Shown in pieces: positions 1-64,000 of a DNA stretch of 64,000 nucleotides. Both the position numbers and the translations under genes were made by a program. The stretch's first letter is position 1. Each line of letters opens with the position of its first letter. The notes beneath the pieces were generated by a model that had not been told where the DNA came from, ran no database searches, and worked only from the letters and a program-made list of their open reading frames with translations. The stretch comes from Corynebacterium sp. HMSC29G08 (GTDB taxonomy: Bacteria > Actinomycetota > Actinomycetes > Mycobacteriales > Mycobacteriaceae): positions 1 to 64,000 of the forward strand of contig NZ_KV786261.1 in assembly GCF_001806875.1 (NCBI RefSeq), given 5' to 3'.

Positions 1-76
1 CGGACTCACGGTACCAACTACCCCGAATCGACAGATCCGCCTCTCCGGCTCCGAGGCGTCGAACGACAACCTCCCA

Positions 77-155
77 GGCGTTGCGCAGGGCGATGACGAG
101 CCCGTTCATGGTGTCCTGGATCGTCTTGGACACGGGGAAGGTCTCGCCACCGGCG
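77..155 (-). pseudogene. remnant of ppc 3' end (about 26 codons)
   Basis: Read on the minus strand, this stretch closely matches the last ~26 codons of the intact ppc at 5043-7691 (SKTIQ.TMNGL..ALRNA), with roughly ten mismatches in 78 bases. The stop codon is replaced by TGG and similarity ends abruptly on both sides. It is a non-functional scrap. Because it lies on the far side of the bacteriocin and AlbA_2 genes, it suggests that this material came in next to a ppc 3' end, or that a second ppc allele was lost here. The divergence argues against a very recent duplication. Confidence 0.75.
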
Positions 156-349
156 TTAGTCGGCTGGGAAACGCTGTGGTCCTAACAGTGCCCGACCGAG
201 ACAACCACGTTGATCATCCCAGTCTCGCCTTCCATCCCCAACCGCCACCCCGCCCGTAAGCGCTGGGTTCTGTCTACGCGTCACCGAAAGACTGCGCATC
301 CCGAAAATACAGGGGTGACGCTCGATCCCAGATATATTTTTCCGCTACA
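156..349. other. intergenic, no gene recognised
   Basis: Between the ppc scrap and the ABC ATPase I see no convincing coding frame, RNA gene or clear terminator. The short open frame at 210-428 overlaps the 3' end of the ABC gene and has no family signature. Bases 1-76 likewise hold nothing recognisable. Confidence 0.5.
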
Positions 350-964
350 TCAGAGCTCCACTACCTCGTCTGAATTATTGGAAATAAACGCAGAATGGGT
401 GGCTACGACGACTACTGCGCCTTCCTGAGCAAAATGGCGTAGATGTTTAAGGACGAGTTGCGCGTTTGCTTCATCGAGGGCCCCGGTTGGCTCATCCGCT
501 AACACTATTTTCGGCTGCGCGAGAATGAGCCTTGCCAAAGCGATGCGTTGTTGTTCACCACCAGAAAGTTCGCTCACCGTTCGCTTTTCGGATCCGCCAA
601 GCCCGACTTCATTCAAGGCCGCTTCCATTGTTTCGCGGGAGATGCGAGGAACAGCGATCTTGATGTTGTCGATTACAGAAAGATCGGAGACCAAACCGTA
701 GTCCTGAAACAGATATCCGACGTTTGCTCGCCGAAATTTGCGACGTGCGCGCGAATTCATAGATGCGATGTCGAGCCCCTCGAACTCGATCGTCCCCGAA
801 TCCGGCGTAGTCAGCCCACCTAACATATTGAGTAAGGTTGTTTTGCCGCTGCCGGAGGGCCCCGTAAGCGCCGTGATTCGACCTGCCCTAAACGTGGCTG
901 TGAAAGCTTGCAAAATCGTCCGCTCGCCAAATGCGCAGGATACTTCGTTTACCTGAATTGTCAT
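350..964 (-). CDS. ABC transporter ATP-binding protein, bacteriocin-type (Lcn972 module)
   Basis: This 204-residue protein is a lone ABC ATPase of the LolD/MacB type. Walker A GPSGSGKT is at residues 35-42, the Q-loop near 87, the signature LSGGE at 133-137, Walker B IVLADE at 153-158 and the switch His at 190. Its ATG overlaps the stop of the permease gene (ATGA), so the two are translationally coupled. Together they form the ATPase and membrane halves of a machine that in lactococcin-972-type loci exports the bacteriocin or protects the producer. The role is inferred from the permease family and from the bacteriocin remnant upstream. Base composition is lower in GC than the neighbouring core genes, consistent with transfer. 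Confidence 0.88.
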   Translation of the reverse strand: MTIQVNEVSCAFGERTILQAFTATFRAGRITALTGPSGSGKTTLLNMLGGLTTPDSGTIEFEGLDIASMNSRARRKFRRANVGYLFQDYGLVSDLSVIDNIKIAVPRISRETMEAALNEVGLGGSEKRTVSELSGGEQQRIALARLILAQPKIVLADEPTGALDEANAQLVLKHLRHFAQEGAVVVVATHSAFISNNSDEVVEL

Positions 965-2949
965 TGCGGTTCCGCACCTCCTCTAGCATCCCACTGCGAC
1001 GCAGCTTTGTGCATCAACCCCACAGAAACCACGAACCATACTGCGCCGAAACCTAATACTGCGAAAATGGTGGATGGTGTCCATTGATTTTCAAACCCGA
1101 TACTCCAGGTTGACGGTACGCGGCTCTCGGCTTGAATCCAATGATCGCGGACCTTATAAAGCAGCCAACCAATCATGGCTAGGAAAAATGCAACTTCGAA
1201 AGCTACTGCTTCTTTTGCAACCCACCAAGGGCTTCGCCCACAAACATAGGCAACGTGGATTTTGCGCCGGTAAGTAACACGAAAAGTAAGGACCGTGGCT
1301 CCGACCAAGACCGACACAAGCAGGACTGATGCAAAGCCATTCAGCCCCCACAGAGCCACATTCTGCTCGGCGGTGCGAATGCTCGCCTGCCATGAGTCCT
1401 CGCGCGGCCTGAAGAAAGCAAGCGTATTCCCAGTTGCACCCTTCAACATTTGCGAAGGCACATCAGGGGAGGCAGTGAGAAGGACTTGCTGGGATACCTT
1501 TGACATCAAGTTGTGGTCCCCCAACGGGGCGAGGCCACGCGGAAGGATGACGAGAATCGGGTTATCAACTTGCGGACGGTAGTTAACGTCATAGGTGAAT
1601 ACCGAGCCTAAGCTGCAACCGTCCCGCCACTCTATGTCGGGCGCTGGTTCATTGGCATAGCCAGCCTCGAACTCGAGCGAATTCTCTATCACGTTTCTCG
1701 AGTGCACAGACAACTCTCCCGGCGAGCAGACCGTCACTACAGCACCATCCAACATCGACACTCCCGCCTGTCGCGCGAATTCCTGGTTCACTAATAGAAC
1801 TGGTGCTTCCAATTGCACGGGCCATGTAATCCAATAAGGGTCAACGAGGAGTACGTCTCCCGCTTTATCGGCAACCCGGAATGGCGCTGCGGTCTCTGTA
1901 TCTGACCAGTCTTCGAAGGCCGTGTTGGCGTTTAACGCCAACTCTTGCGGCCCACGGTGCGCATCCCACGCCCCCTGCAAGCGGTGACGCGCCTCGAGTT
2001 CCGCAGAAAACCCAACCAAGGTTGCAACCACACTAAGCGCAGCAACCAGGGTCACGCCGCGGACGACGGTCAGGGAATAGAGAATTGGCCGCGCGTGAAT
2101 CTTGCCCTTGATGGATTGAGGTATCGATGTCCTGCGAACCAGAAACTGCCCGCCCAGGTAACCAACGAGCAAACACACAGACAGAATCACGCTGATCGTG
2201 AAATACATTCTCCAAAATACCCAGCTCTCCGCCCACCCGTTGTAGGCATAGAGAAGGCCAGCAACAAGCAGTGGACCTCCGAGGTAGACGATCGTAAGCG
2301 CAAATCTTTGCCGCTGAATTTCAATACGGGTCGTTTCCGCGACGCTGAGTCCAAGCAGTCGATGCACACCGACCTCACGTGAGCGGGCAAGAACATGGCC
2401 TGCGCTGAGAACCAGGCACAGGAGCACAGACAAGATCAGCAGAATAGGGATAGTCGAAGATGCAAAGATCTCCGTGAAATACCTGGTAAGAGGCACCGCT
2501 TCAAGCCCCTGCTCATCTAACCACCGCAGCAAGTGCTGCTCGTCCGTCGCAGACCCTTTGATATGGAGAAGTTGCCTCGGATCAGAGTATGGAAAGTCTT
2601 CCAGCGGATAAAGTATGTCAACTTCCCCGCGTTCAAAGCGCGGCCGTTCCACCCGACCGCCGTCAGGCGGAAGCGAAGATGAGTAGACTCGCTGCTCACC
2701 ACCTGAGACAGCGAGCGACGAGTAGTTAACCGCGATATCGAAGTCATTGCTTCGCGCAAAGTCAGCCAGCTCAGAATAGAAACTCGCACGCTCCGAAGCG
2801 GTGCGATCTGATTCCACCTCTACCCCGTACTCACCCAGGTGACCATCGATCGTTGAGTAGAGCGTCACGCCGAGGAAAGCCACGGTAGTCGCCAGAATGG
2901 CCGTGGCGAATATCCCCACGGCCAATAGGCCTGATTTCAGGAAAGACAT
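961..2949 (-). CDS. bacteriocin-associated integral membrane protein (7-TM permease, FtsX-like)
   Basis: The 662-residue protein has an N-terminal membrane anchor (about residues 8-30), a large extracytoplasmic region, several central membrane segments (about 165-290), a second extracytoplasmic region and three C-terminal segments. This is the layout of the bacteriocin-associated integral membrane (putative immunity) family that accompanies lactococcin 972. It lies three bases after the stop of the truncated bacteriocin reading frame and overlaps the ATPase gene. It probably acts with that ATPase in export or self-protection. Family assignment rests on size, topology and context; a generic MacB/FtsX-type permease is the alternative. 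Confidence 0.75.
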   Translation of the reverse strand: MSFLKSGLLAVGIFATAILATTVAFLGVTLYSTIDGHLGEYGVEVESDRTASERASFYSELADFARSNDFDIAVNYSSLAVSGGEQRVYSSSLPPDGGRVERPRFERGEVDILYPLEDFPYSDPRQLLHIKGSATDEQHLLRWLDEQGLEAVPLTRYFTEIFASSTIPILLILSVLLCLVLSAGHVLARSREVGVHRLLGLSVAETTRIEIQRQRFALTIVYLGGPLLVAGLLYAYNGWAESWVFWRMYFTISVILSVCLLVGYLGGQFLVRRTSIPQSIKGKIHARPILYSLTVVRGVTLVAALSVVATLVGFSAELEARHRLQGAWDAHRGPQELALNANTAFEDWSDTETAAPFRVADKAGDVLLVDPYWITWPVQLEAPVLLVNQEFARQAGVSMLDGAVVTVCSPGELSVHSRNVIENSLEFEAGYANEPAPDIEWRDGCSLGSVFTYDVNYRPQVDNPILVILPRGLAPLGDHNLMSKVSQQVLLTASPDVPSQMLKGATGNTLAFFRPREDSWQASIRTAEQNVALWGLNGFASVLLVSVLVGATVLTFRVTYRRKIHVAYVCGRSPWWVAKEAVAFEVAFFLAMIGWLLYKVRDHWIQAESRVPSTWSIGFENQWTPSTIFAVLGFGAVWFVVSVGLMHKAASQWDARGGAEPQ

Positions 2950-2952
2950 GCT

Positions 2953-3093
2953 CTAGCAATGTTGGTAGAAGGGCTCATTGTCAATCCTCTTGCGCGAAGC
3001 AGTGGCACGTGACCAGACGTTCCTGCTTACGCAGCCTCTTTCTGACTGAGACTTCCCCACAGCTGCAGAGCCATGTCGATTCTGAATTTCCAT
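2953..3093 (-). pseudogene. lactococcin-972-type bacteriocin, C-terminal half only
   Basis: The frame encodes at most 46 residues from the ATG at 3093. Its C-terminus (VWSRATASRKRIDNEPFYQ) lines up without gaps on the end of lactococcin 972 (VWAKAT..R.......FY). The preceding His-Gly-Ser-Ala-x-Val also fits the middle of that family. The signal peptide and the Trp/Tyr-rich N-terminal half of the mature peptide are missing; upstream sequence is unrelated. A purine-rich stretch (GGGAGG) lies just before the ATG, so a cytosolic fragment could still be made. The stop is three bases before the permease start, as expected for the first gene of such an operon. Confidence 0.6.
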
Positions 3094-3138
3094 GGTCCCT
3101 CCCATCAGTAGATGTTCAGCGGCGGGGGCTTCCGCCAT

Positions 3139-3298
3139 ATCGCAATTATCGGGGTCAGATTTATTTTACCGCTAGCAGATAACCCTATTTTGTGATTTAC
3201 CTCATAATACATCACCTTGCCGGGCCAGCCTGGGGCTTTCCTGGCGCGGCGTAGCGACGGCAGCTCGCCCATGGTTGTGATCTCGGCGGCCGGGGCCG
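3139..3298. other. intergenic junction, no gene recognised
   Basis: This AT-rich to mixed stretch separates the truncated bacteriocin frame from the first AlbA_2 repeat. Open frames on both strands run through it but none has a family signature. It is where the missing 5' half of the bacteriocin gene should have been, so it marks a deletion or insertion junction. Confidence 0.45.
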
Positions 3299-3400
3299 TT
3301 TTCTTGCTTCGTAACCGGAAAATGGTTCCAAAACCACCCCAGAACACCCACAAAACCTTCACTGCCTGCGGAAACGTTTTCTTGCCTCTTTCTTGCTTCT
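3299..3400 (+). repeat. left direct repeat of AlbA_2 cassette 1
   Basis: This 102-base segment recurs at 4897-4997 in the same orientation. The first 19 bases (TTTCTTGCTTCGTAACCGG) and the last ~31 bases are identical in both copies, while the ~50 bases between have diverged but kept their length. The conserved ends contain three TTTCTTGC motifs, one at the left end and two at the right. The copy ends 16 bases before the AlbA_2 start codon, so it must contain that gene's promoter or operator. Confidence 0.85.
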
Positions 3401-3416
3401 GGGGGATACTTGAGAC

Positions 3417-4895
3417 ATGTCGCCACTTAATTCCACGCCGGAGCCTCAACTCATTGCCAGGATTAAACGATTCCTCGCTTTGCCTGCGGAACTCCCCTGG
3501 CTGGAGTTTAAGGAAAGCAGCGCCACGACCGGCCCGGAAATCGCCAAATACGTGAGTGCGCTGGGCAACTCGGCACGCCTTCATGATGAACCAGCAGGCT
3601 ACCTGATCTGGGGTGTAAGTGACGCTCATGAAATCGTGGGCACTTCGTTCCAATGGGAGACCGCGAAAGGCAAGGGCAACGAAGACCTTTTCCCGTGGCT
3701 GCAGCGTGTAGTCTCCCCCACGCCAACACTCTCCTTCGAGGCGGTCACAATCGAAGGCAAAACTGTGGTACTCCTCCGGGTTCCCGCTGCACTCTCGGCT
3801 CCTTACGCTTACGACGGAACCCGTTACTTCCGACAGGGCAGTTACACCAAGAACCTGATGGACTTTCCAGATCGCGAACGCGAGTTGTGGAGAAAGCTCA
3901 ACCAGTTCGAGTTTGAAACCAGCAATGCCGCGGAAGGCCTCGAACCAGAAGAAATCACCGACCTTCTCTCCTCCGACGCCTTCTTTAACAACCGGCCGGA
4001 ACTGCCACACAATGTTGGCAGCGCTCTCATTGACACAATGCGAGCGGCAGAAGCGATTACATATTCCCACGAATCAGGCTGGTGCATTCCCGCTTGGTCC
4101 GCACTGATGTACGCGCGCTCCCTCAAAGACTTCCCACAGCTCGCCGGCTTGGCCCCACGCGTGATGCATTTCGACGACACGTCGAGGAAACAGCTGCAAC
4201 GGGAGTGGGACTTTGACGAGGGATACGCCACGTCGTTTAGCAAGATTGTCACCTTGGTGAACACAGTGAGGCCTGGTGGGGAGACCATCGATTCAAGCGG
4301 ACGCCGAGTTGAAACCCCGCTGCTACCTACGGTGGCATTTCGCGAAGTGTTTGCGAATGCGCTCATGCACCAGGACCTGGAGCAGCGCGGTCAATACTTA
4401 ACCGTTGAAGTTTTCAGTGATCGTGTCGAAGTGACCAACCCTGGAACCCCGTTGGTCGATCCCCAGCGTTTTATTGACTCGGCTTCTACAACTCGCAATC
4501 CATGCCTCGGCGAAGCGCTTCGCCTGGCACACTTCGTCGAGCAACGTGGAAGCGGTTGGGACAAGATCGTTGCATCGCTGGAGGCAGAGCACTTTCCGCC
4601 GGCGCTCATTCGATCAAATGGCACAACCACCGTCACGCTGAGCGCCTACCGTCCGTTCAAGCTGATGACTACAGATGAAAAGATCGAAGCTGTTTACCAG
4701 CATGCGTGTCTTGGCTTTCTGGATAATCGCGCCGTCACGAATGCATCGGTGCGAAGTCGCTTCGGTCTCAGGGATACGCAGACCGCCCAGGCGACCCGTC
4801 TCATTAACGCCACGGTGGATGAAGGCCTCATCCGGCTCCACGACCCGAACGCGGGAACTCGCAACCGCCGCTATGTCCCTTTCTGGGCCGAGTAG
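3417..4895 (+). CDS. Schlafen AlbA_2 DNA-binding domain / ATP-binding protein (cassette 1)
   Basis: This 492-residue protein starts with an AlbA_2 domain (about residues 25-150, with WLEFKES near 28-34 and a YLIWGV strand near 62-67). It then carries an HATPase-like block (FREVFANALMHQD near 306-319) and ends in a winged-helix-like region. Such proteins are widespread in accessory DNA and are usually annotated as putative regulators; some relatives act in phage defence. The start follows a GGGGGA ribosome-binding site at suitable spacing. The left repeat reaches to 16 bases before the start and the right repeat begins directly after the stop. Self-binding to the repeats is my inference. Confidence 0.85.
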   Translation: MSPLNSTPEPQLIARIKRFLALPAELPWLEFKESSATTGPEIAKYVSALGNSARLHDEPAGYLIWGVSDAHEIVGTSFQWETAKGKGNEDLFPWLQRVVSPTPTLSFEAVTIEGKTVVLLRVPAALSAPYAYDGTRYFRQGSYTKNLMDFPDRERELWRKLNQFEFETSNAAEGLEPEEITDLLSSDAFFNNRPELPHNVGSALIDTMRAAEAITYSHESGWCIPAWSALMYARSLKDFPQLAGLAPRVMHFDDTSRKQLQREWDFDEGYATSFSKIVTLVNTVRPGGETIDSSGRRVETPLLPTVAFREVFANALMHQDLEQRGQYLTVEVFSDRVEVTNPGTPLVDPQRFIDSASTTRNPCLGEALRLAHFVEQRGSGWDKIVASLEAEHFPPALIRSNGTTTVTLSAYRPFKLMTTDEKIEAVYQHACLGFLDNRAVTNASVRSRFGLRDTQTAQATRLINATVDEGLIRLHDPNAGTRNRRYVPFWAE

Positions 4896-4896
4896 G

Positions 4897-4997
4897 TTTC
4901 TTGCTTCGTAACCGGGAAAAGGTGCCTAAACAGCCCGAAAACCGCCCCAAAAACGCTCCTACCTGGAGAAACGTTTTCTTGCCTCTTTCTTGCTTCT
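4897..4997 (+). repeat. right direct repeat of AlbA_2 cassette 1
   Basis: This is the second copy of the repeat at 3299-3400, beginning one base after the AlbA_2 stop codon. The terminal blocks with TTTCTTGC motifs are identical to the left copy and the middle is diverged. It has no obvious terminator hairpin, so its conservation is not explained by transcription termination. The ppc stop codon lies 45 bases further on. Confidence 0.85.
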
Positions 4998-5042
4998 GAA
5001 GCGGGTTGCAAGGCATCTACCCAGCGCCCCAGTCGCAGAAAC

Positions 5043-7691
5043 CTACCCCGCGTTGCGCAGCGCTGTGGCCAGCCCGTTCATGGTGACCTGGATCGTCTTG
5101 GACACGAGGAAGGTCTCGTCGCCGGCGCGGTAGCGGCGCAACAGCTCGAGCTGCACAGCGTTGAGCGGCAGCAGGTAGGGGTAGCGGCGCTTCAGCGAAC
5201 GGGCCTGACGCTGGTTCTCAGCAACCAGGTCGGTGTGCCCGGTGATGCGGAAGTAGACCTGCTTGGTGCGCTCGAATTCTTCGGCGATGAGTGTGTAGAT
5301 GCGCTCGGCCACCTCGCGGTCTTCCACCAGGTCGGCATAGAGGCGGGCCAGCGACAGCTCCGCCTTAGCCATGACTTGAGCCATGTTGGACAGTACGGAG
5401 CGGAAGAAGGGCCAGTCACGGTAGAGCTCGCGCAGGTCCTCCCAGCGCTCTTCGCTTTCGCCTGCCCAGCGCTCGACTGCGGTGCCGACGCCGAACCAGC
5501 CCGGCACGTTGGTGCGCGACTGCGCCCAGGACAGGACCCAGGGGATGGCGCGCAGATCGGAGATCGCGGTGGTTTGTTTGCGCGACGCCGGGCGGGAGCC
5601 GAGGTTGAGCTCGCCGATCTCATGCAGCGGGGTGGATTGGGTGAAGTAGTCGATGAAGCCGGGGTCGCCGATGAGTTCGTTGTACTTTTCGCCGGAGTAG
5701 GCGGCAAGGGTGCGCATGATCTCGTAGGCGCGGGTCGGGTCGGCGATCGGCTCCGTGTCCAGCAGGGAGGCCTCGAGCGTGCCGGCGACGAAGGCCTCGA
5801 GGTGGCGGCGCGCAGTCTCTGGCGAGCCGTACTTGGCGGAGATGATCTCGCCCTGCTCGGTGATGCGAATCGAGCCATCGACGGCGCCCTTGGGTTGGGC
5901 GAGGATGGCGTCGTAGGTGGGCCCACCACCACGGCCGACTGCCCCGCCGCGGCCGTGCGCGAGCCGAAGGCGGACGCCGTGGCGGTTGCAGAGTTCGACG
6001 AGGGCGAGTTCGGCGTCGTAAAGCGCCCAGTTGGCCTGCAGGTAACCGCCGTCCTTGTTGGAGTCGGAGTAGCCGAGCATGACCTCCTGGACGTCGCCGC
6101 GGGCGCGCAGGTGTTCGCGGTAGAACGGCAGTGACCAGAGGTCTTCGAGGATGCGGGCACCGTGCGCGAGGTCCTCGATGGTCTCAAACAGCGGGACGAC
6201 GTTGACGCTGCCCAGGCCGACCTCCTTGAGCAAGACCATGGGCTCCAGGATGTCGGAAACGGTCCCGGTCATGGCGATGATGCACTGCGCGATCGCGCCT
6301 TGGCCTAGGTCGCGGACGGCGCGTGCGGCGGCGGTGAGGATGCCCATTTCCTTGCGCGTGTCGTCGCTAAGCTGCGCCTCGGCGCGCAGCAGCGGGCGTG
6401 GGGTGCGCAGCTCCTCGACGAGCACCTCCACGCGCTTTTCCTCCGCAAGCGCGGCGTAGTCCTCGCACACAACGGCGACGCTAAGCACCTCGGCAACGAC
6501 CTTCTCGAAGGATTCGGAATTTTGGCGCAGGTCGAGCGTGTAGAGATGGAAGCCGAAGGTGGTCACCGCCGAGCGCAGGCGGTTCAGTCGGTCGTCGGCG
6601 ATGATGGCGCCGCCGTGGGCACGCAGGGAGGCGTCGATCACGTCCAGATCGGCGAGCAGCTCGCCGGGATCCGCATAGGGCGAGCCCTCGGCCACCGAGC
6701 CGGCAAGTACGTCGCGGGTGGCGGCGACGCGGTGGCGGATGCCGTAGATGGCGCGGCGATAGGGCTCATCGACGCGGGACTCGGCGGTGTTGTTGGCGGC
6801 GTCGGCAAGCTGGGAAAGCTCCGCCGAGCAGGTGGAATAGCGGTCAGAGAGGGAGAGCTCGCGCTCCAGCTCGCCTAATTCGTCGAGATAGTGGGCAAGC
6901 ACGGTGTCGGCGGCCTGGCGAGTGGCGTAGGTGAGCGTTTCGGCGTTGACGTAAGGGTTGCCGTCGTGGTCGCCGCCGATCCAGGAGCCGGGGCGCATCA
7001 CGGGGGTAAGGGCGAGGTCCCGGTCGAAGGTATCGCGCAGTTCGTAGCGGATCGCGCGGTTAAGCGCCGAGATCTGCTCGAGCAGAGAGAGTTTGTAGTA
7101 GCGCAGGCCGACGTCGATTTCGTCCTCCAGGCGCGGGCGCGCAATCCGGATGAGCGCGGTCTGCCACATCAGGGTCATGCGCAGTTCCATCTCGCGCTCG
7201 ATGGCGACCAGATCGGCGCCGGCGTGGAATTCGCTCAGCAGGCGCTTGATGTGCGTCTGAGTGTCAAAAACGGTGCGGCGGCGGGTCTCGGTCGGGTGCG
7301 CGGTGAGCACCGGGGAGACCTGCGCTCCGGCGATAAGTTCGGCAACCTTGTCGGCGTCTACCCCGCTATCTTTTAGGTGTGCGAAGCTGGTGCGCAGCGA
7401 AACGGGCGCGGCCGCCTTCTCATCGTCGAGGTCCTCAACCAGGTTGGTCAGCAGCGCAAAGTGGCTAAACGCGCGGGCAACCAGGTTCATCTTGGTGATA
7501 TCCATGTCACGAAAGACTGCGAGCAGGTCCTCCGGGGCGGCATCCCCGTGGGCGATGTCAAAGGCAGTGCGGCGGGTGGATTCGACCAAGTCGAAGATCT
7601 CCTGACCCTCCTGCTCAGCGAGCACGCGGCCGAGCACCCGGCCTAGGATTCGGATATCTTCACGGACGTGATCGGCGGGCTGGTCAGACAC
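5043..7691 (-). CDS. ppc: phosphoenolpyruvate carboxylase
   Basis: PEP carboxylase adds bicarbonate to phosphoenolpyruvate to give oxaloacetate, the main anaplerotic route in corynebacteria. The 882-residue protein has the catalytic TAHPTE motif near residue 129, the GGDHDGNP motif, the HGRGGAVGRGGGP loop near 570 and the C-terminal MNGLATALRNAG. I place the start at the GTG at 7691 (V-SDQPADHVREDIRILG), because homologues begin just before REDIR. The much longer frame running to 9101 lies antisense to metY and is not coding. In C. glutamicum ppc follows gap-pgk-tpi; here it sits beside metY, so it has been relocated or the region rearranged. Confidence 0.97.
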   Translation of the reverse strand: MSDQPADHVREDIRILGRVLGRVLAEQEGQEIFDLVESTRRTAFDIAHGDAAPEDLLAVFRDMDITKMNLVARAFSHFALLTNLVEDLDDEKAAAPVSLRTSFAHLKDSGVDADKVAELIAGAQVSPVLTAHPTETRRRTVFDTQTHIKRLLSEFHAGADLVAIEREMELRMTLMWQTALIRIARPRLEDEIDVGLRYYKLSLLEQISALNRAIRYELRDTFDRDLALTPVMRPGSWIGGDHDGNPYVNAETLTYATRQAADTVLAHYLDELGELERELSLSDRYSTCSAELSQLADAANNTAESRVDEPYRRAIYGIRHRVAATRDVLAGSVAEGSPYADPGELLADLDVIDASLRAHGGAIIADDRLNRLRSAVTTFGFHLYTLDLRQNSESFEKVVAEVLSVAVVCEDYAALAEEKRVEVLVEELRTPRPLLRAEAQLSDDTRKEMGILTAAARAVRDLGQGAIAQCIIAMTGTVSDILEPMVLLKEVGLGSVNVVPLFETIEDLAHGARILEDLWSLPFYREHLRARGDVQEVMLGYSDSNKDGGYLQANWALYDAELALVELCNRHGVRLRLAHGRGGAVGRGGGPTYDAILAQPKGAVDGSIRITEQGEIISAKYGSPETARRHLEAFVAGTLEASLLDTEPIADPTRAYEIMRTLAAYSGEKYNELIGDPGFIDYFTQSTPLHEIGELNLGSRPASRKQTTAISDLRAIPWVLSWAQSRTNVPGWFGVGTAVERWAGESEERWEDLRELYRDWPFFRSVLSNMAQVMAKAELSLARLYADLVEDREVAERIYTLIAEEFERTKQVYFRITGHTDLVAENQRQARSLKRRYPYLLPLNAVQLELLRRYRAGDETFLVSKTIQVTMNGLATALRNAG

Positions 7692-7846
7692 GGAGGCTTC
7701 TTTCAACTCAGGCGCGATAAAGGCGGGCGGACAAAGCGTTCTAGTTAACGTATCCCAGCCCACATCGACTGTCTCGGGAACGGAGGGTGCACTATCGCGA
7801 GCTGGCGTATTCGCATGATTTTTATTCACCCCCTCAACTCGCAAGA

Positions 7847-7862
7847 CAGACAGCTTGGTACA
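7847..7862 (+). promoter_or_regulatory. McbR-type operator upstream of metY
   Basis: The sequence CAGAC-AGCTTG-GTACA fits the McbR pattern TAGAC-N6-GTCTA with a good left half and a weaker right half. A nearly identical box (CAGAC-AGCTTG-GTCAA) precedes metQ at 20083. McbR is the TetR-type repressor of sulfur and methionine genes in C. glutamicum. The box lies just upstream of the predicted metY -10 element, where it would block RNA polymerase. Confidence 0.6.
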
Positions 7863-7882
7863 CATTGCCAGACAAAGCGGGC

Positions 7883-7888
7883 TACATT
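7883..7888 (+). promoter_or_regulatory. metY -10 element, leaderless start
   Basis: TACATT matches the corynebacterial -10 consensus and ends seven bases before the metY ATG at 7896. This places transcription start at or next to the ATG. No ribosome-binding site precedes that ATG, which agrees with a leaderless message. Confidence 0.5.
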
Positions 7889-7895
7889 GTCCTGC

Positions 7896-9227
7896 ATGAC
7901 AACGAAGCAAAGCTACGACAATTCCAACGCAAACGAGTGGTCTTTTGGCACCCGCGCTATCCACGCCGGCCAGCAGCTGGACCAAGACTTCGCGGCCCGC
8001 AACCAGCCGATTTACATGACCACCAGCTATGTTTTCGACGACGCACAGCATGCGGAGAACCGTTTTAACCTCTCGGACGCGGGCCCGATCTACACCCGCA
8101 TTACCAACCCGACCCAGCAGGCGCTGGAAGACCGCCTGGCTTCTCTTGAGGGCGGCGTTGCGGCAACCGCTTTCGGCTCCGGCATGGCTGCCGAAACCGC
8201 GGCAATTCTTACCCTTGCCCAGGCGGGCGACCACATTGTCACTTCTCCGCGCCTCTACGGCGGCACGGAAACCTTGTTCCAGCACACGCTGCCGAAGCTG
8301 GGCATTGCATTCACGTTTGTAGACAACCCGGATGACCCGGAAAGCTGGCAGGCCGCCGTGCAACCGAACACGAAGGCGTTTTACGGCGAAACCTTCGGCA
8401 ACCCGATCGCAGACGTGCTGGACATCCCGGCTATTGCGGATGTCGCGCACAACAACCAGGTGCCGCTGATTGTGGATAACACCATGGCCACCGCCGCACT
8501 GGTACGCCCGATTGAGCTGGGTGCAGACATTGTGGTGTTGTCCACCACGAAGTTCTACACCGGCAACGGTGCGGCCATCGGTGGCGCGATTGTAGATGGC
8601 GGCACGTTCGACTGGACCGTCCAGCGCGACGGCAAGGACGTCTTCCCGCTGTTTACCACCCCGGACCCCGCGTACCACGGCTTGAAGTACGCCGACCTCG
8701 GTGCCCCGGCGTTCGCACTTCGCGCCCGCGCTGGCATCCTGCGTGAAACGGGTGCTGCGATTTCCCCCTTCAACGCGTGGGTGGCGCTGCAGGGTATTGA
8801 TACGTTGGCGTTGCGCGTCGAGAAGCATAATGCGAACGCGAAGAAGGTGGCGGAGTTTTTGGCCGGCCACGACAAGGTAGCCAAGGTCAACTATGCCGGC
8901 CTGGATGACTCCCCGTACAAGGCCACGAAGGAGAAGCTGGGGCTGACCTACACCGGCTCGGTGCTCAGTTTTGATGTTGCGGGTGATCCGGAGGACCGCG
9001 CTGCGGCCTGGCGTTTCATCGACGCGCTGAAACTGCACTCCAACGTGGCCAATATTGGTGACGTGCGCTCGCTGGTTGTCCACCCGGCCTCCACCACGCA
9101 CTCCCAGTCGGATGCTGCGGGCCTTGCGCGCGCTGGCATTTCGCAGGCAACGGTGCGTTTGTCGGTGGGTATCGAGGATGTTGCAGACATCATCGCGGAC
9201 CTCGAGCGCGGCTTCGCGGCGGTCTAA
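7896..9227 (+). CDS. metY: O-acetylhomoserine sulfhydrylase
   Basis: MetY converts O-acetylhomoserine and sulfide to homocysteine, a PLP-dependent step of methionine synthesis. The 443-residue protein has the Cys/Met-metabolism fold: the N-terminal FGTRAIHAGQ motif, the PLP-lysine block VVLSTTKFYTG with Lys near residue 219, and the C-terminal VHPASTTHSQ signature. The ATG at 7896 is preferred because family members begin a few residues before the conserved block and the longer frame upstream has no homology. metX starts directly after its stop, so the pair forms an operon. An McbR-type box lies about 35 bases upstream. Confidence 0.96.
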   Translation: MTTKQSYDNSNANEWSFGTRAIHAGQQLDQDFAARNQPIYMTTSYVFDDAQHAENRFNLSDAGPIYTRITNPTQQALEDRLASLEGGVAATAFGSGMAAETAAILTLAQAGDHIVTSPRLYGGTETLFQHTLPKLGIAFTFVDNPDDPESWQAAVQPNTKAFYGETFGNPIADVLDIPAIADVAHNNQVPLIVDNTMATAALVRPIELGADIVVLSTTKFYTGNGAAIGGAIVDGGTFDWTVQRDGKDVFPLFTTPDPAYHGLKYADLGAPAFALRARAGILRETGAAISPFNAWVALQGIDTLALRVEKHNANAKKVAEFLAGHDKVAKVNYAGLDDSPYKATKEKLGLTYTGSVLSFDVAGDPEDRAAAWRFIDALKLHSNVANIGDVRSLVVHPASTTHSQSDAAGLARAGISQATVRLSVGIEDVADIIADLERGFAAV

Positions 9228-10364
9228 ATGCTCGGCCCGGAAGGCGAGATTTCAACCGTTGGCATCGGGGATGTCACCACCGAAGCCGACGCAGTCATCG
9301 CTGACGTGCAGATTGCGTACCAGCGGTGGGGCGAGTTTCGTGGAGACCCCCACGGCAAAAACAACATCATCGTTGTTGAGCACGCACTCACCGGCGATTC
9401 TGACGCCACCGACTGGTGGAGCGAAGCCGTCGGCCCAGGCAAGGCGCTAGACACGGACAAATGGTGCGTGATCTGCACGAATGCTCTGGGATCCTGCTAC
9501 GGCTCGACCGGCCCCGCAAGCCAGCACCCCGACGGCGGGGTGTGGGGCTCTCGCTTCCCGGCAATCTCCATCCGCGACATGGTGCATGCGGAGCAGGCGT
9601 TTTTTGAAACGCTTGGCATCTCGCGCGTACACGCCATCGTTGGCGGATCCATGGGCGGCGCCCGCGTTTTGGAGTGGACGCTGATGTTTCCTGAGCAGGT
9701 GGACTACGCGCTGGTGTTGGCGGTCTCCGCGCGCGCGAGCGCCTGGCAGATTGGCATACAAACCGCGCAGATCACCTCCATTACGCACGACCCGGACTGG
9801 CAGGGCGGCAACTATCACGGCACCGGCCGCTCCCCCGACGCGGGGCTTGCTGCTGCGCGACGCGTGGCGCACCTGACCTACCGCGGCGAGATGGAGATCG
9901 ACGAGCGCTTCGGCACCAGCGCCCAGCCCGGCGAAAACCCCCTTGGGGCTTTTCGTACCGACGATCACCGGTTCGCCGTCCAGTCCTACCTCGAACACCA
10001 AGGCACAAAGCTGACCAAGCGTTTCGACGCCGCCTGCTACGTCACCCTCACCGAAGCCTTAAACCGCCACGATGTCGGCCGCGGCCGCGGCGGGCTGAAT
10101 AAGGCTCTGGCGTCTTCAACCGTGCCAACCATGATTGTTGGCGTGGACACGGACATTTTGTACCCCTACCACCAGCAGGAACACATCTCCCGCAACCTGG
10201 GCAACCTGCTGGCTATGTCGAAGCTGTCCTCCCCCGTCGGCCACGACGCCTTCCTGGTAGAGGCACGACAGATGGACCGCATTCTGCGGCACTTCATCGC
10301 GCTGACGGAAGAGACGCCGTCCGCACGCGACATGGCCGTCGCCCACGGTGCTTACGACATTTAG
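9228..10364 (+). CDS. metX: homoserine O-acetyltransferase
   Basis: MetX acetylates homoserine with acetyl-CoA and supplies the substrate for MetY. The 378-residue alpha/beta-hydrolase-fold protein has the GGSMGGA nucleophile elbow with Ser near residue 141. The family block NNIIVVEHALTGDSDA is near the N-terminus and the catalytic Asp/His region (VGVDTDILYPYHQ, then SPVGHDAFL) near the C-terminus. Its ATG follows the metY stop without a gap, so translation is coupled and both genes answer to the same promoter and McbR control. Confidence 0.96.
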   Translation: MLGPEGEISTVGIGDVTTEADAVIADVQIAYQRWGEFRGDPHGKNNIIVVEHALTGDSDATDWWSEAVGPGKALDTDKWCVICTNALGSCYGSTGPASQHPDGGVWGSRFPAISIRDMVHAEQAFFETLGISRVHAIVGGSMGGARVLEWTLMFPEQVDYALVLAVSARASAWQIGIQTAQITSITHDPDWQGGNYHGTGRSPDAGLAAARRVAHLTYRGEMEIDERFGTSAQPGENPLGAFRTDDHRFAVQSYLEHQGTKLTKRFDAACYVTLTEALNRHDVGRGRGGLNKALASSTVPTMIVGVDTDILYPYHQQEHISRNLGNLLAMSKLSSPVGHDAFLVEARQMDRILRHFIALTEETPSARDMAVAHGAYDI

Positions 10365-10372
10365 CAGGGCGC

Positions 10373-11224
10373 CTAGTAGCGGCCGTGGAGCGGGTACTTC
10401 GCCCACACGGATTCCGGGTGACGTAGGCGGAAGGCCAACATGTCACGGTGTTCAAGCGCTTCGTCGTTGACCTCCTCAAGCCAGTTCACACGCCCCAGGA
10501 TGAATCCGTCGATGTGCTCACGCCAGTCGGTGCAATTGTCCCGCGTGATTTGGAGCGCACGCTGCGAATACGCGGTTGCTTCCTCAGCGCTCAGCATGCC
10601 GACGAGATAGCCGATACGCGCAAGACGCGCCGCGCGTGCCGTGTCCCAGCTGACCACGGTGCGCGGCAGGCGTTGCGGCAGCACCTTGGTGTTGCCGGGC
10701 TGCGTGTAGATGTCCAGCCAGCCGTCGAGGCTTTCACTCGCTACCTCAAGAAATTCCGGATTGATCTGCACCGACGCCAGAGCCTGCTGTTTGATCTGCG
10801 GAACCGCCTGTTTTCGTTCGTCCTGGGGAAGCTGAATCAGCGCTTGCAGCGCGGGGCGGAAAACGCGGTAAAAATGGTCATCAACTGACGGAGGATCCAG
10901 CAAGTGTTCCAGCATGTCAATCAGCTCCTCATGCTGCGAAATCCCCCATTGGATAGCCAGCACGCCGGAGAGTTGCTCGTGCAGGCTTGCTTCGTCCCGG
11001 GGACCGTCTTTCCGGAGCGGCTCAGGCAGCGCGTCCATCGGCGGTTTCTCGGATTCACCGAACGGCATCATCAGGGAAAACGCTAACCCGACGTCAACGG
11101 GGTGTTGCTTGGTCTCCACTCCCGGGAAGTTCACCTGGCGCAGTTGCTCAGGGTCGGGTTGGAAATCAAAAAACTCTTCGTATTCGGGCTCTTTGGCCCA
11201 TTTTTCCTTCTTTTTCCAGAACAT
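10373..11224 (-). CDS. DUF1266 family protein
   Basis: This soluble protein of 283 residues carries a C-terminal DUF1266 region, recognised by the block WDTARAARLARIGYLVGMLS followed by a helical segment ending in YPLHGRY. No catalytic role is established for the family. I chose the Met at 11224 (MFWKKKEKW) over the upstream ATG at 11242. It is convergent with metX, with only 8 bases between the stops. The gene is the conserved neighbour between metX and folD in corynebacteria. Confidence 0.75.
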   Translation of the reverse strand: MFWKKKEKWAKEPEYEEFFDFQPDPEQLRQVNFPGVETKQHPVDVGLAFSLMMPFGESEKPPMDALPEPLRKDGPRDEASLHEQLSGVLAIQWGISQHEELIDMLEHLLDPPSVDDHFYRVFRPALQALIQLPQDERKQAVPQIKQQALASVQINPEFLEVASESLDGWLDIYTQPGNTKVLPQRLPRTVVSWDTARAARLARIGYLVGMLSAEEATAYSQRALQITRDNCTDWREHIDGFILGRVNWLEEVNDEALEHRDMLAFRLRHPESVWAKYPLHGRY

Positions 11225-11292
11225 ACCCCGCAACGCTACCAAACGTCTCAGGCAGCGTTAAGCGGTTACACATTAGGCACCACCCCCGGCAT

Positions 11293-11613
11293 TTAAGACC
11301 CCAGCGCGTCAACCGACCATGCCAGCCACATCATGGCGGCGCCAAGCGCAGTGGTAAACAGAGCGTCGAAACGCCGGGAGCGCACGGCCAGCAGGCCGAT
11401 GACCTGGGAGTCGCACGTCAGGCGCACCACTGTTAGCCACAGCATCGCCGCACCTAGCGTGAAGGTGGCGCGGCGCCAGTGCTCGGTCGCTGCGAACAGC
11501 CCGGAGGCCACAAAGCCTGCGAGAAACAGCGCCGTCATCGCCCGCTGCACACGCCGTGGGAGGACCGAGGGCGCGTTACCAATGTCGTGGGGGTTATCCA
11601 GCTGGCTGGCCAA
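11293..11613 (-). CDS. DUF3017 membrane protein
   Basis: A small protein of about 106 residues with three predicted membrane helices (near MTALFLAGFVASGLFAA, LGAAMLWLTVVRL and FTTALGAAMMWLAW). It directly follows folD, the conserved position of DUF3017 proteins in actinobacteria. No ATG is available near the N-terminus. A TTG at 11613, eight bases past the folD stop, is the best start. The longer frame to 11655 would overlap folD. Function is unknown. Confidence 0.7.
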   Translation of the reverse strand: MASQLDNPHDIGNAPSVLPRRVQRAMTALFLAGFVASGLFAATEHWRRATFTLGAAMLWLTVVRLTCDSQVIGLLAVRSRRFDALFTTALGAAMMWLAWSVDALGS

Positions 11614-11620
11614 AACGCGA

Positions 11621-12478
11621 CTACACCCCGGCTTGGCGCTCCGCGCGCTCCACAATGTTGCGCACCAAGAACGTACGCGTCATCGGGCCGACACCGCCCG
11701 GGTTCGGGGAGACCCAACCGGCCTTCTCCCACACGTCCGGGTGCAGGTCTCCAACAGTTTTGCCGTCCACGCGGGACACGCCGACGTCTACAAGCGCAGC
11801 GCCCTCCTTGATCATGTCCGCGGTGATCATGTGCGGCTTACCTGCCGCCGCAATCACCACGTCTGCCCGGCGCGTCTCCGCAGCCAGGTCCTTGGTGCCG
11901 GTGTGGCAGAGCACGGCGGTGGCGTTGACGCCACGGGTGGTCAGCATCAGCGAGATCGGGCGCCCCACGGTCACACCGCGGCCCACCACGCACACGATCG
12001 CACCGTTTAAGTCCACACCGAAGCGCTCCAGAAGCTTGATGGTGCCGTTCGGGGTGCACGGCAGCGGTGCCGGCTCGTTGAGCACCAGCTTGCCCAGGTT
12101 CACTGGGTGCAGGCCGTCTGCGTCCTTGTCTGGGTCGATCAGCTCCAGGATGCGGTTTTCATCCAGGTGCTTCGGCAGCGGAAGTTGGACGATGTAGCCG
12201 GTGACAGCTGGGTCGTTATTGAGTTCATCGATGAGCTGCTCCAGCTCTTCCTGCATGCAGTCACCCGGCAGCTCCTTCATGATGGAAGCGATGCCCAGCT
12301 CTTCGCAGTCCTTGTGCTTCATGCGCACGTAGTTCTGGCTTGCCGGGTCATCGCCCACAAGCACTGTGGCCAAGCCCGGGGTAATGTCGTGGTCGCTTTT
12401 CAAGCGCTCCACGCGGGTTTTCAGGTCCGCGAAAATCTCCTCGCGGTAGAGTTTGCCGTCCAGTTTGATCGCAGTCAC
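11621..12478 (-). CDS. folD: bifunctional methylenetetrahydrofolate dehydrogenase/cyclohydrolase
   Basis: FolD interconverts 5,10-methylene-THF, methenyl-THF and 10-formyl-THF with NADP, feeding one-carbon units to purine, Met-tRNA and methionine synthesis. At 285 residues it has normal length. It shows the active-site block [14 protein letters not shown], the GYIVQLPLP motif, the HPVNLGKL segment and the nucleotide-binding [10 protein letters not shown] loop. DUF3017 follows in the same transcript. Confidence 0.96.
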
Positions 12479-12522
12479 GGTCCTATCCTAACCAGTGCAG
12501 GCAAGTGGCTAGGCTGAGCCAG

Positions 12523-12987
12523 GTGTTTCACATTATTTTTGACAACCCCGTGATCCCCGGCAACACCGGCAACGCGATCCGCCTAGCTGCGAATACGGGC
12601 GCCACCCTGCACCTGGTGGAGCCGCTGGGTTTTAACTTTGATGACAAGCATCTCAAGCGCGCCGGGCTGGACTACCATGATCTTGCGGATGTGCAGATCC
12701 ATCCCGACTTGGGCTCTTGCTTATCCACGCTCAACGCCTCCCACACCTACGCCTTCACCACCCAAGCCACCCGTTATTTCCACGAGGTGGAATACGTCGA
12801 AGGCGACGCGCTGCTCTTCGGCACCGAACCTACGGGCCTGCCCTACGAGCACTCCCACCATCCACTGGTCACCGACCGCGTGCGCATCCCCATGCTGCCC
12901 AGCCGCCGCTCCATGAACCTGACCAACAGCGCATCCATTGCGCTGTTTGAGGCCTGGCGCCAGCACGGCTTTGCCGGCGGTGTGTGA
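12523..12987 (+). CDS. trmL: tRNA (cytidine/uridine-34 2'-O)-methyltransferase, SpoU type
   Basis: This small SPOUT methyltransferase of about 154 residues methylates the wobble ribose of certain tRNAs with SAM. It shows the three SpoU motifs: NPVIPGNTGNAIRLAA, LLFGTEPTGLP and RIPM-(x)7-MNLTNSASIALFE. Family members begin with (M)xHIIFDNP, so I favour the GTG at 12523; a GTG at 12505 would add six residues. It is divergent from folD across a short gap. Confidence 0.88.
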   Translation: MFHIIFDNPVIPGNTGNAIRLAANTGATLHLVEPLGFNFDDKHLKRAGLDYHDLADVQIHPDLGSCLSTLNASHTYAFTTQATRYFHEVEYVEGDALLFGTEPTGLPYEHSHHPLVTDRVRIPMLPSRRSMNLTNSASIALFEAWRQHGFAGGV

Positions 12988-12999
12988 GCGCGCTAGCTC

Positions 13000-13680
13000 T
13001 TAGCCAAAGCGTTTGTCGTAGCGCTGCTGGTACAGCGGCGGCAGGATGTTCAGCTCCCACATGCGCCGAGCCAGGTCCGCGTTGCCCATCCATGCTGCGA
13101 AGGCTTCGCCCATGGTGAAGCCATGCTCCGGGGAGTCTAGTGCCTCGATTGCGTCGCCGGGGCGGATCACGCCCTCCTTGTTGACGCGGAAGTAGCAGCC
13201 ACAGTCGCCGGATTCGGCGAAGCGTCGAACCCAGCCGGGCTCTCCCATCCATGCAGCGAACGTTCGGCACGGGGTGCGCGGCACGCTGACCTCCAGCTCC
13301 ACCTCACCGATGCGGAAACGCTGATTCAAAACCACATCAGCCCACACGATGCCGCTGGTGGTGAGGTTTTCGCCGAACATGCCGTTAGGCAGGCTGCGGT
13401 TAAGCTCAGCCTCCCAACCGTCTAGGCATTCACGCGAGTACGCGTAGATAGCCTTTTGCTGGCCGCCGTGGTGTTTCGTGTCCCCAATATGGTCGCCGAC
13501 CACGCCGGAGCCGTCACCGTAATCCGGGCCGGGGATGGTCACCACGATTTCATCCGCGGCAACCTTCTCAATCCCGCTGTGTCGGCTCTGGCCACCTGGG
13601 TCCGGTTGCGGCTTCGCTATGTTCGTCGAGAGCACTGTTGGGGTCTTCGCCGGGGAGTTCGCCGGGTAATTCACTGTCAT
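13000..13680 (-). CDS. MOSC domain-containing protein (YiiM-like)
   Basis: A protein of up to 226 residues with a MOSC domain, the fold of the molybdenum-cofactor sulfurase C-terminus. Recognisable blocks are GVVGDHIGDTKHHGG, FGENLTTSG, and VPRTPCRTFAAWM with the conserved Cys. A C-terminal block resembles YiiM relatives, which reduce N-hydroxylated substrates with Mo cofactor. Homologues start near VLSTNIAKP, so the GTG at 13635 is a plausible start. Either choice overlaps the 3' end of the PH-domain gene, by 68 to 113 bases. Confidence 0.83.
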   Translation of the reverse strand: MTVNYPANSPAKTPTVLSTNIAKPQPDPGGQSRHSGIEKVAADEIVVTIPGPDYGDGSGVVGDHIGDTKHHGGQQKAIYAYSRECLDGWEAELNRSLPNGMFGENLTTSGIVWADVVLNQRFRIGEVELEVSVPRTPCRTFAAWMGEPGWVRRFAESGDCGCYFRVNKEGVIRPGDAIEALDSPEHGFTMGEAFAAWMGNADLARRMWELNILPPLYQQRYDKRFG

Positions 13681-15061
13681 GCGGCAAGGCTACAGGCTGC
13701 ATCGGCGGCAGCTGACGTGCCCGCAGCGTGTTTACTAGTTCAATGGCATCTTCAACTCGCATGTCTCGGCACGACATGGAGAACGCGCCGGGTACCAGGT
13801 CCAAGTCCACACCCGCAAGTCCGAGGCGGCGCTGGATCACGCCACGCTCAAAGCTTAGTTCCTGAATGTGCGGGGTATCAACCATCTGGTACCAACGGCC
13901 GATCGTGCCTGCGGTCACGGCCACAACACCTGGACGCACCTTGACTGTTTGGCGTTTCCAGTCAATGGGCGAAACCCAACGAGCGTTGCTGGGTGAGCGG
14001 TAGTCGACGTTGCTGAGGTCGATCAGATCGTCGAAAGTCAAAGGCCCCAACGCATCCACAACATCGCGCGCCTGCTGCCAGGTGCCAACCGGCAAAAGTT
14101 TCGAGGTGCCGGTGGATTTGTTCCCTTCTGAGCCGTAGCCTGCCACCACAACAGAGACCGTCCACCAGCCAAACAGTCGCCAAAACATGGGCTGGCGCAC
14201 CTGGACCGCGTGAACGCGGTCGCGCGGCACCGACTGGCTACGCCTATTGGCAAGGCCGTAGGTGAGATAGAACATGTTGCCGTCCGTGGAAGAGGTGAAG
14301 CGCCATGACTGATCGATCGTGCTCCAAATCCGCGGCAAAAACCCAATAGCAACCGGCAGGATCGCCGCGGCTGTCAGGTCCGTCATCAGCGGAACTGCCG
14401 CCCACGCCAGCGTGATGAGTGCGGACATCTGAAATGCCGTACCAATCAGGGAGCGCTGGATGGGAATCGGCGCAACCAGCTCGCGGGCACCGCCACCGTC
14501 TTCCCCCTGTGCCCGCTTGCCAATCTGCGTGTTCGGCTGCGTCAAACGAATGTGGTGCAGGATCTCCCTACGCACCTCCTCTGCCTCCTCTAAAGGCAGA
14601 TACGTAATGTCCAGCCCGGCTGTGGCACTGCCTGCAGCTTCGATGCGTACAGACGCTAACCCCACCATCCGCGGTGCAAAGGACTCCACCACGTCTACTG
14701 CTTGCATGCGGTCGTATCGCACGGTGCGGACTTCGTTGGTGAGCACGCCGCGGCGGGTTTCCACCGCTTCGTTATCAAGCTTGAAGCCGCTGCGACGCCA
14801 CCAGATTTGCGAAATCCCAAAAATCACCAGCAGTGCCGCCACCAGCCCGCCGAGCGCCCACGCCACTTCAATGACGCCGACGTTTTCTTCCTTCAACCAG
14901 CGAAATACCGGTTTGGTGAAGTTGAACAAGGCGATGGTGACAAGGGCAACGCCGAACGTCCATACGCGAAGAAGCGGCGTTAAACGATGCACCGGCCGGT
15001 AGCCCTCCATGCCGGCTGCCAGGGATTTCTTGGGCTTTGCGGTTCCTTCGGGGCTGGTCAC
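13568..15061 (-). CDS. PH domain membrane protein (YdbT-like)
   Basis: This 497-residue protein has two N-terminal membrane helices (about residues 35-50 and 65-85), then bacterial PH (bPH_2) domains and another membrane pair (about 205-240). The YdbS/YdbT pair is widespread in Gram-positives and linked to envelope stress and antimicrobial resistance in Bacillus. Its GTG overlaps the stop of the smaller PH gene (GTGA), so the two are co-translated. The C-terminal ~30 residues are polar and overlap the MOSC gene. Confidence 0.85.
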   Translation of the reverse strand: MTSPEGTAKPKKSLAAGMEGYRPVHRLTPLLRVWTFGVALVTIALFNFTKPVFRWLKEENVGVIEVAWALGGLVAALLVIFGISQIWWRRSGFKLDNEAVETRRGVLTNEVRTVRYDRMQAVDVVESFAPRMVGLASVRIEAAGSATAGLDITYLPLEEAEEVRREILHHIRLTQPNTQIGKRAQGEDGGGARELVAPIPIQRSLIGTAFQMSALITLAWAAVPLMTDLTAAAILPVAIGFLPRIWSTIDQSWRFTSSTDGNMFYLTYGLANRRSQSVPRDRVHAVQVRQPMFWRLFGWWTVSVVVAGYGSEGNKSTGTSKLLPVGTWQQARDVVDALGPLTFDDLIDLSNVDYRSPSNARWVSPIDWKRQTVKVRPGVVAVTAGTIGRWYQMVDTPHIQELSFERGVIQRRLGLAGVDLDLVPGAFSMSCRDMRVEDAIELVNTLRARQLPPMQPVALPHDSELPGELPGEDPNSALDEHSEAATGPRWPEPTQRD

Positions 15062-15648
15062 AGGCCGCTCATCCGTTCACGAGCCTTCACCGCAAGGCGG
15101 TCACGCAGCGCATCTGCGTCAGCGGCGAGCAACCCCGGCAAATCCGAATTCGACGAGTTCGACGCCGTGTGCACCTTCAGCTCCTTCAACCCCAAGGCTC
15201 GGCTAACCGGTCCAGATTCAACGTCCACAAACTGGATACGCCCGTACGGAATCACCGTGATGGTGTGAAACCACTTACCGGTGCTCAAGATCAGCTCGTC
15301 TTCCGTTTCCAGCCAGCCCATGTTGCGCACCTGGAACGGGATCAGGAAGAACTGCCAGATGAAAAAGACACCAAAGACGCATAGGGGGATGAGGAACACT
15401 AGGCCGTCCCAACGCAGCCAGCACAAGTACAAAATGCCGCACAGCAACACCATGGACATGAAGTTGCCCACCATCTTCGGCCACGCCAGCTTCGGCGACA
15501 CCCGGTTCATCGACTCCACGGATGTGGGCAGCGTCCGCACGGTGGTTTCTGCGGTGTGCGCGCTTTGCGTGGGTTCGGCGGCGTCTGCGAGTTCGGCGGG
15601 TTCGGTGGCTGGTTGGGGGTTTGTGGTCCCAGTTGGCACGTCTGACAT
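15058..15648 (-). CDS. PH domain membrane protein (YdbS-like)
   Basis: About 196 residues: a Thr/Ala/Pro-rich cytoplasmic N-terminus, two membrane helices (about 60-100) and one bPH_2 domain (GKWFHTITVIPYGRIQFVDV to LKELKVHTASN). I start at the ATG at 15648 (MSDVPTG), since the frame upstream has no homology and contains the hairpin at 15741. It is the first gene of the PH pair. Confidence 0.82.
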   Translation of the reverse strand: MSDVPTGTTNPQPATEPAELADAAEPTQSAHTAETTVRTLPTSVESMNRVSPKLAWPKMVGNFMSMVLLCGILYLCWLRWDGLVFLIPLCVFGVFFIWQFFLIPFQVRNMGWLETEDELILSTGKWFHTITVIPYGRIQFVDVESGPVSRALGLKELKVHTASNSSNSDLPGLLAADADALRDRLAVKARERMSGL

Positions 15649-15740
15649 GGCGATTACGCTACCAGCCGCAGCGTCGAGTTCAGGAGCCGCGGGGAGCGGG
15701 TACCGGGCGGTGGTGGTCTCAGCGTCAGGACTCAAAATAA

Positions 15741-15764
15741 AAGCGGACACCGAAGTGTCCGCTT
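15741..15764. terminator. strong hairpin, orphan terminator
   Basis: A perfect 10-base stem (AAGCGGACAC / GTGTCCGCTT) closes a CGAA loop. On the minus strand it is followed by TTATTTT, the pattern of an intrinsic terminator for leftward transcription. No leftward gene now ends here, so it probably terminated a gene that has been lost. It lies upstream of the PH-domain operon. Confidence 0.7.
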
Positions 15765-15877
15765 CAAAGGGAACTGTCAACCTAGCGGTCCGTCTCCTTC
15801 TTCGCTGCCGAACCATCGACAGCGGGTTGACTCACTATATCAAACAGTTGACAGATATCGATGGCTACGCTGATTCT

Positions 15878-16673
15878 ATGTCGCTAGGAGAGCCCTTAAA
15901 TAGAGGGATAATTACAAACACGCTGCCACAACGTCGTTTTAGCAGTTATATTGACGCCGCCCAACTGTCGGTGGTTGACCCTGAAGCACTCTATGTTTGG
16001 GGAATTCGGATGGCGGGCGCTATCCAAGAAGCACTCGGTGTTACAGAAATCTATTTGCGGAATGCAATAGACGAAAGTTTAAAAAAATTCACCTGACGGT
16101 AACCGACAGTGGATTGCAAATTACCACCTAGTCCCACACCTGAATCAACTTCTCGATTCTCGCGGCAACCCCTACTTCCGAGAACGAACCCTGAAGGATC
16201 AAGTTCGGAGAAATCGCAGAGGATACAGCAGCTCTACCTCTAGAAACACTATAACTCATGACGATCTTGTAGCTCAAACTTCGTTTGGAGCCTGGGCATT
16301 ATTGCTCCCCGATCGATGGGAGAGGAATACTCAGAAAAAGCGAGCCCGCGAAGAACTATGGAGGTTTTGCCTACATAGCGCATTCCCTTGTCAAATACGC
16401 ACCGCTTCACGACGATCATCCGTCGGTGAAACTATTGGTGAATACACCCGAATCGCTGTTCACTTGAGGAATCGTGCGAATCATATTGATTCGCTTTTAA
16501 ATATTGACGTGCTCGAGGCTTTCAATAAGTTTATTGTCCCTCTCATTTCCAGTATCGGCGCCAAGGAAAATGATGTCCTGATGTCCCTGGAACGTATTGA
16601 AGCCACGTGGCACCTCCGCCCCTGCCAGTTGGGTACGCCAAAATATGACCTGCAACTAGCAACGCGCAGCTAA
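15878..16673 (+). pseudogene. Abi-like family protein, frameshifted at an A7 run
   Basis: Two overlapping frames together give one Abi-like protein of about 260 residues. Frame one (ATG 15878) reads FSSYIDAAQL...YVWGIRMAGAIQEALGVTEIYLRNAID and stops at 16096. The second frame continues NSPDGNRQWIANYHLVPHL...TSFGAWALLLPDRW...RIAVHLRNRANHIDSLL to 16673. The switch falls on seven A residues around 16081-16087, so one base gained or lost repairs it. Abi-like proteins are often linked to abortive infection of phage. Base composition is clearly AT-richer than the flanks. It may be a decayed gene, a phase-variable one or a sequencing error. Confidence 0.72.
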
Positions 16674-16699
16674 CAGATGACCCGGTCTCGTCCTGCCCC

Positions 16700-16810
16700 A
16701 AACATCGGATAACAAACATCGGATAACGCCGTTTTGGGCTCATTTTTGGCCCTAACCGATGTTTGCAATCCGACTTTTAACCGCTATCCGACTTTTAACC
16801 TGTATCCGAT
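16700..16810. repeat. orphan cluster of ATCGGAT/ATCCGA repeats
   Basis: Two direct CATCGGATAA copies (16703 and 16717, 14 bases apart) lie at the left. Two ATCCGACTTTTAACC copies plus an ATCCGAT (16768, 16786 and 16804, exactly 18 bases apart) lie at the right. Between them are a GGGC/GCCC hairpin and an AACCGATG. The layout (motif cluster, ~40-base middle, motif cluster, ~110 bases in total) is like that of the AlbA_2 flanking repeats, but no gene is enclosed. It sits between the Abi pseudogene and the dnaE2 stop. Confidence 0.7.
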
Positions 16811-16842
16811 CTCTTCGCCACCCACGCAGCGCCAAGCTCAGG

Positions 16843-19800
16843 TCACCGGAAATCTCGCGAACCGCGAGTGAGCCACTGCCCCATCTCCAGCGGCTCTAGG
16901 CGATCAGCCACGATAGACACCGCCCCGGAGGCGTTTTGCACAATGCCGCGCACAATCATCGCCTTTGCGGTGCGCGCCACCACGCGCTGACGGTTCCATA
17001 ATCCGACGGAGATAACCACGTTCATCAGGCCGGTTTCATCCTCCATACCAAGAAACGTCACCCCGCTGGCGGTAGATGGCTGTTGGCGGTGGGTGATAAC
17101 GCCGGCGATGCGGACGCGTGTGCCGTCTTCAACCAAGCGCAGCTGATCCGCAGGCACAACGCCGGCCGCACCAAGAGCGCTGCGCAGCATCTCCACCGGC
17201 ATCAGACCAGGGGTGACACCGGTGGCGGCAACGTCGGCTGCCATGAGCTCAAACGCGTTCATGCCTGGCAATGAAGGCGCAGCAATAGCGCTCACGCCCG
17301 GCAGCATGCCCTCGCGTTCGGTTGCGGCAACGCCCGCCTGCCACAGCGCCTGCCTGCGCGTCACGCCGAAACAATCCAAAGCGCCTGCGCGCGCCAGCGC
17401 CTCGACGTGCTCCACGCTCAACTCCGCCCGGCGCGTGAGATCCGTGATGTCCGCAAACGGGGCGGCGGCTTCCACCCGTGAAGCGGCATCCTCACCTAGG
17501 CCGCGCACCAGACCAAGGCCCATCCGGATCGTCTGGGAATCCACGCACAGCGCCTCGCGTCCGGAGGCATTCACACACACCGGCAGTACTTCCACGCCGT
17601 GGCGGCGGGTGTCTTGAATCAGTGACTGCGGCGAGTAGAACCCCATTGGCTGCGCACGAAGCAACCCCACGCAGAACTGCGCCGGGTAGTAATGCTTGAA
17701 CCAGGCGGAGAAATACACCAGGGATGCAAACGATTGGGAGTGGGATTCGGGAAACCCGTAGGCAGCAAAGGCCACGATCTTCTGCCACAACCGCTCCGCA
17801 ACCTCCTCAGGAATTTGGTTGACCTCCCAGCAGCCGGTGAAGAAACGTTGCCGCATGGCAGCCATCTTCTCCGGGGAGCGCTTTGAGCCCATGGCGCGTC
17901 GCACCGCGTCGGCTTCACGGCCGGAAAAGCCGGCGGCGTCCACGCAGACCTGCATCAGTTGCTCCTGAAACAGCGGGATGCCCAACGTTTTGCCCAGGGA
18001 TTTCTCCAGCACAGGGTGGTCATACTCCACCGGCTCCAAGCCATCGCGGCGCCGCAGGTACGGGTGTACGGACCCACCCTGGATCGGGCCCGGCCTAATC
18101 AGCGCGACTTCGACGACGAGGTCGAAGAACACGCGCGGCTTCAATCTCGGCAGCGTGCTCATCTGGGCGCGCGACTCCACCTGGAACACGCCGACGGAAT
18201 CGGCTTTGGCGAGCATGGAGTACACGGCAGCGTCGTCAAGCGGAAGCTCCCACAAGCGAACCTCACGCCCGGTGGTGTCCAGAACTAGGTCCATCATGTG
18301 GTGCAGCGCTTCGAGCATGCCCAGGCCGAGCAGGTCGAATTTGACCAGGCCGGCGGACGCGCAGTCGTCTTTATCCCACTGCACCACCGAGCGGTCAGCC
18401 ATGCGTGCCCATTCCACCGGCACTACGTCTGCAATCGGCCGGTCACAAATCACCATGCCGCCGGAGTGAATACCCAGGTGGCGGGGCTGGCCGCGGAACT
18501 GCTCCGCTAGGGCAACCACGCTCGAAGGCGGCTTCTCAATCCCCTTGGACCAGCTGTCGGCCGCGCCCTGCGCGTACCCCAAAGCGCGCGCGGCGTCACG
18601 CACGGCGCCTTTGCGGCGATAACTGATCACATTGGCCACCTGTGCGGCATTCTCGCGCCCGTAACGTGCGTACACGTACTGGATGACCTCTTCGCGGCGG
18701 CCGGATTCAATATCAATATCAATGTCCGGCGGGCCGTCCCGATCCGGCGAGAGGAAGCGTTCAAACAGCAAACCAGCTGACACCGGCTCCACGTTGGTGA
18801 TGCCGAGCGCGAAACAGACCGCGGAGTTCGCCGCACTGCCGCGCCCCTGGCACAGGATGTTTTCGCGCCGGCAGAAATCCACCAAGTCATGCACGATGAG
18901 GAAGTAGCCGGGGAAGTTCAGCTCCTCGATTACGCCCAGTTCATAGTCAATTTGGGCTTTTGCTTTACGACGCACCACCGCATCCCTCCCCACGTAGCGC
19001 ACCTGCGCCCCCGCATGGGTGATTGAGCGCAAAAAGCTCATCTCGTTGTGACCTTCGGGGGTGGGAAACGTGGGCAGCTGCGGCGCAACTAGGTTCAGCG
19101 TGAAGGCACACTGTGCGGCAAGCTCCGCCGCATAGGCCATTTTCCCCTCACTACCTGGGCACATGCGCGCGATCTGGGTGGCACTGCGCAGCCAGTTCGC
19201 ACCCATCGGGTGCAGGTCCCCGTGCGCCTGGGCGAGCGACTGCCTGCGCGCCAGCGCGCGTTTGGCGGCCGCCAGGCGTGCCGCGTCCCGGGTGGCGGCG
19301 GCAGGGGCGGCAGTAATGATAGCGGGCAGCTGTATTTGGGCGGCTATAGCGTCGAGTGCAGCGTGGTTATCGGCGTCTTCCGGGGTCATGGAGACCTCAT
19401 ATTCCAACACCACATTGCCGCTTCCAAAGGTATCGACCAAGTGAGCGATATCATCAGCCCAACGCCACCCCGCCAGTGCCACACATGTGTCGCCAAGTTC
19501 CTCCCCGATCACCTCAAGCGGCGGGTAGGCCACCTCCCCCTTTTCGCGTGTTGCCATATGCGCTCGCGCCATCAGGTGTGACAGGCGTTTATACCCCTCA
19601 GGACCGCGAGCGATGACGGGCAAGATTCGCTCCTCCAACCCCAGATTCAAGGTCAGCTCAGCACCGAAGACCGTATCCATACCGGCTTCAGCAGCGGCCT
19701 CTGCGAACTTTACGGCACCATAGAATCCGTCACGATCCAGCAGGCCAATCGCCTGCAGGCCAAGCTCCGCAGCACGTGCCACAAGTTCTTCCGGCTCACT

Positions 19801-20028
19801 CGCGCCACCAAGGAAGCTGTAGGAGCTCACAGCGTGCAGCTCTGCAAACGGCTCCGCAAACGGCACCGCGAACGGCGCCGCCGCCAACGGCCGTTCATGT
19901 CGCCCGGCAGGCTCCGTGCCCGAAGATGTGCCAACATGTCCCACCGGCACAGGCGCAGGCCCCGGCCGGCCGGAGAGAATGCGCTCCAGCCGCGACCAGG
20001 ACAGTGACGCTCCCCCGTTGAATCTCAT
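16843..20028 (-). CDS. dnaE2: error-prone DNA polymerase III alpha subunit, DnaE2/ImuC
   Basis: DnaE2 is the mutagenic C-family polymerase that, with ImuA and ImuB, carries out damage-induced translesion synthesis. The 1061-residue protein has an N-terminal PHP domain (ELHAVSSYSFLGGASEPEEL near residues 60-80), the polymerase core with CQGRGSAANS and PDIDIDIES, the helix-hairpin-helix region and a C-terminal OB domain. The length is typical for DnaE2. Partners imuB-imuA are about 5 kb away rather than adjacent. I see no convincing LexA box upstream. Its upstream region is shared with metQ, so the McbR-type box at 20083 lies between the divergent starts. Confidence 0.94.
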   Translation of the reverse strand: MRFNGGASLSWSRLERILSGRPGPAPVPVGHVGTSSGTEPAGRHERPLAAAPFAVPFAEPFAELHAVSSYSFLGGASEPEELVARAAELGLQAIGLLDRDGFYGAVKFAEAAAEAGMDTVFGAELTLNLGLEERILPVIARGPEGYKRLSHLMARAHMATREKGEVAYPPLEVIGEELGDTCVALAGWRWADDIAHLVDTFGSGNVVLEYEVSMTPEDADNHAALDAIAAQIQLPAIITAAPAAATRDAARLAAAKRALARRQSLAQAHGDLHPMGANWLRSATQIARMCPGSEGKMAYAAELAAQCAFTLNLVAPQLPTFPTPEGHNEMSFLRSITHAGAQVRYVGRDAVVRRKAKAQIDYELGVIEELNFPGYFLIVHDLVDFCRRENILCQGRGSAANSAVCFALGITNVEPVSAGLLFERFLSPDRDGPPDIDIDIESGRREEVIQYVYARYGRENAAQVANVISYRRKGAVRDAARALGYAQGAADSWSKGIEKPPSSVVALAEQFRGQPRHLGIHSGGMVICDRPIADVVPVEWARMADRSVVQWDKDDCASAGLVKFDLLGLGMLEALHHMMDLVLDTTGREVRLWELPLDDAAVYSMLAKADSVGVFQVESRAQMSTLPRLKPRVFFDLVVEVALIRPGPIQGGSVHPYLRRRDGLEPVEYDHPVLEKSLGKTLGIPLFQEQLMQVCVDAAGFSGREADAVRRAMGSKRSPEKMAAMRQRFFTGCWEVNQIPEEVAERLWQKIVAFAAYGFPESHSQSFASLVYFSAWFKHYYPAQFCVGLLRAQPMGFYSPQSLIQDTRRHGVEVLPVCVNASGREALCVDSQTIRMGLGLVRGLGEDAASRVEAAAPFADITDLTRRAELSVEHVEALARAGALDCFGVTRRQALWQAGVAATEREGMLPGVSAIAAPSLPGMNAFELMAADVAATGVTPGLMPVEMLRSALGAAGVVPADQLRLVEDGTRVRIAGVITHRQQPSTASGVTFLGMEDETGLMNVVISVGLWNRQRVVARTAKAMIVRGIVQNASGAVSIVADRLEPLEMGQWLTRGSRDFR

Positions 20029-20082
20029 AGCGGAAACACTAGCACTATCCGCCTGTACGTTCTAATGCTAAATCTTGACCTA

Positions 20083-20098
20083 CAGACAGCTTGGTCAA
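20083..20098 (+). promoter_or_regulatory. McbR-type operator upstream of metQNI
   Basis: CAGAC-AGCTTG-GTCAA fits TAGAC-N6-GTCTA at seven of ten positions and shares 13 consecutive bases with the box upstream of metY. It overlaps a TTGACC hexamer that could be a -35 element. Control by McbR is expected because metQNI belongs to the methionine regulon in C. glutamicum. Confidence 0.65.
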
Positions 20099-20197
20099 TC
20101 ATCGCACCCCTTATTTGGGCCGGAAATAGACTAAGCGGTACATGGGGTGCTAAATTCACTCCTCGTACATTCCCGATGCCTATAAAGGAGAATCCTC

Positions 20198-21094
20198 ATG
20201 CGTGCATCTCGTATCACCGCCTCCCTGGCGGCACTGACCATCGCAGCAACCAGCCTGGTTGCTTGCTCCAACGAGTCCGACTCCGCTACCGACGCAGCTA
20301 GCCAGGACGGCGACAACGTCGTAGTCAAGATTGGCACCACCGACGCTGACCAGCAGGCTTGGTCTGTCTTCGCTGACCTGGCCGCCGAAGAGGGCATCAC
20401 CCTGGACATCGTGCAGTTCTCCGACTACCCGCCGGTCAACGAGGCCCTGGCGCAGGGCGAGCTGGACCTGAACAAGTTCCAGCACATCCTCTACCTGGCT
20501 AAGTACAACGCTTCCTCCGGCAAGGACCTGCGAGTGCTCGGCTCCACCGAGATCTACCCGCTGGCACTGTTCTGGAAGGACCACGACTCCCTGGACGGCA
20601 TCGAGGGCTCCGAGATCGCCATCCCGAACGATGACTCCAACCAGGGCCGCGCCATCAACGTGCTGGTCCAGGCTGGCCTGCTCACCCTGAAGGACGGCGC
20701 AGACGAGCTGGCTCCGACCCCGGCTGACATTGACGCTGAGGCATCCAAGGTCTCCGTGGTTCCGGTTGACGCTTCCCAGACCCCGACTGCCTACAAGGAG
20801 GGCCGCCCGGCGATCATCAACAACTCCTGGCTGGACCGCGCTGGCATTGAGCCGGGCGAGGCTATCTTCCAGGATGACCCGGCTTCCGAGCAGGGCGAGC
20901 CGTACATCAACGTGTTCGCTTCCCGCGCTGAAGACATTGACAACCCGACCTACCAGAAGCTGGCTGAGCTGTGGCACGCCCCGGCTGTTGCTGAGGCTGT
21001 ACAGAAGGACTCCCGCAACACCGCTGTTGAGGTTGAGCGCCCGAAGGAAGAGCTGAACGAGATCCTCGACCGTCTAGTTGAGAACGAAAAGTAA
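20198..21094 (+). CDS. metQ: methionine ABC transporter substrate-binding lipoprotein
   Basis: MetQ captures methionine outside the membrane for the MetNI importer. The 298-residue precursor has a lipoprotein signal with the lipobox LVAC near residues 20-23, then a NlpA-family periplasmic-binding domain (KIGTTDADQQAW, LDIVQFSDYPPVNEAL, LDLNKFQH). An AAAGGAG ribosome-binding site precedes the ATG. The gene heads metQ-metN-metI. Confidence 0.95.
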   Translation: MRASRITASLAALTIAATSLVACSNESDSATDAASQDGDNVVVKIGTTDADQQAWSVFADLAAEEGITLDIVQFSDYPPVNEALAQGELDLNKFQHILYLAKYNASSGKDLRVLGSTEIYPLALFWKDHDSLDGIEGSEIAIPNDDSNQGRAINVLVQAGLLTLKDGADELAPTPADIDAEASKVSVVPVDASQTPTAYKEGRPAIINNSWLDRAGIEPGEAIFQDDPASEQGEPYINVFASRAEDIDNPTYQKLAELWHAPAVAEAVQKDSRNTAVEVERPKEELNEILDRLVENEK

Positions 21095-21107
21095 GAAGCT
21101 GTAATTC

Positions 21108-22139
21108 ATGGAAAACACCGGCACCCGGGTCGAATTCCGGGACGTAGAAAAGGTATTTAAAACGGGCGGCCGCGAGGTCAGGGCGGTAGATGGGGTAACC
21201 CTTACCGTTGAGCCCGGCGAAATCCTCGGCGTCATTGGCTACTCGGGTGCCGGTAAATCAACGCTTGTACGTTTGATTAACGGGCTTGATCAGGCAACTT
21301 CGGGGCAGCTGCTGCTAGACGGCACCGATGTGGTTGGCAAGTCCGAAAAAGACTTACGTAAGATCCGCCGCAACATTGGCATGATCTTCCAGCAGTTCAA
21401 CCTGCTGTCTTCCCGCACCGCGGCAGCCAACGTGGAGTACCCGTTGCAGCTTGCGGGCATGGACAAGGCAGCGCGCAAGGCGCGTGTGGCTGAGCTGCTT
21501 GAGTTCGTTGGCCTGTCTGATCGCGGCCAGAACTACCCGGAGCAGCTCTCCGGCGGCCAGAAGCAGCGCGTTGGCATCGCCCGTGCCCTGGCTACCAACC
21601 CATCGCTGTTGCTTGCCGACGAAGCGACGTCCGCCCTCGACCCCGAAACCACCGAAGAGGTGCTGGGTCTTTTGCGCCGCGTCAACGAGGAGTTCGGCAT
21701 CACCATCGTGGTGATCACGCACGAGATGGACGTGATCCGCGCCATCGCCGACAAGGTTGCAGTGATGGAAAACGGCCGCGTGGTTGAGTATGGCACCGTC
21801 TATGAGGTGTTCTCCAACCCGCAGACCCGCGTCGCCGAGCGCTTTGTATCCACCAGTCTGCGCAACACGCCGAATGAGGTTGAGGAAAAACAGCTACTCA
21901 ACGCCGCGCCGGGACGCCTGTTCACGGTGGACCTGACCGATAACTCGGGCTTCTTCGGCGCTGCTGAGAAGGCTCGCGCACGCGGCGTATCGGTGCAGCC
22001 GGTCCACGCCGGTATTACCACCTTGCAGGAGCACAGCTTTGGCAAGATGACGGTGCGCCTCAACGGTGATGACGCCGCAATCAATGAGTTCCTGCACACC
22101 CTGCAAACCACCACCGATATTCAGGAGATCACCCGATGA
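21108..22139 (+). CDS. metN: methionine ABC transporter ATP-binding protein
   Basis: MetN powers methionine uptake. The 343-residue protein has Walker A GYSGAGKST, signature LSGGQKQR, Walker B LLLADEATSALD and a C-terminal NIL/ACT-like domain of about 80 residues, which in this family binds methionine and inhibits transport when it is abundant. The gene begins 13 bases after metQ and its stop overlaps the metI start. Confidence 0.96.
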   Translation: MENTGTRVEFRDVEKVFKTGGREVRAVDGVTLTVEPGEILGVIGYSGAGKSTLVRLINGLDQATSGQLLLDGTDVVGKSEKDLRKIRRNIGMIFQQFNLLSSRTAAANVEYPLQLAGMDKAARKARVAELLEFVGLSDRGQNYPEQLSGGQKQRVGIARALATNPSLLLADEATSALDPETTEEVLGLLRRVNEEFGITIVVITHEMDVIRAIADKVAVMENGRVVEYGTVYEVFSNPQTRVAERFVSTSLRNTPNEVEEKQLLNAAPGRLFTVDLTDNSGFFGAAEKARARGVSVQPVHAGITTLQEHSFGKMTVRLNGDDAAINEFLHTLQTTTDIQEITR

Positions 22140-22828
22140 GCGCAAACGTGAACGAGTTCCTCCTTGCGGAAGCCAACTGGGAACGCCTCGGCCCCGTGTT
22201 CGTCGAAGCGATCGGAGACACGCTGTGGATGGTTGCCATCACCATGGTTGTGGGCGGCTTCTTCGGCCTGGTCTTAGGTGTGTTCCTTTACACCACCCGC
22301 TCAGGCGGCATTCTGCAGAACCGCCTGGTGTACACGCTGATCAACGTGGCCGTGAACTTCTTTAGGCCGATCCCGTTCATCATCATGATCGCCATGCTCT
22401 ACCCCATCACCCTTGCGGTGGTGGACACCACGATCGGCCGCTCCGCCGCAACGTTCGTGATGTGTTTCTCCGCTACGTTCACCGTGGCCCGCATCGTGGA
22501 GCAGAACTTGGTGGCCATTGATCCGGGTGTGATCGAGGCTGCGCGCTCCATGGGCGCCGGCCCGTGGAAGATTATTCAGTCCGTGATCCTGCCGGAGGCT
22601 CTCGGCCCGCTGATCCTGGGATACACTTTCATCTTCATCGCCGTGATCGACATGTCCGCAATGGCGGGCTACATCGGCGGCGGCGGCTTGGGTGACTTCG
22701 CCATTGTGTATGGCTACCGCCAGTTCGAGCCGGCCGTAACCTGGGCTGCGGTGATTGTCATCGTGGCCGTGGTGCAGCTGGCCCAGTTTGTGGGCAACTG
22801 GTTGTCCAAGAAGGTTATGCGCCGCTAG
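22136..22828 (+). CDS. metI: methionine ABC transporter permease
   Basis: MetI is the membrane channel of the MetQNI importer. At 230 residues it has five predicted helices and the cytoplasmic EAA loop (IEAARSMGAGPWKIIQSVILPEAL) that contacts MetN. The ATG overlaps the metN stop (ATGA). Confidence 0.95.
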   Translation: MSANVNEFLLAEANWERLGPVFVEAIGDTLWMVAITMVVGGFFGLVLGVFLYTTRSGGILQNRLVYTLINVAVNFFRPIPFIIMIAMLYPITLAVVDTTIGRSAATFVMCFSATFTVARIVEQNLVAIDPGVIEAARSMGAGPWKIIQSVILPEALGPLILGYTFIFIAVIDMSAMAGYIGGGGLGDFAIVYGYRQFEPAVTWAAVIVIVAVVQLAQFVGNWLSKKVMRR

Positions 22829-22852
22829 CTGCACATTTCGCGCACCACTACC

Positions 22853-23644
22853 ATGGTGTGCGTGAAGATTGCGGTATTCGACTTTGACGGCACCTTGTAC
22901 CACCGCCGCCCAGACGGCACCTACAGCTTCAACCCACAGGATTTAGAAGCAATCAGCGCCTGGCGCGACAACGGAAACCTGGCCATTGCGGCCACGGGCC
23001 GGTCGCGCTCGGCGCTTACGTTTGCAATGCCCCCGGAAGACGCGCTGGTGTTTGATTACCGCGTGTTGTCCAACGGGGCGTCTGCAACCACTGGCAACGG
23101 CGCTGATCTGATCTACTCCTACCCCATTGACACGGATATTCTGCGAGCCGCAGTCGAAAAGTTCGGTGACACCGAGGGCGTTGCTATTTTTGGCACCACA
23201 GTAGGTCCGGTGGATGGCGCGTTTAGCGTCAACACTAAGACTGGAGACTTGTTCACGGACCACTTTGCGCACATGACGCTCTCAGAGATCCCGGATCACA
23301 CGTTTGCAGTCGTGCCGATCCGTGTGACGGATCCCGCGTTGAGGCGCCACGTTGTCTCCTGGGCCGAACAATTCCCCCAAGTCACCGTGGCACAGAACCT
23401 GGATTACGTGGACATCATGGCCAACGGCCGCAACAAGGGCACAGGCGTGCTTGAGTTGCTTGAGCACCTGGGCATCAACCGCCGGGACGTGGGGATCTAC
23501 ACGTTCGGGGATTCCTGGAATGACCTTGATATGCACGCCATTGCGGATCAGTCTTTCAGCTTTACGCACTCTCCTGCAGACGTGAAAGAGGCCACCGACC
23601 ACGTCATCGAGGCTGTGGCCGACGTGCTCAACGGCCTGGCGTAA
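22853..23644 (+). CDS. HAD-superfamily hydrolase, Cof type
   Basis: A 263-residue HAD phosphatase with motif I DFDGTLY, motif II around AATGRS and motif IV GDSWNDLDM. The Cof/YbiV branch acts on sugar and cofactor phosphates; the substrate here cannot be told. The start may be the ATG at 22853 or the GTG at 22862. It follows metI by 24 bases and its 3' end overlaps the convergent sucrase/ferredoxin-like gene by 17 bases. Confidence 0.88.
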   Translation: MVCVKIAVFDFDGTLYHRRPDGTYSFNPQDLEAISAWRDNGNLAIAATGRSRSALTFAMPPEDALVFDYRVLSNGASATTGNGADLIYSYPIDTDILRAAVEKFGDTEGVAIFGTTVGPVDGAFSVNTKTGDLFTDHFAHMTLSEIPDHTFAVVPIRVTDPALRRHVVSWAEQFPQVTVAQNLDYVDIMANGRNKGTGVLELLEHLGINRRDVGIYTFGDSWNDLDMHAIADQSFSFTHSPADVKEATDHVIEAVADVLNGLA

Positions 23645-24515
23645 TGGTGTCCACGACCCAGCCCTTGCCGGTCTTCGGCGCCTTGCCGCAGGAATCCACC
23701 ACGCCTTCGATGTCCTTTTGGCGTAGTTTCACCTCGAACTGGTGGCCAGTGTCCCGGTCGATCACGGTCACTGTCGCGGTTGCACCTTCAACGGTGTTGT
23801 CACGCACCTGCAACTGATCAATCCCCACTTGGATACCCTGGTGGGACAGTGCAGCCGCAACGGCGATCTCCGCGGTCTGCTCTGGCGGAGTCAGCGTGCC
23901 GCGGCCGCGGTTGCCGGGCACGAAGAACAGGCCGTCATCGGCGTGCTCCAACATCGCGGAGGTCGCCTCACGGCTCATGCGTCCGAAGCTGAACGCCCAC
24001 GGCATCAGCATCATCGTCGGGGCAAACCTGTGGCCCTTGATGTGGGACGTCTCCCACACCTCATCACCACGCCGCAGTTCATTGACCAGCGGCCGGCCCT
24101 TGACCGCACAGCAGGTGTCGCGCTTGCCGTGTGTACAGATCAAAAGCAGGGGCTTTTGGCGTAGTTGCGCCCCGTTTTTCCCCACCCCCGACAAATCCAA
24201 CCCCAGCACGTCCTCCGGACCGTCCACGTGCAACACCTCGGTCACACCCTGGTCGGCGAAGACAAGGTAGACGTGGTGATCCGTAATCTGACGGGCTTCT
24301 CGTGTGGAGTGGCGGATCAATAGCAGCGTGGCGTTGTAGCGCTTCATGTGCGCTTTGAGCTTGGCGGTGAGTTCCTCACCGAACGTGCCGCCGTCGAGCA
24401 CGTCGCGGCCCCACGCTCCCGGCCATTCGAAGAGTACGTAGGTCGAGCCGGGCTTCGCGGTTCCAGGCAAGGCCTCAACCGCAACATCTGAGCAGGGCGG
24501 AGTAAGGGAAGTCAT
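23628..24515 (-). CDS. sucrase/ferredoxin-like family protein
   Basis: A 295-residue protein with the Suc_Fer-like thioredoxin fold related to [2Fe-2S] ferredoxins. The key block is LLLICTHGKRDTCCAVKGRPL, with further conserved WETSHIKGHRFAPT and PWAFSFGRM motifs. The cysteines fit an iron-sulfur cluster. The physiological role is unknown. A weak McbR-like site lies about 5 bases upstream of the start. Confidence 0.85.
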   Translation of the reverse strand: MTSLTPPCSDVAVEALPGTAKPGSTYVLFEWPGAWGRDVLDGGTFGEELTAKLKAHMKRYNATLLLIRHSTREARQITDHHVYLVFADQGVTEVLHVDGPEDVLGLDLSGVGKNGAQLRQKPLLLICTHGKRDTCCAVKGRPLVNELRRGDEVWETSHIKGHRFAPTMMLMPWAFSFGRMSREATSAMLEHADDGLFFVPGNRGRGTLTPPEQTAEIAVAAALSHQGIQVGIDQLQVRDNTVEGATATVTVIDRDTGHQFEVKLRQKDIEGVVDSCGKAPKTGKGWVVDTITPGR

Positions 24516-24519
24516 ACCT

Positions 24520-24535
24520 CACACCATACTGTCTA
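24520..24535. promoter_or_regulatory. weak McbR-like half site
   Basis: CACAC-CATACT-GTCTA has a perfect right half and a three-of-five left half of the TAGAC-N6-GTCTA pattern. It lies just upstream of the sucrase/ferredoxin-like gene. It may be chance, but iron-sulfur proteins are plausible members of a sulfur regulon. Confidence 0.25.
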
Positions 24536-24608
24536 ACGTTTTGATAACCATTCCTAATTTTCATACTTGTAGTTTTGCCCAGTACGCGGCGTTGGATAGC
24601 GTGAAAGC

Positions 24609-25259
24609 ATGTTTGTTGCTGGGCGTACGATTGCGGTGTTAGTGGGGACCTCGCTCTTTTTGGGTGGCTGCGCTACTGACACTCCCCCAGTCGCCGGTCC
24701 TCCAGTCGCCGGTCATGGACATCAGGCACAAGGCGTGACAACTGCTCCAGCCACCCCAACCCCCACTGCAACCCCCACTGCCGTCTTAGCGGGCATCAAC
24801 CGCGACAAGGCAGATCACAACCCAAACCTCTCCCCTGAATCCCAACGCCCATCTGAGCCTGCCCAGCTTGTGGTCTCTAAGGTGCGGGTGGACACCCACG
24901 ATGGTGACAGCGGTGTTGTTGATCGCATTGAGGTGCAACTAGAAGGCGACGGTGAGCCCGGCTGGTTTGTGGATTACACCTCAACCCCAATGAAGGTTTC
25001 CGTAGGCAAGCCCCTGACTATAGACGGCCAGGAGTTTCTCAACATCAACGTCGACGGCACCATCCACCCCGGCGAAATCGGCGTTGACATCACAGAACTT
25101 ATACAGGTAGCTAACCCATCGGACAACGTGGTTGCCGTAGTCAACGGCGGCACCTCGGAAGGGCGCAGCCAGATCGTAGTGGGCTTGCGTGACAAGGCGC
25201 CCTACTCGGTGCAGATGCTGGATAACCCGAAGCGTCTGATTATTGATCTTCAGCGTTAA
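24609..25259 (+). CDS. AMIN-like domain lipoprotein
   Basis: A 216-residue exported protein. The signal peptide ends in a lipobox (LGGC near residues 18-21), then a Thr/Pro/Ala-rich spacer (about 30-60), then an AMIN-like beta domain from LVVSKVRVDTH to the typical end NPKRLIIDLQ. Such domains bind envelope polymers or act as anchors; the role in corynebacteria is not established. Its terminus is convergent with imuB. Confidence 0.82.
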   Translation: MFVAGRTIAVLVGTSLFLGGCATDTPPVAGPPVAGHGHQAQGVTTAPATPTPTATPTAVLAGINRDKADHNPNLSPESQRPSEPAQLVVSKVRVDTHDGDSGVVDRIEVQLEGDGEPGWFVDYTSTPMKVSVGKPLTIDGQEFLNINVDGTIHPGEIGVDITELIQVANPSDNVVAVVNGGTSEGRSQIVVGLRDKAPYSVQMLDNPKRLIIDLQR

Positions 25260-25273
25260 TACTGCGCCCGCAA

Positions 25274-26827
25274 CTAGTACACGGCCTCTACGCGCCAGGC
25301 GCGCCGCGTCCACACCAGCAGCCACCCGGTGACCTCGCCTGCGGAATCGCCCGCGAGTTGACCGACAACCTGCATGCGTGCCGCCTTGTTGTGTTGCGCC
25401 TCATGGCCCCACCACCCCTCATCTACCGGCCACGGACCCGCCCATGCGGTAACCAGGTATTTCTTCTCGCCCCACTTGAGTGCGTAGGGCTTGGATGACA
25501 GGAGGGCTTCGGCGGTGACGGTGATGGGGTTGGCGGTGGCGTCGATAAGCAGAATGCTCGAAGCGGGGTGATCGATGCCGCCGCCGAGGCGCGCGGGCAG
25601 CGGTGCGGGGATGGCGCCGGGCCAGGTGTGGTCGGTGGTTTCGGGTGGGGCTTCGCCGAAGGGGACAAGGCGGATGCGTTCGGCGACGCCACGGCCGCCA
25701 ACCAGGCGTGGTTGGACAACTGCGTCGATGCCAAGCTGGGACTGCACCCGCTCAATGACGCGGCGTGCGCCGTCGGATGATGCGCCTTGGGACCACAGTT
25801 CGCCCGCGATGTCTGGCTGGGCGAGTTCGAGTGGCTCCAGGATCAGTGAGGTGATCGCGCCAGCGCCGCCGGAGGTCAGCCAGCCGTCAAGCTGCCAGCG
25901 CACGCGATCCGCCGTGGCGTGCTCGGTGAGCGCTTCGCGGGTGCGCCAGATGCGTTCCACACGGGTGCCGTCTGCAAGTTCCGCGATAACTTTCAGGCGC
26001 AGGCAGTTGCGGCCGGTTTCTTTGAGACGCTCATGCAAACTCGCGGCGAGCGCGCGGGCGGCGAAGGCTGCCGCGTCTACACGTTCGATGGGATCTTCAG
26101 GGATGATCGCCACAGCGAGGTCCTCTGTGGGGAGCTCTGGTGCTACTCGACGATCCGGCGCAGCCACCGCCACCCGATGAATATGCATGCCATGCGCACC
26201 GAAGCGCGTAGTCATAGCGGCAGGTGGGATCTCAGCAAGCTGACCGAGCGTGGCAATACCGAGTTGGCCCAGCGTGCGCACAGTCTCTGGGTCGGCGGCA
26301 AGGGCGGTCTCTGCGGTCAAGGCAGTAATCGGATGGTTGGCCAAAAACTCGCGAGATTTTTGTGGCGGCACGATCTGGGAGGTACGCGCGGCGATCATGG
26401 CGGTGGCGATCTCATCGGCGGCACCGGCTTGGGTGTCGATGCCGCGTCTCGACACTGCGTCTATAAGCATCTCCAGCGCCACATCTTCACTGCCGTGAAA
26501 CTTGGCGGCGGCCTGTAGATCCACAACCACCAAGCCCGGACGCAGTACTTCTACGCTTGCGGCGACGTCATCCAGGCTTGCGGCAAGGGAGGCGAACATG
26601 CGGCCGTCACGGTCCGGGTTATCGTCAATAACCATAAGCTCCGGTGCTGCAGCCTGGGCGTTTCGCACACGCATGCCGCGGCGGATGCCTACGCGACGCG
26701 CCGCCTGCGAGCACACCTTAATCCGATGCTGGCTGGCAATCGCGATGGGTTCTTCCAGCTCATCGTCATGTTCCAGCTTTGCCGCCTGCACCGGCCAATC
26801 CGGAAACCACAGTGCCGCGACCCGCAT
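25274..26827 (-). CDS. imuB: DNA polymerase Y-family protein ImuB
   Basis: ImuB is the non-catalytic Y-family scaffold that links DnaE2 to the beta clamp and ImuA in the mutasome. The 517-residue protein has the Y-polymerase fold, starting RVAALWFPDWPVQAA where active polymerases carry their first acidic residues; the normal acidic active-site pattern is not evident, as known for ImuB. A long C-terminal region resembles the known interaction tail. It lies 3 bases after the imuA stop, in one operon. Confidence 0.88.
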   Translation of the reverse strand: MRVAALWFPDWPVQAAKLEHDDELEEPIAIASQHRIKVCSQAARRVGIRRGMRVRNAQAAAPELMVIDDNPDRDGRMFASLAASLDDVAASVEVLRPGLVVVDLQAAAKFHGSEDVALEMLIDAVSRRGIDTQAGAADEIATAMIAARTSQIVPPQKSREFLANHPITALTAETALAADPETVRTLGQLGIATLGQLAEIPPAAMTTRFGAHGMHIHRVAVAAPDRRVAPELPTEDLAVAIIPEDPIERVDAAAFAARALAASLHERLKETGRNCLRLKVIAELADGTRVERIWRTREALTEHATADRVRWQLDGWLTSGGAGAITSLILEPLELAQPDIAGELWSQGASSDGARRVIERVQSQLGIDAVVQPRLVGGRGVAERIRLVPFGEAPPETTDHTWPGAIPAPLPARLGGGIDHPASSILLIDATANPITVTAEALLSSKPYALKWGEKKYLVTAWAGPWPVDEGWWGHEAQHNKAARMQVVGQLAGDSAGEVTGWLLVWTRRAWRVEAVY

Positions 26828-26830
26828 GGT

Positions 26831-27565
26831 TTAGGGCACCGCCCGGAGGTGGGTTGGTTGTTTCTTTGGGTGTTTTTGTTGCTTTTGGCCGAGCGTGACC
26901 GTGGTGCTGGCCGGGCGAGTGCCTTTACTCTCAGCGCGCACACGCAGGTCAATGCCGTTGATGCGGCCCAGGCCCTCGCCGATGCCGCGAAAGCCTTCGA
27001 TGTGGCCGGTGATGGTGAGTGCCGGCGAGGGCACCGTGGTGTTGACGGTCAGCAGCGCCGCGTTACCTTTACGCAGACGCGCCAGCAAAGGACGCGCACG
27101 CACCGGCGTGAGTTCGAGCTGAGTTCTCGTGCGCAGAACAACCAAGTCCAGCCCCTCTGCAAGTACGCCCGCTACGGCGATGTCTTCAACCCCTGGGTCC
27201 GGCACTGCGATGATGCGTTCTAACCCTTCTGCAGGGATTGCCGCGTATGACAACTCCGGCCACCCAACCACACCAACGTGCCCGCCAGCAGCGGTAACTT
27301 GGTCGATGATCTCCACGATCAGCGCCGGAGTGTCACTACAGTGCGTGACCGCCTGCTTGGGCAACCCGTTGTTAGGCAGGACCTGGGATAATGATCCTTT
27401 GACAGTGAGAGTGCCATGCTTTTCGACGACCGGGCGCACCACCTCCCCACCCAACGCCGCCATCTGGGCACGCAACTGCGCGATTTGTTCAGCCCGACTT
27501 GGGTGTTCTGCTCCCACGACCTCCTCCGGGAGCGCCGCGAGCGATCGAATAGACGTTCCACTCAC
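26831..27565 (-). CDS. imuA: ImuA-like mutasome protein
   Basis: About 244 residues with a decayed RecA-like fold, including GGHVGVVGWPELSYAAIPAEGLERIIAVPDPG in two stretches. ImuA' is required with ImuB and DnaE2 for induced mutagenesis in mycobacteria. The GTG at 27565 (V-SGTSIRSLAALPEE) is the likely start; the ATG at 27601 is possible. A TCGAACA near 27612 is only half of a LexA box. Confidence 0.8.
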   Translation of the reverse strand: MSGTSIRSLAALPEEVVGAEHPSRAEQIAQLRAQMAALGGEVVRPVVEKHGTLTVKGSLSQVLPNNGLPKQAVTHCSDTPALIVEIIDQVTAAGGHVGVVGWPELSYAAIPAEGLERIIAVPDPGVEDIAVAGVLAEGLDLVVLRTRTQLELTPVRARPLLARLRKGNAALLTVNTTVPSPALTITGHIEGFRGIGEGLGRINGIDLRVRAESKGTRPASTTVTLGQKQQKHPKKQPTHLRAVP

Positions 27566-27690
27566 AGCGTTTAGTATGCACTCCACCCAAAACACAGGCA
27601 AGCGCCAAGGTCGAACAGGCTTTCTATGCGGGGGCCGCTTCCCGTCGGCTCAAAGCACTAGCGGAGGAGTCGCACGGTAACGTCTCTGAC

Positions 27691-28107
27691 GTGATCCCCA
27701 TCAGTGCTGCCGAGGCCCTTAACCGAAAAACGCCGATCCCCACGCCGATCATCGTGCACGTGATTGGCTCACTTGGAGTTGCTGGGTCGGTAGCAGCCCT
27801 AGTTTCACAGCTGGCCGTTGGCACTAAGGTGATGCTCGCGCTGGCGTGCGTCATCGCGGCAGTCGCAGTCACGCTTGCACACCCCTACCGCAAGCAAATG
27901 CGGGCGTATGGGGAACAAAAGAACGTATATACGGGACCACAGATAAGCATGATGCTTCCGCTTATGGCTTGGTGGCTGCTCCTCATGTTGGCGCCACTCG
28001 CAGCGTGGCCCCTATGGGGCGTGGCAGTGACGTTTGTCGTATTGTTCGGCGCCGCGTGGGTACTGTACCCGCACGTGGATGGGTCGCGCCGACTGGCCTA
28101 CGCCTAA
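27691..28107 (+). CDS. hypothetical membrane protein
   Basis: A 138-residue protein with four hydrophobic stretches in two pairs (IIVHVIGSLGVAGSVAALV, VMLALACVIAAVAVTLA, then MLPLMAWWLLLMLAPLAAW and WGVAVTFVVLFGAAW). No family is recognised. The first available start is GTG 27691. However, about 29 codons upstream in the same frame (reading VEQAFYAGAASRRLKALAEE) look coding yet contain no start codon, so the gene may be 5'-truncated or use an odd start. It is divergent from imuA. Confidence 0.6.
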   Translation: MIPISAAEALNRKTPIPTPIIVHVIGSLGVAGSVAALVSQLAVGTKVMLALACVIAAVAVTLAHPYRKQMRAYGEQKNVYTGPQISMMLPLMAWWLLLMLAPLAAWPLWGVAVTFVVLFGAAWVLYPHVDGSRRLAYA

Positions 28108-28127
28108 AGCGCGAGTACTCGAAACAA

Positions 28128-28238
28128 TCTACTCGAAACCGTTTCGAGTAGATTGCTATCCGCAGGTCAGAGTAGGAAAATTCGTTTCGAGCACGTTTCA
28201 AGTACGTTTCAAGTAGCTCGAAATGCACTCAGAATTAC
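28128..28238 (+). repeat. direct repeat downstream of AlbA_2 cassette 2
   Basis: This 111-base segment matches 29641-29740 in the same orientation at about 90 percent identity, apart from one ~9-base unit present only here. It opens with a perfect 12-base inverted repeat (TCTACTCGAAAC-C-GTTTCGAGTAGA). It closes with a run of TTTCGAG/TTTCAAG half sites and a GCTCGAAA. An extra GTACTCGAAAC lies just before it at 28114. The repeat ends at the base before the AlbA_2 stop codon. Confidence 0.9.
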
Positions 28239-29630
28239 TTAACGCAATATCCCCTCGACATACCAAACAGCGCGCGGATCACGCGGACCGTTTCCGCGCC
28301 ACTGCACCAACCGTGCGTCGCGCATTGCCTGCAGCGCCCGGCGCACGGGCGGAGCGGAAAGCTCCAACACTTCAGCAATCTCACCTGTAGACATCGGCCG
28401 CCCATTTGTTTCAAGCACCGTCAGCACTTCCTCGGCGTAGCGAGGCAAGCTTTGCAAGACCTGGGGAGCTAAACGCTGAATCGCATTCAGCGTAAGCACG
28501 ACACTGCCACTTGTTTGGTTATACACCGGATCAGCAAATCCCACCCTGCGCATGCTGGCGAACATACGCCGGATGCCCTCCCCCAGCCCCTGACCGAGAC
28601 GAAGCTCCCTGGCTACACGGGCGATCATTGGGTTACGAACAAAGCAAGCTAACGATTCCGGCGTCCGCGGGTTAACCCACCCAAGAAACCGCCCAGGACT
28701 CGAAATCTCAATACGCCCCGGGTAGATTTCAAAGCGAATATGATCCCCGACCATGCTGTACGAGCGGTGCACTACTGCGTTGACTAACCCCTCAAGCCAG
28801 ACGTCATGGGGAATCAGGTTCTCGTCCTCAAACAAGCCCGAGCCCGTCAACCTACGAACACTAGGCAGCATTGCGCCGATCACTTCTTGGGCGGCCTGGA
28901 TTTGTTTCGGTATTGGTCCATCAAAACGCTGATCATCCATCAGCTGCTGCATCTGGCCAGGCAGTCGCTGATCCTCACCAAAGCGAAGCACCCGAATATG
29001 GGCGTTAGGGAAAAACTCTTGCGGGTTTTTAGCAAACAGCAAGATAGCGGCCGTACGCGGATTGCCTTCGCGGTCAATCAAATTCCGGGCCTTCAGAGCA
29101 TCTTCCGTAGAGGATGACCCAATCGCCTCGGCATAATCCCCGACCAGCTCCAGATCCAGGTCACTGCGGTCTACCCTCGGCGGAACCGTCGCGTCGTACT
29201 GCTGCTCGCCCTTGGTGTAGCGAAGCTCAAGAATATCGTCTGCCTTCAGCTGACGAGATTCATCGCCAACCCGCAGATAGCACTCGCCGGATTTCAAGTA
29301 ATGCACACGCTCACTTGGCAGTACATGGAAGAGATACACCTGCGCACCCTCCCCCACCTCGCAAACTTTTATCTGCACTCGGACTGTTGGATCTGTATGG
29401 TCCAACGCCGTCTGCCGCAGAGCATTGTCCTGCGTGGCACTTGGACGCCCATCAAACTCGCGGTCCGTAATACCAACGGCAATAATGCCGCCTTCAGCAT
29501 TCGCCATCCCCACAATGGTTTTGGCCAAATCCTTCGGCTTAATGCGGAAGGATTTGCGCTCAAACCACTGATCCTCTGGGACCTGCAGAAGCTGGCGGGG
29601 ATCCTCAGAAAAGTTGCGCTGCACACTCAC
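28239..29630 (-). CDS. Schlafen AlbA_2 DNA-binding domain / ATP-binding protein (cassette 2)
   Basis: A 463-residue protein with an N-terminal AlbA_2 domain (WFERKSFRIK near residue 22, MANAEGGIIAVGI near 41-53). A HATPase-like block (WLEGLVNAVVHRSY near 277-290) follows, and a C-terminal winged helix (about 400-455, MSTGEIAEVLELSAPPVRRAL). It shares architecture, but little obvious sequence, with the protein at 3417-4895. The start is a GTG at 29630 with a poor ribosome-binding site; the upstream repeat begins 10 bases away. It is probably an autoregulator or a defence protein; no function is proven. Confidence 0.85.
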   Translation of the reverse strand: MSVQRNFSEDPRQLLQVPEDQWFERKSFRIKPKDLAKTIVGMANAEGGIIAVGITDREFDGRPSATQDNALRQTALDHTDPTVRVQIKVCEVGEGAQVYLFHVLPSERVHYLKSGECYLRVGDESRQLKADDILELRYTKGEQQYDATVPPRVDRSDLDLELVGDYAEAIGSSSTEDALKARNLIDREGNPRTAAILLFAKNPQEFFPNAHIRVLRFGEDQRLPGQMQQLMDDQRFDGPIPKQIQAAQEVIGAMLPSVRRLTGSGLFEDENLIPHDVWLEGLVNAVVHRSYSMVGDHIRFEIYPGRIEISSPGRFLGWVNPRTPESLACFVRNPMIARVARELRLGQGLGEGIRRMFASMRRVGFADPVYNQTSGSVVLTLNAIQRLAPQVLQSLPRYAEEVLTVLETNGRPMSTGEIAEVLELSAPPVRRALQAMRDARLVQWRGNGPRDPRAVWYVEGILR

Positions 29631-29640
29631 AGCTCAACAT

Positions 29641-29740
29641 TCTACTCGAAACCGTTTCGAGTAGAATGTTATTCCCAGGTCAGACTAGGAAAATTCGTTT
29701 CGAGCACGTTTCGAGTAGCTCGAAACGCACCCAGAATCAC
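29641..29740 (+). repeat. direct repeat upstream of AlbA_2 cassette 2
   Basis: This copy of the repeat at 28128-28238 lies directly upstream of the minus-strand AlbA_2 gene. The 25-base palindrome (12-base arms around one C) is perfectly kept at 29641-29665. A second inverted pair (TTTCGAG-tag-CTCGAAA) lies at its right end. The palindrome is only 10 bases from the start codon, so a dimeric protein bound here would repress the gene. Confidence 0.9.
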
Positions 29741-29754
29741 GCACCCCCAACCGC

Positions 29755-30966
29755 CTAGCGGAAGCGCTTCGGCACGTCCGGCGCACCGAGGGTGAGCATC
29801 AGGCGGTTTGCCCAGTTGAAGAAGGCGGAGGCGTTGATGACGTCGATAATCGACACGTCATCGAGACCAGCCGCGCGCAGTGCCTCCACCTCGGCCTTGC
29901 CAAACGCGAAGGGGGTGCAGGTAAGCGCCACAGCTGCATCCCGGATCGCGTTCCACAGTGGGAAGCCCAGGTCGGTTTCGACGCCTTCGGCAAGGAGACG
30001 ATCAATAATCTTGGCGTCGCCGCCCTCGTCCTTTGCACGCGCCTGGTGGACGGAGGCACAGTACTCGCACCCGTTCAGCCGCGACACCACCGTCGCAGCC
30101 AGCTCACGCTCCGCGCGCGCAAGGCCGCCTTCCGTGTTGTAGAAAATGTCCAGGTCCGTCAGGGTGCGCGCCTTCAGCGCCGCCGGGTCATGCGCCAGAA
30201 GACGGAAGTACTCCATATCAATACGCTCAGGTTTGATCAGCGCATCAATGTGCTCCTCGGTGAACTCATCCTTCGGCAGCGGTGCAACCCATGGCTTCCA
30301 TCCCAGCGAGTGGTTGACAAAGCCTGCCGGTGCCACAACCTCGGGCTGCAGGGTTGCTGGCGTTGGCGCCCAGCCCGGATCCGCAACACCAGCAGCGCGC
30401 GCGGGTGCTTCTACCGAAGCCCCCGAAACCCCAGCGGCACCAGAAGCGCCTGCGAGCACCCGCACGCCGTGCGCCACGCGCAGCTGAAACGCCACAAACG
30501 AGATCAGCTGGGACAACGATACGATGCCGGTTTCGGTGTAGCCAGCCTCCTGCAGGTGACCGATCGCCGCAGGTGAGGCATCCTTCGGGTGGAAGGTAAG
30601 CAGGTGTGCGAAGTCGAAAGCAGCGGCAAGTTTCGCATCCAGCCCCTCAACATCACCAAACAAGACGAAATCCCCGCCCGCATACGGACCTGTGGAACGG
30701 CCCGCTTTCACGGCGGCGGCGACAACCTCAACCAACGCCTCGTCCTCATCACTGAGCAGGTCGGCGTAGAAGTCGAAGGCGCGCGCGTCGCCAGAAATTC
30801 CCGCGATAAAGGCGGCGGTGGCGTAGCGATGGTTGGCGGGGACGTCGATAAGCAAACTGCTCTCAAACAGTGCCTCAAAACTGCGCTCAGCATTCGCCAC
30901 CGCGTCCGGACGAGCCGAACGCTCAGGCAGCGTAACCCCAGCTAGAACATCAATAATGTTAGACAA
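29755..30966 (-). CDS. fused CMD domain and alkylhydroperoxidase (AhpD-like) protein
   Basis: This 403-residue protein joins two carboxymuconolactone-decarboxylase-fold domains usually made as separate Avi_7170- and Avi_7169-type proteins. The N-terminal domain spans about 1-165; a Gly/Ala/Pro linker covers about 170-215. The C-terminal AhpD domain carries LNGCEYCASVHQ, with the redox CxxC and His. It overlaps the end of the ABC ATPase gene and is the last gene of the transporter operon. In other bacteria these domains travel with a KPN_01854-type binding protein and a luciferase-like monooxygenase; no such monooxygenase is seen here. Confidence 0.85.
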   Translation of the reverse strand: MSNIIDVLAGVTLPERSARPDAVANAERSFEALFESSLLIDVPANHRYATAAFIAGISGDARAFDFYADLLSDEDEALVEVVAAAVKAGRSTGPYAGGDFVLFGDVEGLDAKLAAAFDFAHLLTFHPKDASPAAIGHLQEAGYTETGIVSLSQLISFVAFQLRVAHGVRVLAGASGAAGVSGASVEAPARAAGVADPGWAPTPATLQPEVVAPAGFVNHSLGWKPWVAPLPKDEFTEEHIDALIKPERIDMEYFRLLAHDPAALKARTLTDLDIFYNTEGGLARAERELAATVVSRLNGCEYCASVHQARAKDEGGDAKIIDRLLAEGVETDLGFPLWNAIRDAAVALTCTPFAFGKAEVEALRAAGLDDVSIIDVINASAFFNWANRLMLTLGAPDVPKRFR

Positions 30967-32575
30967 CGAACTCTCCTAACTGTCGGGCGCGGAACACGCT
31001 ACCCGGAATAGCGTCAATCAACTCACGCGTGACCTCATGCCGCGGGTGTGTAAACACCGTATCGGTCGCACCGGTCTCCACCTGGCGGCCGCGGTGGAAC
31101 ACACTCACCGTATCCGAAATCTGACGCACCACCGCCAGGTCATGTGAGATAAACACATACGTCAAGCCCAGCTCACGCTGCAGCTGCTCCAACAACTCCA
31201 GAATCTGCGCCTGCACCGTCACATCAAGCGCAGACACAGCTTCATCCAGCACCACAAGCTCCGGCTGCACAATCAAAGCGCGCGCAATAGCCACACGCTG
31301 GCGCTGGCCACCGGAAAGCTGCGCCGGCATACGCTGGGCAAACACCGCCGGGTCAAGCGCAACGCGATTCAGGTACTCGTCTGCAAGCTTTACACTCTTC
31401 GACTTGCTCACCCTATGCAGGTTGCGCACCGGCTCCGCAACAATGTCACGAATCCGCATCTTCGGATCCAAAGACGCGTACGGGTTTTGGTACACCATCT
31501 GCACGCGTGCACGCATCGCGCGCTTCTCACGCGACGTCAGCTGGGTCAGGTCCGTACCGTCCAAAGTGACAGTGCCGGCCGTGGGCTGATTAAACATGGC
31601 AATCGCACGCCCCGTGGTGGTCTTGCCGGAACCGGAACCGCCAACCAGCGCGTGGGTAGAGCCGCGCTTGACCTCAAAGGAAATGTTCTCAATCGCGGTG
31701 AAATCGCCGAACTGCTTGCTCAAACCCTCAACGCTCAAAAGCGTCTCCGTACTTGGCGACGTGCGATGGTAGGCGTCCGCCACTGCGAGCGACGGCGCAT
31801 TATCCAACAGCCGCCTGGAGTACTCCTGCGTTGGGTTCGCCAACACCTCGCCCGCGGGCCCGCGCTCAACCACGTGGCCGCGCTGCATAATCACCACGTC
31901 ATCCGCGCGATCACCCGCAACAGCCAAATCGTGGGTGATCAAGACAATGCCCAGGCCCAGCTCCGCGCGCATCTCATCCAACAAATCCAGGATGGTTTTC
32001 TGCACGGTCACATCGAGTGCAGACGTCGGTTCATCCGCAATGATCACCTGCGGCTCAAGCGCAACCGCCGCGGCGATCAGCACGCGCTGCTTCATGCCAC
32101 CAGAAAGCTCATGCGGGTACTGTGCGTACCTGCGCTCCGGGTCATCAATCCCCACACGCCGAAGCAACGCAAGCGTGCGCTCCTTGCGGCTCGCCGCGTC
32201 CCCGATCCCATGGATTGCCATCCCGTCCTCAACCGAGGCACCGATGGTTTTCAGCGGGTTCAGCGAGTTGTTCGGATCCTGCGGCACCAGGCCGATGTGC
32301 ACGCCGCGCAACTGACGCCACTGTGCGTTGGTGGCGCCGGTAATGTCCTCACCTTTAAAAAGAACTGTGCCGCTGTGGATGTGCGCACTGGGGTCCAATA
32401 ACCCAATCGACGCCATGGCAGACGTTGTCTTACCGGAGCCGGACTCACCCACAATCGCGGTGATCTTGCCGGCCTCCACAGCAAAAGACACGTCCTGCAC
32501 CACCGGGTCTTTGCCGCCGTAGGACACGGTCAAGCCCTCGACGGACAACAGTGGTTCGTGTACTGGGGTGCTCAT
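30959..32575 (-). CDS. peptide-type ABC transporter, fused dual ATP-binding protein
   Basis: A 538-residue fusion of two ABC domains of the DppD and DppF type. The first has Walker A GESGSGKTT, signature LSGGMKQR and Walker B VIIADEPTSALD. The second has GGSGSGKTT, LSGGQRQR and LVVLDEAVSALD. It energises import with the two permeases upstream; each gene junction overlaps by a few bases (TAATG or ATGA). The substrate is not fixed by sequence; the operon's McbR-type promoter box points to a sulfur compound. Confidence 0.93.
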   Translation of the reverse strand: MSTPVHEPLLSVEGLTVSYGGKDPVVQDVSFAVEAGKITAIVGESGSGKTTSAMASIGLLDPSAHIHSGTVLFKGEDITGATNAQWRQLRGVHIGLVPQDPNNSLNPLKTIGASVEDGMAIHGIGDAASRKERTLALLRRVGIDDPERRYAQYPHELSGGMKQRVLIAAAVALEPQVIIADEPTSALDVTVQKTILDLLDEMRAELGLGIVLITHDLAVAGDRADDVVIMQRGHVVERGPAGEVLANPTQEYSRRLLDNAPSLAVADAYHRTSPSTETLLSVEGLSKQFGDFTAIENISFEVKRGSTHALVGGSGSGKTTTGRAIAMFNQPTAGTVTLDGTDLTQLTSREKRAMRARVQMVYQNPYASLDPKMRIRDIVAEPVRNLHRVSKSKSVKLADEYLNRVALDPAVFAQRMPAQLSGGQRQRVAIARALIVQPELVVLDEAVSALDVTVQAQILELLEQLQRELGLTYVFISHDLAVVRQISDTVSVFHRGRQVETGATDTVFTHPRHEVTRELIDAIPGSVFRARQLGEFVV

Positions 32576-33462
32576 TACTTCTCCCCTTCCGATCGGATCG
32601 CCTCAGACAGGCGGTTAGCGGACATCACCGTGGCCACAATGGCCAGGCCAGGCAGCAGAATCAGCCACCAGGCGGTGGCCATGAAGTCGCGTCCCTCTGC
32701 AATCAACAGGCCCCACTCCGGCACCGGCGGCGGTGCGCCGTACCCCAAGAACCCGAGGATGGACAACTGCAGGATCGCACTACCAAATTGCAGCGCCGCC
32801 AGTGCCAACACCGGGGTCAGTGAGTTCGGCAGCACGTGGCGCACCAGCACCTGGGTCTGCGTTGCACCGGAGCCGTAGGCGGCCTCCACAAACTCAGCGT
32901 TTGCAATCTGGATGACCTGGGAGCGAGCCAACCGCGCAAACGTAGCCACAGACGTCATACCCACCGCAAACGCAGCCTGCAGAGAGCCGAAGCCGGTCAC
33001 GATGATGATGGACAAAGAAAGCAGGATGCCGGGGATGGCTAAAAGCACATCGACAAAGCGCATCAGCGCAGTTTCCACCCAGCCGCGCTGCGTGCCGGCG
33101 ATCAGGCCGATCAGGGTACCCAACACCAGACCAACAGCCACGGCAATCAGGGCGCCGAGCAGCGACTGGCGCGCACCAAACACCACGCGGGAGAACAGGT
33201 CGCGCCCCACCGCGTCAGTGCCAAAGAAATGCTGCGAACTCGGCGCAAGCAGCGCCACATCCGTGCCTTTGTACGGATCATGCGTAGCAAACACACCCGG
33301 GACCAGGGCCCACAAAAATGCGACGACCAGCACCACAATCGCGATAATGGTCCCCGGCGCGCTCCAGCGCTTGGGGGTGCTGCGCTTGAGACCACGCCTA
33401 GGGTCTCGCTTGGGGGAGCGTTTGTTGGGGTTTACGTGGGCGTCGATAAGCGAAATGCTCAT
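32575..33462 (-). CDS. peptide-type ABC transporter permease (DppC-like)
   Basis: A 295-residue permease with a basic N-terminus, a first helix near 35-55, an ATHDPYKGTDVALLAPSSQHFFGTDAVGRDLFSR-type periplasmic block (typical of DppC, quoted in part), and the EAA-like loop VEAAYGSGATQTQVLVRHVLPN. It overlaps the dual ATPase gene (TAATG) and the DppB gene (ATGA). Confidence 0.92.
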   Translation of the reverse strand: MSISLIDAHVNPNKRSPKRDPRRGLKRSTPKRWSAPGTIIAIVVLVVAFLWALVPGVFATHDPYKGTDVALLAPSSQHFFGTDAVGRDLFSRVVFGARQSLLGALIAVAVGLVLGTLIGLIAGTQRGWVETALMRFVDVLLAIPGILLSLSIIIVTGFGSLQAAFAVGMTSVATFARLARSQVIQIANAEFVEAAYGSGATQTQVLVRHVLPNSLTPVLALAALQFGSAILQLSILGFLGYGAPPPVPEWGLLIAEGRDFMATAWWLILLPGLAIVATVMSANRLSEAIRSEGEK

Positions 33463-34421
33463 TTCGCACCCTCCTTAGTGGGAGTTTTCGAAGTGGTGTC
33501 GCGCAGCCGGACATCCAAAACTGGGTACAGCAGGTCAACAACCAAATTGATAATCACGTAGGCGGCGGCAGCAATCAGCACCACGCCAAGCAGCACCGGC
33601 ATGTCACGGGAGGACACAGCGTTGACCGTGAGCTGGCCAAGGCCCGCGCGGCCAAACACCGTCTCCGTGACCACGGCGCCACCGACAAGCTCGCCGAACA
33701 ACAGGCCAGCCATAGTGATCGCCGGCAGCAGCGCGTTGCGCAACACATCGCGCCAGAAAATCCGTGACTCACTGGCACCACGCGCCCGCAGCACCTGTAC
33801 GAAGGGCTTCGCCTGGACCTCATCAATCGAGCGGATCAGCACCTGAATCAACGGTGCCGCCATGGGCACAACCAACGTCAAGGTGGGCAGAATCAAGCCC
33901 TCGAACGCGGTCGGATTAACCACGTTGACCCAGCCAAGCTGGAAAGAAAACACCTGCAGCAGCACAATCGCAATGAAAAAGCCCGGAAGCGAAACCATAA
34001 ACGACGGCAACGCGCGGAAACCCCGGCGAATAACGCCTCCACCCGGCAGGGTTGCCACCCACGCCACAGCAAGCGCAACCACAATAGCCAAACCAACCGA
34101 AGACACTGCCAACACAAACGTGTGCGGCGTGGCTGTCGCAATCAAGCTGGACACCGGGGTGCCGGTTGCCACCGAGTAACCCAGGTTGCCGGTAAACAAC
34201 CCGCCAAGCGTGGCAAAGTACTGCTCAATCAGCGGCTTATCCACACCCATCTGCTCACGAATCTGCGCGATCTCCGTGTTGGACAACCCCAGTGCCGGAT
34301 CCGCGTAGCGTGCCGCCACACCATCCGACGGCAACGCCGACAGCAGGAAAAACGCCAGCGTGTACGCCAGCAGCAACACAATCAGCGCCTGGCCTAAGCG
34401 CTTCGCAATGTAGCGGCCCAT
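33459..34421 (-). CDS. peptide-type ABC transporter permease (DppB-like)
   Basis: A 320-residue permease beginning MGRYIAKRLGQALIVLLLAY, typical of DppB, with six helices and the cytoplasmic loop VLRARGASESRIFWRDVLRN. It forms the channel with the DppC-like subunit. Its ATG overlaps the stop of the binding-protein gene. Confidence 0.92.
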   Translation of the reverse strand: MGRYIAKRLGQALIVLLLAYTLAFFLLSALPSDGVAARYADPALGLSNTEIAQIREQMGVDKPLIEQYFATLGGLFTGNLGYSVATGTPVSSLIATATPHTFVLAVSSVGLAIVVALAVAWVATLPGGGVIRRGFRALPSFMVSLPGFFIAIVLLQVFSFQLGWVNVVNPTAFEGLILPTLTLVVPMAAPLIQVLIRSIDEVQAKPFVQVLRARGASESRIFWRDVLRNALLPAITMAGLLFGELVGGAVVTETVFGRAGLGQLTVNAVSSRDMPVLLGVVLIAAAAYVIINLVVDLLYPVLDVRLRDTTSKTPTKEGAK

Positions 34422-36085
34422 TAGTTCTCGGCCTCCTTTGCGGTGCCTTCTTCATCCTTGCCGTTTTCGAAGTACACGCTGTAGAAACTCGGGCGCGCCA
34501 CCGCTTCGGGCGCAAAACCCTCCACGTACGGTGCCAGCGCGTAGACCTGCGGCTCTTCAAACATCGGCAGCACGTAGGCCTGCTCGGTGAGGTAATCCTG
34601 CACTGCCTTCGATGCTGCGGCACGCCCCTCGGCGTCGGCCGTGGACGAGACTTTGGATAACAGTTCCTCCAACGTGGGATCTACCGGGGTGTCGTCGCCA
34701 GCGTTGTTGAGCAATGCGTCTCTGCGCTTGAGCGACAGGTGGGACACAATCACGTCATAATCCGCACGCCCCACCACTGTGTGCATGATCTGCACCCGAT
34801 CAATGTCTTTCACCGCTGCGTTTTGCGTTGCGCGGTCTCCCGCCACCATGTTCAGCTCAATGCCAAGCTCACGCAGGTCAGACTGCGCCATGGTCACTAG
34901 TTCCTTGGAACGCGGCTGCGGTTGCGCGTAGTTAATCCACAGGCTCAAGCGCTGCCCGTCCTTCACGCGGATACCGTCCGGCCCCGGGAGCCACCCGGCG
35001 CTATCCAACAACTCGCGCGAAAGCTCCGGGTCGAAGGTGTACTCACCGGCTTTTTCGGTGTAGCCGAGTGCGGTGGACGCCATCGGCCCGGTGGCCAACG
35101 GGTAAGAATCGCTATAGAGCACGCGCAGGATTTCCTCGCGGTTAATGCCGTGGATCAGTGCCTTGCGCACGCGGATGTCCTGCAGCAGAGGGTGGTTAAA
35201 ACGAAACGCCAGCTGGTTGCTCATCCCGTTGGTGCTTGCAGAGACCACCTGGATGCCGTGGTTTTTCAGGTGCGGCTCCACCGGAGCGGAGATCTCGCGC
35301 ACCATGTCGGCCTGACCAGAGATCAACGCGCCGGAGCGCACTGCTTCCTCAGCGGCAAAGGTGTAGTGGATGCCATCTAAACGCGCACGGCCCTGGTGCT
35401 CAAGCACTGGTGGCGCCCAGTCGTAATCCTCGCGGGCGCGCAGCACCAGGTCGGTCCCCAGCGTTTCAGACTCCACCACGAACGGACCAGACCCGATCAC
35501 ATTGACGGCGTTGCCGGGGCCGAAGTCTTCGCTGCGAAGCTTCAGCGAGGCGTTAGCAAGCAAGCCTGCATTGTAGGAGGAGGCTGCCTGCGCAAAGCCC
35601 GGGGAAGGTTTGCTGAAGTAGAAGCGCACCGTGTCCTCATCCACAACCTCCCCACGCTCGTAATTGGAGATCTGCTCCGAGACGTTGAACAGCCGTTCCT
35701 TGTCACCTAGGCCGTAGAGGTCAAAGTTGTCCACGATGTTCTGTGCCGTCATGGGGGTGCCGTCGGAATACGTCACGTCCGTGCGGATATCAAAGGTGAA
35801 CACGGTTGCGTCCTCATTGATCTCCGGCAGGTCTGTGGCAATCCACGGGTGCAGCTCAAGTGTCTCGGGATCCTGGTAGAGCAAGCGGTCTGTTATCTGG
35901 TTAACCACGCCGCCGTTGGGGTAAAAGCCGGCCGCCGGCGGGTACAGGTTGTTAAACCAGCTGGATTCTAAGTAGGTCAGCACGTTGTCTGACTTCCCGC
36001 TTGTCGGCGGTGCACAGCCCGCAAGTAGGGCCGCTACCAGTGCAATTGCTATTGGGGGTGTCACCTTCCCTCTAAAGACGTTCAT
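34421..36085 (-). CDS. ABC transporter substrate-binding lipoprotein (SBP_bac_5, KPN_01854-like)
   Basis: About 554 residues. A lipoprotein signal ends in the lipobox LLAGC near residues 17-21, followed by a family-5 solute-binding domain (NLYPPAAGFYPNGGVVNQITDRLLY, then ATDLPEINEDATVFTFDIR, quoted in separate parts). The ATG at 36085 (MNVFRGK) gives a normal signal peptide; the frame can extend to 36109. It heads the leftward transporter operon. Co-occurrence with the CMD/AhpD fusion suggests the KPN_01854 subgroup. Confidence 0.85.
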   Translation of the reverse strand: MNVFRGKVTPPIAIALVAALLAGCAPPTSGKSDNVLTYLESSWFNNLYPPAAGFYPNGGVVNQITDRLLYQDPETLELHPWIATDLPEINEDATVFTFDIRTDVTYSDGTPMTAQNIVDNFDLYGLGDKERLFNVSEQISNYERGEVVDEDTVRFYFSKPSPGFAQAASSYNAGLLANASLKLRSEDFGPGNAVNVIGSGPFVVESETLGTDLVLRAREDYDWAPPVLEHQGRARLDGIHYTFAAEEAVRSGALISGQADMVREISAPVEPHLKNHGIQVVSASTNGMSNQLAFRFNHPLLQDIRVRKALIHGINREEILRVLYSDSYPLATGPMASTALGYTEKAGEYTFDPELSRELLDSAGWLPGPDGIRVKDGQRLSLWINYAQPQPRSKELVTMAQSDLRELGIELNMVAGDRATQNAAVKDIDRVQIMHTVVGRADYDVIVSHLSLKRRDALLNNAGDDTPVDPTLEELLSKVSSTADAEGRAAASKAVQDYLTEQAYVLPMFEEPQVYALAPYVEGFAPEAVARPSFYSVYFENGKDEEGTAKEAEN

Positions 36086-36112
36086 GGTGCCTTTCTTCGT
36101 GCCACTCATTAT

Positions 36113-36128
36113 TAGACAAGTTTGTTTC
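36113..36128 (+). promoter_or_regulatory. second, imperfect McbR-type box
   Basis: TAGAC-AAGTTT-GTTTC has a perfect left half and a right half with three matches. It sits 23 bases from the perfect box, close to the start of the transporter operon. Confidence 0.45.
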
Positions 36129-36135
36129 GCAACAA

Positions 36136-36151
36136 TAGACTATGCAGTCTA
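36136..36151. promoter_or_regulatory. perfect McbR operator TAGAC-N6-GTCTA
   Basis: TAGAC-TATGCA-GTCTA matches the C. glutamicum McbR consensus at every defined position. It lies in the divergent promoter region between the ABC importer operon and the FAD-binding protein gene. One repressor dimer here could control both directions. Confidence 0.75.
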
Positions 36152-36188
36152 GAAGATGCCAACTCAACTATCCGGAGGATTTAGATTC

Positions 36189-38108
36189 GTGGCAGCATCC
36201 ATCGCAATCATCGGAGCGGGCCCCCGCGGGATCTCCATCACTGAACGCCTCGCCGCATACCTGCGTGCGACGCCCAGCAAGGACCCGCTCACCCTCCACA
36301 TCATTGACGACGCCCAAATAGGCGCCGGCCGCGTCTGGAACACCACCCAAACCCACACGCTGTGCATGAACACCCTGGCCGGCGCCGTCACGCTCTTCAC
36401 CGAACCCGGCGCCACCGTCGGCGCCCCAGTGCTCGAAGGCCCCACCATGTACGAGTGGATCCAGGCCCTTCGGGGCGAGCATTCACACCCGCTTATCGAC
36501 GCCCACCCGCACCCCCTCCCCACCACCTTCACCGAGGAGATCCGCACAACCCGCCCAGAGTCAAACCCATCGCGCGCGCTCTACGGCGAATACCTGCGCT
36601 GGGTCTGGCAGGTCGCACTCGCCCAGCTGCCTGAATATGTGACGGTGGTTGAACACAACACCCGCGCACGGAGCATTCGCGAGGACGGCGATGCTGACGC
36701 AATCGAGCTTGCCGACGGCACCGTTGTCCACGCCGACGCCACGGTGCTCGCCACCGGCTGGGTGCTGCCAGGCCTGTCACCGGCCCAGCAAGCATTCACG
36801 GATTCTGGCGTGACCTACATCGGCCCAAACAACCCCGTTGAGCAGGACGTGGACCGCCTGGCCCCTGGCGAGCAGGTGCTGGTGCGCGGCATGGGCATGG
36901 GCTTTTTCGACCTGATGGCCCTAGTCACCATTGGTCGCGGTGGGCGTTTTGTAGAGGATGCGTCTACACGCTCGGGTCTGCGTTATGAGCCCAGCGGGCG
37001 CGAACCACACCTTGCCGTAACTTCCGGGCGCGGCTACCCCTACCTGCCGAAATCGGAGTACCACTCGCTGCCGCCGAAAGCCGATCTCACGCGCCTGCGC
37101 GCCGCCATCGCCAATAGCCAGGCGCCGGTTTCCTTCGGCCGCGACCTCTGGCCAGCACTCGCACGCGATACCTACGCGGCGTACTACACCACGCTTGCGC
37201 GGGTGCGTCCGCAAGCATTGAAGCTCCCCTTAGACGAGGTGCTTGCCGCCATCGACGCCGTTGACCTAGACACGCACGCAAGTGCCGCCAGCATCTTCCC
37301 TGTCGCCGAAGCCTTAAGCGCAGCCTGCGCGGACCTTACAACCGAACCCTTCCACCTGGCTGACTGGGCCGACCCCCTCGCCGGCACCGAAACCCTGTCC
37401 CTGGAAGAGCTCAACCACCACATCGGGCAACGCATGGCAGCCGACATCCGCGAGGCCGTCGCCGCCGCCGACTCCCCCATCAAGGCTGGCCTGTGGGTGA
37501 TCTCCGCAGGCCGTAAACCCAGCGCTATCGCCACCGAAAACGGCCGCGGCCCCCGCGAAGCAGCACTGTCGCAGTACATGGCATTCGGCCAAATGGTCGG
37601 CTCCGGCCCACCACTATTCCGCACCCGCGAGCTTCTCGCGCTTACCGACGCCTCCCTGGCCACCTTCCTCGGCCCCAACCCCACCACCGAAGTCTCCACC
37701 TCTGACTCCGCCTCTGACTCCGGCTCTGACTCCGGCACCGAAGGTACCTATACCGCCAGGAGCCACTCGCGCAGCGTTAGCGCAACGGCGCTGGTAGACG
37801 CGTTTCTGCCGGGCCCGGATGTGCGTACATCGGGCGACGCGCTGGTGGCGTCGTTAAGAAATGGCTCCCGCGTGCGCCCGTTTGCACCCGGCGGGGTGGA
37901 AACGGCCGCGCCGGAGACCGACGCCTCCACCCGACGCACAGTCCACCCCGACGGCACACTAGATGCCCGCCTGCACATCGTGGGTATTCCCACCGGCAAG
38001 CAGTGGGCAGATACGACCATCTCACCCATGCCGGGCACGAACCCGCTGATGCTGCAGGAAACGGACAAGACTGCATTGTCGCTCTTGCGGCAAGCGGGCC
38101 TGCGCTGA
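36189..38108 (+). CDS. FAD/NAD(P)-binding protein with Ser-Asp repeat linker
   Basis: About 639 residues. An N-terminal Rossmann motif (IAIIGAGPRGISITERLAAY) opens an FAD/NAD(P)-binding domain of the NAD_binding_9 type, followed by GRGYPYLPKSEYHSLPPK and a C-terminal VGIPTGKQWADTTISPMPG. The GTG at 36189 follows a GGAGG ribosome-binding site and is preferred over the ATG at 36156. About 510 codons in, a (Ser-Asp)-rich stretch (TSDSASDSGSDSG) built of tandem DNA units forms an unusual linker. It is divergent from the importer operon and shares the McbR box, so it may oxidise or reduce the imported compound. Confidence 0.8.
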   Translation: MAASIAIIGAGPRGISITERLAAYLRATPSKDPLTLHIIDDAQIGAGRVWNTTQTHTLCMNTLAGAVTLFTEPGATVGAPVLEGPTMYEWIQALRGEHSHPLIDAHPHPLPTTFTEEIRTTRPESNPSRALYGEYLRWVWQVALAQLPEYVTVVEHNTRARSIREDGDADAIELADGTVVHADATVLATGWVLPGLSPAQQAFTDSGVTYIGPNNPVEQDVDRLAPGEQVLVRGMGMGFFDLMALVTIGRGGRFVEDASTRSGLRYEPSGREPHLAVTSGRGYPYLPKSEYHSLPPKADLTRLRAAIANSQAPVSFGRDLWPALARDTYAAYYTTLARVRPQALKLPLDEVLAAIDAVDLDTHASAASIFPVAEALSAACADLTTEPFHLADWADPLAGTETLSLEELNHHIGQRMAADIREAVAAADSPIKAGLWVISAGRKPSAIATENGRGPREAALSQYMAFGQMVGSGPPLFRTRELLALTDASLATFLGPNPTTEVSTSDSASDSGSDSGTEGTYTARSHSRSVSATALVDAFLPGPDVRTSGDALVASLRNGSRVRPFAPGGVETAAPETDASTRRTVHPDGTLDARLHIVGIPTGKQWADTTISPMPGTNPLMLQETDKTALSLLRQAGLR

Positions 38109-38122
38109 GCTGGGCTTGCGCT

Positions 38123-38305
38123 GGGCTTGGGTTGCGCTGGGCTTTTGCAATGTCTGCTAGTGGACGGCGGGATACTCCTAGCAGACAATGAAAACCGCCC
38201 TCTATTTCCCCAGGTGAAATGTGCAGACTTTCGGCCATTTTTGCGTTGTATGCTAGGAGCCCGTCTCCCCTCCTAGCAGATAAACGTTATGTCAAGTAGA
38301 AGGCA
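38123..38305 (-). repeat. interspersed TGCTAG element, copy A
   Basis: About 180 bases that recur in inverted orientation at 57953-58136 with only a few differences. Read on the minus strand it has an inverted pair TGCTAGGAG / CTCCTAGCA, an ~85-base conserved middle, and a second inverted pair TGTCTGCTAG / CTAGCAGACA. Its outer end contains TGCGCTGGGCTT-like tandem units (38101-38145). It fills the space between the FAD protein gene and the esrR stop. No transposase or recognisable RNA is associated. Confidence 0.85.
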
Positions 38306-38339
38306 AGCAGAGGCAGACAGGGACAAACAGAGGCCGGCA

Positions 38340-38975
38340 CTAGCCCAGGTCGCGCGCCACCGCCCAGCGCGTGAGCTGATGCCGGTTCGACGTCTGCGTC
38401 TTACGCAGGATGTTGGAGGCGTGCGTCTCCACCGTCTTGACCGAGATGAACAGGCGCTGCGCGATCTCCTTGTAGGTGTAACCACGCGCAAGCAGCCGAA
38501 GCACCTCGAGTTCGCGCCGGGTCAGCGAGTCCACCTCTGGGTCGTCCTCCTCCACAACCGGCCCGGAGGCAAACGCGTCGAGCACAAACCCGGCAAGCCG
38601 CGGCGAGAAATACGCGTCACCGCCACGCACCCGCTCAATCGCCTGCACAAGTTCGGTACCTGCAATGTTCTTGGTTACGTACCCGCGCGCCCCGGCACGG
38701 ATCAGCGCGATGACATCCTCGGCAGCGTCGGAGACACTCAGCGCCAAATACGCAGGCCCCGGCGCGCGCTTGAGCACAGCCAACCCGCCACCGTCGGGCA
38801 TGTGCACGTCCAACAACACCACATCCGGATGCGTTTTTCCGATCCCGCGCACCGCCTCCGCAACCGTGCCCGCCTCCCCGACAACCTCCAGCTGGCCGTC
38901 GCCTGCGGCGGCCAGCTCAGCTTTTACCCCGGCCCGAAAAACCGAGTGATCGTCCACCAGAAACACGCGCGTCAT
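38340..38975 (-). CDS. esrR: LuxR/NarL-family response regulator (EsrR-like)
   Basis: A 211-residue regulator with a receiver domain (acidic pair near 8-9, phospho-Asp near 56 in VVLLDVHMP) and a C-terminal LuxR HTH (LTRRELEVLRLLARGYTYKEIAQRL, quoted in part). It overlaps the sensor kinase gene by ATGA. Position next to guaA and the PspC-domain partners match EsrR of C. glutamicum, which controls a cell-envelope stress response. Confidence 0.85.
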   Translation of the reverse strand: MTRVFLVDDHSVFRAGVKAELAAAGDGQLEVVGEAGTVAEAVRGIGKTHPDVVLLDVHMPDGGGLAVLKRAPGPAYLALSVSDAAEDVIALIRAGARGYVTKNIAGTELVQAIERVRGGDAYFSPRLAGFVLDAFASGPVVEEDDPEVDSLTRRELEVLRLLARGYTYKEIAQRLFISVKTVETHASNILRKTQTSNRHQLTRWAVARDLG

Positions 38976-40108
38976 AGGTCTAACGCTAGTTCGATCTCGG
39001 AGCCATTGCTTATCGACGACACCACGTGCACCTCTCCCCCAACCCGCTCAACTCGTCCCACGATGGAGTCACGCAACCCGTGCCGGTCCGTTGGCACGGT
39101 CTGTGGGTCGAAGCCGGCACCCCGATCCCGCACAAACACCCCGAGCCTGCCTGCGAGGTGTTCAGCGTAGACGTCGATCGTGTCCACGCCTGCGTGCTTG
39201 GCGGCGTTGACCATTGCTTCTCGGGCGGCAAGCACGACCGCTTCGGTGCGCTCGTCGAAAGGAATGTCGTCACCCACCGTGACCGGTTGAATCACGACCC
39301 CGTAGGCATCCTCGACCTCGCCTGCGGCCTTGTGCAACGCGGCGAAGGTGGTGGTGTGGTTGGACACGGTGTCGTTGAAAAGCCATGCCCGAAGTTCGCG
39401 CTCCTGACCACGGGCAAGGCGCACCACCTCGTCCGGATCATCCGCCTGGCGCTGGATCAACGCCAGGGTCTGCAGCACTGAATCGTGCAGGCGCGAGGCA
39501 ATCTCCGCGCGCTGATGCGCCACTGCTTTTGCCTCACGCTCCGCGACAAGCGAGTTGGCCAACTTGGCAATCAGCGGCACCACAAGCACCCCGACACCAA
39601 GTACCGTCACCAGCACGGAGACGACCACCCCGGCGACCCCGGCACTCTCCCCAAGGAGTGCCACAGCCAGCACCCCGCTCATGACCAATAGCGCGCCCAA
39701 GGACAGCGCTGCGATGTTGCCCCACGAATCCGTGCCACGGTCATACGCCTGCAACGCGATCACTGCACCGACGATGAGCACACCGATGATGAACACCACC
39801 ATGGAGCCCGCACCGGAGGAAATCTGCAGCGACGTCAACGCACCCGCAAACCCCGCCAATACCAGGAAGATATCAAGCGCACTCGAGCGCTGCCGCGGCG
39901 CAGCACTTTCAGCAACCGGGGTAAACACCCACAGCCCCGCATACAGCAGCACGCCGAAGCCGCCGGCGAAGCTCGCCGCAACCAAAAACAGACGCACCCA
40001 TTTCACGTCCACCCCGAGCAGGTCAGCCGCCCCGGACGCCACGCCGGCAATGACGCGGCGGGAACGGTCACGGGTCAGCCGGGGATACAACGCAGACATG
40101 TCCCCCAT
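38972..40108 (-). CDS. esrS: PspC-domain sensor histidine kinase (EsrS-like)
   Basis: A 378-residue membrane kinase. An N-terminal PspC domain (VIAGVASGAADLLGVDVKWVR) is followed by several membrane helices, a HisKA_3 segment with the phospho-accepting HDSVLQTL, and a HATPase domain (NAAKHAG, then DRGAGFD). It is the sensor for the adjacent response regulator. The start may be 40108 or the ATG at 40099. The esrI-like gene is divergent. Confidence 0.87.
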   Translation of the reverse strand: MGDMSALYPRLTRDRSRRVIAGVASGAADLLGVDVKWVRLFLVAASFAGGFGVLLYAGLWVFTPVAESAAPRQRSSALDIFLVLAGFAGALTSLQISSGAGSMVVFIIGVLIVGAVIALQAYDRGTDSWGNIAALSLGALLVMSGVLAVALLGESAGVAGVVVSVLVTVLGVGVLVVPLIAKLANSLVAEREAKAVAHQRAEIASRLHDSVLQTLALIQRQADDPDEVVRLARGQERELRAWLFNDTVSNHTTTFAALHKAAGEVEDAYGVVIQPVTVGDDIPFDERTEAVVLAAREAMVNAAKHAGVDTIDVYAEHLAGRLGVFVRDRGAGFDPQTVPTDRHGLRDSIVGRVERVGGEVHVVSSISNGSEIELALDL

Positions 40109-40212
40109 CGTTGCACGGCAACCCCCTCAGGCACATCGGGGTAAACCCTGAGATGAAAAATCAGGGTCGTTCCCGATACCGCGCTTGGCGTTGCCTCGCA
40201 ACAATAGAAGCC

Positions 40213-41277
40213 ATGGAAACCAACACGCTGAAGCGCATGTGGGAGACCCGCCCGCCCCGCATCCCGCAAGACCAGGGCGGCAAGGCATTCATCGGTGGTG
40301 TCTGCGAAGGCATCGGTGCCCGCTACCAAATCGACCCAACGCTCATCCGCGTCCTGTTCGTCGTATTGTCAATCGCCTTCGGCGGTGGTCTGTTCCTTTA
40401 CCTGTTGTGCTGGATCAACATGCCCCGCTTCGGGCTGACCCGCACCCCAGCAAGTTCGATCGCCACCCCGAAAGAGCAGCTGACCAAGGTAGAGAAGAAA
40501 GAGCGCGACACCGGCTGGCTGCTGCTCCTCGGCCTTGTTATCTTCTTCCCCTCAGTCGCCGTTGCCAGCGACCTGCGCGGGGTTTTGGTCACCTTCGCGC
40601 TCTTCGCACTTGGTTGGTACCTCGCCTACCAGCGCCAGCCGGAAGTGCCGGAGGGACTCGTGGTGGGCGTGAAGTCGCAGACAAGCAAAGGCCCTGTTGT
40701 GGACACCTCCCACTTGACCGTGCCGGACGGCTACGAACACCCCGGGCAGAAACCACCCGCATGGGATCCACTCGGCGCGGCACCGGGACTGTGGCACCTG
40801 CCGGACCCTGTCGAGCCGGCGCCGGAGCGTGCGCAGACAAAGAAGCGCTACTGGCTGTGGATCCCCGTCACACTGGTGCTGACAACGGCAACATTCTGGA
40901 CAATGCTCGTGGTTAGCCAACTTCGCATCGGCGCAATCGGCAACTACGGCGTTGCAAATGTCTCCGCCTACTCCGCGGAGGCTATACCGGAATTTAAACA
41001 CAACATCGGCGAAGCTCGGATCGACCTCACCAAGCTCGAGCCACTGAGCGAGCCGAAGACAATCAACATCCGCAACGGCGTCGGCAAGATCGACCTCAAG
41101 CTTCCCAATCACATTCCCGTCGACGTCAACTGCAAAGTGACCATCGGCGAAGTCGCATGCCCCGAAGAACGACAAAACGCGGACACAGACAGCGCACTAC
41201 TCACGATTAACGTGTCGGAGCGCGTCGGATCCGTGTCCGCGTACTACGCCCGCGAGGACGCGGGCGAAGGAAACTGA
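40213..41277 (+). CDS. esrI: PspC-domain membrane protein (EsrI-like)
   Basis: About 354 residues. A PspC domain (FIGGVCEGIGARYQIDPTLIR) with a first membrane pair is followed by further helices and a C-terminal beta-rich extracytoplasmic domain resembling the LiaF/DUF1707-associated fold. In C. glutamicum EsrI is proposed to inhibit EsrSR in the absence of stress. The ATG at 40213 begins the conserved block. It is divergent from the kinase and convergent with guaA, one base separating the stops. Confidence 0.78.
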   Translation: METNTLKRMWETRPPRIPQDQGGKAFIGGVCEGIGARYQIDPTLIRVLFVVLSIAFGGGLFLYLLCWINMPRFGLTRTPASSIATPKEQLTKVEKKERDTGWLLLLGLVIFFPSVAVASDLRGVLVTFALFALGWYLAYQRQPEVPEGLVVGVKSQTSKGPVVDTSHLTVPDGYEHPGQKPPAWDPLGAAPGLWHLPDPVEPAPERAQTKKRYWLWIPVTLVLTTATFWTMLVVSQLRIGAIGNYGVANVSAYSAEAIPEFKHNIGEARIDLTKLEPLSEPKTINIRNGVGKIDLKLPNHIPVDVNCKVTIGEVACPEERQNADTDSALLTINVSERVGSVSAYYAREDAGEGN

Positions 41278-41278
41278 C

Positions 41279-42826
<1,548 letters not shown>

Positions 42827-42877
42827 GCTTTCAAATCCTAACTGATGCCACCCACAATCCCCCAGACGTGTTCTGGC

Positions 42878-42896
42878 CATGCATAATCCATGCATG
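42878..42896. promoter_or_regulatory. inverted repeat over the EamA gene start
   Basis: CATGCAT-AATCC-ATGCATG forms a 7-base inverted repeat that includes the start codon at 42894 and a possible -10 element (CATAAT, 42882-42887). A leaderless message from this promoter would begin about at the ATG, so a protein bound to the palindrome would block initiation. No regulator is identified. Confidence 0.4.
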
Positions 42897-43775
42897 AAAA
42901 CCGTCCGTCCCACTACCCCGCCGCAGGGTATGGCCATTGCTTGCATTCTTGGTTCATGCTTGTCGCTGCAGTTCGGAGCAGCTCTTGCTACGCAGTTGTT
43001 TCCGGCAGCGGGGACGTGGGCGACGGCGTCGCTACGCCTGCTCATTGCCGCACTTATCCTCTTCGCCTTTGCACGTCCGCGTTTCTGGGAGTGGAGCGCC
43101 GCCCAATGGCGCGGCGTGTGCCTGCTGGGACTGACCATGGGTGGGATGAACGGATCGTTCTACGCCGGCATTGCCACCATCCCCCTCGGCACCGCGGTGA
43201 CCATCGAGTTTCTCGGCCCCCTGCTGCTTGCGGCGGTGCTTTCGCGCTCGCTTCGCGACGCCACCTCCGTCGCCCTCGCCATGATCGGCATGGCACTACT
43301 TGCCGTGGACTCCTTAACGGGCGACCCGCTGGATCCCAAAGGCGTGCTCTTTATCCTCATCGCAGGCGCATTTTGGGCGGGCTACATGATGGCAAACAAG
43401 CATGTGGGAGCCCTAGTGCCCGGCCAAGGCGGCCTTGCGGTGTCGCTCGCCGTGGGCGGGTTGATCCTGATGCCGCTGGGGTGGCGTGGATCCGTTTCCA
43501 TTCTCACGGATTTCTCGCTGCTCTGGCTAGCCATCGGCACAGCGATCTTGGCGTCTTTGATCCCCTATTCGCTGGAGCTCATCGCCATGCGCCAGCTGCA
43601 ACCAAACGTGTTCGCTATCTTCATGGCCTTGGAGCCAGCATTTGCCGCCACCATCGGCTGGATCGTACTTGGACAAGGCCCGAGTCTGCTCAAGATCGCC
43701 GCAATCGCGCTGGTGATCTTGGCGTCTGTAAACCAAAGCATGGGCGGGCGGCGCTTCCGACGCCGCCGCAGGTAG
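42894..43775 (+). CDS. EamA-family (DMT) transporter, RhtA-like
   Basis: A ten-helix membrane protein of about 293 residues with two EamA halves. Blocks such as [15 protein letters not shown] and [13 protein letters not shown] resemble RhtA-type exporters of threonine, homoserine or other small metabolites. The ATG at 42894 ([12 protein letters not shown]) is preferred over 42879. It is divergent from guaA and convergent with guaB3. Confidence 0.85.
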
Positions 43776-43818
43776 CGGCCCCCCAGGCAAGGGCCACTAC
43801 CCAGCCACTACCCAGCCA

Positions 43819-44979
43819 CTAGATCGTCGGCCGAACCGCCAGCTGCGCCTTTTGGAAGGCCTTGACCGTGGTGTAGCCACACTTCGCCATGATCCGGCGC
43901 AGGCCACCAATGAGGTTCAAAGTGCCCCAGACATCATTCGACGGGCCGTGCAGGACCACCTCAAGCGGGTAGTGATTTTCTGCAAAGTCGACCTGGATGC
44001 CACCACGCGGGTTGCGCGGGTGCGCTGCCTGCGGCTCCCAGTACGCGCCCTTGCCGGCGGCCTCCTCGGCGCACGCCAGCGGGCGGCCAACCATCACAGC
44101 ATCAGCGCCACACGCCAACTCCACAGCAATCTGGCCCGCCGTGTTTACATCACCGTTAGCAACGATATGCACGTAACGGCCTTCCGTCTCATCCAGGTAG
44201 TCGCGCCTAGCTGCCGCGACATCTGCAATCGCGGTGGCCAACGGCACGCCGATGCCCTGCAGGCCAGCGCTACCGCTGCCCACAATCACACCAGCCACAC
44301 CCGCGCGCATCAGGTGCATCGCCGTGGAGTAGTCATAGACACCACCTGCGATCACCGGCACCTCAAGCGAGCCGACGAACTCCTTCAAGTTCAGCGGCTC
44401 CCCGCCCTGCTGCACATGCTCTGCGGACACCAGTGAACCCTGGATAAACAGGATCTCTGCACCCGCCGCGAGCACCACAGGCGCCAGCTCACGGGCGTTC
44501 TGCGGGCTCACGCGCACCGCAACGGTCACCCCAGCGTCACGCACCTGGCGGATGCGCTCCGTCAGCAGGTCCGTATCCAAAGCCTGCGCATGCAGACGCT
44601 GCAGCGTCTCCACAGCCTGCGTCTTGGACGCCTCATACTGCAGGTAGTCCTTCCGGGAGTTCATCGTCTCCGGGTACTGCGTCTTACCGGTCACCTCTGC
44701 AATCGCATCTGGAATAGAGGCACTACGCCCCCACAGACCCTCAGCGTCAATCACACCCAGGCCGCCCTGCTTGCCCATCTCAATGACAAACTCCGGGCTT
44801 GCCAACGCATCCGTCGGATACGAAATGATCGGGGAATCAAAGGTGTACGCATCCACATGCCAAGTGGTGTCAACGTCCTTGGATGAGCGGGTGCGGCGGG
44901 TGGGGACCAACGTGACGTCGTCAAGCGAAAAAGCCCTCCGAGCGTCCCTGCCAATACCAACTTCAACAATCTCGCGCAT
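43819..44979 (-). CDS. guaB3: GuaB3 family IMP dehydrogenase-related protein
   Basis: A 386-residue TIM-barrel protein of the IMPDH-related GuaB3 group (VEVGIGRDARRAFSLDDVTL, then GGLGVIDAEGLWG). It lacks CBS domains. At the active-site loop, where IMP dehydrogenase has a catalytic Cys (GSICTTR), it reads VGSGSAGLQGIG with no Cys, so a classical IMPDH reaction is doubtful. The ATG at 44979 has an AGGAG site at proper spacing. It follows guaB2 by 7 bases, as in mycobacteria. Confidence 0.93.
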   Translation of the reverse strand: MREIVEVGIGRDARRAFSLDDVTLVPTRRTRSSKDVDTTWHVDAYTFDSPIISYPTDALASPEFVIEMGKQGGLGVIDAEGLWGRSASIPDAIAEVTGKTQYPETMNSRKDYLQYEASKTQAVETLQRLHAQALDTDLLTERIRQVRDAGVTVAVRVSPQNARELAPVVLAAGAEILFIQGSLVSAEHVQQGGEPLNLKEFVGSLEVPVIAGGVYDYSTAMHLMRAGVAGVIVGSGSAGLQGIGVPLATAIADVAAARRDYLDETEGRYVHIVANGDVNTAGQIAVELACGADAVMVGRPLACAEEAAGKGAYWEPQAAHPRNPRGGIQVDFAENHYPLEVVLHGPSNDVWGTLNLIGGLRRIMAKCGYTTVKAFQKAQLAVRPTI

Positions 44980-44986
44980 GATACTC

Positions 44987-46522
<1,536 letters not shown>

Positions 46523-46581
46523 TTAGAAGTAAGGGCCAGGGCATAGTCGAGATGTTTTCTTTAGCGGCTAGTCTGGTCTTC

Positions 46582-46959
46582 GTGAACTACGACGACATGA
46601 TGCCACTCGACCCGTTCGCGGACGACCCGAACGACCCGGCATCGTTCATCGAAGATGACGAGCCGTTCGAGCCACTTAGTGACCAAGAGCGCGCCGAAGT
46701 CCTCCAAGACCTAGGACATGTGCGCGAATGCAAACTCCGCCTGCGCCCACGCGGCATCCAGGGAATCTTCTTCCAGTGTGAAGACTGCGAGCAGATGCAC
46801 TACTACGACTGGGAAATCATGGAGCAGAACATGCTCTCAACCCTGCGCGGCGAGCTGCCCCCAGTGCACGAACCAAGCGCAAGCCCCAATGTTGAGGCAT
46901 ACGTGCCCTGGGATTACGCCATGGGCTTCCTCGACGGTCTTGACGCGCGCGGGCGCTAA
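46582..46959 (+). CDS. DUF5319 family protein (Rv3412-like)
   Basis: A 125-residue acidic protein (MPLDPFADDPNDPASFIEDD) with a CxxC-type pair (FQCEDCEQMHYYDW) and a conserved C-terminus (PWDYAMGFLDGLDARGR). The family is conserved next to guaB2 and sigD in actinobacteria, function unknown. The GTG at 46582 fits the family start. A TAGTCT -10 element ends 7 bases before it, indicating a leaderless transcript. Confidence 0.85.
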   Translation: MNYDDMMPLDPFADDPNDPASFIEDDEPFEPLSDQERAEVLQDLGHVRECKLRLRPRGIQGIFFQCEDCEQMHYYDWEIMEQNMLSTLRGELPPVHEPSASPNVEAYVPWDYAMGFLDGLDARGR

Positions 46960-46993
46960 CTGGGGCTTTCTATCCCGGATCCTCTATCGCGCG

Positions 46994-47926
46994 CTACTGT
47001 CCCGGGACCGCTGGCACAACCGGCGGCACCGTCACGCCACCCGGGTGGTTTGGTTGTCCATCCGGCTGCGGGTTTTGCGGTGCACTGTGCCCCGGACTCG
47101 GCTGCCCCGGTTGTCCCGGCTGGCTCTCAGGCTGGGAGCTTTGGGAATCCTGGGCGTGCCCAGGGGTGCCCGGCTGCCCAGGCTGTCCGGACTGCGTCGG
47201 CGTCGGCGTCGACGAGCTTGGGGTACCCGTCTGCGAGGAAGGCACAGGCTGATTCACAGTCTCCGTCTGCGTCACGGTCACGGCCACAGTTACCGTTTCA
47301 GTGACTGTGTGCGGGGGCTCCGCCGGCTTTTCTTCCCGCTGCACATGTTCCTCAGCAGGCTGCGCATCCGCGTTGTTCACCGCCATCGCATCGACAAGCT
47401 CCCGCGCCTGGATCAGCAGCTGCTCAAGGTAATCAGCGTCACCGCCTTGGCTTGCTACCTCGATTTCTTCCAGGGTGGAGGCAAGCTCAATGGCTGCGGT
47501 GTTGCCGGAGCTCATGCTTGTCGACGGCTCCCGCAACGACGAGCCCTGCCCCAGATCAAGAAACGCAACACCCCCACCGACGACCAACGCCGATGCCGCC
47601 GCAGCGCCAATGAGACCAGCTGCCCACGGGTTCATCTGCTTAGGAGATGCACTCCCGCCGAAGGTACGCCTCTTAGCGGTAGCTTCTGCGCGACCCCCAT
47701 CAATCGCTGTGAGCTTCGGAGCGGACACGTGCTCAACGCTGGGTGCGTCCGGCATCGGCTGTTCAACCTCCGCCCGCAGGTCCAAAAACAACCCAGCGAG
47801 CGGGTCTGCCCCATCGGAGGGGTCAACACCGCGGCCGAGCGAGTCTAAAAACGCGTCAGTGTCATTGACGTGTTCAGCCTGCGGCGTCGCATCATTCTCA
47901 AACTGCCCCGTATCGCGGCCTGTCAT
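46994..47926 (-). CDS. rsdA: anti-sigma-D factor RsdA
   Basis: A 310-residue single-pass membrane protein. The cytoplasmic N-terminus (about 1-100) includes the sigma-binding DTDAFLDSLGRGVDP block. A membrane helix spans about 103-125 (AAGLIGAAAASALVVGGGVAFL), and the exported part ends in a long Pro/Gly/Gln/Ser-rich tail. RsdA holds SigD inactive at the membrane. Its ATG lies at the sigD stop, so both are made in proportion. Confidence 0.85.
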   Translation of the reverse strand: MTGRDTGQFENDATPQAEHVNDTDAFLDSLGRGVDPSDGADPLAGLFLDLRAEVEQPMPDAPSVEHVSAPKLTAIDGGRAEATAKRRTFGGSASPKQMNPWAAGLIGAAAASALVVGGGVAFLDLGQGSSLREPSTSMSSGNTAAIELASTLEEIEVASQGGDADYLEQLLIQARELVDAMAVNNADAQPAEEHVQREEKPAEPPHTVTETVTVAVTVTQTETVNQPVPSSQTGTPSSSTPTPTQSGQPGQPGTPGHAQDSQSSQPESQPGQPGQPSPGHSAPQNPQPDGQPNHPGGVTVPPVVPAVPGQ

Positions 47927-48522
47927 TAGTCTCGGTCCTGTTCTTCCAAAGCCTCACGCAGCTTCGCCAGTGCCCGGTGTTGGGCAACTCGCACGGCCCC
48001 GGGGGTGGACCCCACGGCCTCAGCTGTCTCTTCTGCGGACAGGCCCACGAACACCCGCAAGATAATGATGTCTCGAGCCTTGTCACCTAGTTCATCGAGC
48101 AAACCCCTAATTTGGTTACTACCGTCTGCTTCCAGCGCAAACATTTCGGGGGTAGCGCCGGTATCAACAGTGTCCGGCACGTCTTCCGTCGGTGTGAGTC
48201 TGTCTCTGAAAAGGCTGCGGTGCGCATCCGCAACCTTGTTAAACGCAATGCCGTATACGAATGCCATGAACGGCTTACCCATGTCTTGGTACTTGTCTAT
48301 TGAGGTTGCTACGGCCAAGCAGATTTCCTGCGCGACATCCTCAGCCGTTGGCATCCGGCCACCACTGATGCGTGCACGCGCATACCGCAGCACCTGCGGA
48401 TGAACGATTCGGATGACGCTTTGCAACGCCCGCTTGTCTCCAGCGGCGGCAAGCGGAACAAGGCGCTGCAGCTCATCCTCTGCATCCGGCTGGGACACGG
48501 CGCTCCTCTCCTCCTCGCTCAC
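47926..48522 (-). CDS. sigD: ECF RNA polymerase sigma factor SigD
   Basis: A 198-residue ECF sigma factor with region 2 (AEDVAQEICLAVATSIDKYQ, quoted in part) and region 4 (LPDK-like DKARDIIILRVFVGLSAEETAEAV). In corynebacteria SigD controls mycomembrane and mycolate genes. The rsdA gene follows at the stop; the WhiB gene is divergent across 307 bases. Confidence 0.92.
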   Translation of the reverse strand: MSEEERSAVSQPDAEDELQRLVPLAAAGDKRALQSVIRIVHPQVLRYARARISGGRMPTAEDVAQEICLAVATSIDKYQDMGKPFMAFVYGIAFNKVADAHRSLFRDRLTPTEDVPDTVDTGATPEMFALEADGSNQIRGLLDELGDKARDIIILRVFVGLSAEETAEAVGSTPGAVRVAQHRALAKLREALEEQDRD

Positions 48523-48829
48523 CTCGTGGGGGCGGCCAATACATCTTCGAACACAGTACCGTTGTCTGTATTTTCACACCAGCAACCGCGCCGAACATAA
48601 ACGGCCTTTCGCGGTAGCCCCATAAGGGCCTAAAACGCCTGGGTAACAAGAATTCTCCCCGAATTTACCAACCCTTAACCTTTAGCGAAGGCGCAGCTTA
48701 CAAGCATTTTTTCTCCAGATTCTCCGGTGGGGTCAGGTGCTCGTTACCGCGGCTTCACCAACCGTTTACCAAAGCGGAGCACACTGCTACATCGGCTGTA
48801 CGAAAGCAGATTGAAGGAGCTTTAAGACT
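48523..48829. promoter_or_regulatory. divergent promoter region of sigD and the WhiB gene
   Basis: This 307-base stretch has no coding frame with homology. It must contain both promoters. GAAGGAG at 48813 is a clear ribosome-binding site for the rightward WhiB gene. Repeated TTTACCAA-type words occur around 48660-48775 but I cannot assign them to a regulator. Confidence 0.55.
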
Positions 48830-49147
48830 ATGTCCCTGCCAAGCGCACTTCCCGGGCCAAACGCAGACTTCTGGGATTGGCAGCTACACAGCGCCTGCCG
48901 AGGAGAAGCATCTGAGATCTTCTACCACCCCGACGGAGAGCGTGGCCGTGCCCGCGCGCAGCGTGAAAACCGCGCCAAGGCTATCTGCTTCCAGTGCCCG
49001 GTGCTCTCGCAGTGCCGCGAGCATGCCCTGCGTGTAGCGGAGCCCTACGGCATCTGGGGCGGCATGAGCGAGTCGGAGCGCCAAGCGATCCTGCGCAAGT
49101 CCCGCGGCGCCGCCCGCGTGCCTGCCGCGGCGGCATCCGCGAAGTAA
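48830..49147 (+). CDS. whcB: WhiB-family iron-sulfur regulator (WhiB3/WhcB type)
   Basis: A 105-residue WhiB protein: four cluster cysteines (SACRG near 23, then CFQC and SQC), the GIWGG turn, and a basic C-terminal tail (ILRKSRGAARV) for DNA contact. These proteins carry an oxygen- and NO-sensitive [4Fe-4S] cluster and bind the principal sigma factor. Position between sigD and groESL matches whiB3 of mycobacteria and whcB of C. glutamicum. Confidence 0.88.
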   Translation: MSLPSALPGPNADFWDWQLHSACRGEASEIFYHPDGERGRARAQRENRAKAICFQCPVLSQCREHALRVAEPYGIWGGMSESERQAILRKSRGAARVPAAAASAK

Positions 49148-49167
49148 AGCGACAACCAGTAAAAACC

Positions 49168-49211
49168 AAAGCCCCGCTCAACCAGTTCACAAAACCGGTG
49201 AGCGGGGCTTT
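49168..49211. terminator. bidirectional terminator between whcB and groEL1
   Basis: A perfect 13-base stem (AAAGCCCCGCTCA / TGAGCGGGGCTTT) encloses an 18-base loop, with T-rich sequence on both sides. It lies between two convergent genes and serves both. Confidence 0.88.
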
Positions 49212-49242
49212 CGCTTTTAGTTTGGGCGTTGAGCCGGAGAAA

Positions 49243-50883
<1,641 letters not shown>

Positions 50884-51183
50884 TTACTTCTCAACAACAG
50901 CGAGCAGGTCACGCGCGGAAAGGAGCAGGTACTCCTCGCCACCGTACTTCAGCTCGGTACCGCCGTACTTGGCAAACACGACGGTGTCGCCTTCCTTGAC
51001 ATCCAGAGCCACACGGTTGCCGTTATCGTCCAGTCGGCCCGGGCCGACTGCAACCACGACAGCCTCCTGCGGCTTCTCAGCAGCGGAGTCCGGGATAACC
51101 AGGCCGGATGCGGTGGTGGTCTCAGCCTCGGCGATCTGCACCAAAACCTTGTCATCGAGAGGACGGATGTTGACGTTTGCCAT
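50884..51183 (-). CDS. groES: co-chaperonin GroES
   Basis: The 99-residue lid of the chaperonin, beginning [20 protein letters not shown] and containing the mobile loop and the [11 protein letters not shown] end block. It is the first gene of groES-groEL1, and the CIRCE operator lies about 110 bases upstream. Confidence 0.97.
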
Positions 51184-51291
51184 GATAGGTACTTGACCTT
51201 TCGTCTCTTAAGCGTTTAGAAAGTGTTCGCGGTTATTCCCATGTCGCGCAGCCGTCGTCGCGGGTGAACAACTGTGCTCGAGACAACCCGT

Positions 51292-51318
51292 TTAGCACTC
51301 TACCGTCGCGAGTGCTAA
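51292..51318. promoter_or_regulatory. CIRCE element (HrcA operator)
   Basis: TTAGCACTC-N9-GAGTGCTAA is a perfect CIRCE inverted repeat. HrcA binds it and represses groESL until heat shock. It lies between groES and the upstream hypothetical gene. Confidence 0.97.
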
Positions 51319-51345
51319 GTGACAACAACGCCGCTCAAACCCGGC

Positions 51346-51789
51346 CTAATCCTGCGGCGCACCCATGTTGAGCACCGCGTTTTCCCACAGCTGAAACTCC
51401 TCTGGGTTGTCGTCCCGGTAGTGACGTGCGGCGCGGATGGTCCGTTTGATTTCTTCCACGATGTCGTCGTTAATGCTGCTGCCCTTACGGCCGGTAAAAA
51501 TTACCGGGCCGGAAATCGCGGTTACCGGGTCCTGCAGGAAGCTGGGGTTGCCGGTGGCTGCATGGTTTTTCGCCAGGGAGGCAACTGGGTTCGGCTGCGC
51601 GCGGTCTTCGCGTGCGGACGGCGAGTAGATCGCCTCGAATTCCTCCTCCGGTTCCATGAACGCCACACGCACGGTGTCAATGACCACGGGTCCGAGGAAG
51701 TGATTGGCGTCTGCGAGGTCGAACACGATGCGTCGATACGTCAGATCCGGGTTAACAAGCAGGCCAAAACGCTGGTCGTCTCCATGCAT
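51346..51789 (-). CDS. conserved hypothetical protein
   Basis: A 147-residue soluble protein without a family I recognise. A beta-rich N-terminus (DLTYRRIVFDLADANHFLGPVV in two strands) is followed by a polar middle and a helical C-terminus (DDIVEEIKRTIRAARHYRD). The ATG at 51789 has an AGGA site at correct spacing and is preferred over 51807. It sits between tsaD and groES. Confidence 0.65.
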   Translation of the reverse strand: MHGDDQRFGLLVNPDLTYRRIVFDLADANHFLGPVVIDTVRVAFMEPEEEFEAIYSPSAREDRAQPNPVASLAKNHAATGNPSFLQDPVTAISGPVIFTGRKGSSINDDIVEEIKRTIRAARHYRDDNPEEFQLWENAVLNMGAPQD

Positions 51790-51889
51790 GGCGGGGTCCT
51801 TTCGCAATCAGGCAAAGCATGAATCCACAACAGGCTAACTGCACAAAGGCAATCCCGCTCGCTAACGTTTCCAGACAGTCGACCTGGCG

Positions 51890-52921
51890 TTAGACCAGCG
51901 GTACCTCAACCTCAAGCGAAGTGTCGGTCGCCGCACCCAGTCCGGAGGGCTGCGCGCCCTCATGAATCAGCTGGGCGGCAAGCGCCGCGATCATCACGCC
52001 GTTATCCGTACACAGGCTAAACCGTGGCACGCGAAGTTCAATCCTGTGCTCGGCGCACCGTTGTTCTGCCAGCTCACGCAGTCGCGAGTTCGCCGCAACT
52101 CCGCCACCCAACAGCAGCGTGCGCGCGCCAGTGTCCTCGCAGGCCAGCACGGCTTTCTTCGTCAGCACGTCACACACCGCCTCTTGGAAGGATGCGCACA
52201 CGTCCGGCACGGAGTACTCCTCGGCAGATTCCACGTAGCGCGCCACCGCAGTCTTGAGCCCGGAGAATGAAAAGTTGTAGCGGTGCTCCCCGCGCATGTC
52301 CTCAGCCTTGGTCAATGCTCGCGGCAGGGTAATGTTCGGCGTTCCAAGGGCACTTTGCTTATCGACGACCGGCCCTCCCGGATACCCCAACCCCAAAAGA
52401 CGCGCGACCTTGTCGTACGCTTCCCCGGCTGCGTCATCAAGCGTGGAACCGAGCTCGCGCATGGGCTTGCCAACGGCATCCACCTCAAGCAGCTGCGTGT
52501 GACCTCCGGACACCAAAAGCGCAATGGAGTGCGGCAACTCCCCTTCCCCGTCCAGGTTGGCCACCGCAACGTGCCCGCCTAGGTGGTTGACGCCGTAAAA
52601 CGGCACGCCCCAAGCGGCGGCGTACGCCTTCGCAGCGGACGCGCCCACCAACAGTGCCCCGGCAAGACCCGGGCCCACCGTCGCTGCCACCGCATCAGGT
52701 TTTTCAATGCCTGCTTCTGCAAGTGCGGCCTCCATCACCTGCGGCATCGCCTCCAAGTGCGCGCGCGAGGCGATCTCGGGTACCACGCCACCGAAGACGG
52801 CGTGCTCCTCCATAGAAGAGGCAACCTTATCCGCAAGGATGGTCATCGTGCCGTCTGCTTCCAGACGCACAATGCCCACACCCGTCTCATCACACGAGGA
52901 CTCAATACCAAGCACAATCAT
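51890..52921 (-). CDS. tsaD: tRNA N6-threonylcarbamoyladenosine synthase subunit TsaD
   Basis: TsaD transfers the threonylcarbamoyl group to A37 of ANN-decoding tRNAs. The 343-residue ASKHA protein has [10 protein letters not shown] at the N-terminus, the metal-binding HLGGH motif, and [11 protein letters not shown]. It overlaps rimI by 4 bases; TsaB and TsaE, its partners, are in the same operon. Confidence 0.97.
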
Positions 52922-53421
52922 TGGGAATCACCTTTCGTGGCAGCGGGCTGGGTGGTGGCAGGTCGGGTCATAGTAAATGCATCCGCCCCAGAGGGCTGAT
53001 AGTAGGCCTTGCGGGTGGCAAGGGTGTAAAAACCGTAGCTTTCATACAGTGCGATCGCGGGCGCGTTGTCGGTGCGGACCTCCAAAAAGATCGGTCCACC
53101 CAGAAGGTCCGCAGTGTGCACAAGCTGGTCCATCAGCGCCCGCCCAATGCCTTTGCCCTGGTGCGCGCGATCCACGCCGATGGTGTGTACTTCAAACTCT
53201 GGGTCATTGCGAGGCCCCAGCATGGCGAGGCCCGCGTAGCCGACCAAAAGCTCTTCCCCGGCTTCTTCCCCGGGCAGAAACGCCCCAACATAAAACGTGT
53301 GAGGGGCGGCAAACTCGGCGACAAAGGCCTCGCGTGACCATGGGTTGTCGTTAGCAAAGAGGTCGGCTTCGATGTGGGCGACCCGCGTTGCGTCGTCAAG
53401 CACAAGCTCCCTGATGATCAT
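52918..53421 (-). CDS. rimI: ribosomal-protein-alanine N-acetyltransferase RimI
   Basis: A 167-residue GNAT acetyltransferase with the acetyl-CoA loop ([11 protein letters not shown]) and the [18 protein letters not shown] end block. RimI acetylates the N-terminus of S18, with wider targets in actinobacteria. It overlaps tsaB and tsaD by 4 bases on each side. Confidence 0.92.
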
Positions 53422-54053
53422 TTGGGGGGCACCGCATCGGGCCTGCGCAGATACAGCGGCACCAGCGGGGCCGGCGGGGCAGTGAAGTCCGCGGCCGCAA
53501 TCAAGCCAGCTGTGCGCGGGCCGAGGTAGGTGACCTCGCCTGCTGCGACCTGCAGCTGATCACGGAGATGCAACGGGCAGCTGAGCACGTCGACCGACTC
53601 CACAGTAACAGCAGAAGGCGCGCACACGTCAGGGCCCGCCACGCGCGTGCCGCGCTCATAGTGTGCCCAGTACACCTCGCGACGGCGCGCATCCGTCACC
53701 ACCAGACACGAGGGGGCCTCAACCGTCAGCCCTGTCGCATCGTGTGTGACCACACCGTAGACGGGAATCTTCAACGCCTGTGCAAATGCGGAGGCTGAAG
53801 CCATGCCCACCCTCAGGCCGGTAAACGGGCCAGGCCCGCAACCAACCACCACAGCGTCAAGGTCCGCGTAGGTAACGCCTGCTTTCCTCAGCATGGCCTC
53901 GACGGTGGGAACCAGCAGCTCGTTGTGGGCACGAGTGGCCTGAGCGGACTCCGCCAGAACGGTTAGCGCCCCATCTTTGCCACGCTTTGCAACACCAACG
54001 ACCAGCTCAGCCGTCGCGGTGTCAATAGCCAGAACGAACTTGGGATCAGGCAT
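53418..54053 (-). CDS. tsaB: t6A synthesis partner TsaB
   Basis: TsaB is the inactive paralogue that dimerises with TsaD. About 211 residues: VLAIDTATAELVVGV, then AHNELLVPTVEAML and VGCGPGPFTGLRVGMASA. The ATG at 54053 (MPDPKFVLAID) overlaps the stop of the preceding gene (TAATG). Confidence 0.93.
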   Translation of the reverse strand: MPDPKFVLAIDTATAELVVGVAKRGKDGALTVLAESAQATRAHNELLVPTVEAMLRKAGVTYADLDAVVVGCGPGPFTGLRVGMASASAFAQALKIPVYGVVTHDATGLTVEAPSCLVVTDARRREVYWAHYERGTRVAGPDVCAPSAVTVESVDVLSCPLHLRDQLQVAAGEVTYLGPRTAGLIAAADFTAPPAPLVPLYLRRPDAVPPK

Positions 54054-54556
54054 TACTGCGCAATACCCAGCTGCCACTGGCCATCCGAGTAGAAGAACGG
54101 CATGCCAGCGTCCATAGGGTAGGTCTCAGTGTGCGGGGTGGTGCAGATATTGATGTCATTCAACGCAACCTGGTCCAGTCCCACCTGGGCGTCCACATTG
54201 TGCGGCAAAAGCAACACGTAGCCGTAACGGCCGTTCAGATCCATGGTCGGATCAAGCTCAAACGCCTCCAGCTTGGCGTTGATCAGCTCCGGCGGCTCAT
54301 TCGGGCACAAGATGGTGTAAGCAGCGTACGTATCGGTGTCATAGACCAAGGCCGGGTTGACCAGGTTCGCCACAACAGCACCGCTGTTGGGGCGCGCCCC
54401 CTCAAGGGAAGTGGTCAACGAGTTGGTAGGAGCGATCTGCACCTCCGCCGCCTCAGGGCGAGACTGCGGGATAAAAATCAGGCCGATAAGGGCAACAATC
54501 CAGGCTGCGACAGCAAGGACAACCCAATTGCGCTGCGTGTTGGAGAGATTCAGCAT
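54053..54556 (-). CDS. hypothetical single-pass exported protein
   Basis: About 167 residues: a short basic N-terminus, one membrane helix (WVVLAVAAWIVALIGLIFI near 11-29) and an extracytoplasmic domain with two cysteines that could form a disulfide (ILCPNEPP and NICTTPHT). The ATG at 54556 (MLNLSNTQRN) is used. It lies between tsaE and tsaB in the operon and seems restricted to corynebacteria; no function known. Confidence 0.7.
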   Translation of the reverse strand: MLNLSNTQRNWVVLAVAAWIVALIGLIFIPQSRPEAAEVQIAPTNSLTTSLEGARPNSGAVVANLVNPALVYDTDTYAAYTILCPNEPPELINAKLEAFELDPTMDLNGRYGYVLLLPHNVDAQVGLDQVALNDINICTTPHTETYPMDAGMPFFYSDGQWQLGIAQ

Positions 54557-54566
54557 GCGCTCCAGC

Positions 54567-55067
54567 CTACAACCCGCCGCCACAGGCAGTGAACCAGGTG
54601 ATCACACGGCCTTCAGATTCCGGGTCTTGCTTAAACAGCGTTTCCCGATCCAGCTTGATAAGCAGGTATTTCGACGCGATCTGCTCCACCAGCCCCCCGC
54701 CCCACTCGGCGACAACCACCGCATCATCCAAATCCGTATCCAAATCCAGGGCATCCAGCTCCCCCAGCGGATCCCCGCTGCCGCCCTCACCAACCAACCG
54801 GTAGGCGTCCACGTGCACCAGGTTTGGCCCGCCCACGGTGGAGCGATGCTCGCGGGCAAGCACAAACGTCGGACTTGTCACCCTGCCCTTGACCTGCATG
54901 CCAGCAGCAATCCCCTGGGTGAGGGTGGTTTTGCCGGCGCCCAGTGGACCGTCCAAAATTACCACATCGCCGGCCTTCAGCGCGGCCCCCAGTTCGCGGC
55001 CCAACGCCTGCGTTGCAGCTGCGTCCTCACACACGCGGCTGCCCTCGGCAGGAAATGACGCTTTCAT
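54567..55067 (-). CDS. tsaE: t6A synthesis ATPase TsaE
   Basis: TsaE resets the TsaBD complex by ATP hydrolysis. About 166 residues with Walker A GPLGAGKTT, SPTFVLAREH and the WGGGL end motif. The ATG at 55067 (MKASFPAEG) follows a GAAAGG site that belongs to the 13-base tandem repeat upstream. Confidence 0.92.
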   Translation of the reverse strand: MKASFPAEGSRVCEDAAATQALGRELGAALKAGDVVILDGPLGAGKTTLTQGIAAGMQVKGRVTSPTFVLAREHRSTVGGPNLVHVDAYRLVGEGGSGDPLGELDALDLDTDLDDAVVVAEWGGGLVEQIASKYLLIKLDRETLFKQDPESEGRVITWFTACGGGL

Positions 55068-55070
55068 AGA

Positions 55071-55115
55071 TTTCCTTTCAACAGTGCCTTTCAACAGTGC
55101 CTTTCAACAGTGCTC
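55071..55115 (-). repeat. 13-base tandem repeat carrying ribosome-binding sites
   Basis: On the minus strand GCACTGTTGAAAG occurs three times in a row, directly before the tsaE ATG. Each unit contains GAAAGG at its junction, a ribosome-binding-like sequence. Only the last is correctly spaced. The repeat fills almost the whole alr-tsaE gap. Confidence 0.85.
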
Positions 55116-55117
55116 AG

Positions 55118-56203
55118 TCAGCGGTACTCGCGGCGGGTGCGGCCCTTCGGTGAGCACAACACCTCATAGTCAATGGTGCCAATGCGGCCGGCAAGCTCGG
55201 TGGCGCTCATCCCGCCAGGGCCGAAGATCACGGCCTCATCACCAGCCGTGACCTCATCCTCGTTGGCGTCTAACCAGATCACCATCTGATCCATACACAC
55301 GCGCCCCACCACGGGGTAACGCTTGCCACGCACCGTGATCTGCAGGTGCGGCTGCCATGCACGCGACACACCATCGGCATAGCCAGCGGGAACCACAGCG
55401 GTAAAACCGTCGCGCGGCGCGTGCCACGTCAACCCATAACTGACTGGTTCGCCCTTGCCAATGTGCTTGACCGCCAGGATGTCAGCCACCCACGACATCG
55501 CCGGGTGCAGACCCTTATCTGTGCCTGTACCCTGCCCCACGATCGGATCCATACCGTACAGGCTGAGCCCGGGGCGGACCTGGTCAAAGTGCAGGTCCGG
55601 GCGCGACCACGTCGCCGCCGTGTTAGCCAAGTGGTTACACGAAAGCTCCAGGCCCGCCGCGCGTCCACGGCTGATCGCGGCGCGGAATCGCTCCGCCTGT
55701 GTATCGGTGTAAGGATCTTGCGGGTTGTCCGCATAAGCCAGATGGCTCATCAACCCCTTGACGCGGATGCTCCCGGCGCGCTGTGCCTCAGCTGCCAACG
55801 CGAAGACTTCCTCCCACGCGTTTTCATCGAAACCGGAGCGATGCATCCCAGTTTCCACTTTGAGGTACGTGGTGGGGGTAAACGGGGCGTCGATAAGCCT
55901 GTGCAAATGCTCCATCGTGGGGGCTGCAAGCTCGATGTCTTCCGGGATGTCGTCGCGCAGGTCCCACAGCCAGCACATGACCGGCAGGCTGGTGAGGCTG
56001 CGCGCCTCGCGTGCCTCTGCAAGGGTGGCCACACCGAAGGCGTCAGCACCGTTGGCTTCCATCACCGGAACACAGCGCGCAACCCCGTGGTTGTAGGCGT
56101 CTGCTTTGACAATGCACACCAGATTCGCGTCGCCTGCCTGGCGTTTCAACAGGCGGGTGTTGTGCGCGATTGCGTCAAGATCAATGCGAGCAGTCAAACT
56201 CAT
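55118..56203 (-). CDS. alr: alanine racemase
   Basis: Alr makes D-alanine for peptidoglycan with PLP. 361 residues: PLP-lysine block CIVKADAYNHG near residue 30, LVICLAN-like catalytic Tyr region, and the C-terminal RVCMDQMVIWLD block. The ATG at 56203 (MSLTARIDLDAIAHN) is the family start; the frame extends to 56233. Confidence 0.95.
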   Translation of the reverse strand: MSLTARIDLDAIAHNTRLLKRQAGDANLVCIVKADAYNHGVARCVPVMEANGADAFGVATLAEAREARSLTSLPVMCWLWDLRDDIPEDIELAAPTMEHLHRLIDAPFTPTTYLKVETGMHRSGFDENAWEEVFALAAEAQRAGSIRVKGLMSHLAYADNPQDPYTDTQAERFRAAISRGRAAGLELSCNHLANTAATWSRPDLHFDQVRPGLSLYGMDPIVGQGTGTDKGLHPAMSWVADILAVKHIGKGEPVSYGLTWHAPRDGFTAVVPAGYADGVSRAWQPHLQITVRGKRYPVVGRVCMDQMVIWLDANEDEVTAGDEAVIFGPGGMSATELAGRIGTIDYEVLCSPKGRTRREYR

Positions 56204-56210
56204 GCGTTCA

Positions 56211-56870
56211 TTACAGCAGGTGCACCGCGCCAAGCACGACCAACATCACCGACACCGCCCATGTTGCGGCCAATGAGACGGTTTTCGGGTTTGCGCGTGC
56301 CCACTCAAATGCTCGCCCTGCCGCAGACTTCGGCTTCGCACGCACCCACCCCACCAGCAGGGCACACAGCGTAGGCAGCGACAGCGCAACCGTGGCATAC
56401 AGCGGAATCGCCGCGTAGCGCTGCACCGGCTCAATCCCAGCCGCCGACAGCAGCGCCAGCCCGCCATAAAACGGCACTGAAGTCGCCGATTGCACCAGCC
56501 CCAGAACCACACCCGTGAGCACTGTGCTTATCGACGGCACCGCCAACGGCCCCATCACCTTCTGCACAAGACCCGCGTTATCGCCTCCCCGAAGAGCCAG
56601 AAGGCCAGTGACAACGCCGGTAGCGATCAGCAACATGCCGAACACTGGGCCCTCGACGAAACGCTGGACGGCGTCACCCAAGCCGTCGAAAATCAGCAGC
56701 ATCAGCGCCGCCAGTAACGCCACTCCCAGCCAATCGCCCGCAATCAACAAGCCTGTGACCTTGGCGTATCTGCGGTTTGCTCGAGGCGCCACAATGCCCA
56801 CGGCCACGATGACTGCAATAAGCAGCAGGTTGACCGAGTCAATGAAAGCAAGTGATAAGGCGCCTAGCAT
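56211..56870 (-). CDS. integral membrane protein (GAP/LysE-like)
   Basis: About 219 residues with six hydrophobic helices (LGALSLAFIDSVNLLLIAVIV onward, quoted in part). The arrangement resembles the GAP/LysE-like exporters of actinobacteria, but the family is uncertain. The ATG at 56870 is used. It is followed by alr after 7 bases and is divergent from the hydrolase-like gene. Confidence 0.65.
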   Translation of the reverse strand: MLGALSLAFIDSVNLLLIAVIVAVGIVAPRANRRYAKVTGLLIAGDWLGVALLAALMLLIFDGLGDAVQRFVEGPVFGMLLIATGVVTGLLALRGGDNAGLVQKVMGPLAVPSISTVLTGVVLGLVQSATSVPFYGGLALLSAAGIEPVQRYAAIPLYATVALSLPTLCALLVGWVRAKPKSAAGRAFEWARANPKTVSLAATWAVSVMLVVLGAVHLL

Positions 56871-56918
56871 CCATGCCACCCTACGCGGCTTTCCGGCAGA
56901 AACATATGCCAAATCAAG

Positions 56919-56924
56919 TAGAGT
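56919..56924 (+). promoter_or_regulatory. -10 element, leaderless start of hydrolase-like gene
   Basis: TAGAGT ends seven bases before the GTG at 56932, and no ribosome-binding site is present. The geometry equals that of metY and the DUF5319 gene. Confidence 0.45.
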
Positions 56925-56931
56925 TGCCCGT

Positions 56932-57786
56932 GTGTCTGCGAACTTGAAGCAACTTTCAGAACTGTCCAAGCGCGGCCCGCACCGTGTGATGGAGGGCGAC
57001 CTTGGCCACACCGGCCTGCCCGGCAAGGTCTATGCACCCGCCAAAGGCAAGGACCTGCCCGCTGTCGCATTCGGCCACGACTGGCGCCGTGACATCGGTG
57101 CATACACCGAGACGCTTCGCCACCTTGCCAGCTGGGGCATCGTGGTGGCGGCACCTGATACTGAAACCGGTTTGAGCCCTGATCACGCTGGCTTTGCCGC
57201 AGATTTGGAAACCACACTGCAGATCCTCGGCGGTGTGCGCATGGGAGACGGCAAGATCACCGTCTCCCCAGGCAAGTTGGGGCTTGCTGGCCACGGCATG
57301 GGTGGCGGTGCAGCAGTGCTCGCAGCAGTTGGCAACGACAAGGTCCGCGCAGTGGCACCCCTCTACCCGGCAAACGTGGCACCGTCTGCAATCGAGGCGG
57401 CACGCCGCGTGTACGTACCCGGCATGATCGTGGGCCCAGGCGAGGACGCCAACTCCCTGTTCAACCCCGGAAACCCGGCCAAGCTTGCCTACAACTGGGC
57501 CGGCCAGGTTTCCTACCGCACGGTGAAGAAGGCCACGCAGCAGGGCTTTTCCAAAGACGGCCTGGGAATCCGCCTGCTGGGTCTTGGCTCAAATGACAAG
57601 AAGAATCAGGAAACCACCCGCGCCCTGCTCACCGGCTTCTTGCTACACAAGCTTGCCGACGAGAAGAAATACGCCGCGTTTTCGGACGCGGAGGCCACCG
57701 GTAAGAACGTGGACTCTCTCATCGGTGCAGACCTCGCTGAGGCGGCAGGCATCGCCCGCGACGACAGCAAGTTCTCCCTGTTCTAG
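56932..57786 (+). CDS. alpha/beta-hydrolase-fold protein lacking the nucleophile Ser
   Basis: A 284-residue protein of the dienelactone-hydrolase/PET-hydrolase-like fold (LPAVAFGHDWRRDIGAY, then RHLASWGIVVAAPD). At the nucleophile elbow, where GHSMGG is expected, it reads LAGHGMGGGAAVLAA, so Ser is replaced by Gly. The usual catalytic His block near the C-terminus is also not evident (LGSNDKKNQ). It may be a pseudoenzyme with a binding role. The start is the GTG at 56932. Confidence 0.8.
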   Translation: MSANLKQLSELSKRGPHRVMEGDLGHTGLPGKVYAPAKGKDLPAVAFGHDWRRDIGAYTETLRHLASWGIVVAAPDTETGLSPDHAGFAADLETTLQILGGVRMGDGKITVSPGKLGLAGHGMGGGAAVLAAVGNDKVRAVAPLYPANVAPSAIEAARRVYVPGMIVGPGEDANSLFNPGNPAKLAYNWAGQVSYRTVKKATQQGFSKDGLGIRLLGLGSNDKKNQETTRALLTGFLLHKLADEKKYAAFSDAEATGKNVDSLIGADLAEAAGIARDDSKFSLF

Positions 57787-57902
57787 CTGGCTTGTGTTCT
57801 AGCTGGCTTGTGTTCTAGCTGGCTTGAGCCGGCCTAGCGCTCGCTTCTGCTGAACCTCTGCTGGAGCCGGCCTAGCGCTGGCTTCTGCTGAACCTCTGCT
57901 GG
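57783..57902. repeat. two tandem repeat arrays after the hydrolase-like gene
   Basis: A 16-base unit (GTTCTAGCTGGCTTGT) occurs about three times at 57780-57826, starting inside the stop codon region of the upstream gene. A 38-base unit (beginning GAGCCGGCCTAGCGCT) follows twice at 57827-57902. No coding frame is apparent. Confidence 0.8.
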
Positions 57903-57952
57903 CCTTCTGCTTGTCTTTGCTGGTCTCTGTTTGACCCGGCTGGCCCCTGCTG

Positions 57953-58136
57953 ACCTTCTACTTGACATAACGTTTATGTGCTAGGAGGGCGGACGGACTC
58001 CTAGCATACAACGCAAAAATGGCCGAAAGTCTGCACATTTCACCTGGGGAAATAGAGGGCGGTTTTCATTGTCTGCTAGGAGTATCCCGCCGTCCACTAG
58101 CAGACATTGTAAAAGCCCAGCGCAAGCCCAGCGCAG
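57953..58136 (+). repeat. interspersed TGCTAG element, copy B
   Basis: Second copy of the element at 38123-38305, in opposite orientation. Apart from changes in the loop of the first inverted pair, a few bases and length variation in the terminal CCAGCGCAAG units, both are the same. Copy B ends where the truncated MFS gene begins, suggesting it took part in the truncation. Confidence 0.85.
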
Positions 58137-58141
58137 CGCAA

Positions 58142-58395
58142 GACCAGCCAGGGGACGCGAGGATAAAGATGAGAATGCCGATTTGCAGGGTGCGTCGGCA
58201 TCACTACAAAACCCCAATCCGGCTACGGAGCAGGAGCAGGGCCTCGAAAGCGGGAACATACGCGTTGACGATCCATGGCAGGTGGACCGCCGCGGCAGTG
58301 AGTTCACGCTGGATACTGGGCAAAGCGTGATCCACGATCGAGTCATCGAGCACCAGCATCAGCTGGGCCGTCGCGATGACCAACAGCGGAATCAT
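58142..58395 (-). pseudogene. N-terminal fragment of a DHA2-family MFS transporter
   Basis: From the ATG at 58395 the frame reads MIPLLVIATAQLMLVLDDS and HALPSIQRELTAAAVHLPWI, the first helices of a 14-TM drug/proton antiporter. It then hits a stop near 58204. A second frame continues RRTLQIGILIFILAS to about 58142, where interspersed element B begins. Only ~85 of ~480 residues remain, and a frameshift is present. Confidence 0.75.
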
Positions 58396-58726
58396 TCCAC
58401 TACCTGGTTTTTGTTATTGCAGGCACAAGCTCTCCTGCTCCATAGTCGAAAAAACCTTGTTCAAGCCATGGCCGTCCCCCAAGAAGGCGACACTGACGGG
58501 TAATCAAGGACATTGATACCCCTACCCCGTATAGATAAGCGAGAAGCGACTGTCAGGGAGGGCTTTTGGCCCGGCCGCTCGGACCTTTCTGCCCGCCCCC
58601 ACTCCAGAGAACACGTGGACGGTTGCCGAAAGCCGCCCTGGACGGCCGCTGCCAGCATTAACCGCTGCTGCAGGCCTCTTTCACCCCGCCCTCCCCAACC
58701 TCTCGAGGAAGTACACCTAGCCGACT
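58396..58726. other. intergenic scar, no gene recognised
   Basis: No convincing coding frame. A GATACCCCTACCCC stretch and a TATAGAT hexamer near 58517-58535 could belong to the lost MFS promoter. The remainder shows GC-rich sequence without family matches. Confidence 0.45.
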
Positions 58727-59002
58727 TTAGCTATCTGGCTTTTCGGACTCAGTGTCGGGGCCTTCCCGCCGCAGCACCGAACGCACCCGGCCCTGTCTCT
58801 GTTTCTCATACAGTTTGCGCGGCAAGGTGTAATCCCCCCGCGGGATATACACAGGACGCTGCGGATACAGCTTGCGTGCAATTGCATGCTGCTGCGCAGT
58901 GACCTCCATTGTGCGCTGCGCGGCCTTGATCGCCGCCTCAAAGTCCTGCAACCGTTTCGCAGTACGACGCTGATATCTTTCAGCAAACTCGGCGAAATCC
59001 AT
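58727..59002 (-). CDS. small helical protein of the glmM-distal cluster
   Basis: A 91-residue, highly charged, mostly helical protein (AEFAERYQRRTAKRLQDFEA) with a basic, proline-poor C-terminus. Its ATG overlaps the stop of the Pro-rich protein (TAATG), so it is the third gene of that operon. No family recognised. Confidence 0.65.
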   Translation of the reverse strand: MDFAEFAERYQRRTAKRLQDFEAAIKAAQRTMEVTAQQHAIARKLYPQRPVYIPRGDYTLPRKLYEKQRQGRVRSVLRREGPDTESEKPDS

Positions 59003-60510
59003 TACCACTCACCCACCTTTTTGCTACCCCAATTTTCGTCCGTGTTTGGCACGTGCGGCTGATTCGGCGCCGGTTTAGGGGCCGAAGTTTCTTGTGGACC
59101 CCCCGCGTCCGAGCCGTGTGAAGCAGCCTGTGTGTTCATCATTCCAAGTTTTTCCTGAGGAGGTGCCGGTTCCGGCACATCTGCTAGATGTGGAGGAGGC
59201 GTAATTACCCCATCACCCACCGGCGGCTGCGGAGTTGGTGCAGGTGGTGGCGCAGGTGGTAGCCCCGGAGCCGGCTCCGGGGCGGGGGTAGGCGGCGGGG
59301 TTGGTTCAGGGGTTGGTTCCGGTGCTGGTGGCGTACAGCACTGCTCGCCACAGACGCAGTGCGCCGACTCGGTCAGTGTTTCAGCGAAAAACTCGATGCA
59401 TCCCAGCACCGCAGCGACACCCATCTGACCAAGCGGGCCGCAGGCAACGTTGGCCGGTGCACACTCGGGTGCAGGCTGCGGGTGAAACTGAGAAGTGACG
59501 TCGCACCCCACCGTGTTTGTCAAAGAGCTAACAACGGTTTCCAGCCCCTGCCCCAGATTCACGTCGGTATTGATCCCGCCATTGAGTGTGAAATCAAACT
59601 CCAGGTTCACTGGCATGTTCACGGGCATATTCACGGAAGCGGGCACAACCTGGGTCAGCCTTTCCAAGGTAGGGATCACCTGCTTGGCTACGTCAGCGAC
59701 ACCGCCCTCCGGAGCCGGTGGTGGTGGTGCAGGCACCGGAGCTGGTGGTGGTGCAGGCACCGGAGCCGGTTGTGGCGCTGGCGCAGGTCCAGGCGCTGGT
59801 GCCGAAGGCGGGCAGGGGTCTGCTTGGGGTTCCGGCTTGAGCGCAGGCACAGAAGGCGGGCACGCACAATTGCCATACTGCACCGGCGCCTGGGGCTGTG
59901 TTTCTGCGGCAGTGCAGATATTGTTCGCAATTTCATCCAGGGCGATTTCTACCGTGGTGTTGCAGTCTTGCAGGGTTTCAACCGAGCCGCGCATGGCATT
60001 GATCACCAAATCCGCGGCAACCGGAACGAGACTGCTAAAACCTGCATTCAGTAGGGTCTTCAGCATCCCCGCAGGTGGCTGGAGAAGCAGCTCCACACCA
60101 ACCTTCGTGCTCTCCTGCACTGTTTCGATGCAGTAGCAGCACTGCGCAATGCGGGTAGCGACCTCGTCGCGACGAGCAAAGTGTTCCTTCTCCATCTTCA
60201 CGTCTTTACACTCGCGCTCCGCGATGCCTTCGTTTTCAAACCAACGCCGTGCAAACCCAGGCTCCGGCAAAAGACCCGCCTGGGGTGCAAGCGCCAACCC
60301 GATTCCCCGCAACGCATCCGCCGCAGCAAGAAACGTGCGCAAATCTTGCCCCTCGAACTTGTTCAGCAGCAGCATCAGATCCGTTGCCAGTGACGCCGCG
60401 TGCGCACGCTGATCAGCACGCACCTGTGGCGAGCTATCTAACAAACTCACCACGTTTTTGATCTCTCGGCCAAGCGTGCTTAGCACGCTGCCATTAGTTG
60501 CCGTGCTCAC
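59002..60510 (-). CDS. Ala/Pro-rich protein (Rv3439c-like)
   Basis: About 502 residues. The N-terminal ~220 form a helical domain with a cysteine cluster (IAQCCYCIETVQES). A Pro/Ala/Pro-Ala-Pro region (about 235-275), a central domain with VNMPVNMPVNLEF and further cysteines (CVCGEQCC), and a second Pro-rich tail follow. The GTG at 60510 has a GGGTGAG site. Mycobacteria have an Ala/Pro-rich gene (Rv3439c) at the same place after glmM, close to ESX-4. A role with that secretion system is an inference. Confidence 0.7.
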   Translation of the reverse strand: MSTATNGSVLSTLGREIKNVVSLLDSSPQVRADQRAHAASLATDLMLLLNKFEGQDLRTFLAAADALRGIGLALAPQAGLLPEPGFARRWFENEGIAERECKDVKMEKEHFARRDEVATRIAQCCYCIETVQESTKVGVELLLQPPAGMLKTLLNAGFSSLVPVAADLVINAMRGSVETLQDCNTTVEIALDEIANNICTAAETQPQAPVQYGNCACPPSVPALKPEPQADPCPPSAPAPGPAPAPQPAPVPAPPPAPVPAPPPPAPEGGVADVAKQVIPTLERLTQVVPASVNMPVNMPVNLEFDFTLNGGINTDVNLGQGLETVVSSLTNTVGCDVTSQFHPQPAPECAPANVACGPLGQMGVAAVLGCIEFFAETLTESAHCVCGEQCCTPPAPEPTPEPTPPPTPAPEPAPGLPPAPPPAPTPQPPVGDGVITPPPHLADVPEPAPPQEKLGMMNTQAASHGSDAGGPQETSAPKPAPNQPHVPNTDENWGSKKVGEW

Positions 60511-60517
60511 AGCCCAC

Positions 60518-60820
60518 TCACCCGCCAAACGCCGCGGAACCAGAACCATCTTGGTTTTCCACGTCAGCCACCAGTGCCAAGATGCTGTTCCACGTACCCC
60601 TGCGGTTGTCTAGGTAGGACAGCGTTGTGCTGTGGAGGGTCTCCAGTGCGCTCACAATCCGTGCGCCCTGGGCAGCAAAACCCTCGCCGAAGTCAACGGC
60701 GCGCACATGTACCTTCTCCCGGTTTAGTTGCGCTGCGGTTTCTTCATACGTTGCCATCGCCGCGCCGAAGCGCGAACGGAGCTCTTCAGTATCTAGTTCT
60801 GGGCCCCAGTGTGCCTCCAT
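60518..60820 (-). CDS. small WXG100-like protein (Rv3440c-like)
   Basis: A 100-residue helical protein (MEAHWGPELDTEELRSRF) whose size and predicted helix-turn-helix hairpin resemble WXG100 proteins, with a WG rather than the WxG turn. The ATG at 60820 follows a GGGGG site; the frame extends upstream to 60979. It sits between glmM and the Ala/Pro-rich gene, matching the mycobacterial order. Confidence 0.65.
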   Translation of the reverse strand: MEAHWGPELDTEELRSRFGAAMATYEETAAQLNREKVHVRAVDFGEGFAAQGARIVSALETLHSTTLSYLDNRRGTWNSILALVADVENQDGSGSAAFGG

Positions 60821-60990
60821 GCGCAAACCCCCAATCCTGGTATTGAAAAATCCTTCCTCATATTCAGACTGCGAAAAAGGCCCGCTGGTTCCCTGCCTGG
60901 CAGAAATATTTTTCTCCACAAGCAATACAGGGATCCGAGCGGACCTACACCTGACTAAAAATGAGGCCTTCGCCCCCAAGATGAGCTGCG

Positions 60991-62343
60991 CTACACAGCT
61001 GCGACTACCGCTGCCAGCGCACCTGCGACCTTGCGCGCGTGCTCCTCGTCGGCTGCTTCCACCATGACGCGGAAGAGCTCTTCGGTGCCGGACGGGCGAA
61101 GCAGCACGCGGCCGGAGGAACCCAGCTCCGCCTCAGCCTCGCGGATAGCTTCCTGGACCTCGACTGCGTCCATGATTTTGCCCTTGTTGGACACCGGTAC
61201 GTTGATCAGCACCTGCGGCAGGACCTTCATCACGCTTGCCAGCTGCGCCAAGGTCTTGCCGCTTTCCGCCATGCGGGCCATGAGGCTCAGGCCGGTCAGT
61301 GTGCCGTCGCCAGTCGTGGCATGTGCCGGGATCACCAGGTGGCCGGACTGCTCGCCACCGAGGGAGTAGTCGCCGCGGCCAAGCTCTTCGAGCACGTAGC
61401 GATCCCCCACCGCGGTTTCTTTTAGCTCAATGCCCTGCTCCGCCATAGCCAGCTTCAGGCCAAGGTTGCTCATGACCGTGGCTACCAGCGTGTTGTCGTG
61501 CAGCGCGTTGCGTTCCTTCATACCGGTGGCCAGGATCGCCATGATCTGGTCACCGTCCACAATGTTGCCCTCGGCGTCCACAGCAAGGCAGCGGTCCGCG
61601 TCACCATCGTGGGCAAGGCCGATGTCGGCGCCGTGCTCCACCACGGCCTCCTGGATCTGCTCCATGTGGGTGGAGCCGGAGCCGTCATTAATGTTGAAAG
61701 CGTTCGGCTTGTTAAAGATGGCAACCACCTCAGCACCCGCAGCAGCATAGGCCTTCGGTGCCACCTGGGAGGCTGCACCGTTAGCGCAATCCACCACAAC
61801 CTTGATGCCGGACAGGTCAGCAGAGACCGCCTCTTTCAGGTGCGCCAAGTAGCGCTCCTGCGCATCCGGTGCCTCCTCAATAACGCGGCCGATGCCGGTG
61901 CCGGTCGGTCCCGTCTCATCCAGCTGCGCCATCGCAGCCTCAATCTCGTCTTCCACATTATCCGGCAGCTTCTTGCCGCCGGCAGAGAAAAACTTGATGC
62001 CGTTGTCCGGCATCGGGTTGTGCGAGGCGGAGATCATAACACCGATGTCGGCGCCGTAGTCGTCGGTAAGAAATGCCAGGCCCGGGGTAGGGATAACGCC
62101 AACGCGCAGCACATCCACACCCTTCGACGCCATGCCAGCCGCCATCGCCGCAGCCAGCATCTCACCGGATACGCGCGGGTCGCGGCCAATTAGCGCAGTC
62201 GGCCGGCGGCTCTCGGAGCGACGGTTCTGGGTCAGTACGGTCGCGGCCGCTGCCCCCAGTTTCAGTGCCATCGGGGCCGTCAGCGCTTCATTAGCCAGGC
62301 CGCGGACACCATCAGTTCCAAAAAGTCGAGTCATGCGTTTCAT
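60991..62343 (-). CDS. glmM: phosphoglucosamine mutase
   Basis: GlmM converts glucosamine-6-phosphate to the 1-phosphate for peptidoglycan. 450 residues with [10 protein letters not shown], the phosphoserine loop [16 protein letters not shown], the metal loop DGDADRC and the C-terminal phosphate-binding [12 protein letters not shown]. The ATG at 62343 has an AGGGGG site 8 bases upstream; an ATG at 62334 is a close alternative. Confidence 0.96.
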
Positions 62344-62441
62344 TATGCACGCCCCCTTCTGTCTCAGCCCCATCATTCAGCTGTTTCGCTTCACAGCAGC
62401 CGGCATCCACGTTGCTTCTTTCCGTAGCTTGGCGGATCTAG

Positions 62442-62558
62442 GCACAGGGCAACACGGCCGCGAATGCCTTCGACACCGTCTACCCTGGCGCCGGCGCGAC
62501 GATCGGCCAAGGCATAGTGGCGGGTTGGATCATTGCCAACCATGCCAAGAGCGCCTAA
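62442..62558 (+). pseudogene. C-terminal scrap of an FAD-dependent oxidoreductase
   Basis: Thirty-eight codons end in DTVYPGAGATIGQGIVAGW and a short tail with stop. This is the typical C-terminus of fumarate-reductase/ketosteroid-dehydrogenase flavoproteins (YPGAGAT..G). An in-frame stop lies directly upstream and no more of the gene is found. It lies in the glmM-rpsI gap. Confidence 0.6.
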
Positions 62559-62589
62559 TGCAGGGAGGAGCTGACTCGCGCAGGTAAGC

Positions 62590-62629
62590 AAAAGCGCCAC
62601 CACCCAGGAAAATGGGTAGCGGCGCTTTT
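62590..62629. terminator. terminator downstream of rpsI
   Basis: AAAAGCGCC pairs with GGCGCTTTT, with a further CACCC/GGGTA helix inside. It lies 27 bases after the rpsI stop and ends rplM-rpsI transcription; its A/T-flanked stem could also serve the opposite strand. Confidence 0.82.
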
Positions 62630-62655
62630 GTACGTACTGCAGTAAGTGCCAGCGA

Positions 62656-63207
62656 TTAACGCTTGGAGTACTGTGGTGCGCGACGTGCCTTGTGCAGACC
62701 AGCCTTCTTGCGCTCCACTGCACGAGCGTCACGGGTGAGCAGGCCAGCCTTCTTCAGGGTGGTGCGCTCAGCCGGGTTGTAGATGTTCAGTGCGCGGGCG
62801 ATAGCCAGGCGCAGTGCACCGGACTGGCCGGTCGGGCCGCCACCGGAGATGTTGGCCTTGATGTCGAACTGTCCCTCGCGTTCAAGCAGCGTCAGCGGGG
62901 TCAAGATGTCCTGCTGGTGCAGCTTGTTCGGGAAGTAGTCCTCGAACTCGCGGCCGTTAACGGTGATCTTGCCTTCGCCCTCAACCACGGTGACGCGAGC
63001 GATTGCGCGCTTACGGCGGCCAACGGTCTGGATCGGGCCCTCGTGCAGCTGCACCGGCTCAACTGCCTCGGCTGCCTCGTCCTGCTCAGGAGCGATAGCG
63101 TCGGCGATGGTGTAGTTGAACTCCTCGGTTGCAGCGGTAGCAGCGTCGATGTCGGTGTCGAGCGCCTCAGCTGCGGTTTCCTCGGTGTAGTTGTTCTGCT
63201 CGGTCAT
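62656..63207 (-). CDS. rpsI: 30S ribosomal protein S9
   Basis: S9 of 183 residues. An acidic N-terminal extension of about 60 residues (Glu/Ala-rich, as in other corynebacteria) precedes the conserved core from [11 protein letters not shown] to the basic tail RRAPQYSKR that contacts P-site tRNA. The ATG overlaps the rplM stop. Confidence 0.97.
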
Positions 63208-63650
63208 TACTGTGCCACCTGCTTAAACTCGTAGGTTTCCGGCTTCTGAGCAGCGTACGGGTGCTCTTCGCCGACGAAGACGTGAAGCTTCTTGATGGAC
63301 TGGCGGGAAAGCTTGTTGTGCGGCATCATGCCCTTTACAGCTTCCTCGATCACGCGGTCCGGACGCTCGTCCAGTGCGCGGCCGAGGGTCATGGACTTCA
63401 GACCACCCGGGTAGCCGGAGTGGCGGTAGCGCATCTCACGATCGCGCTTGTTGGACGAGATGTGGATCTTGTCAGCGTTGATCACAATGACGTGGTCACC
63501 GGTGTCAACGTTCGGTGCGTACTGCGGCTTGTGCTTACCGCGCAGGATGTCTGCAACGGTGGAAGCGAGCTTGCCCAGCACCACGTCGGTCGCGTCGATG
63601 ACGTACCACTTACGGGTAATGTCACCGCTCTTCGGGTGGTAAGTAGACAT
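63207..63650 (-). CDS. rplM: 50S ribosomal protein L13
   Basis: L13 of 147 residues, with [16 protein letters not shown] and [14 protein letters not shown]. First gene of the rplM-rpsI operon. In mycolata the ESX-4 genes lie just upstream. Confidence 0.97.
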
Positions 63651-63972
63651 GCATGACTCCTTAAAGTCTGTCTAGATGGCTGCCGGCCAAATCAGTTCAA
63701 ACATGTGCATCTTGCTTATCGACGGCGGCCGGTGGAGACCCGACGACAACCACGCACGACACACAGATGGATAACCTTACGTCATACGAGGTACATCCAC
63801 CAAACCCCTAAAAGAACAGTGCCCCGCCCACCAGCCGAACCGGAGTTCATGAATGTTATGGCCAGTGTGCGAGGCGCCGCCTCCCCCATATTTTGTTGTG
63901 TCCCCCTTCCCCCCCGCTCCCCTTGCGTCCACGGCCCCCCATAACCCGTGCACCAAGGGGAAGTCTCAGCCG
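63651..63972. other. upstream region of rplM, no gene recognised
   Basis: About 320 bases with the rplM promoter and one copy of GCTTATCGACG (63714-63724). C-rich runs occur near 63885-63945. No coding frame with homology was seen. Confidence 0.5.
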
Positions 63973-64000
63973 TTAGCCCCAGCTGTTGGCTGCGGCGTTG
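63973..64000 (-). CDS. partial CDS at window edge (possible ESX-4 small protein)
   Basis: On the minus strand the last nine codons read NAAANSWG and stop. Position upstream of rplM is where esxT/esxU of ESX-4 lie in mycolata, so this could be the C-terminus of such a protein. Too little is visible to decide. Confidence 0.3.

What the first reader, a model, noticed from the sequence alone, without database searches (positions are those of the whole stretch)
28128..29740. Second AlbA_2 gene with a different private repeat pair (cassette 2)
The gene at 28239-29630 is flanked by ~90 percent identical direct repeats. The downstream copy ends at the base before the stop codon; the upstream copy starts 10 bases before the GTG start. 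Each copy has a perfect 25-base palindrome plus further TTTCGAG half sites. The repeat sequence is unrelated to that of cassette 1.
Basis: partly seen in the sequence, partly recalled or inferred. Interest (0 to 1): 0.85.

Follow-up and report, generated by a model that had tools for sequence, protein, structure and literature searches.

The report
Single gene between its binding-site repeats
A bacterial gene of the Schlafen-like AlbA_2 family sits between two near-identical DNA repeats that its own protein probably binds, and in related bacteria the unit is found at many different places, is often reduced to one leftover repeat, or is absent, as expected of a small mobile element of an undescribed kind.

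Summary
Gene 28239-29630 (-; AlbA_2, GHKL ATPase, winged helix) lies between direct repeats at 28123-28238 and 29636-29740, with no other copy found in the genome. The genus is Corynebacterium. Of 41 orthologous loci examined (44 found), 33 have such a pair, 77-100% identical within the locus; no control pair scores alike (0 of 72; 0 of 112). The units occupy many sites (18 labels among 36 rows). Eighteen genomes without the gene keep the palindrome, 14 of them at sites where relatives have the whole unit; other relatives have no repeat there. Half-sites co-vary with the recognition helix. Cassette 1 behaves alike and shares a core motif. I read this as a single-gene, repeat-bounded mobile cassette whose protein binds its ends. 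Binding, excision and the moving enzyme are unproven; paired operators are the main rival. No description was seen in the listings.

The parts
28239..29630 (-). AlbA_2 - HATPase_c_4 (GHKL) - winged-helix protein, 463 aa, GTG start; the only gene recognised between the repeats
   Evidence: Pfam SLFN_AlbA_2 1.2e-16, HATPase_c_4 1.1e-15, HTH_24 6e-05; AlphaFold model mean pLDDT 85.6
29636..29740 (-). upstream repeat (U), 5 nt from the start codon
28123..28238 (-). downstream repeat (D), ends at the base before the stop codon
29636..29670 (.). 35-nt perfect palindrome of two TACTCGAAA half-sites in U
   Evidence: arms 29636-29652 and 29654-29670
28125..28155 (.). 31-nt perfect palindrome of two TACTCGAAA half-sites in D
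   Evidence: arms 28125-28139 and 28141-28155
29668..29684 (-). core motif TCTGACCTGGGAATAAC between palindrome and tandem half-sites in U
   Evidence: read by eye; motif class counted
28155..28171 (-). core motif TCTGACCTGCGGATAGC in D
   Evidence: read by eye; motif class counted
29696..29740 (-). block with half-site-like units about 11 nt apart in U
   Evidence: repeat family D2
28183..28238 (-). block with half-site-like units about 11 nt apart in D, one 11-nt unit more than U
   Evidence: repeat family D2
3417..4895 (+). cassette 1: second AlbA_2 - HATPase_c_4 gene in the same arrangement
3300..3401 (+). cassette 1 upstream repeat (TTTCTTGC half-sites)
4897..4998 (+). cassette 1 downstream repeat, 81% identical to the upstream one

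Best explanation
A single-gene mobile cassette bounded by about 100-bp direct repeats. Shown from sequence: the unit repeat-gene-repeat sits at many chromosomal sites in the genus; at the same site relatives have the whole unit, one leftover repeat, or no repeat; at some sites the two repeats of a locus are more alike than the same repeat in two species; half-sites co-vary with the winged-helix recognition residues. Inferred: the protein binds the half-site arrays of both repeats through its winged helix; at the upstream copy, whose palindrome abuts the start codon, this would also control its own gene; recombination between the repeats deletes the gene and leaves a solo repeat. Not shown: which enzyme inserts the unit. 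The AlbA_2 domain (Schlafen fold) with its GHKL ATPase is the only encoded candidate. The phage context suggests that the gene may also be kept for a use such as phage defence.
For: 33 of 41 examined orthologous loci (of 44 found) have a direct-repeat pair, 75-290 bp, 77-100% identical. Controls: 0 of 72 and 0 of 112. Eighteen site labels among 36 tree rows; the window element groups with elements at two other sites (99/98 support, 10 rows, 3 sites). Palindrome pattern in 40 of 242 genomes, reversed-pattern control 0; 18 of the 40 have no orthologue-level gene. Of these 18, 14 have the copy at a site of whole units: six at the window's site (one with a gene remnant), four at site B (two of them tandem-duplicated), two at site I, two at site G. 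No repeat at site G in 10 of 13 loci shown, flanks 86-97% identical. Solos of G219 and G220 are D/U chimeras with different crossover points. Three two-species sites: 91-98% within a locus, 82-90% between species. Recognition helix: 25 of 28 loci with TACT[C/A]G half-sites have a non-basic residue where 47 of 48 loci with other half-sites have R or K. Cassette 1: 13 of 13 compared loci have the pair; at one site 4 whole, 5 solo, 1 reduced, 3 none of 13.
Against: No transposase, integrase or recombinase domain was found in the protein. The third acidic residue of the Schlafen-type active site is D in only 25 of 42 homologues, so nuclease activity is doubtful. Each of the 44 genomes has one orthologue-level copy, so no direct sign of copying. 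Crossovers in solos at different points suggest general homologous recombination, not a fixed site. No consistent target duplication; CCCC at site B may be microhomology, and the repeat-free allele G073 could be a secondary precise loss. 8 of 41 loci gave no pair, among them the closest relative G146; one of the 8, L057, does have shared repeats and was missed because its gene bounds were merged. At sites B, C and J within-locus and between-species identities are alike. The helix correlation largely follows clades. 48 of 65 homologous loci outside the genus show no pair. The core motif is absent from a third family.
Confidence: 0.58

Rival explanations
1. Paired operators, not element ends. 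The protein is an autorepressor that binds arrays before and after its gene, perhaps looping the DNA or spreading along it. The downstream copy is a regulatory duplication, and the gene moves only by ordinary horizontal transfer.
For: A half-site palindrome just before the start codon is also seen outside the genus and in phages without a repeat pair. The protein has a winged helix like ArsR/SmtB-type regulators. Streptococcus and Fusobacterium relatives have short-unit arrays downstream.
Against: Spacers between half-sites are also near identical within a pair. At site B the unit ends within about 20 bp of the half-sites on both sides. Solo copies persist without the gene. A sigma-70 consensus scan found no promoter in 28000-29900 (weak, since promoters of this genus may differ).
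Confidence: 0.27
2. The gene is a passenger (prophage or island accessory gene, perhaps for phage defence) moved by integrases supplied elsewhere; the repeats are att-like or duplicated target sequences.
For: In Mycobacterium phage Squirty and Gordonia phages the gene lies in a region beside or near the integrase where close phages have other genes. In some actinobacteria the lone gene lies between copies of a tRNA end or of other flanking sequence: L267, L321, L280, L266, L313.
Against: The window repeats are half-site arrays and have no other match in the genome. No second gene was recognised between them.
Confidence: 0.1
3. An ordinary old tandem duplication of the promoter region with no function.
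For: Duplications occur; some loci have only one copy.
Against: The pair recurs in 33 of 41 loci at many sites and, with other half-sites, in the cassette 1 family and in a third family; controls 0 of 72 and 0 of 112.
Confidence: 0.03

Closest known systems
RAYT genes with REP palindromes (PMC2817692, passages seen)
   Same: A single gene bounded by palindrome-bearing repeats; repeats without the gene exist too.
   Different: RAYT is a tyrosine (IS200/IS605-related) transposase, its two REPs are inverted and REPs are abundant in the genome; here no transposase domain, direct repeats, two copies only.
LTR-type elements and solo LTRs (general knowledge)
   Same: Direct terminal repeats, solo repeats by recombination, repeats alike within a locus.
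   Different: No reverse transcriptase; about 1.4-kb single gene; repeats are arrays of short sites.
AlbA_2 - HATPase_c_4 - HTH proteins (COG2865-like, name recalled); PDB 3lmm, C. diphtheriae DIP2311
   Same: Similar domain order and fold (VIA Z 24.7, rmsd 13.4, 400 aligned).
   Different: DIP2311 is called of unknown function (PMC8780604, one passage); 560-590 aa relatives tested in the genus mostly lack flanking repeats.
Schlafen-domain nucleases (SLFN11/5, SAMD9; PUCH, PMC10567574, passages seen)
   Same: AlbA_2 domain fold (SLFN11 7fex Z 10.1, rmsd 4.0, 121 aligned).
   Different: Third acidic residue not conserved; no RNA role shown.
[quoted passage not shown]
   Same: Phage homologues occupy a comparable accessory place near the integrase.
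   Different: I know of no defence test of this gene; PADLOC gives pAgo-related and one weak Csa3 match only.

Membership tests
RAYT / REP | IS200/IS605-like tyrosine transposase domain | tested here: not met
   Pfam finds SLFN_AlbA_2, HATPase_c_4 and HTH-type models only
RAYT / REP | two REPs in inverted orientation, abundant in the genome | tested here: not met
   repeats are direct; only these two copies found in the genome
DDE-type insertion sequence | DDE transposase and terminal inverted repeats | tested here: not met
   (each repeat is itself palindromic, but the pair is direct)
DDE-type insertion sequence | short target-site duplication | tested here: inconclusive
   possible CCCC at site B only
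Integrase-type element with att sites | own integrase gene inside the unit | tested here: not met
   one recognised gene between the repeats
Integrase-type element with att sites | repeat equals a host sequence such as a tRNA 3' end | tested here: not met
   window repeat has no other match in the genome; tRNA-derived repeats seen in some distant homologues
Schlafen-type nuclease | AlbA_2 / Schlafen core fold | tested here: met
Schlafen-type nuclease | three conserved acidic active-site residues | tested here: not met
   alignment positions 18 E 42/42, 23 E or D 42/42, 55 D only 25/42 (which positions correspond was judged by motif, recalled)
AlbA_2-GHKL-winged-helix regulator | three domains with intact GHKL ATP-site residues | tested here: met
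   alignment positions 279 E, 283 N, 312 G, 316 G, 349 G, 351 G invariant in 42 of 42 (roles recalled)
AlbA_2-GHKL-winged-helix regulator | binds operators at its own promoter | not testable with these tools
   only co-variation of half-site and helix
Known anti-phage defence system | match to a described system | tested here: inconclusive
   PADLOC: pAgo-related profiles and a weak Csa3 match only

The most novel reading that the evidence does not exclude
The AlbA_2-GHKL-winged-helix protein is itself the mobility protein of a new class of single-gene element: it assembles on arrays of half-sites about 11 bp apart in both direct repeats, and its Schlafen-fold domain acts at the shared TTGACCTGCGGAAAC-like core to excise or insert the unit. 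The cassette 1 family would use the same plan with another half-site code; a third family with the same layout lacks this core and would need another.
Probability: 0.25. Interest if true: 0.92.

Novelty: categorically new. Interest (0 to 1): 0.8.

Why it matters
Genes of this kind are common (126 of 242 genomes of this genus have a match to the query at 1e-10) and are annotated, for example in phages, as helicase or hypothetical protein. If the family travels as repeat-bounded cassettes, it is a kind of mobile element with no known recombinase, easy to test, and a natural example of a DNA-binding protein and its site changing together. It would also link the Schlafen fold, known for antiviral proteins in animals, to mobile genes and possibly defence in bacteria and phages.

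Tried and rejected
Chance or low-complexity repeats: rejected by controls. Immunity repressor of phages: disfavoured, since relatives Kita and MichelleMyBell have a separate annotated repressor; not checked in Squirty or Nymphadora themselves. Larger composite unit in G135/G136 (palindromes 10 kb apart): one palindrome belongs to another, solo site also seen in G161. G075/G159 double palindromes: read by eye as a later tandem duplication around a solo copy, with a piece of the neighbouring gene. Solo repeats as the pre-insertion target: disfavoured by chimeric solos, the G092 remnant and repeat-free alleles. Core motif as a universal feature: it fails in the third family (2 of 22 copies against 1.8 expected); the motif class was chosen after seeing the sequences. 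Host-versus-element divergence as proof of recent transfer: one pair is clear (cassette 1 gene of G116 and G151 99.0%, U 100%, flanks 96% and 90%). Searches of 'relatives' for empty sites gave mostly distant genomes, and the query included the repeat by mistake. The pattern had the wrong spacing and says nothing. Literature: in the listings (titles and abstract starts) I saw nothing on AlbA_2 genes between direct repeats; the library is open-access only.

VIA-align rows are dominated by winged-helix chains, so the absence of a transposase fold there is not evidence.

Full report
What is there. The gene at 28239-29630 (-) encodes a 463-aa protein with an AlbA_2 domain, a GHKL-type ATPase domain and a winged helix. 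It lies between direct repeats: D at 28123-28238, which ends at the base before the stop codon, and U at 29636-29740, which begins 5 nt from the start codon. Each repeat has, in gene direction, half-site-like units about 11 nt apart, a core like TCTGACCTG(C/G)GGATA(A/G)C, and a palindrome of two TACTCGAAA half-sites. The whole-genome search finds these two copies only, and all six TACTCGAAA words of the window lie in or at the edge of them (0.15 expected).

It recurs. In 242 genomes of the genus 126 have a match at 1e-10; 44, the window's included, have an orthologue-level match (E below 1e-62). I examined the window and 40 of the other 43. A direct-repeat pair was found in 33 of 41, 75-290 bp long and 77-100% identical. 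One of the eight misses (L057) shares repeats; G240 has a second, longer copy 6.5 kb away. Controls: 0 of 72 neighbouring ORFs exceeded 45 bits; 0 of 112 window pairs elsewhere in related loci exceeded 40 bits.

It changes place. Flanking-gene clusters gave 18 site labels among the 36 rows of a protein tree (five broken or partial rows were left out). All labels together need 17 changes, the least possible, so elements of one clade share a site. Labels were set by eye, and loci without shared flanks were taken as different. The window element and its G146 sister group with five elements at site C and three at site B (99/98 support), apart from other elements at the window's own site A, which needs three changes. 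So units have relocated, or site A was hit more than once.

It is lost to solo repeats. The palindrome pattern CTACTNGAAANNNTTTCNAGTAG is in 40 of 242 genomes; the reversed control has none. Eighteen of the 40 lack an orthologue-level gene. All 18 were read. At the window's site, G002, G053, G154, G187 and G236 have one copy, and G092 has two copies with a piece of the gene's 3' end between them. Copies also lie where G016, G151 and G155 (site B: G115, G116, G075, G159), G123 and G200 (site I: G108, G170) and G106 (site G: G219, G220) have whole units. That is 14 of 18; for G014, G020, G158 and G161 no whole unit at the same site was seen. At site G, 10 of 13 loci have no repeat, with flanks 86-97% identical to the query. 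The solos of G219 and G220, compared with the whole unit of G106, join the outer half of D to the outer half of U with crossovers at different points. At site B, G073 has the two flanks directly joined, possibly with a CCCC duplication in the others; since its near relatives have whole or solo copies, this could be a secondary precise loss. At site A several more distant genomes (for example G061, G062, G020) have no half-site after the same gene.

Repeats evolve together at some sites. At sites P, I and the G010/G059 site the two repeats of a locus are 91-98% identical, while the same repeat in the two species is 82-90% identical. At sites B, C and J within and between values are alike, so the signal is not universal.

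The protein probably reads the repeats. Across 76 loci with a half-site found by the script, those with TACT[C/A]G have a non-basic residue at the S-x-P position of the recognition helix in 25 of 28; those with TACTCT, TACTGG, TACTTG, TACTGT or TACTGC have R or K in 47 of 48. Of 106 loci, 29 without a half-site that met the script's form (among them three family members with TACTTGATA) and one with a gap in the helix were not counted. Much of this follows clades, so it is a correlation, not proof.

It is a wider plan. Cassette 1 of the same window (gene 3417-4895, repeats 3300-3401 and 4897-4998) uses TTTCTTGC half-sites. Its family is in 20 of 242 genomes at 1e-60, the window's included; all 13 loci compared have the pair, 70-99% identical; the other seven (broken, at a contig edge or distant) were not compared. 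At one site (after a gene that looks like idh, name recalled) 13 near genomes show 4 whole, 5 solo, 1 reduced to a single unit and 3 without. A core motif class, chosen after seeing the sequences, is in 52 of 66 family-1 and 20 of 26 cassette-1 repeat copies (3.2 and 1.2 expected in mononucleotide shuffles) but in 2 of 22 copies of a third family (1.8 expected). That third family, with AACTTCCCAC- or AACACTCAACAC-type units, makes up 11 of the 12 loci with a pair among 40 other AlbA_2 loci; the 40 were 39 of the best-scoring weaker matches (a few rows skipped) and the window genome's third AlbA_2 gene, not a random sample.

Outside the genus 17 of 65 tested loci (of 66; one had a short flank) have a pair over 40 bits. 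Some duplicate their own half-site array (L297, L301, L307, L308, L281). Others have the lone gene between copies of other sequence: a tRNA-Gly piece in L267, a tRNA-SeC piece in L321, a tRNA-Ser end with its terminator in L280, 59 bp in L266 with about 35 bp before the start codon and 20 bp after the gene. In phages Squirty and Nymphadora the gene lies near or beside the integrase in a region where close phages have other genes; two such relatives have a separate annotated repressor. Cluster N phages keep tested defence genes in such a region (PMC7542560, passages).

The protein fold. The AlphaFold model (pLDDT 85.6) matches PDB 3lmm (Z 24.7, rmsd 13.4, 400 aligned; C. diphtheriae DIP2311, unknown function) and, in parts, Schlafen domains (7fex Z 10.1, rmsd 4.0, 121 aligned), histidine-kinase ATPase domains (6rh7 Z 9.8, rmsd 3.2, 118 aligned) and winged-helix regulators. 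ATP-site residues are invariant in 42 homologues; of the Schlafen-type acidic residues two are kept and the third is D in 25 of 42, so I do not claim a nuclease.

Reading. A repeat-bounded single-gene unit that appears at many sites, is deleted between its repeats, and whose protein co-varies with the repeats is best described as a mobile cassette. What inserts it is open. The paired-operator rival explains the upstream array well and may be true in addition. In the listings I saw no paper on AlbA_2 genes between repeats; the library is open-access only. I rate it categorically new on the condition that the mobility is its own; if the rival holds it is a variant of an autoregulated accessory gene.

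Noticed in passing
window 68-155 and 5040-5127: An 88-bp direct repeat (86%) around the cassette 1 region; the second copy lies at the 3' end of the PEP carboxylase gene, so the region may hold an older duplication or insertion.
   Followed up: no
window 57822-57897: A 38-bp unit repeated twice in tandem (95%).
   Followed up: no
L174 2806-4545 (G000 C28): A third AlbA_2 gene (579 aa) in the same genome without a clear flanking repeat (26.5 bits).
   Followed up: partly
L129 3890-4109 (Streptococcus respiraculi plasmid): A long array of 10-bp TAGTTTATTG units just after a distant homologue that lies between a LexA-type regulator and an integrase.
   Followed up: no
L298, L303, L296, L291: A degenerate 69-bp direct repeat (26-40 bits) around the homologue; in L298 it reads by eye like the 3' end of a tyrosine recombinase gene.
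   Followed up: no
L267, L321, L280: Lone AlbA_2 gene between a complete tRNA gene and a partial copy of its end: apparent integrase-less mini-elements.
   Followed up: partly
L338-L341 (G015, G116, G151, G211): Cassette 1 gene and U repeat are nearly identical in G116 and G151 while flanks differ by 4-10%; in G211 the two repeats are only 79% alike, as if of different origin.
   Followed up: partly
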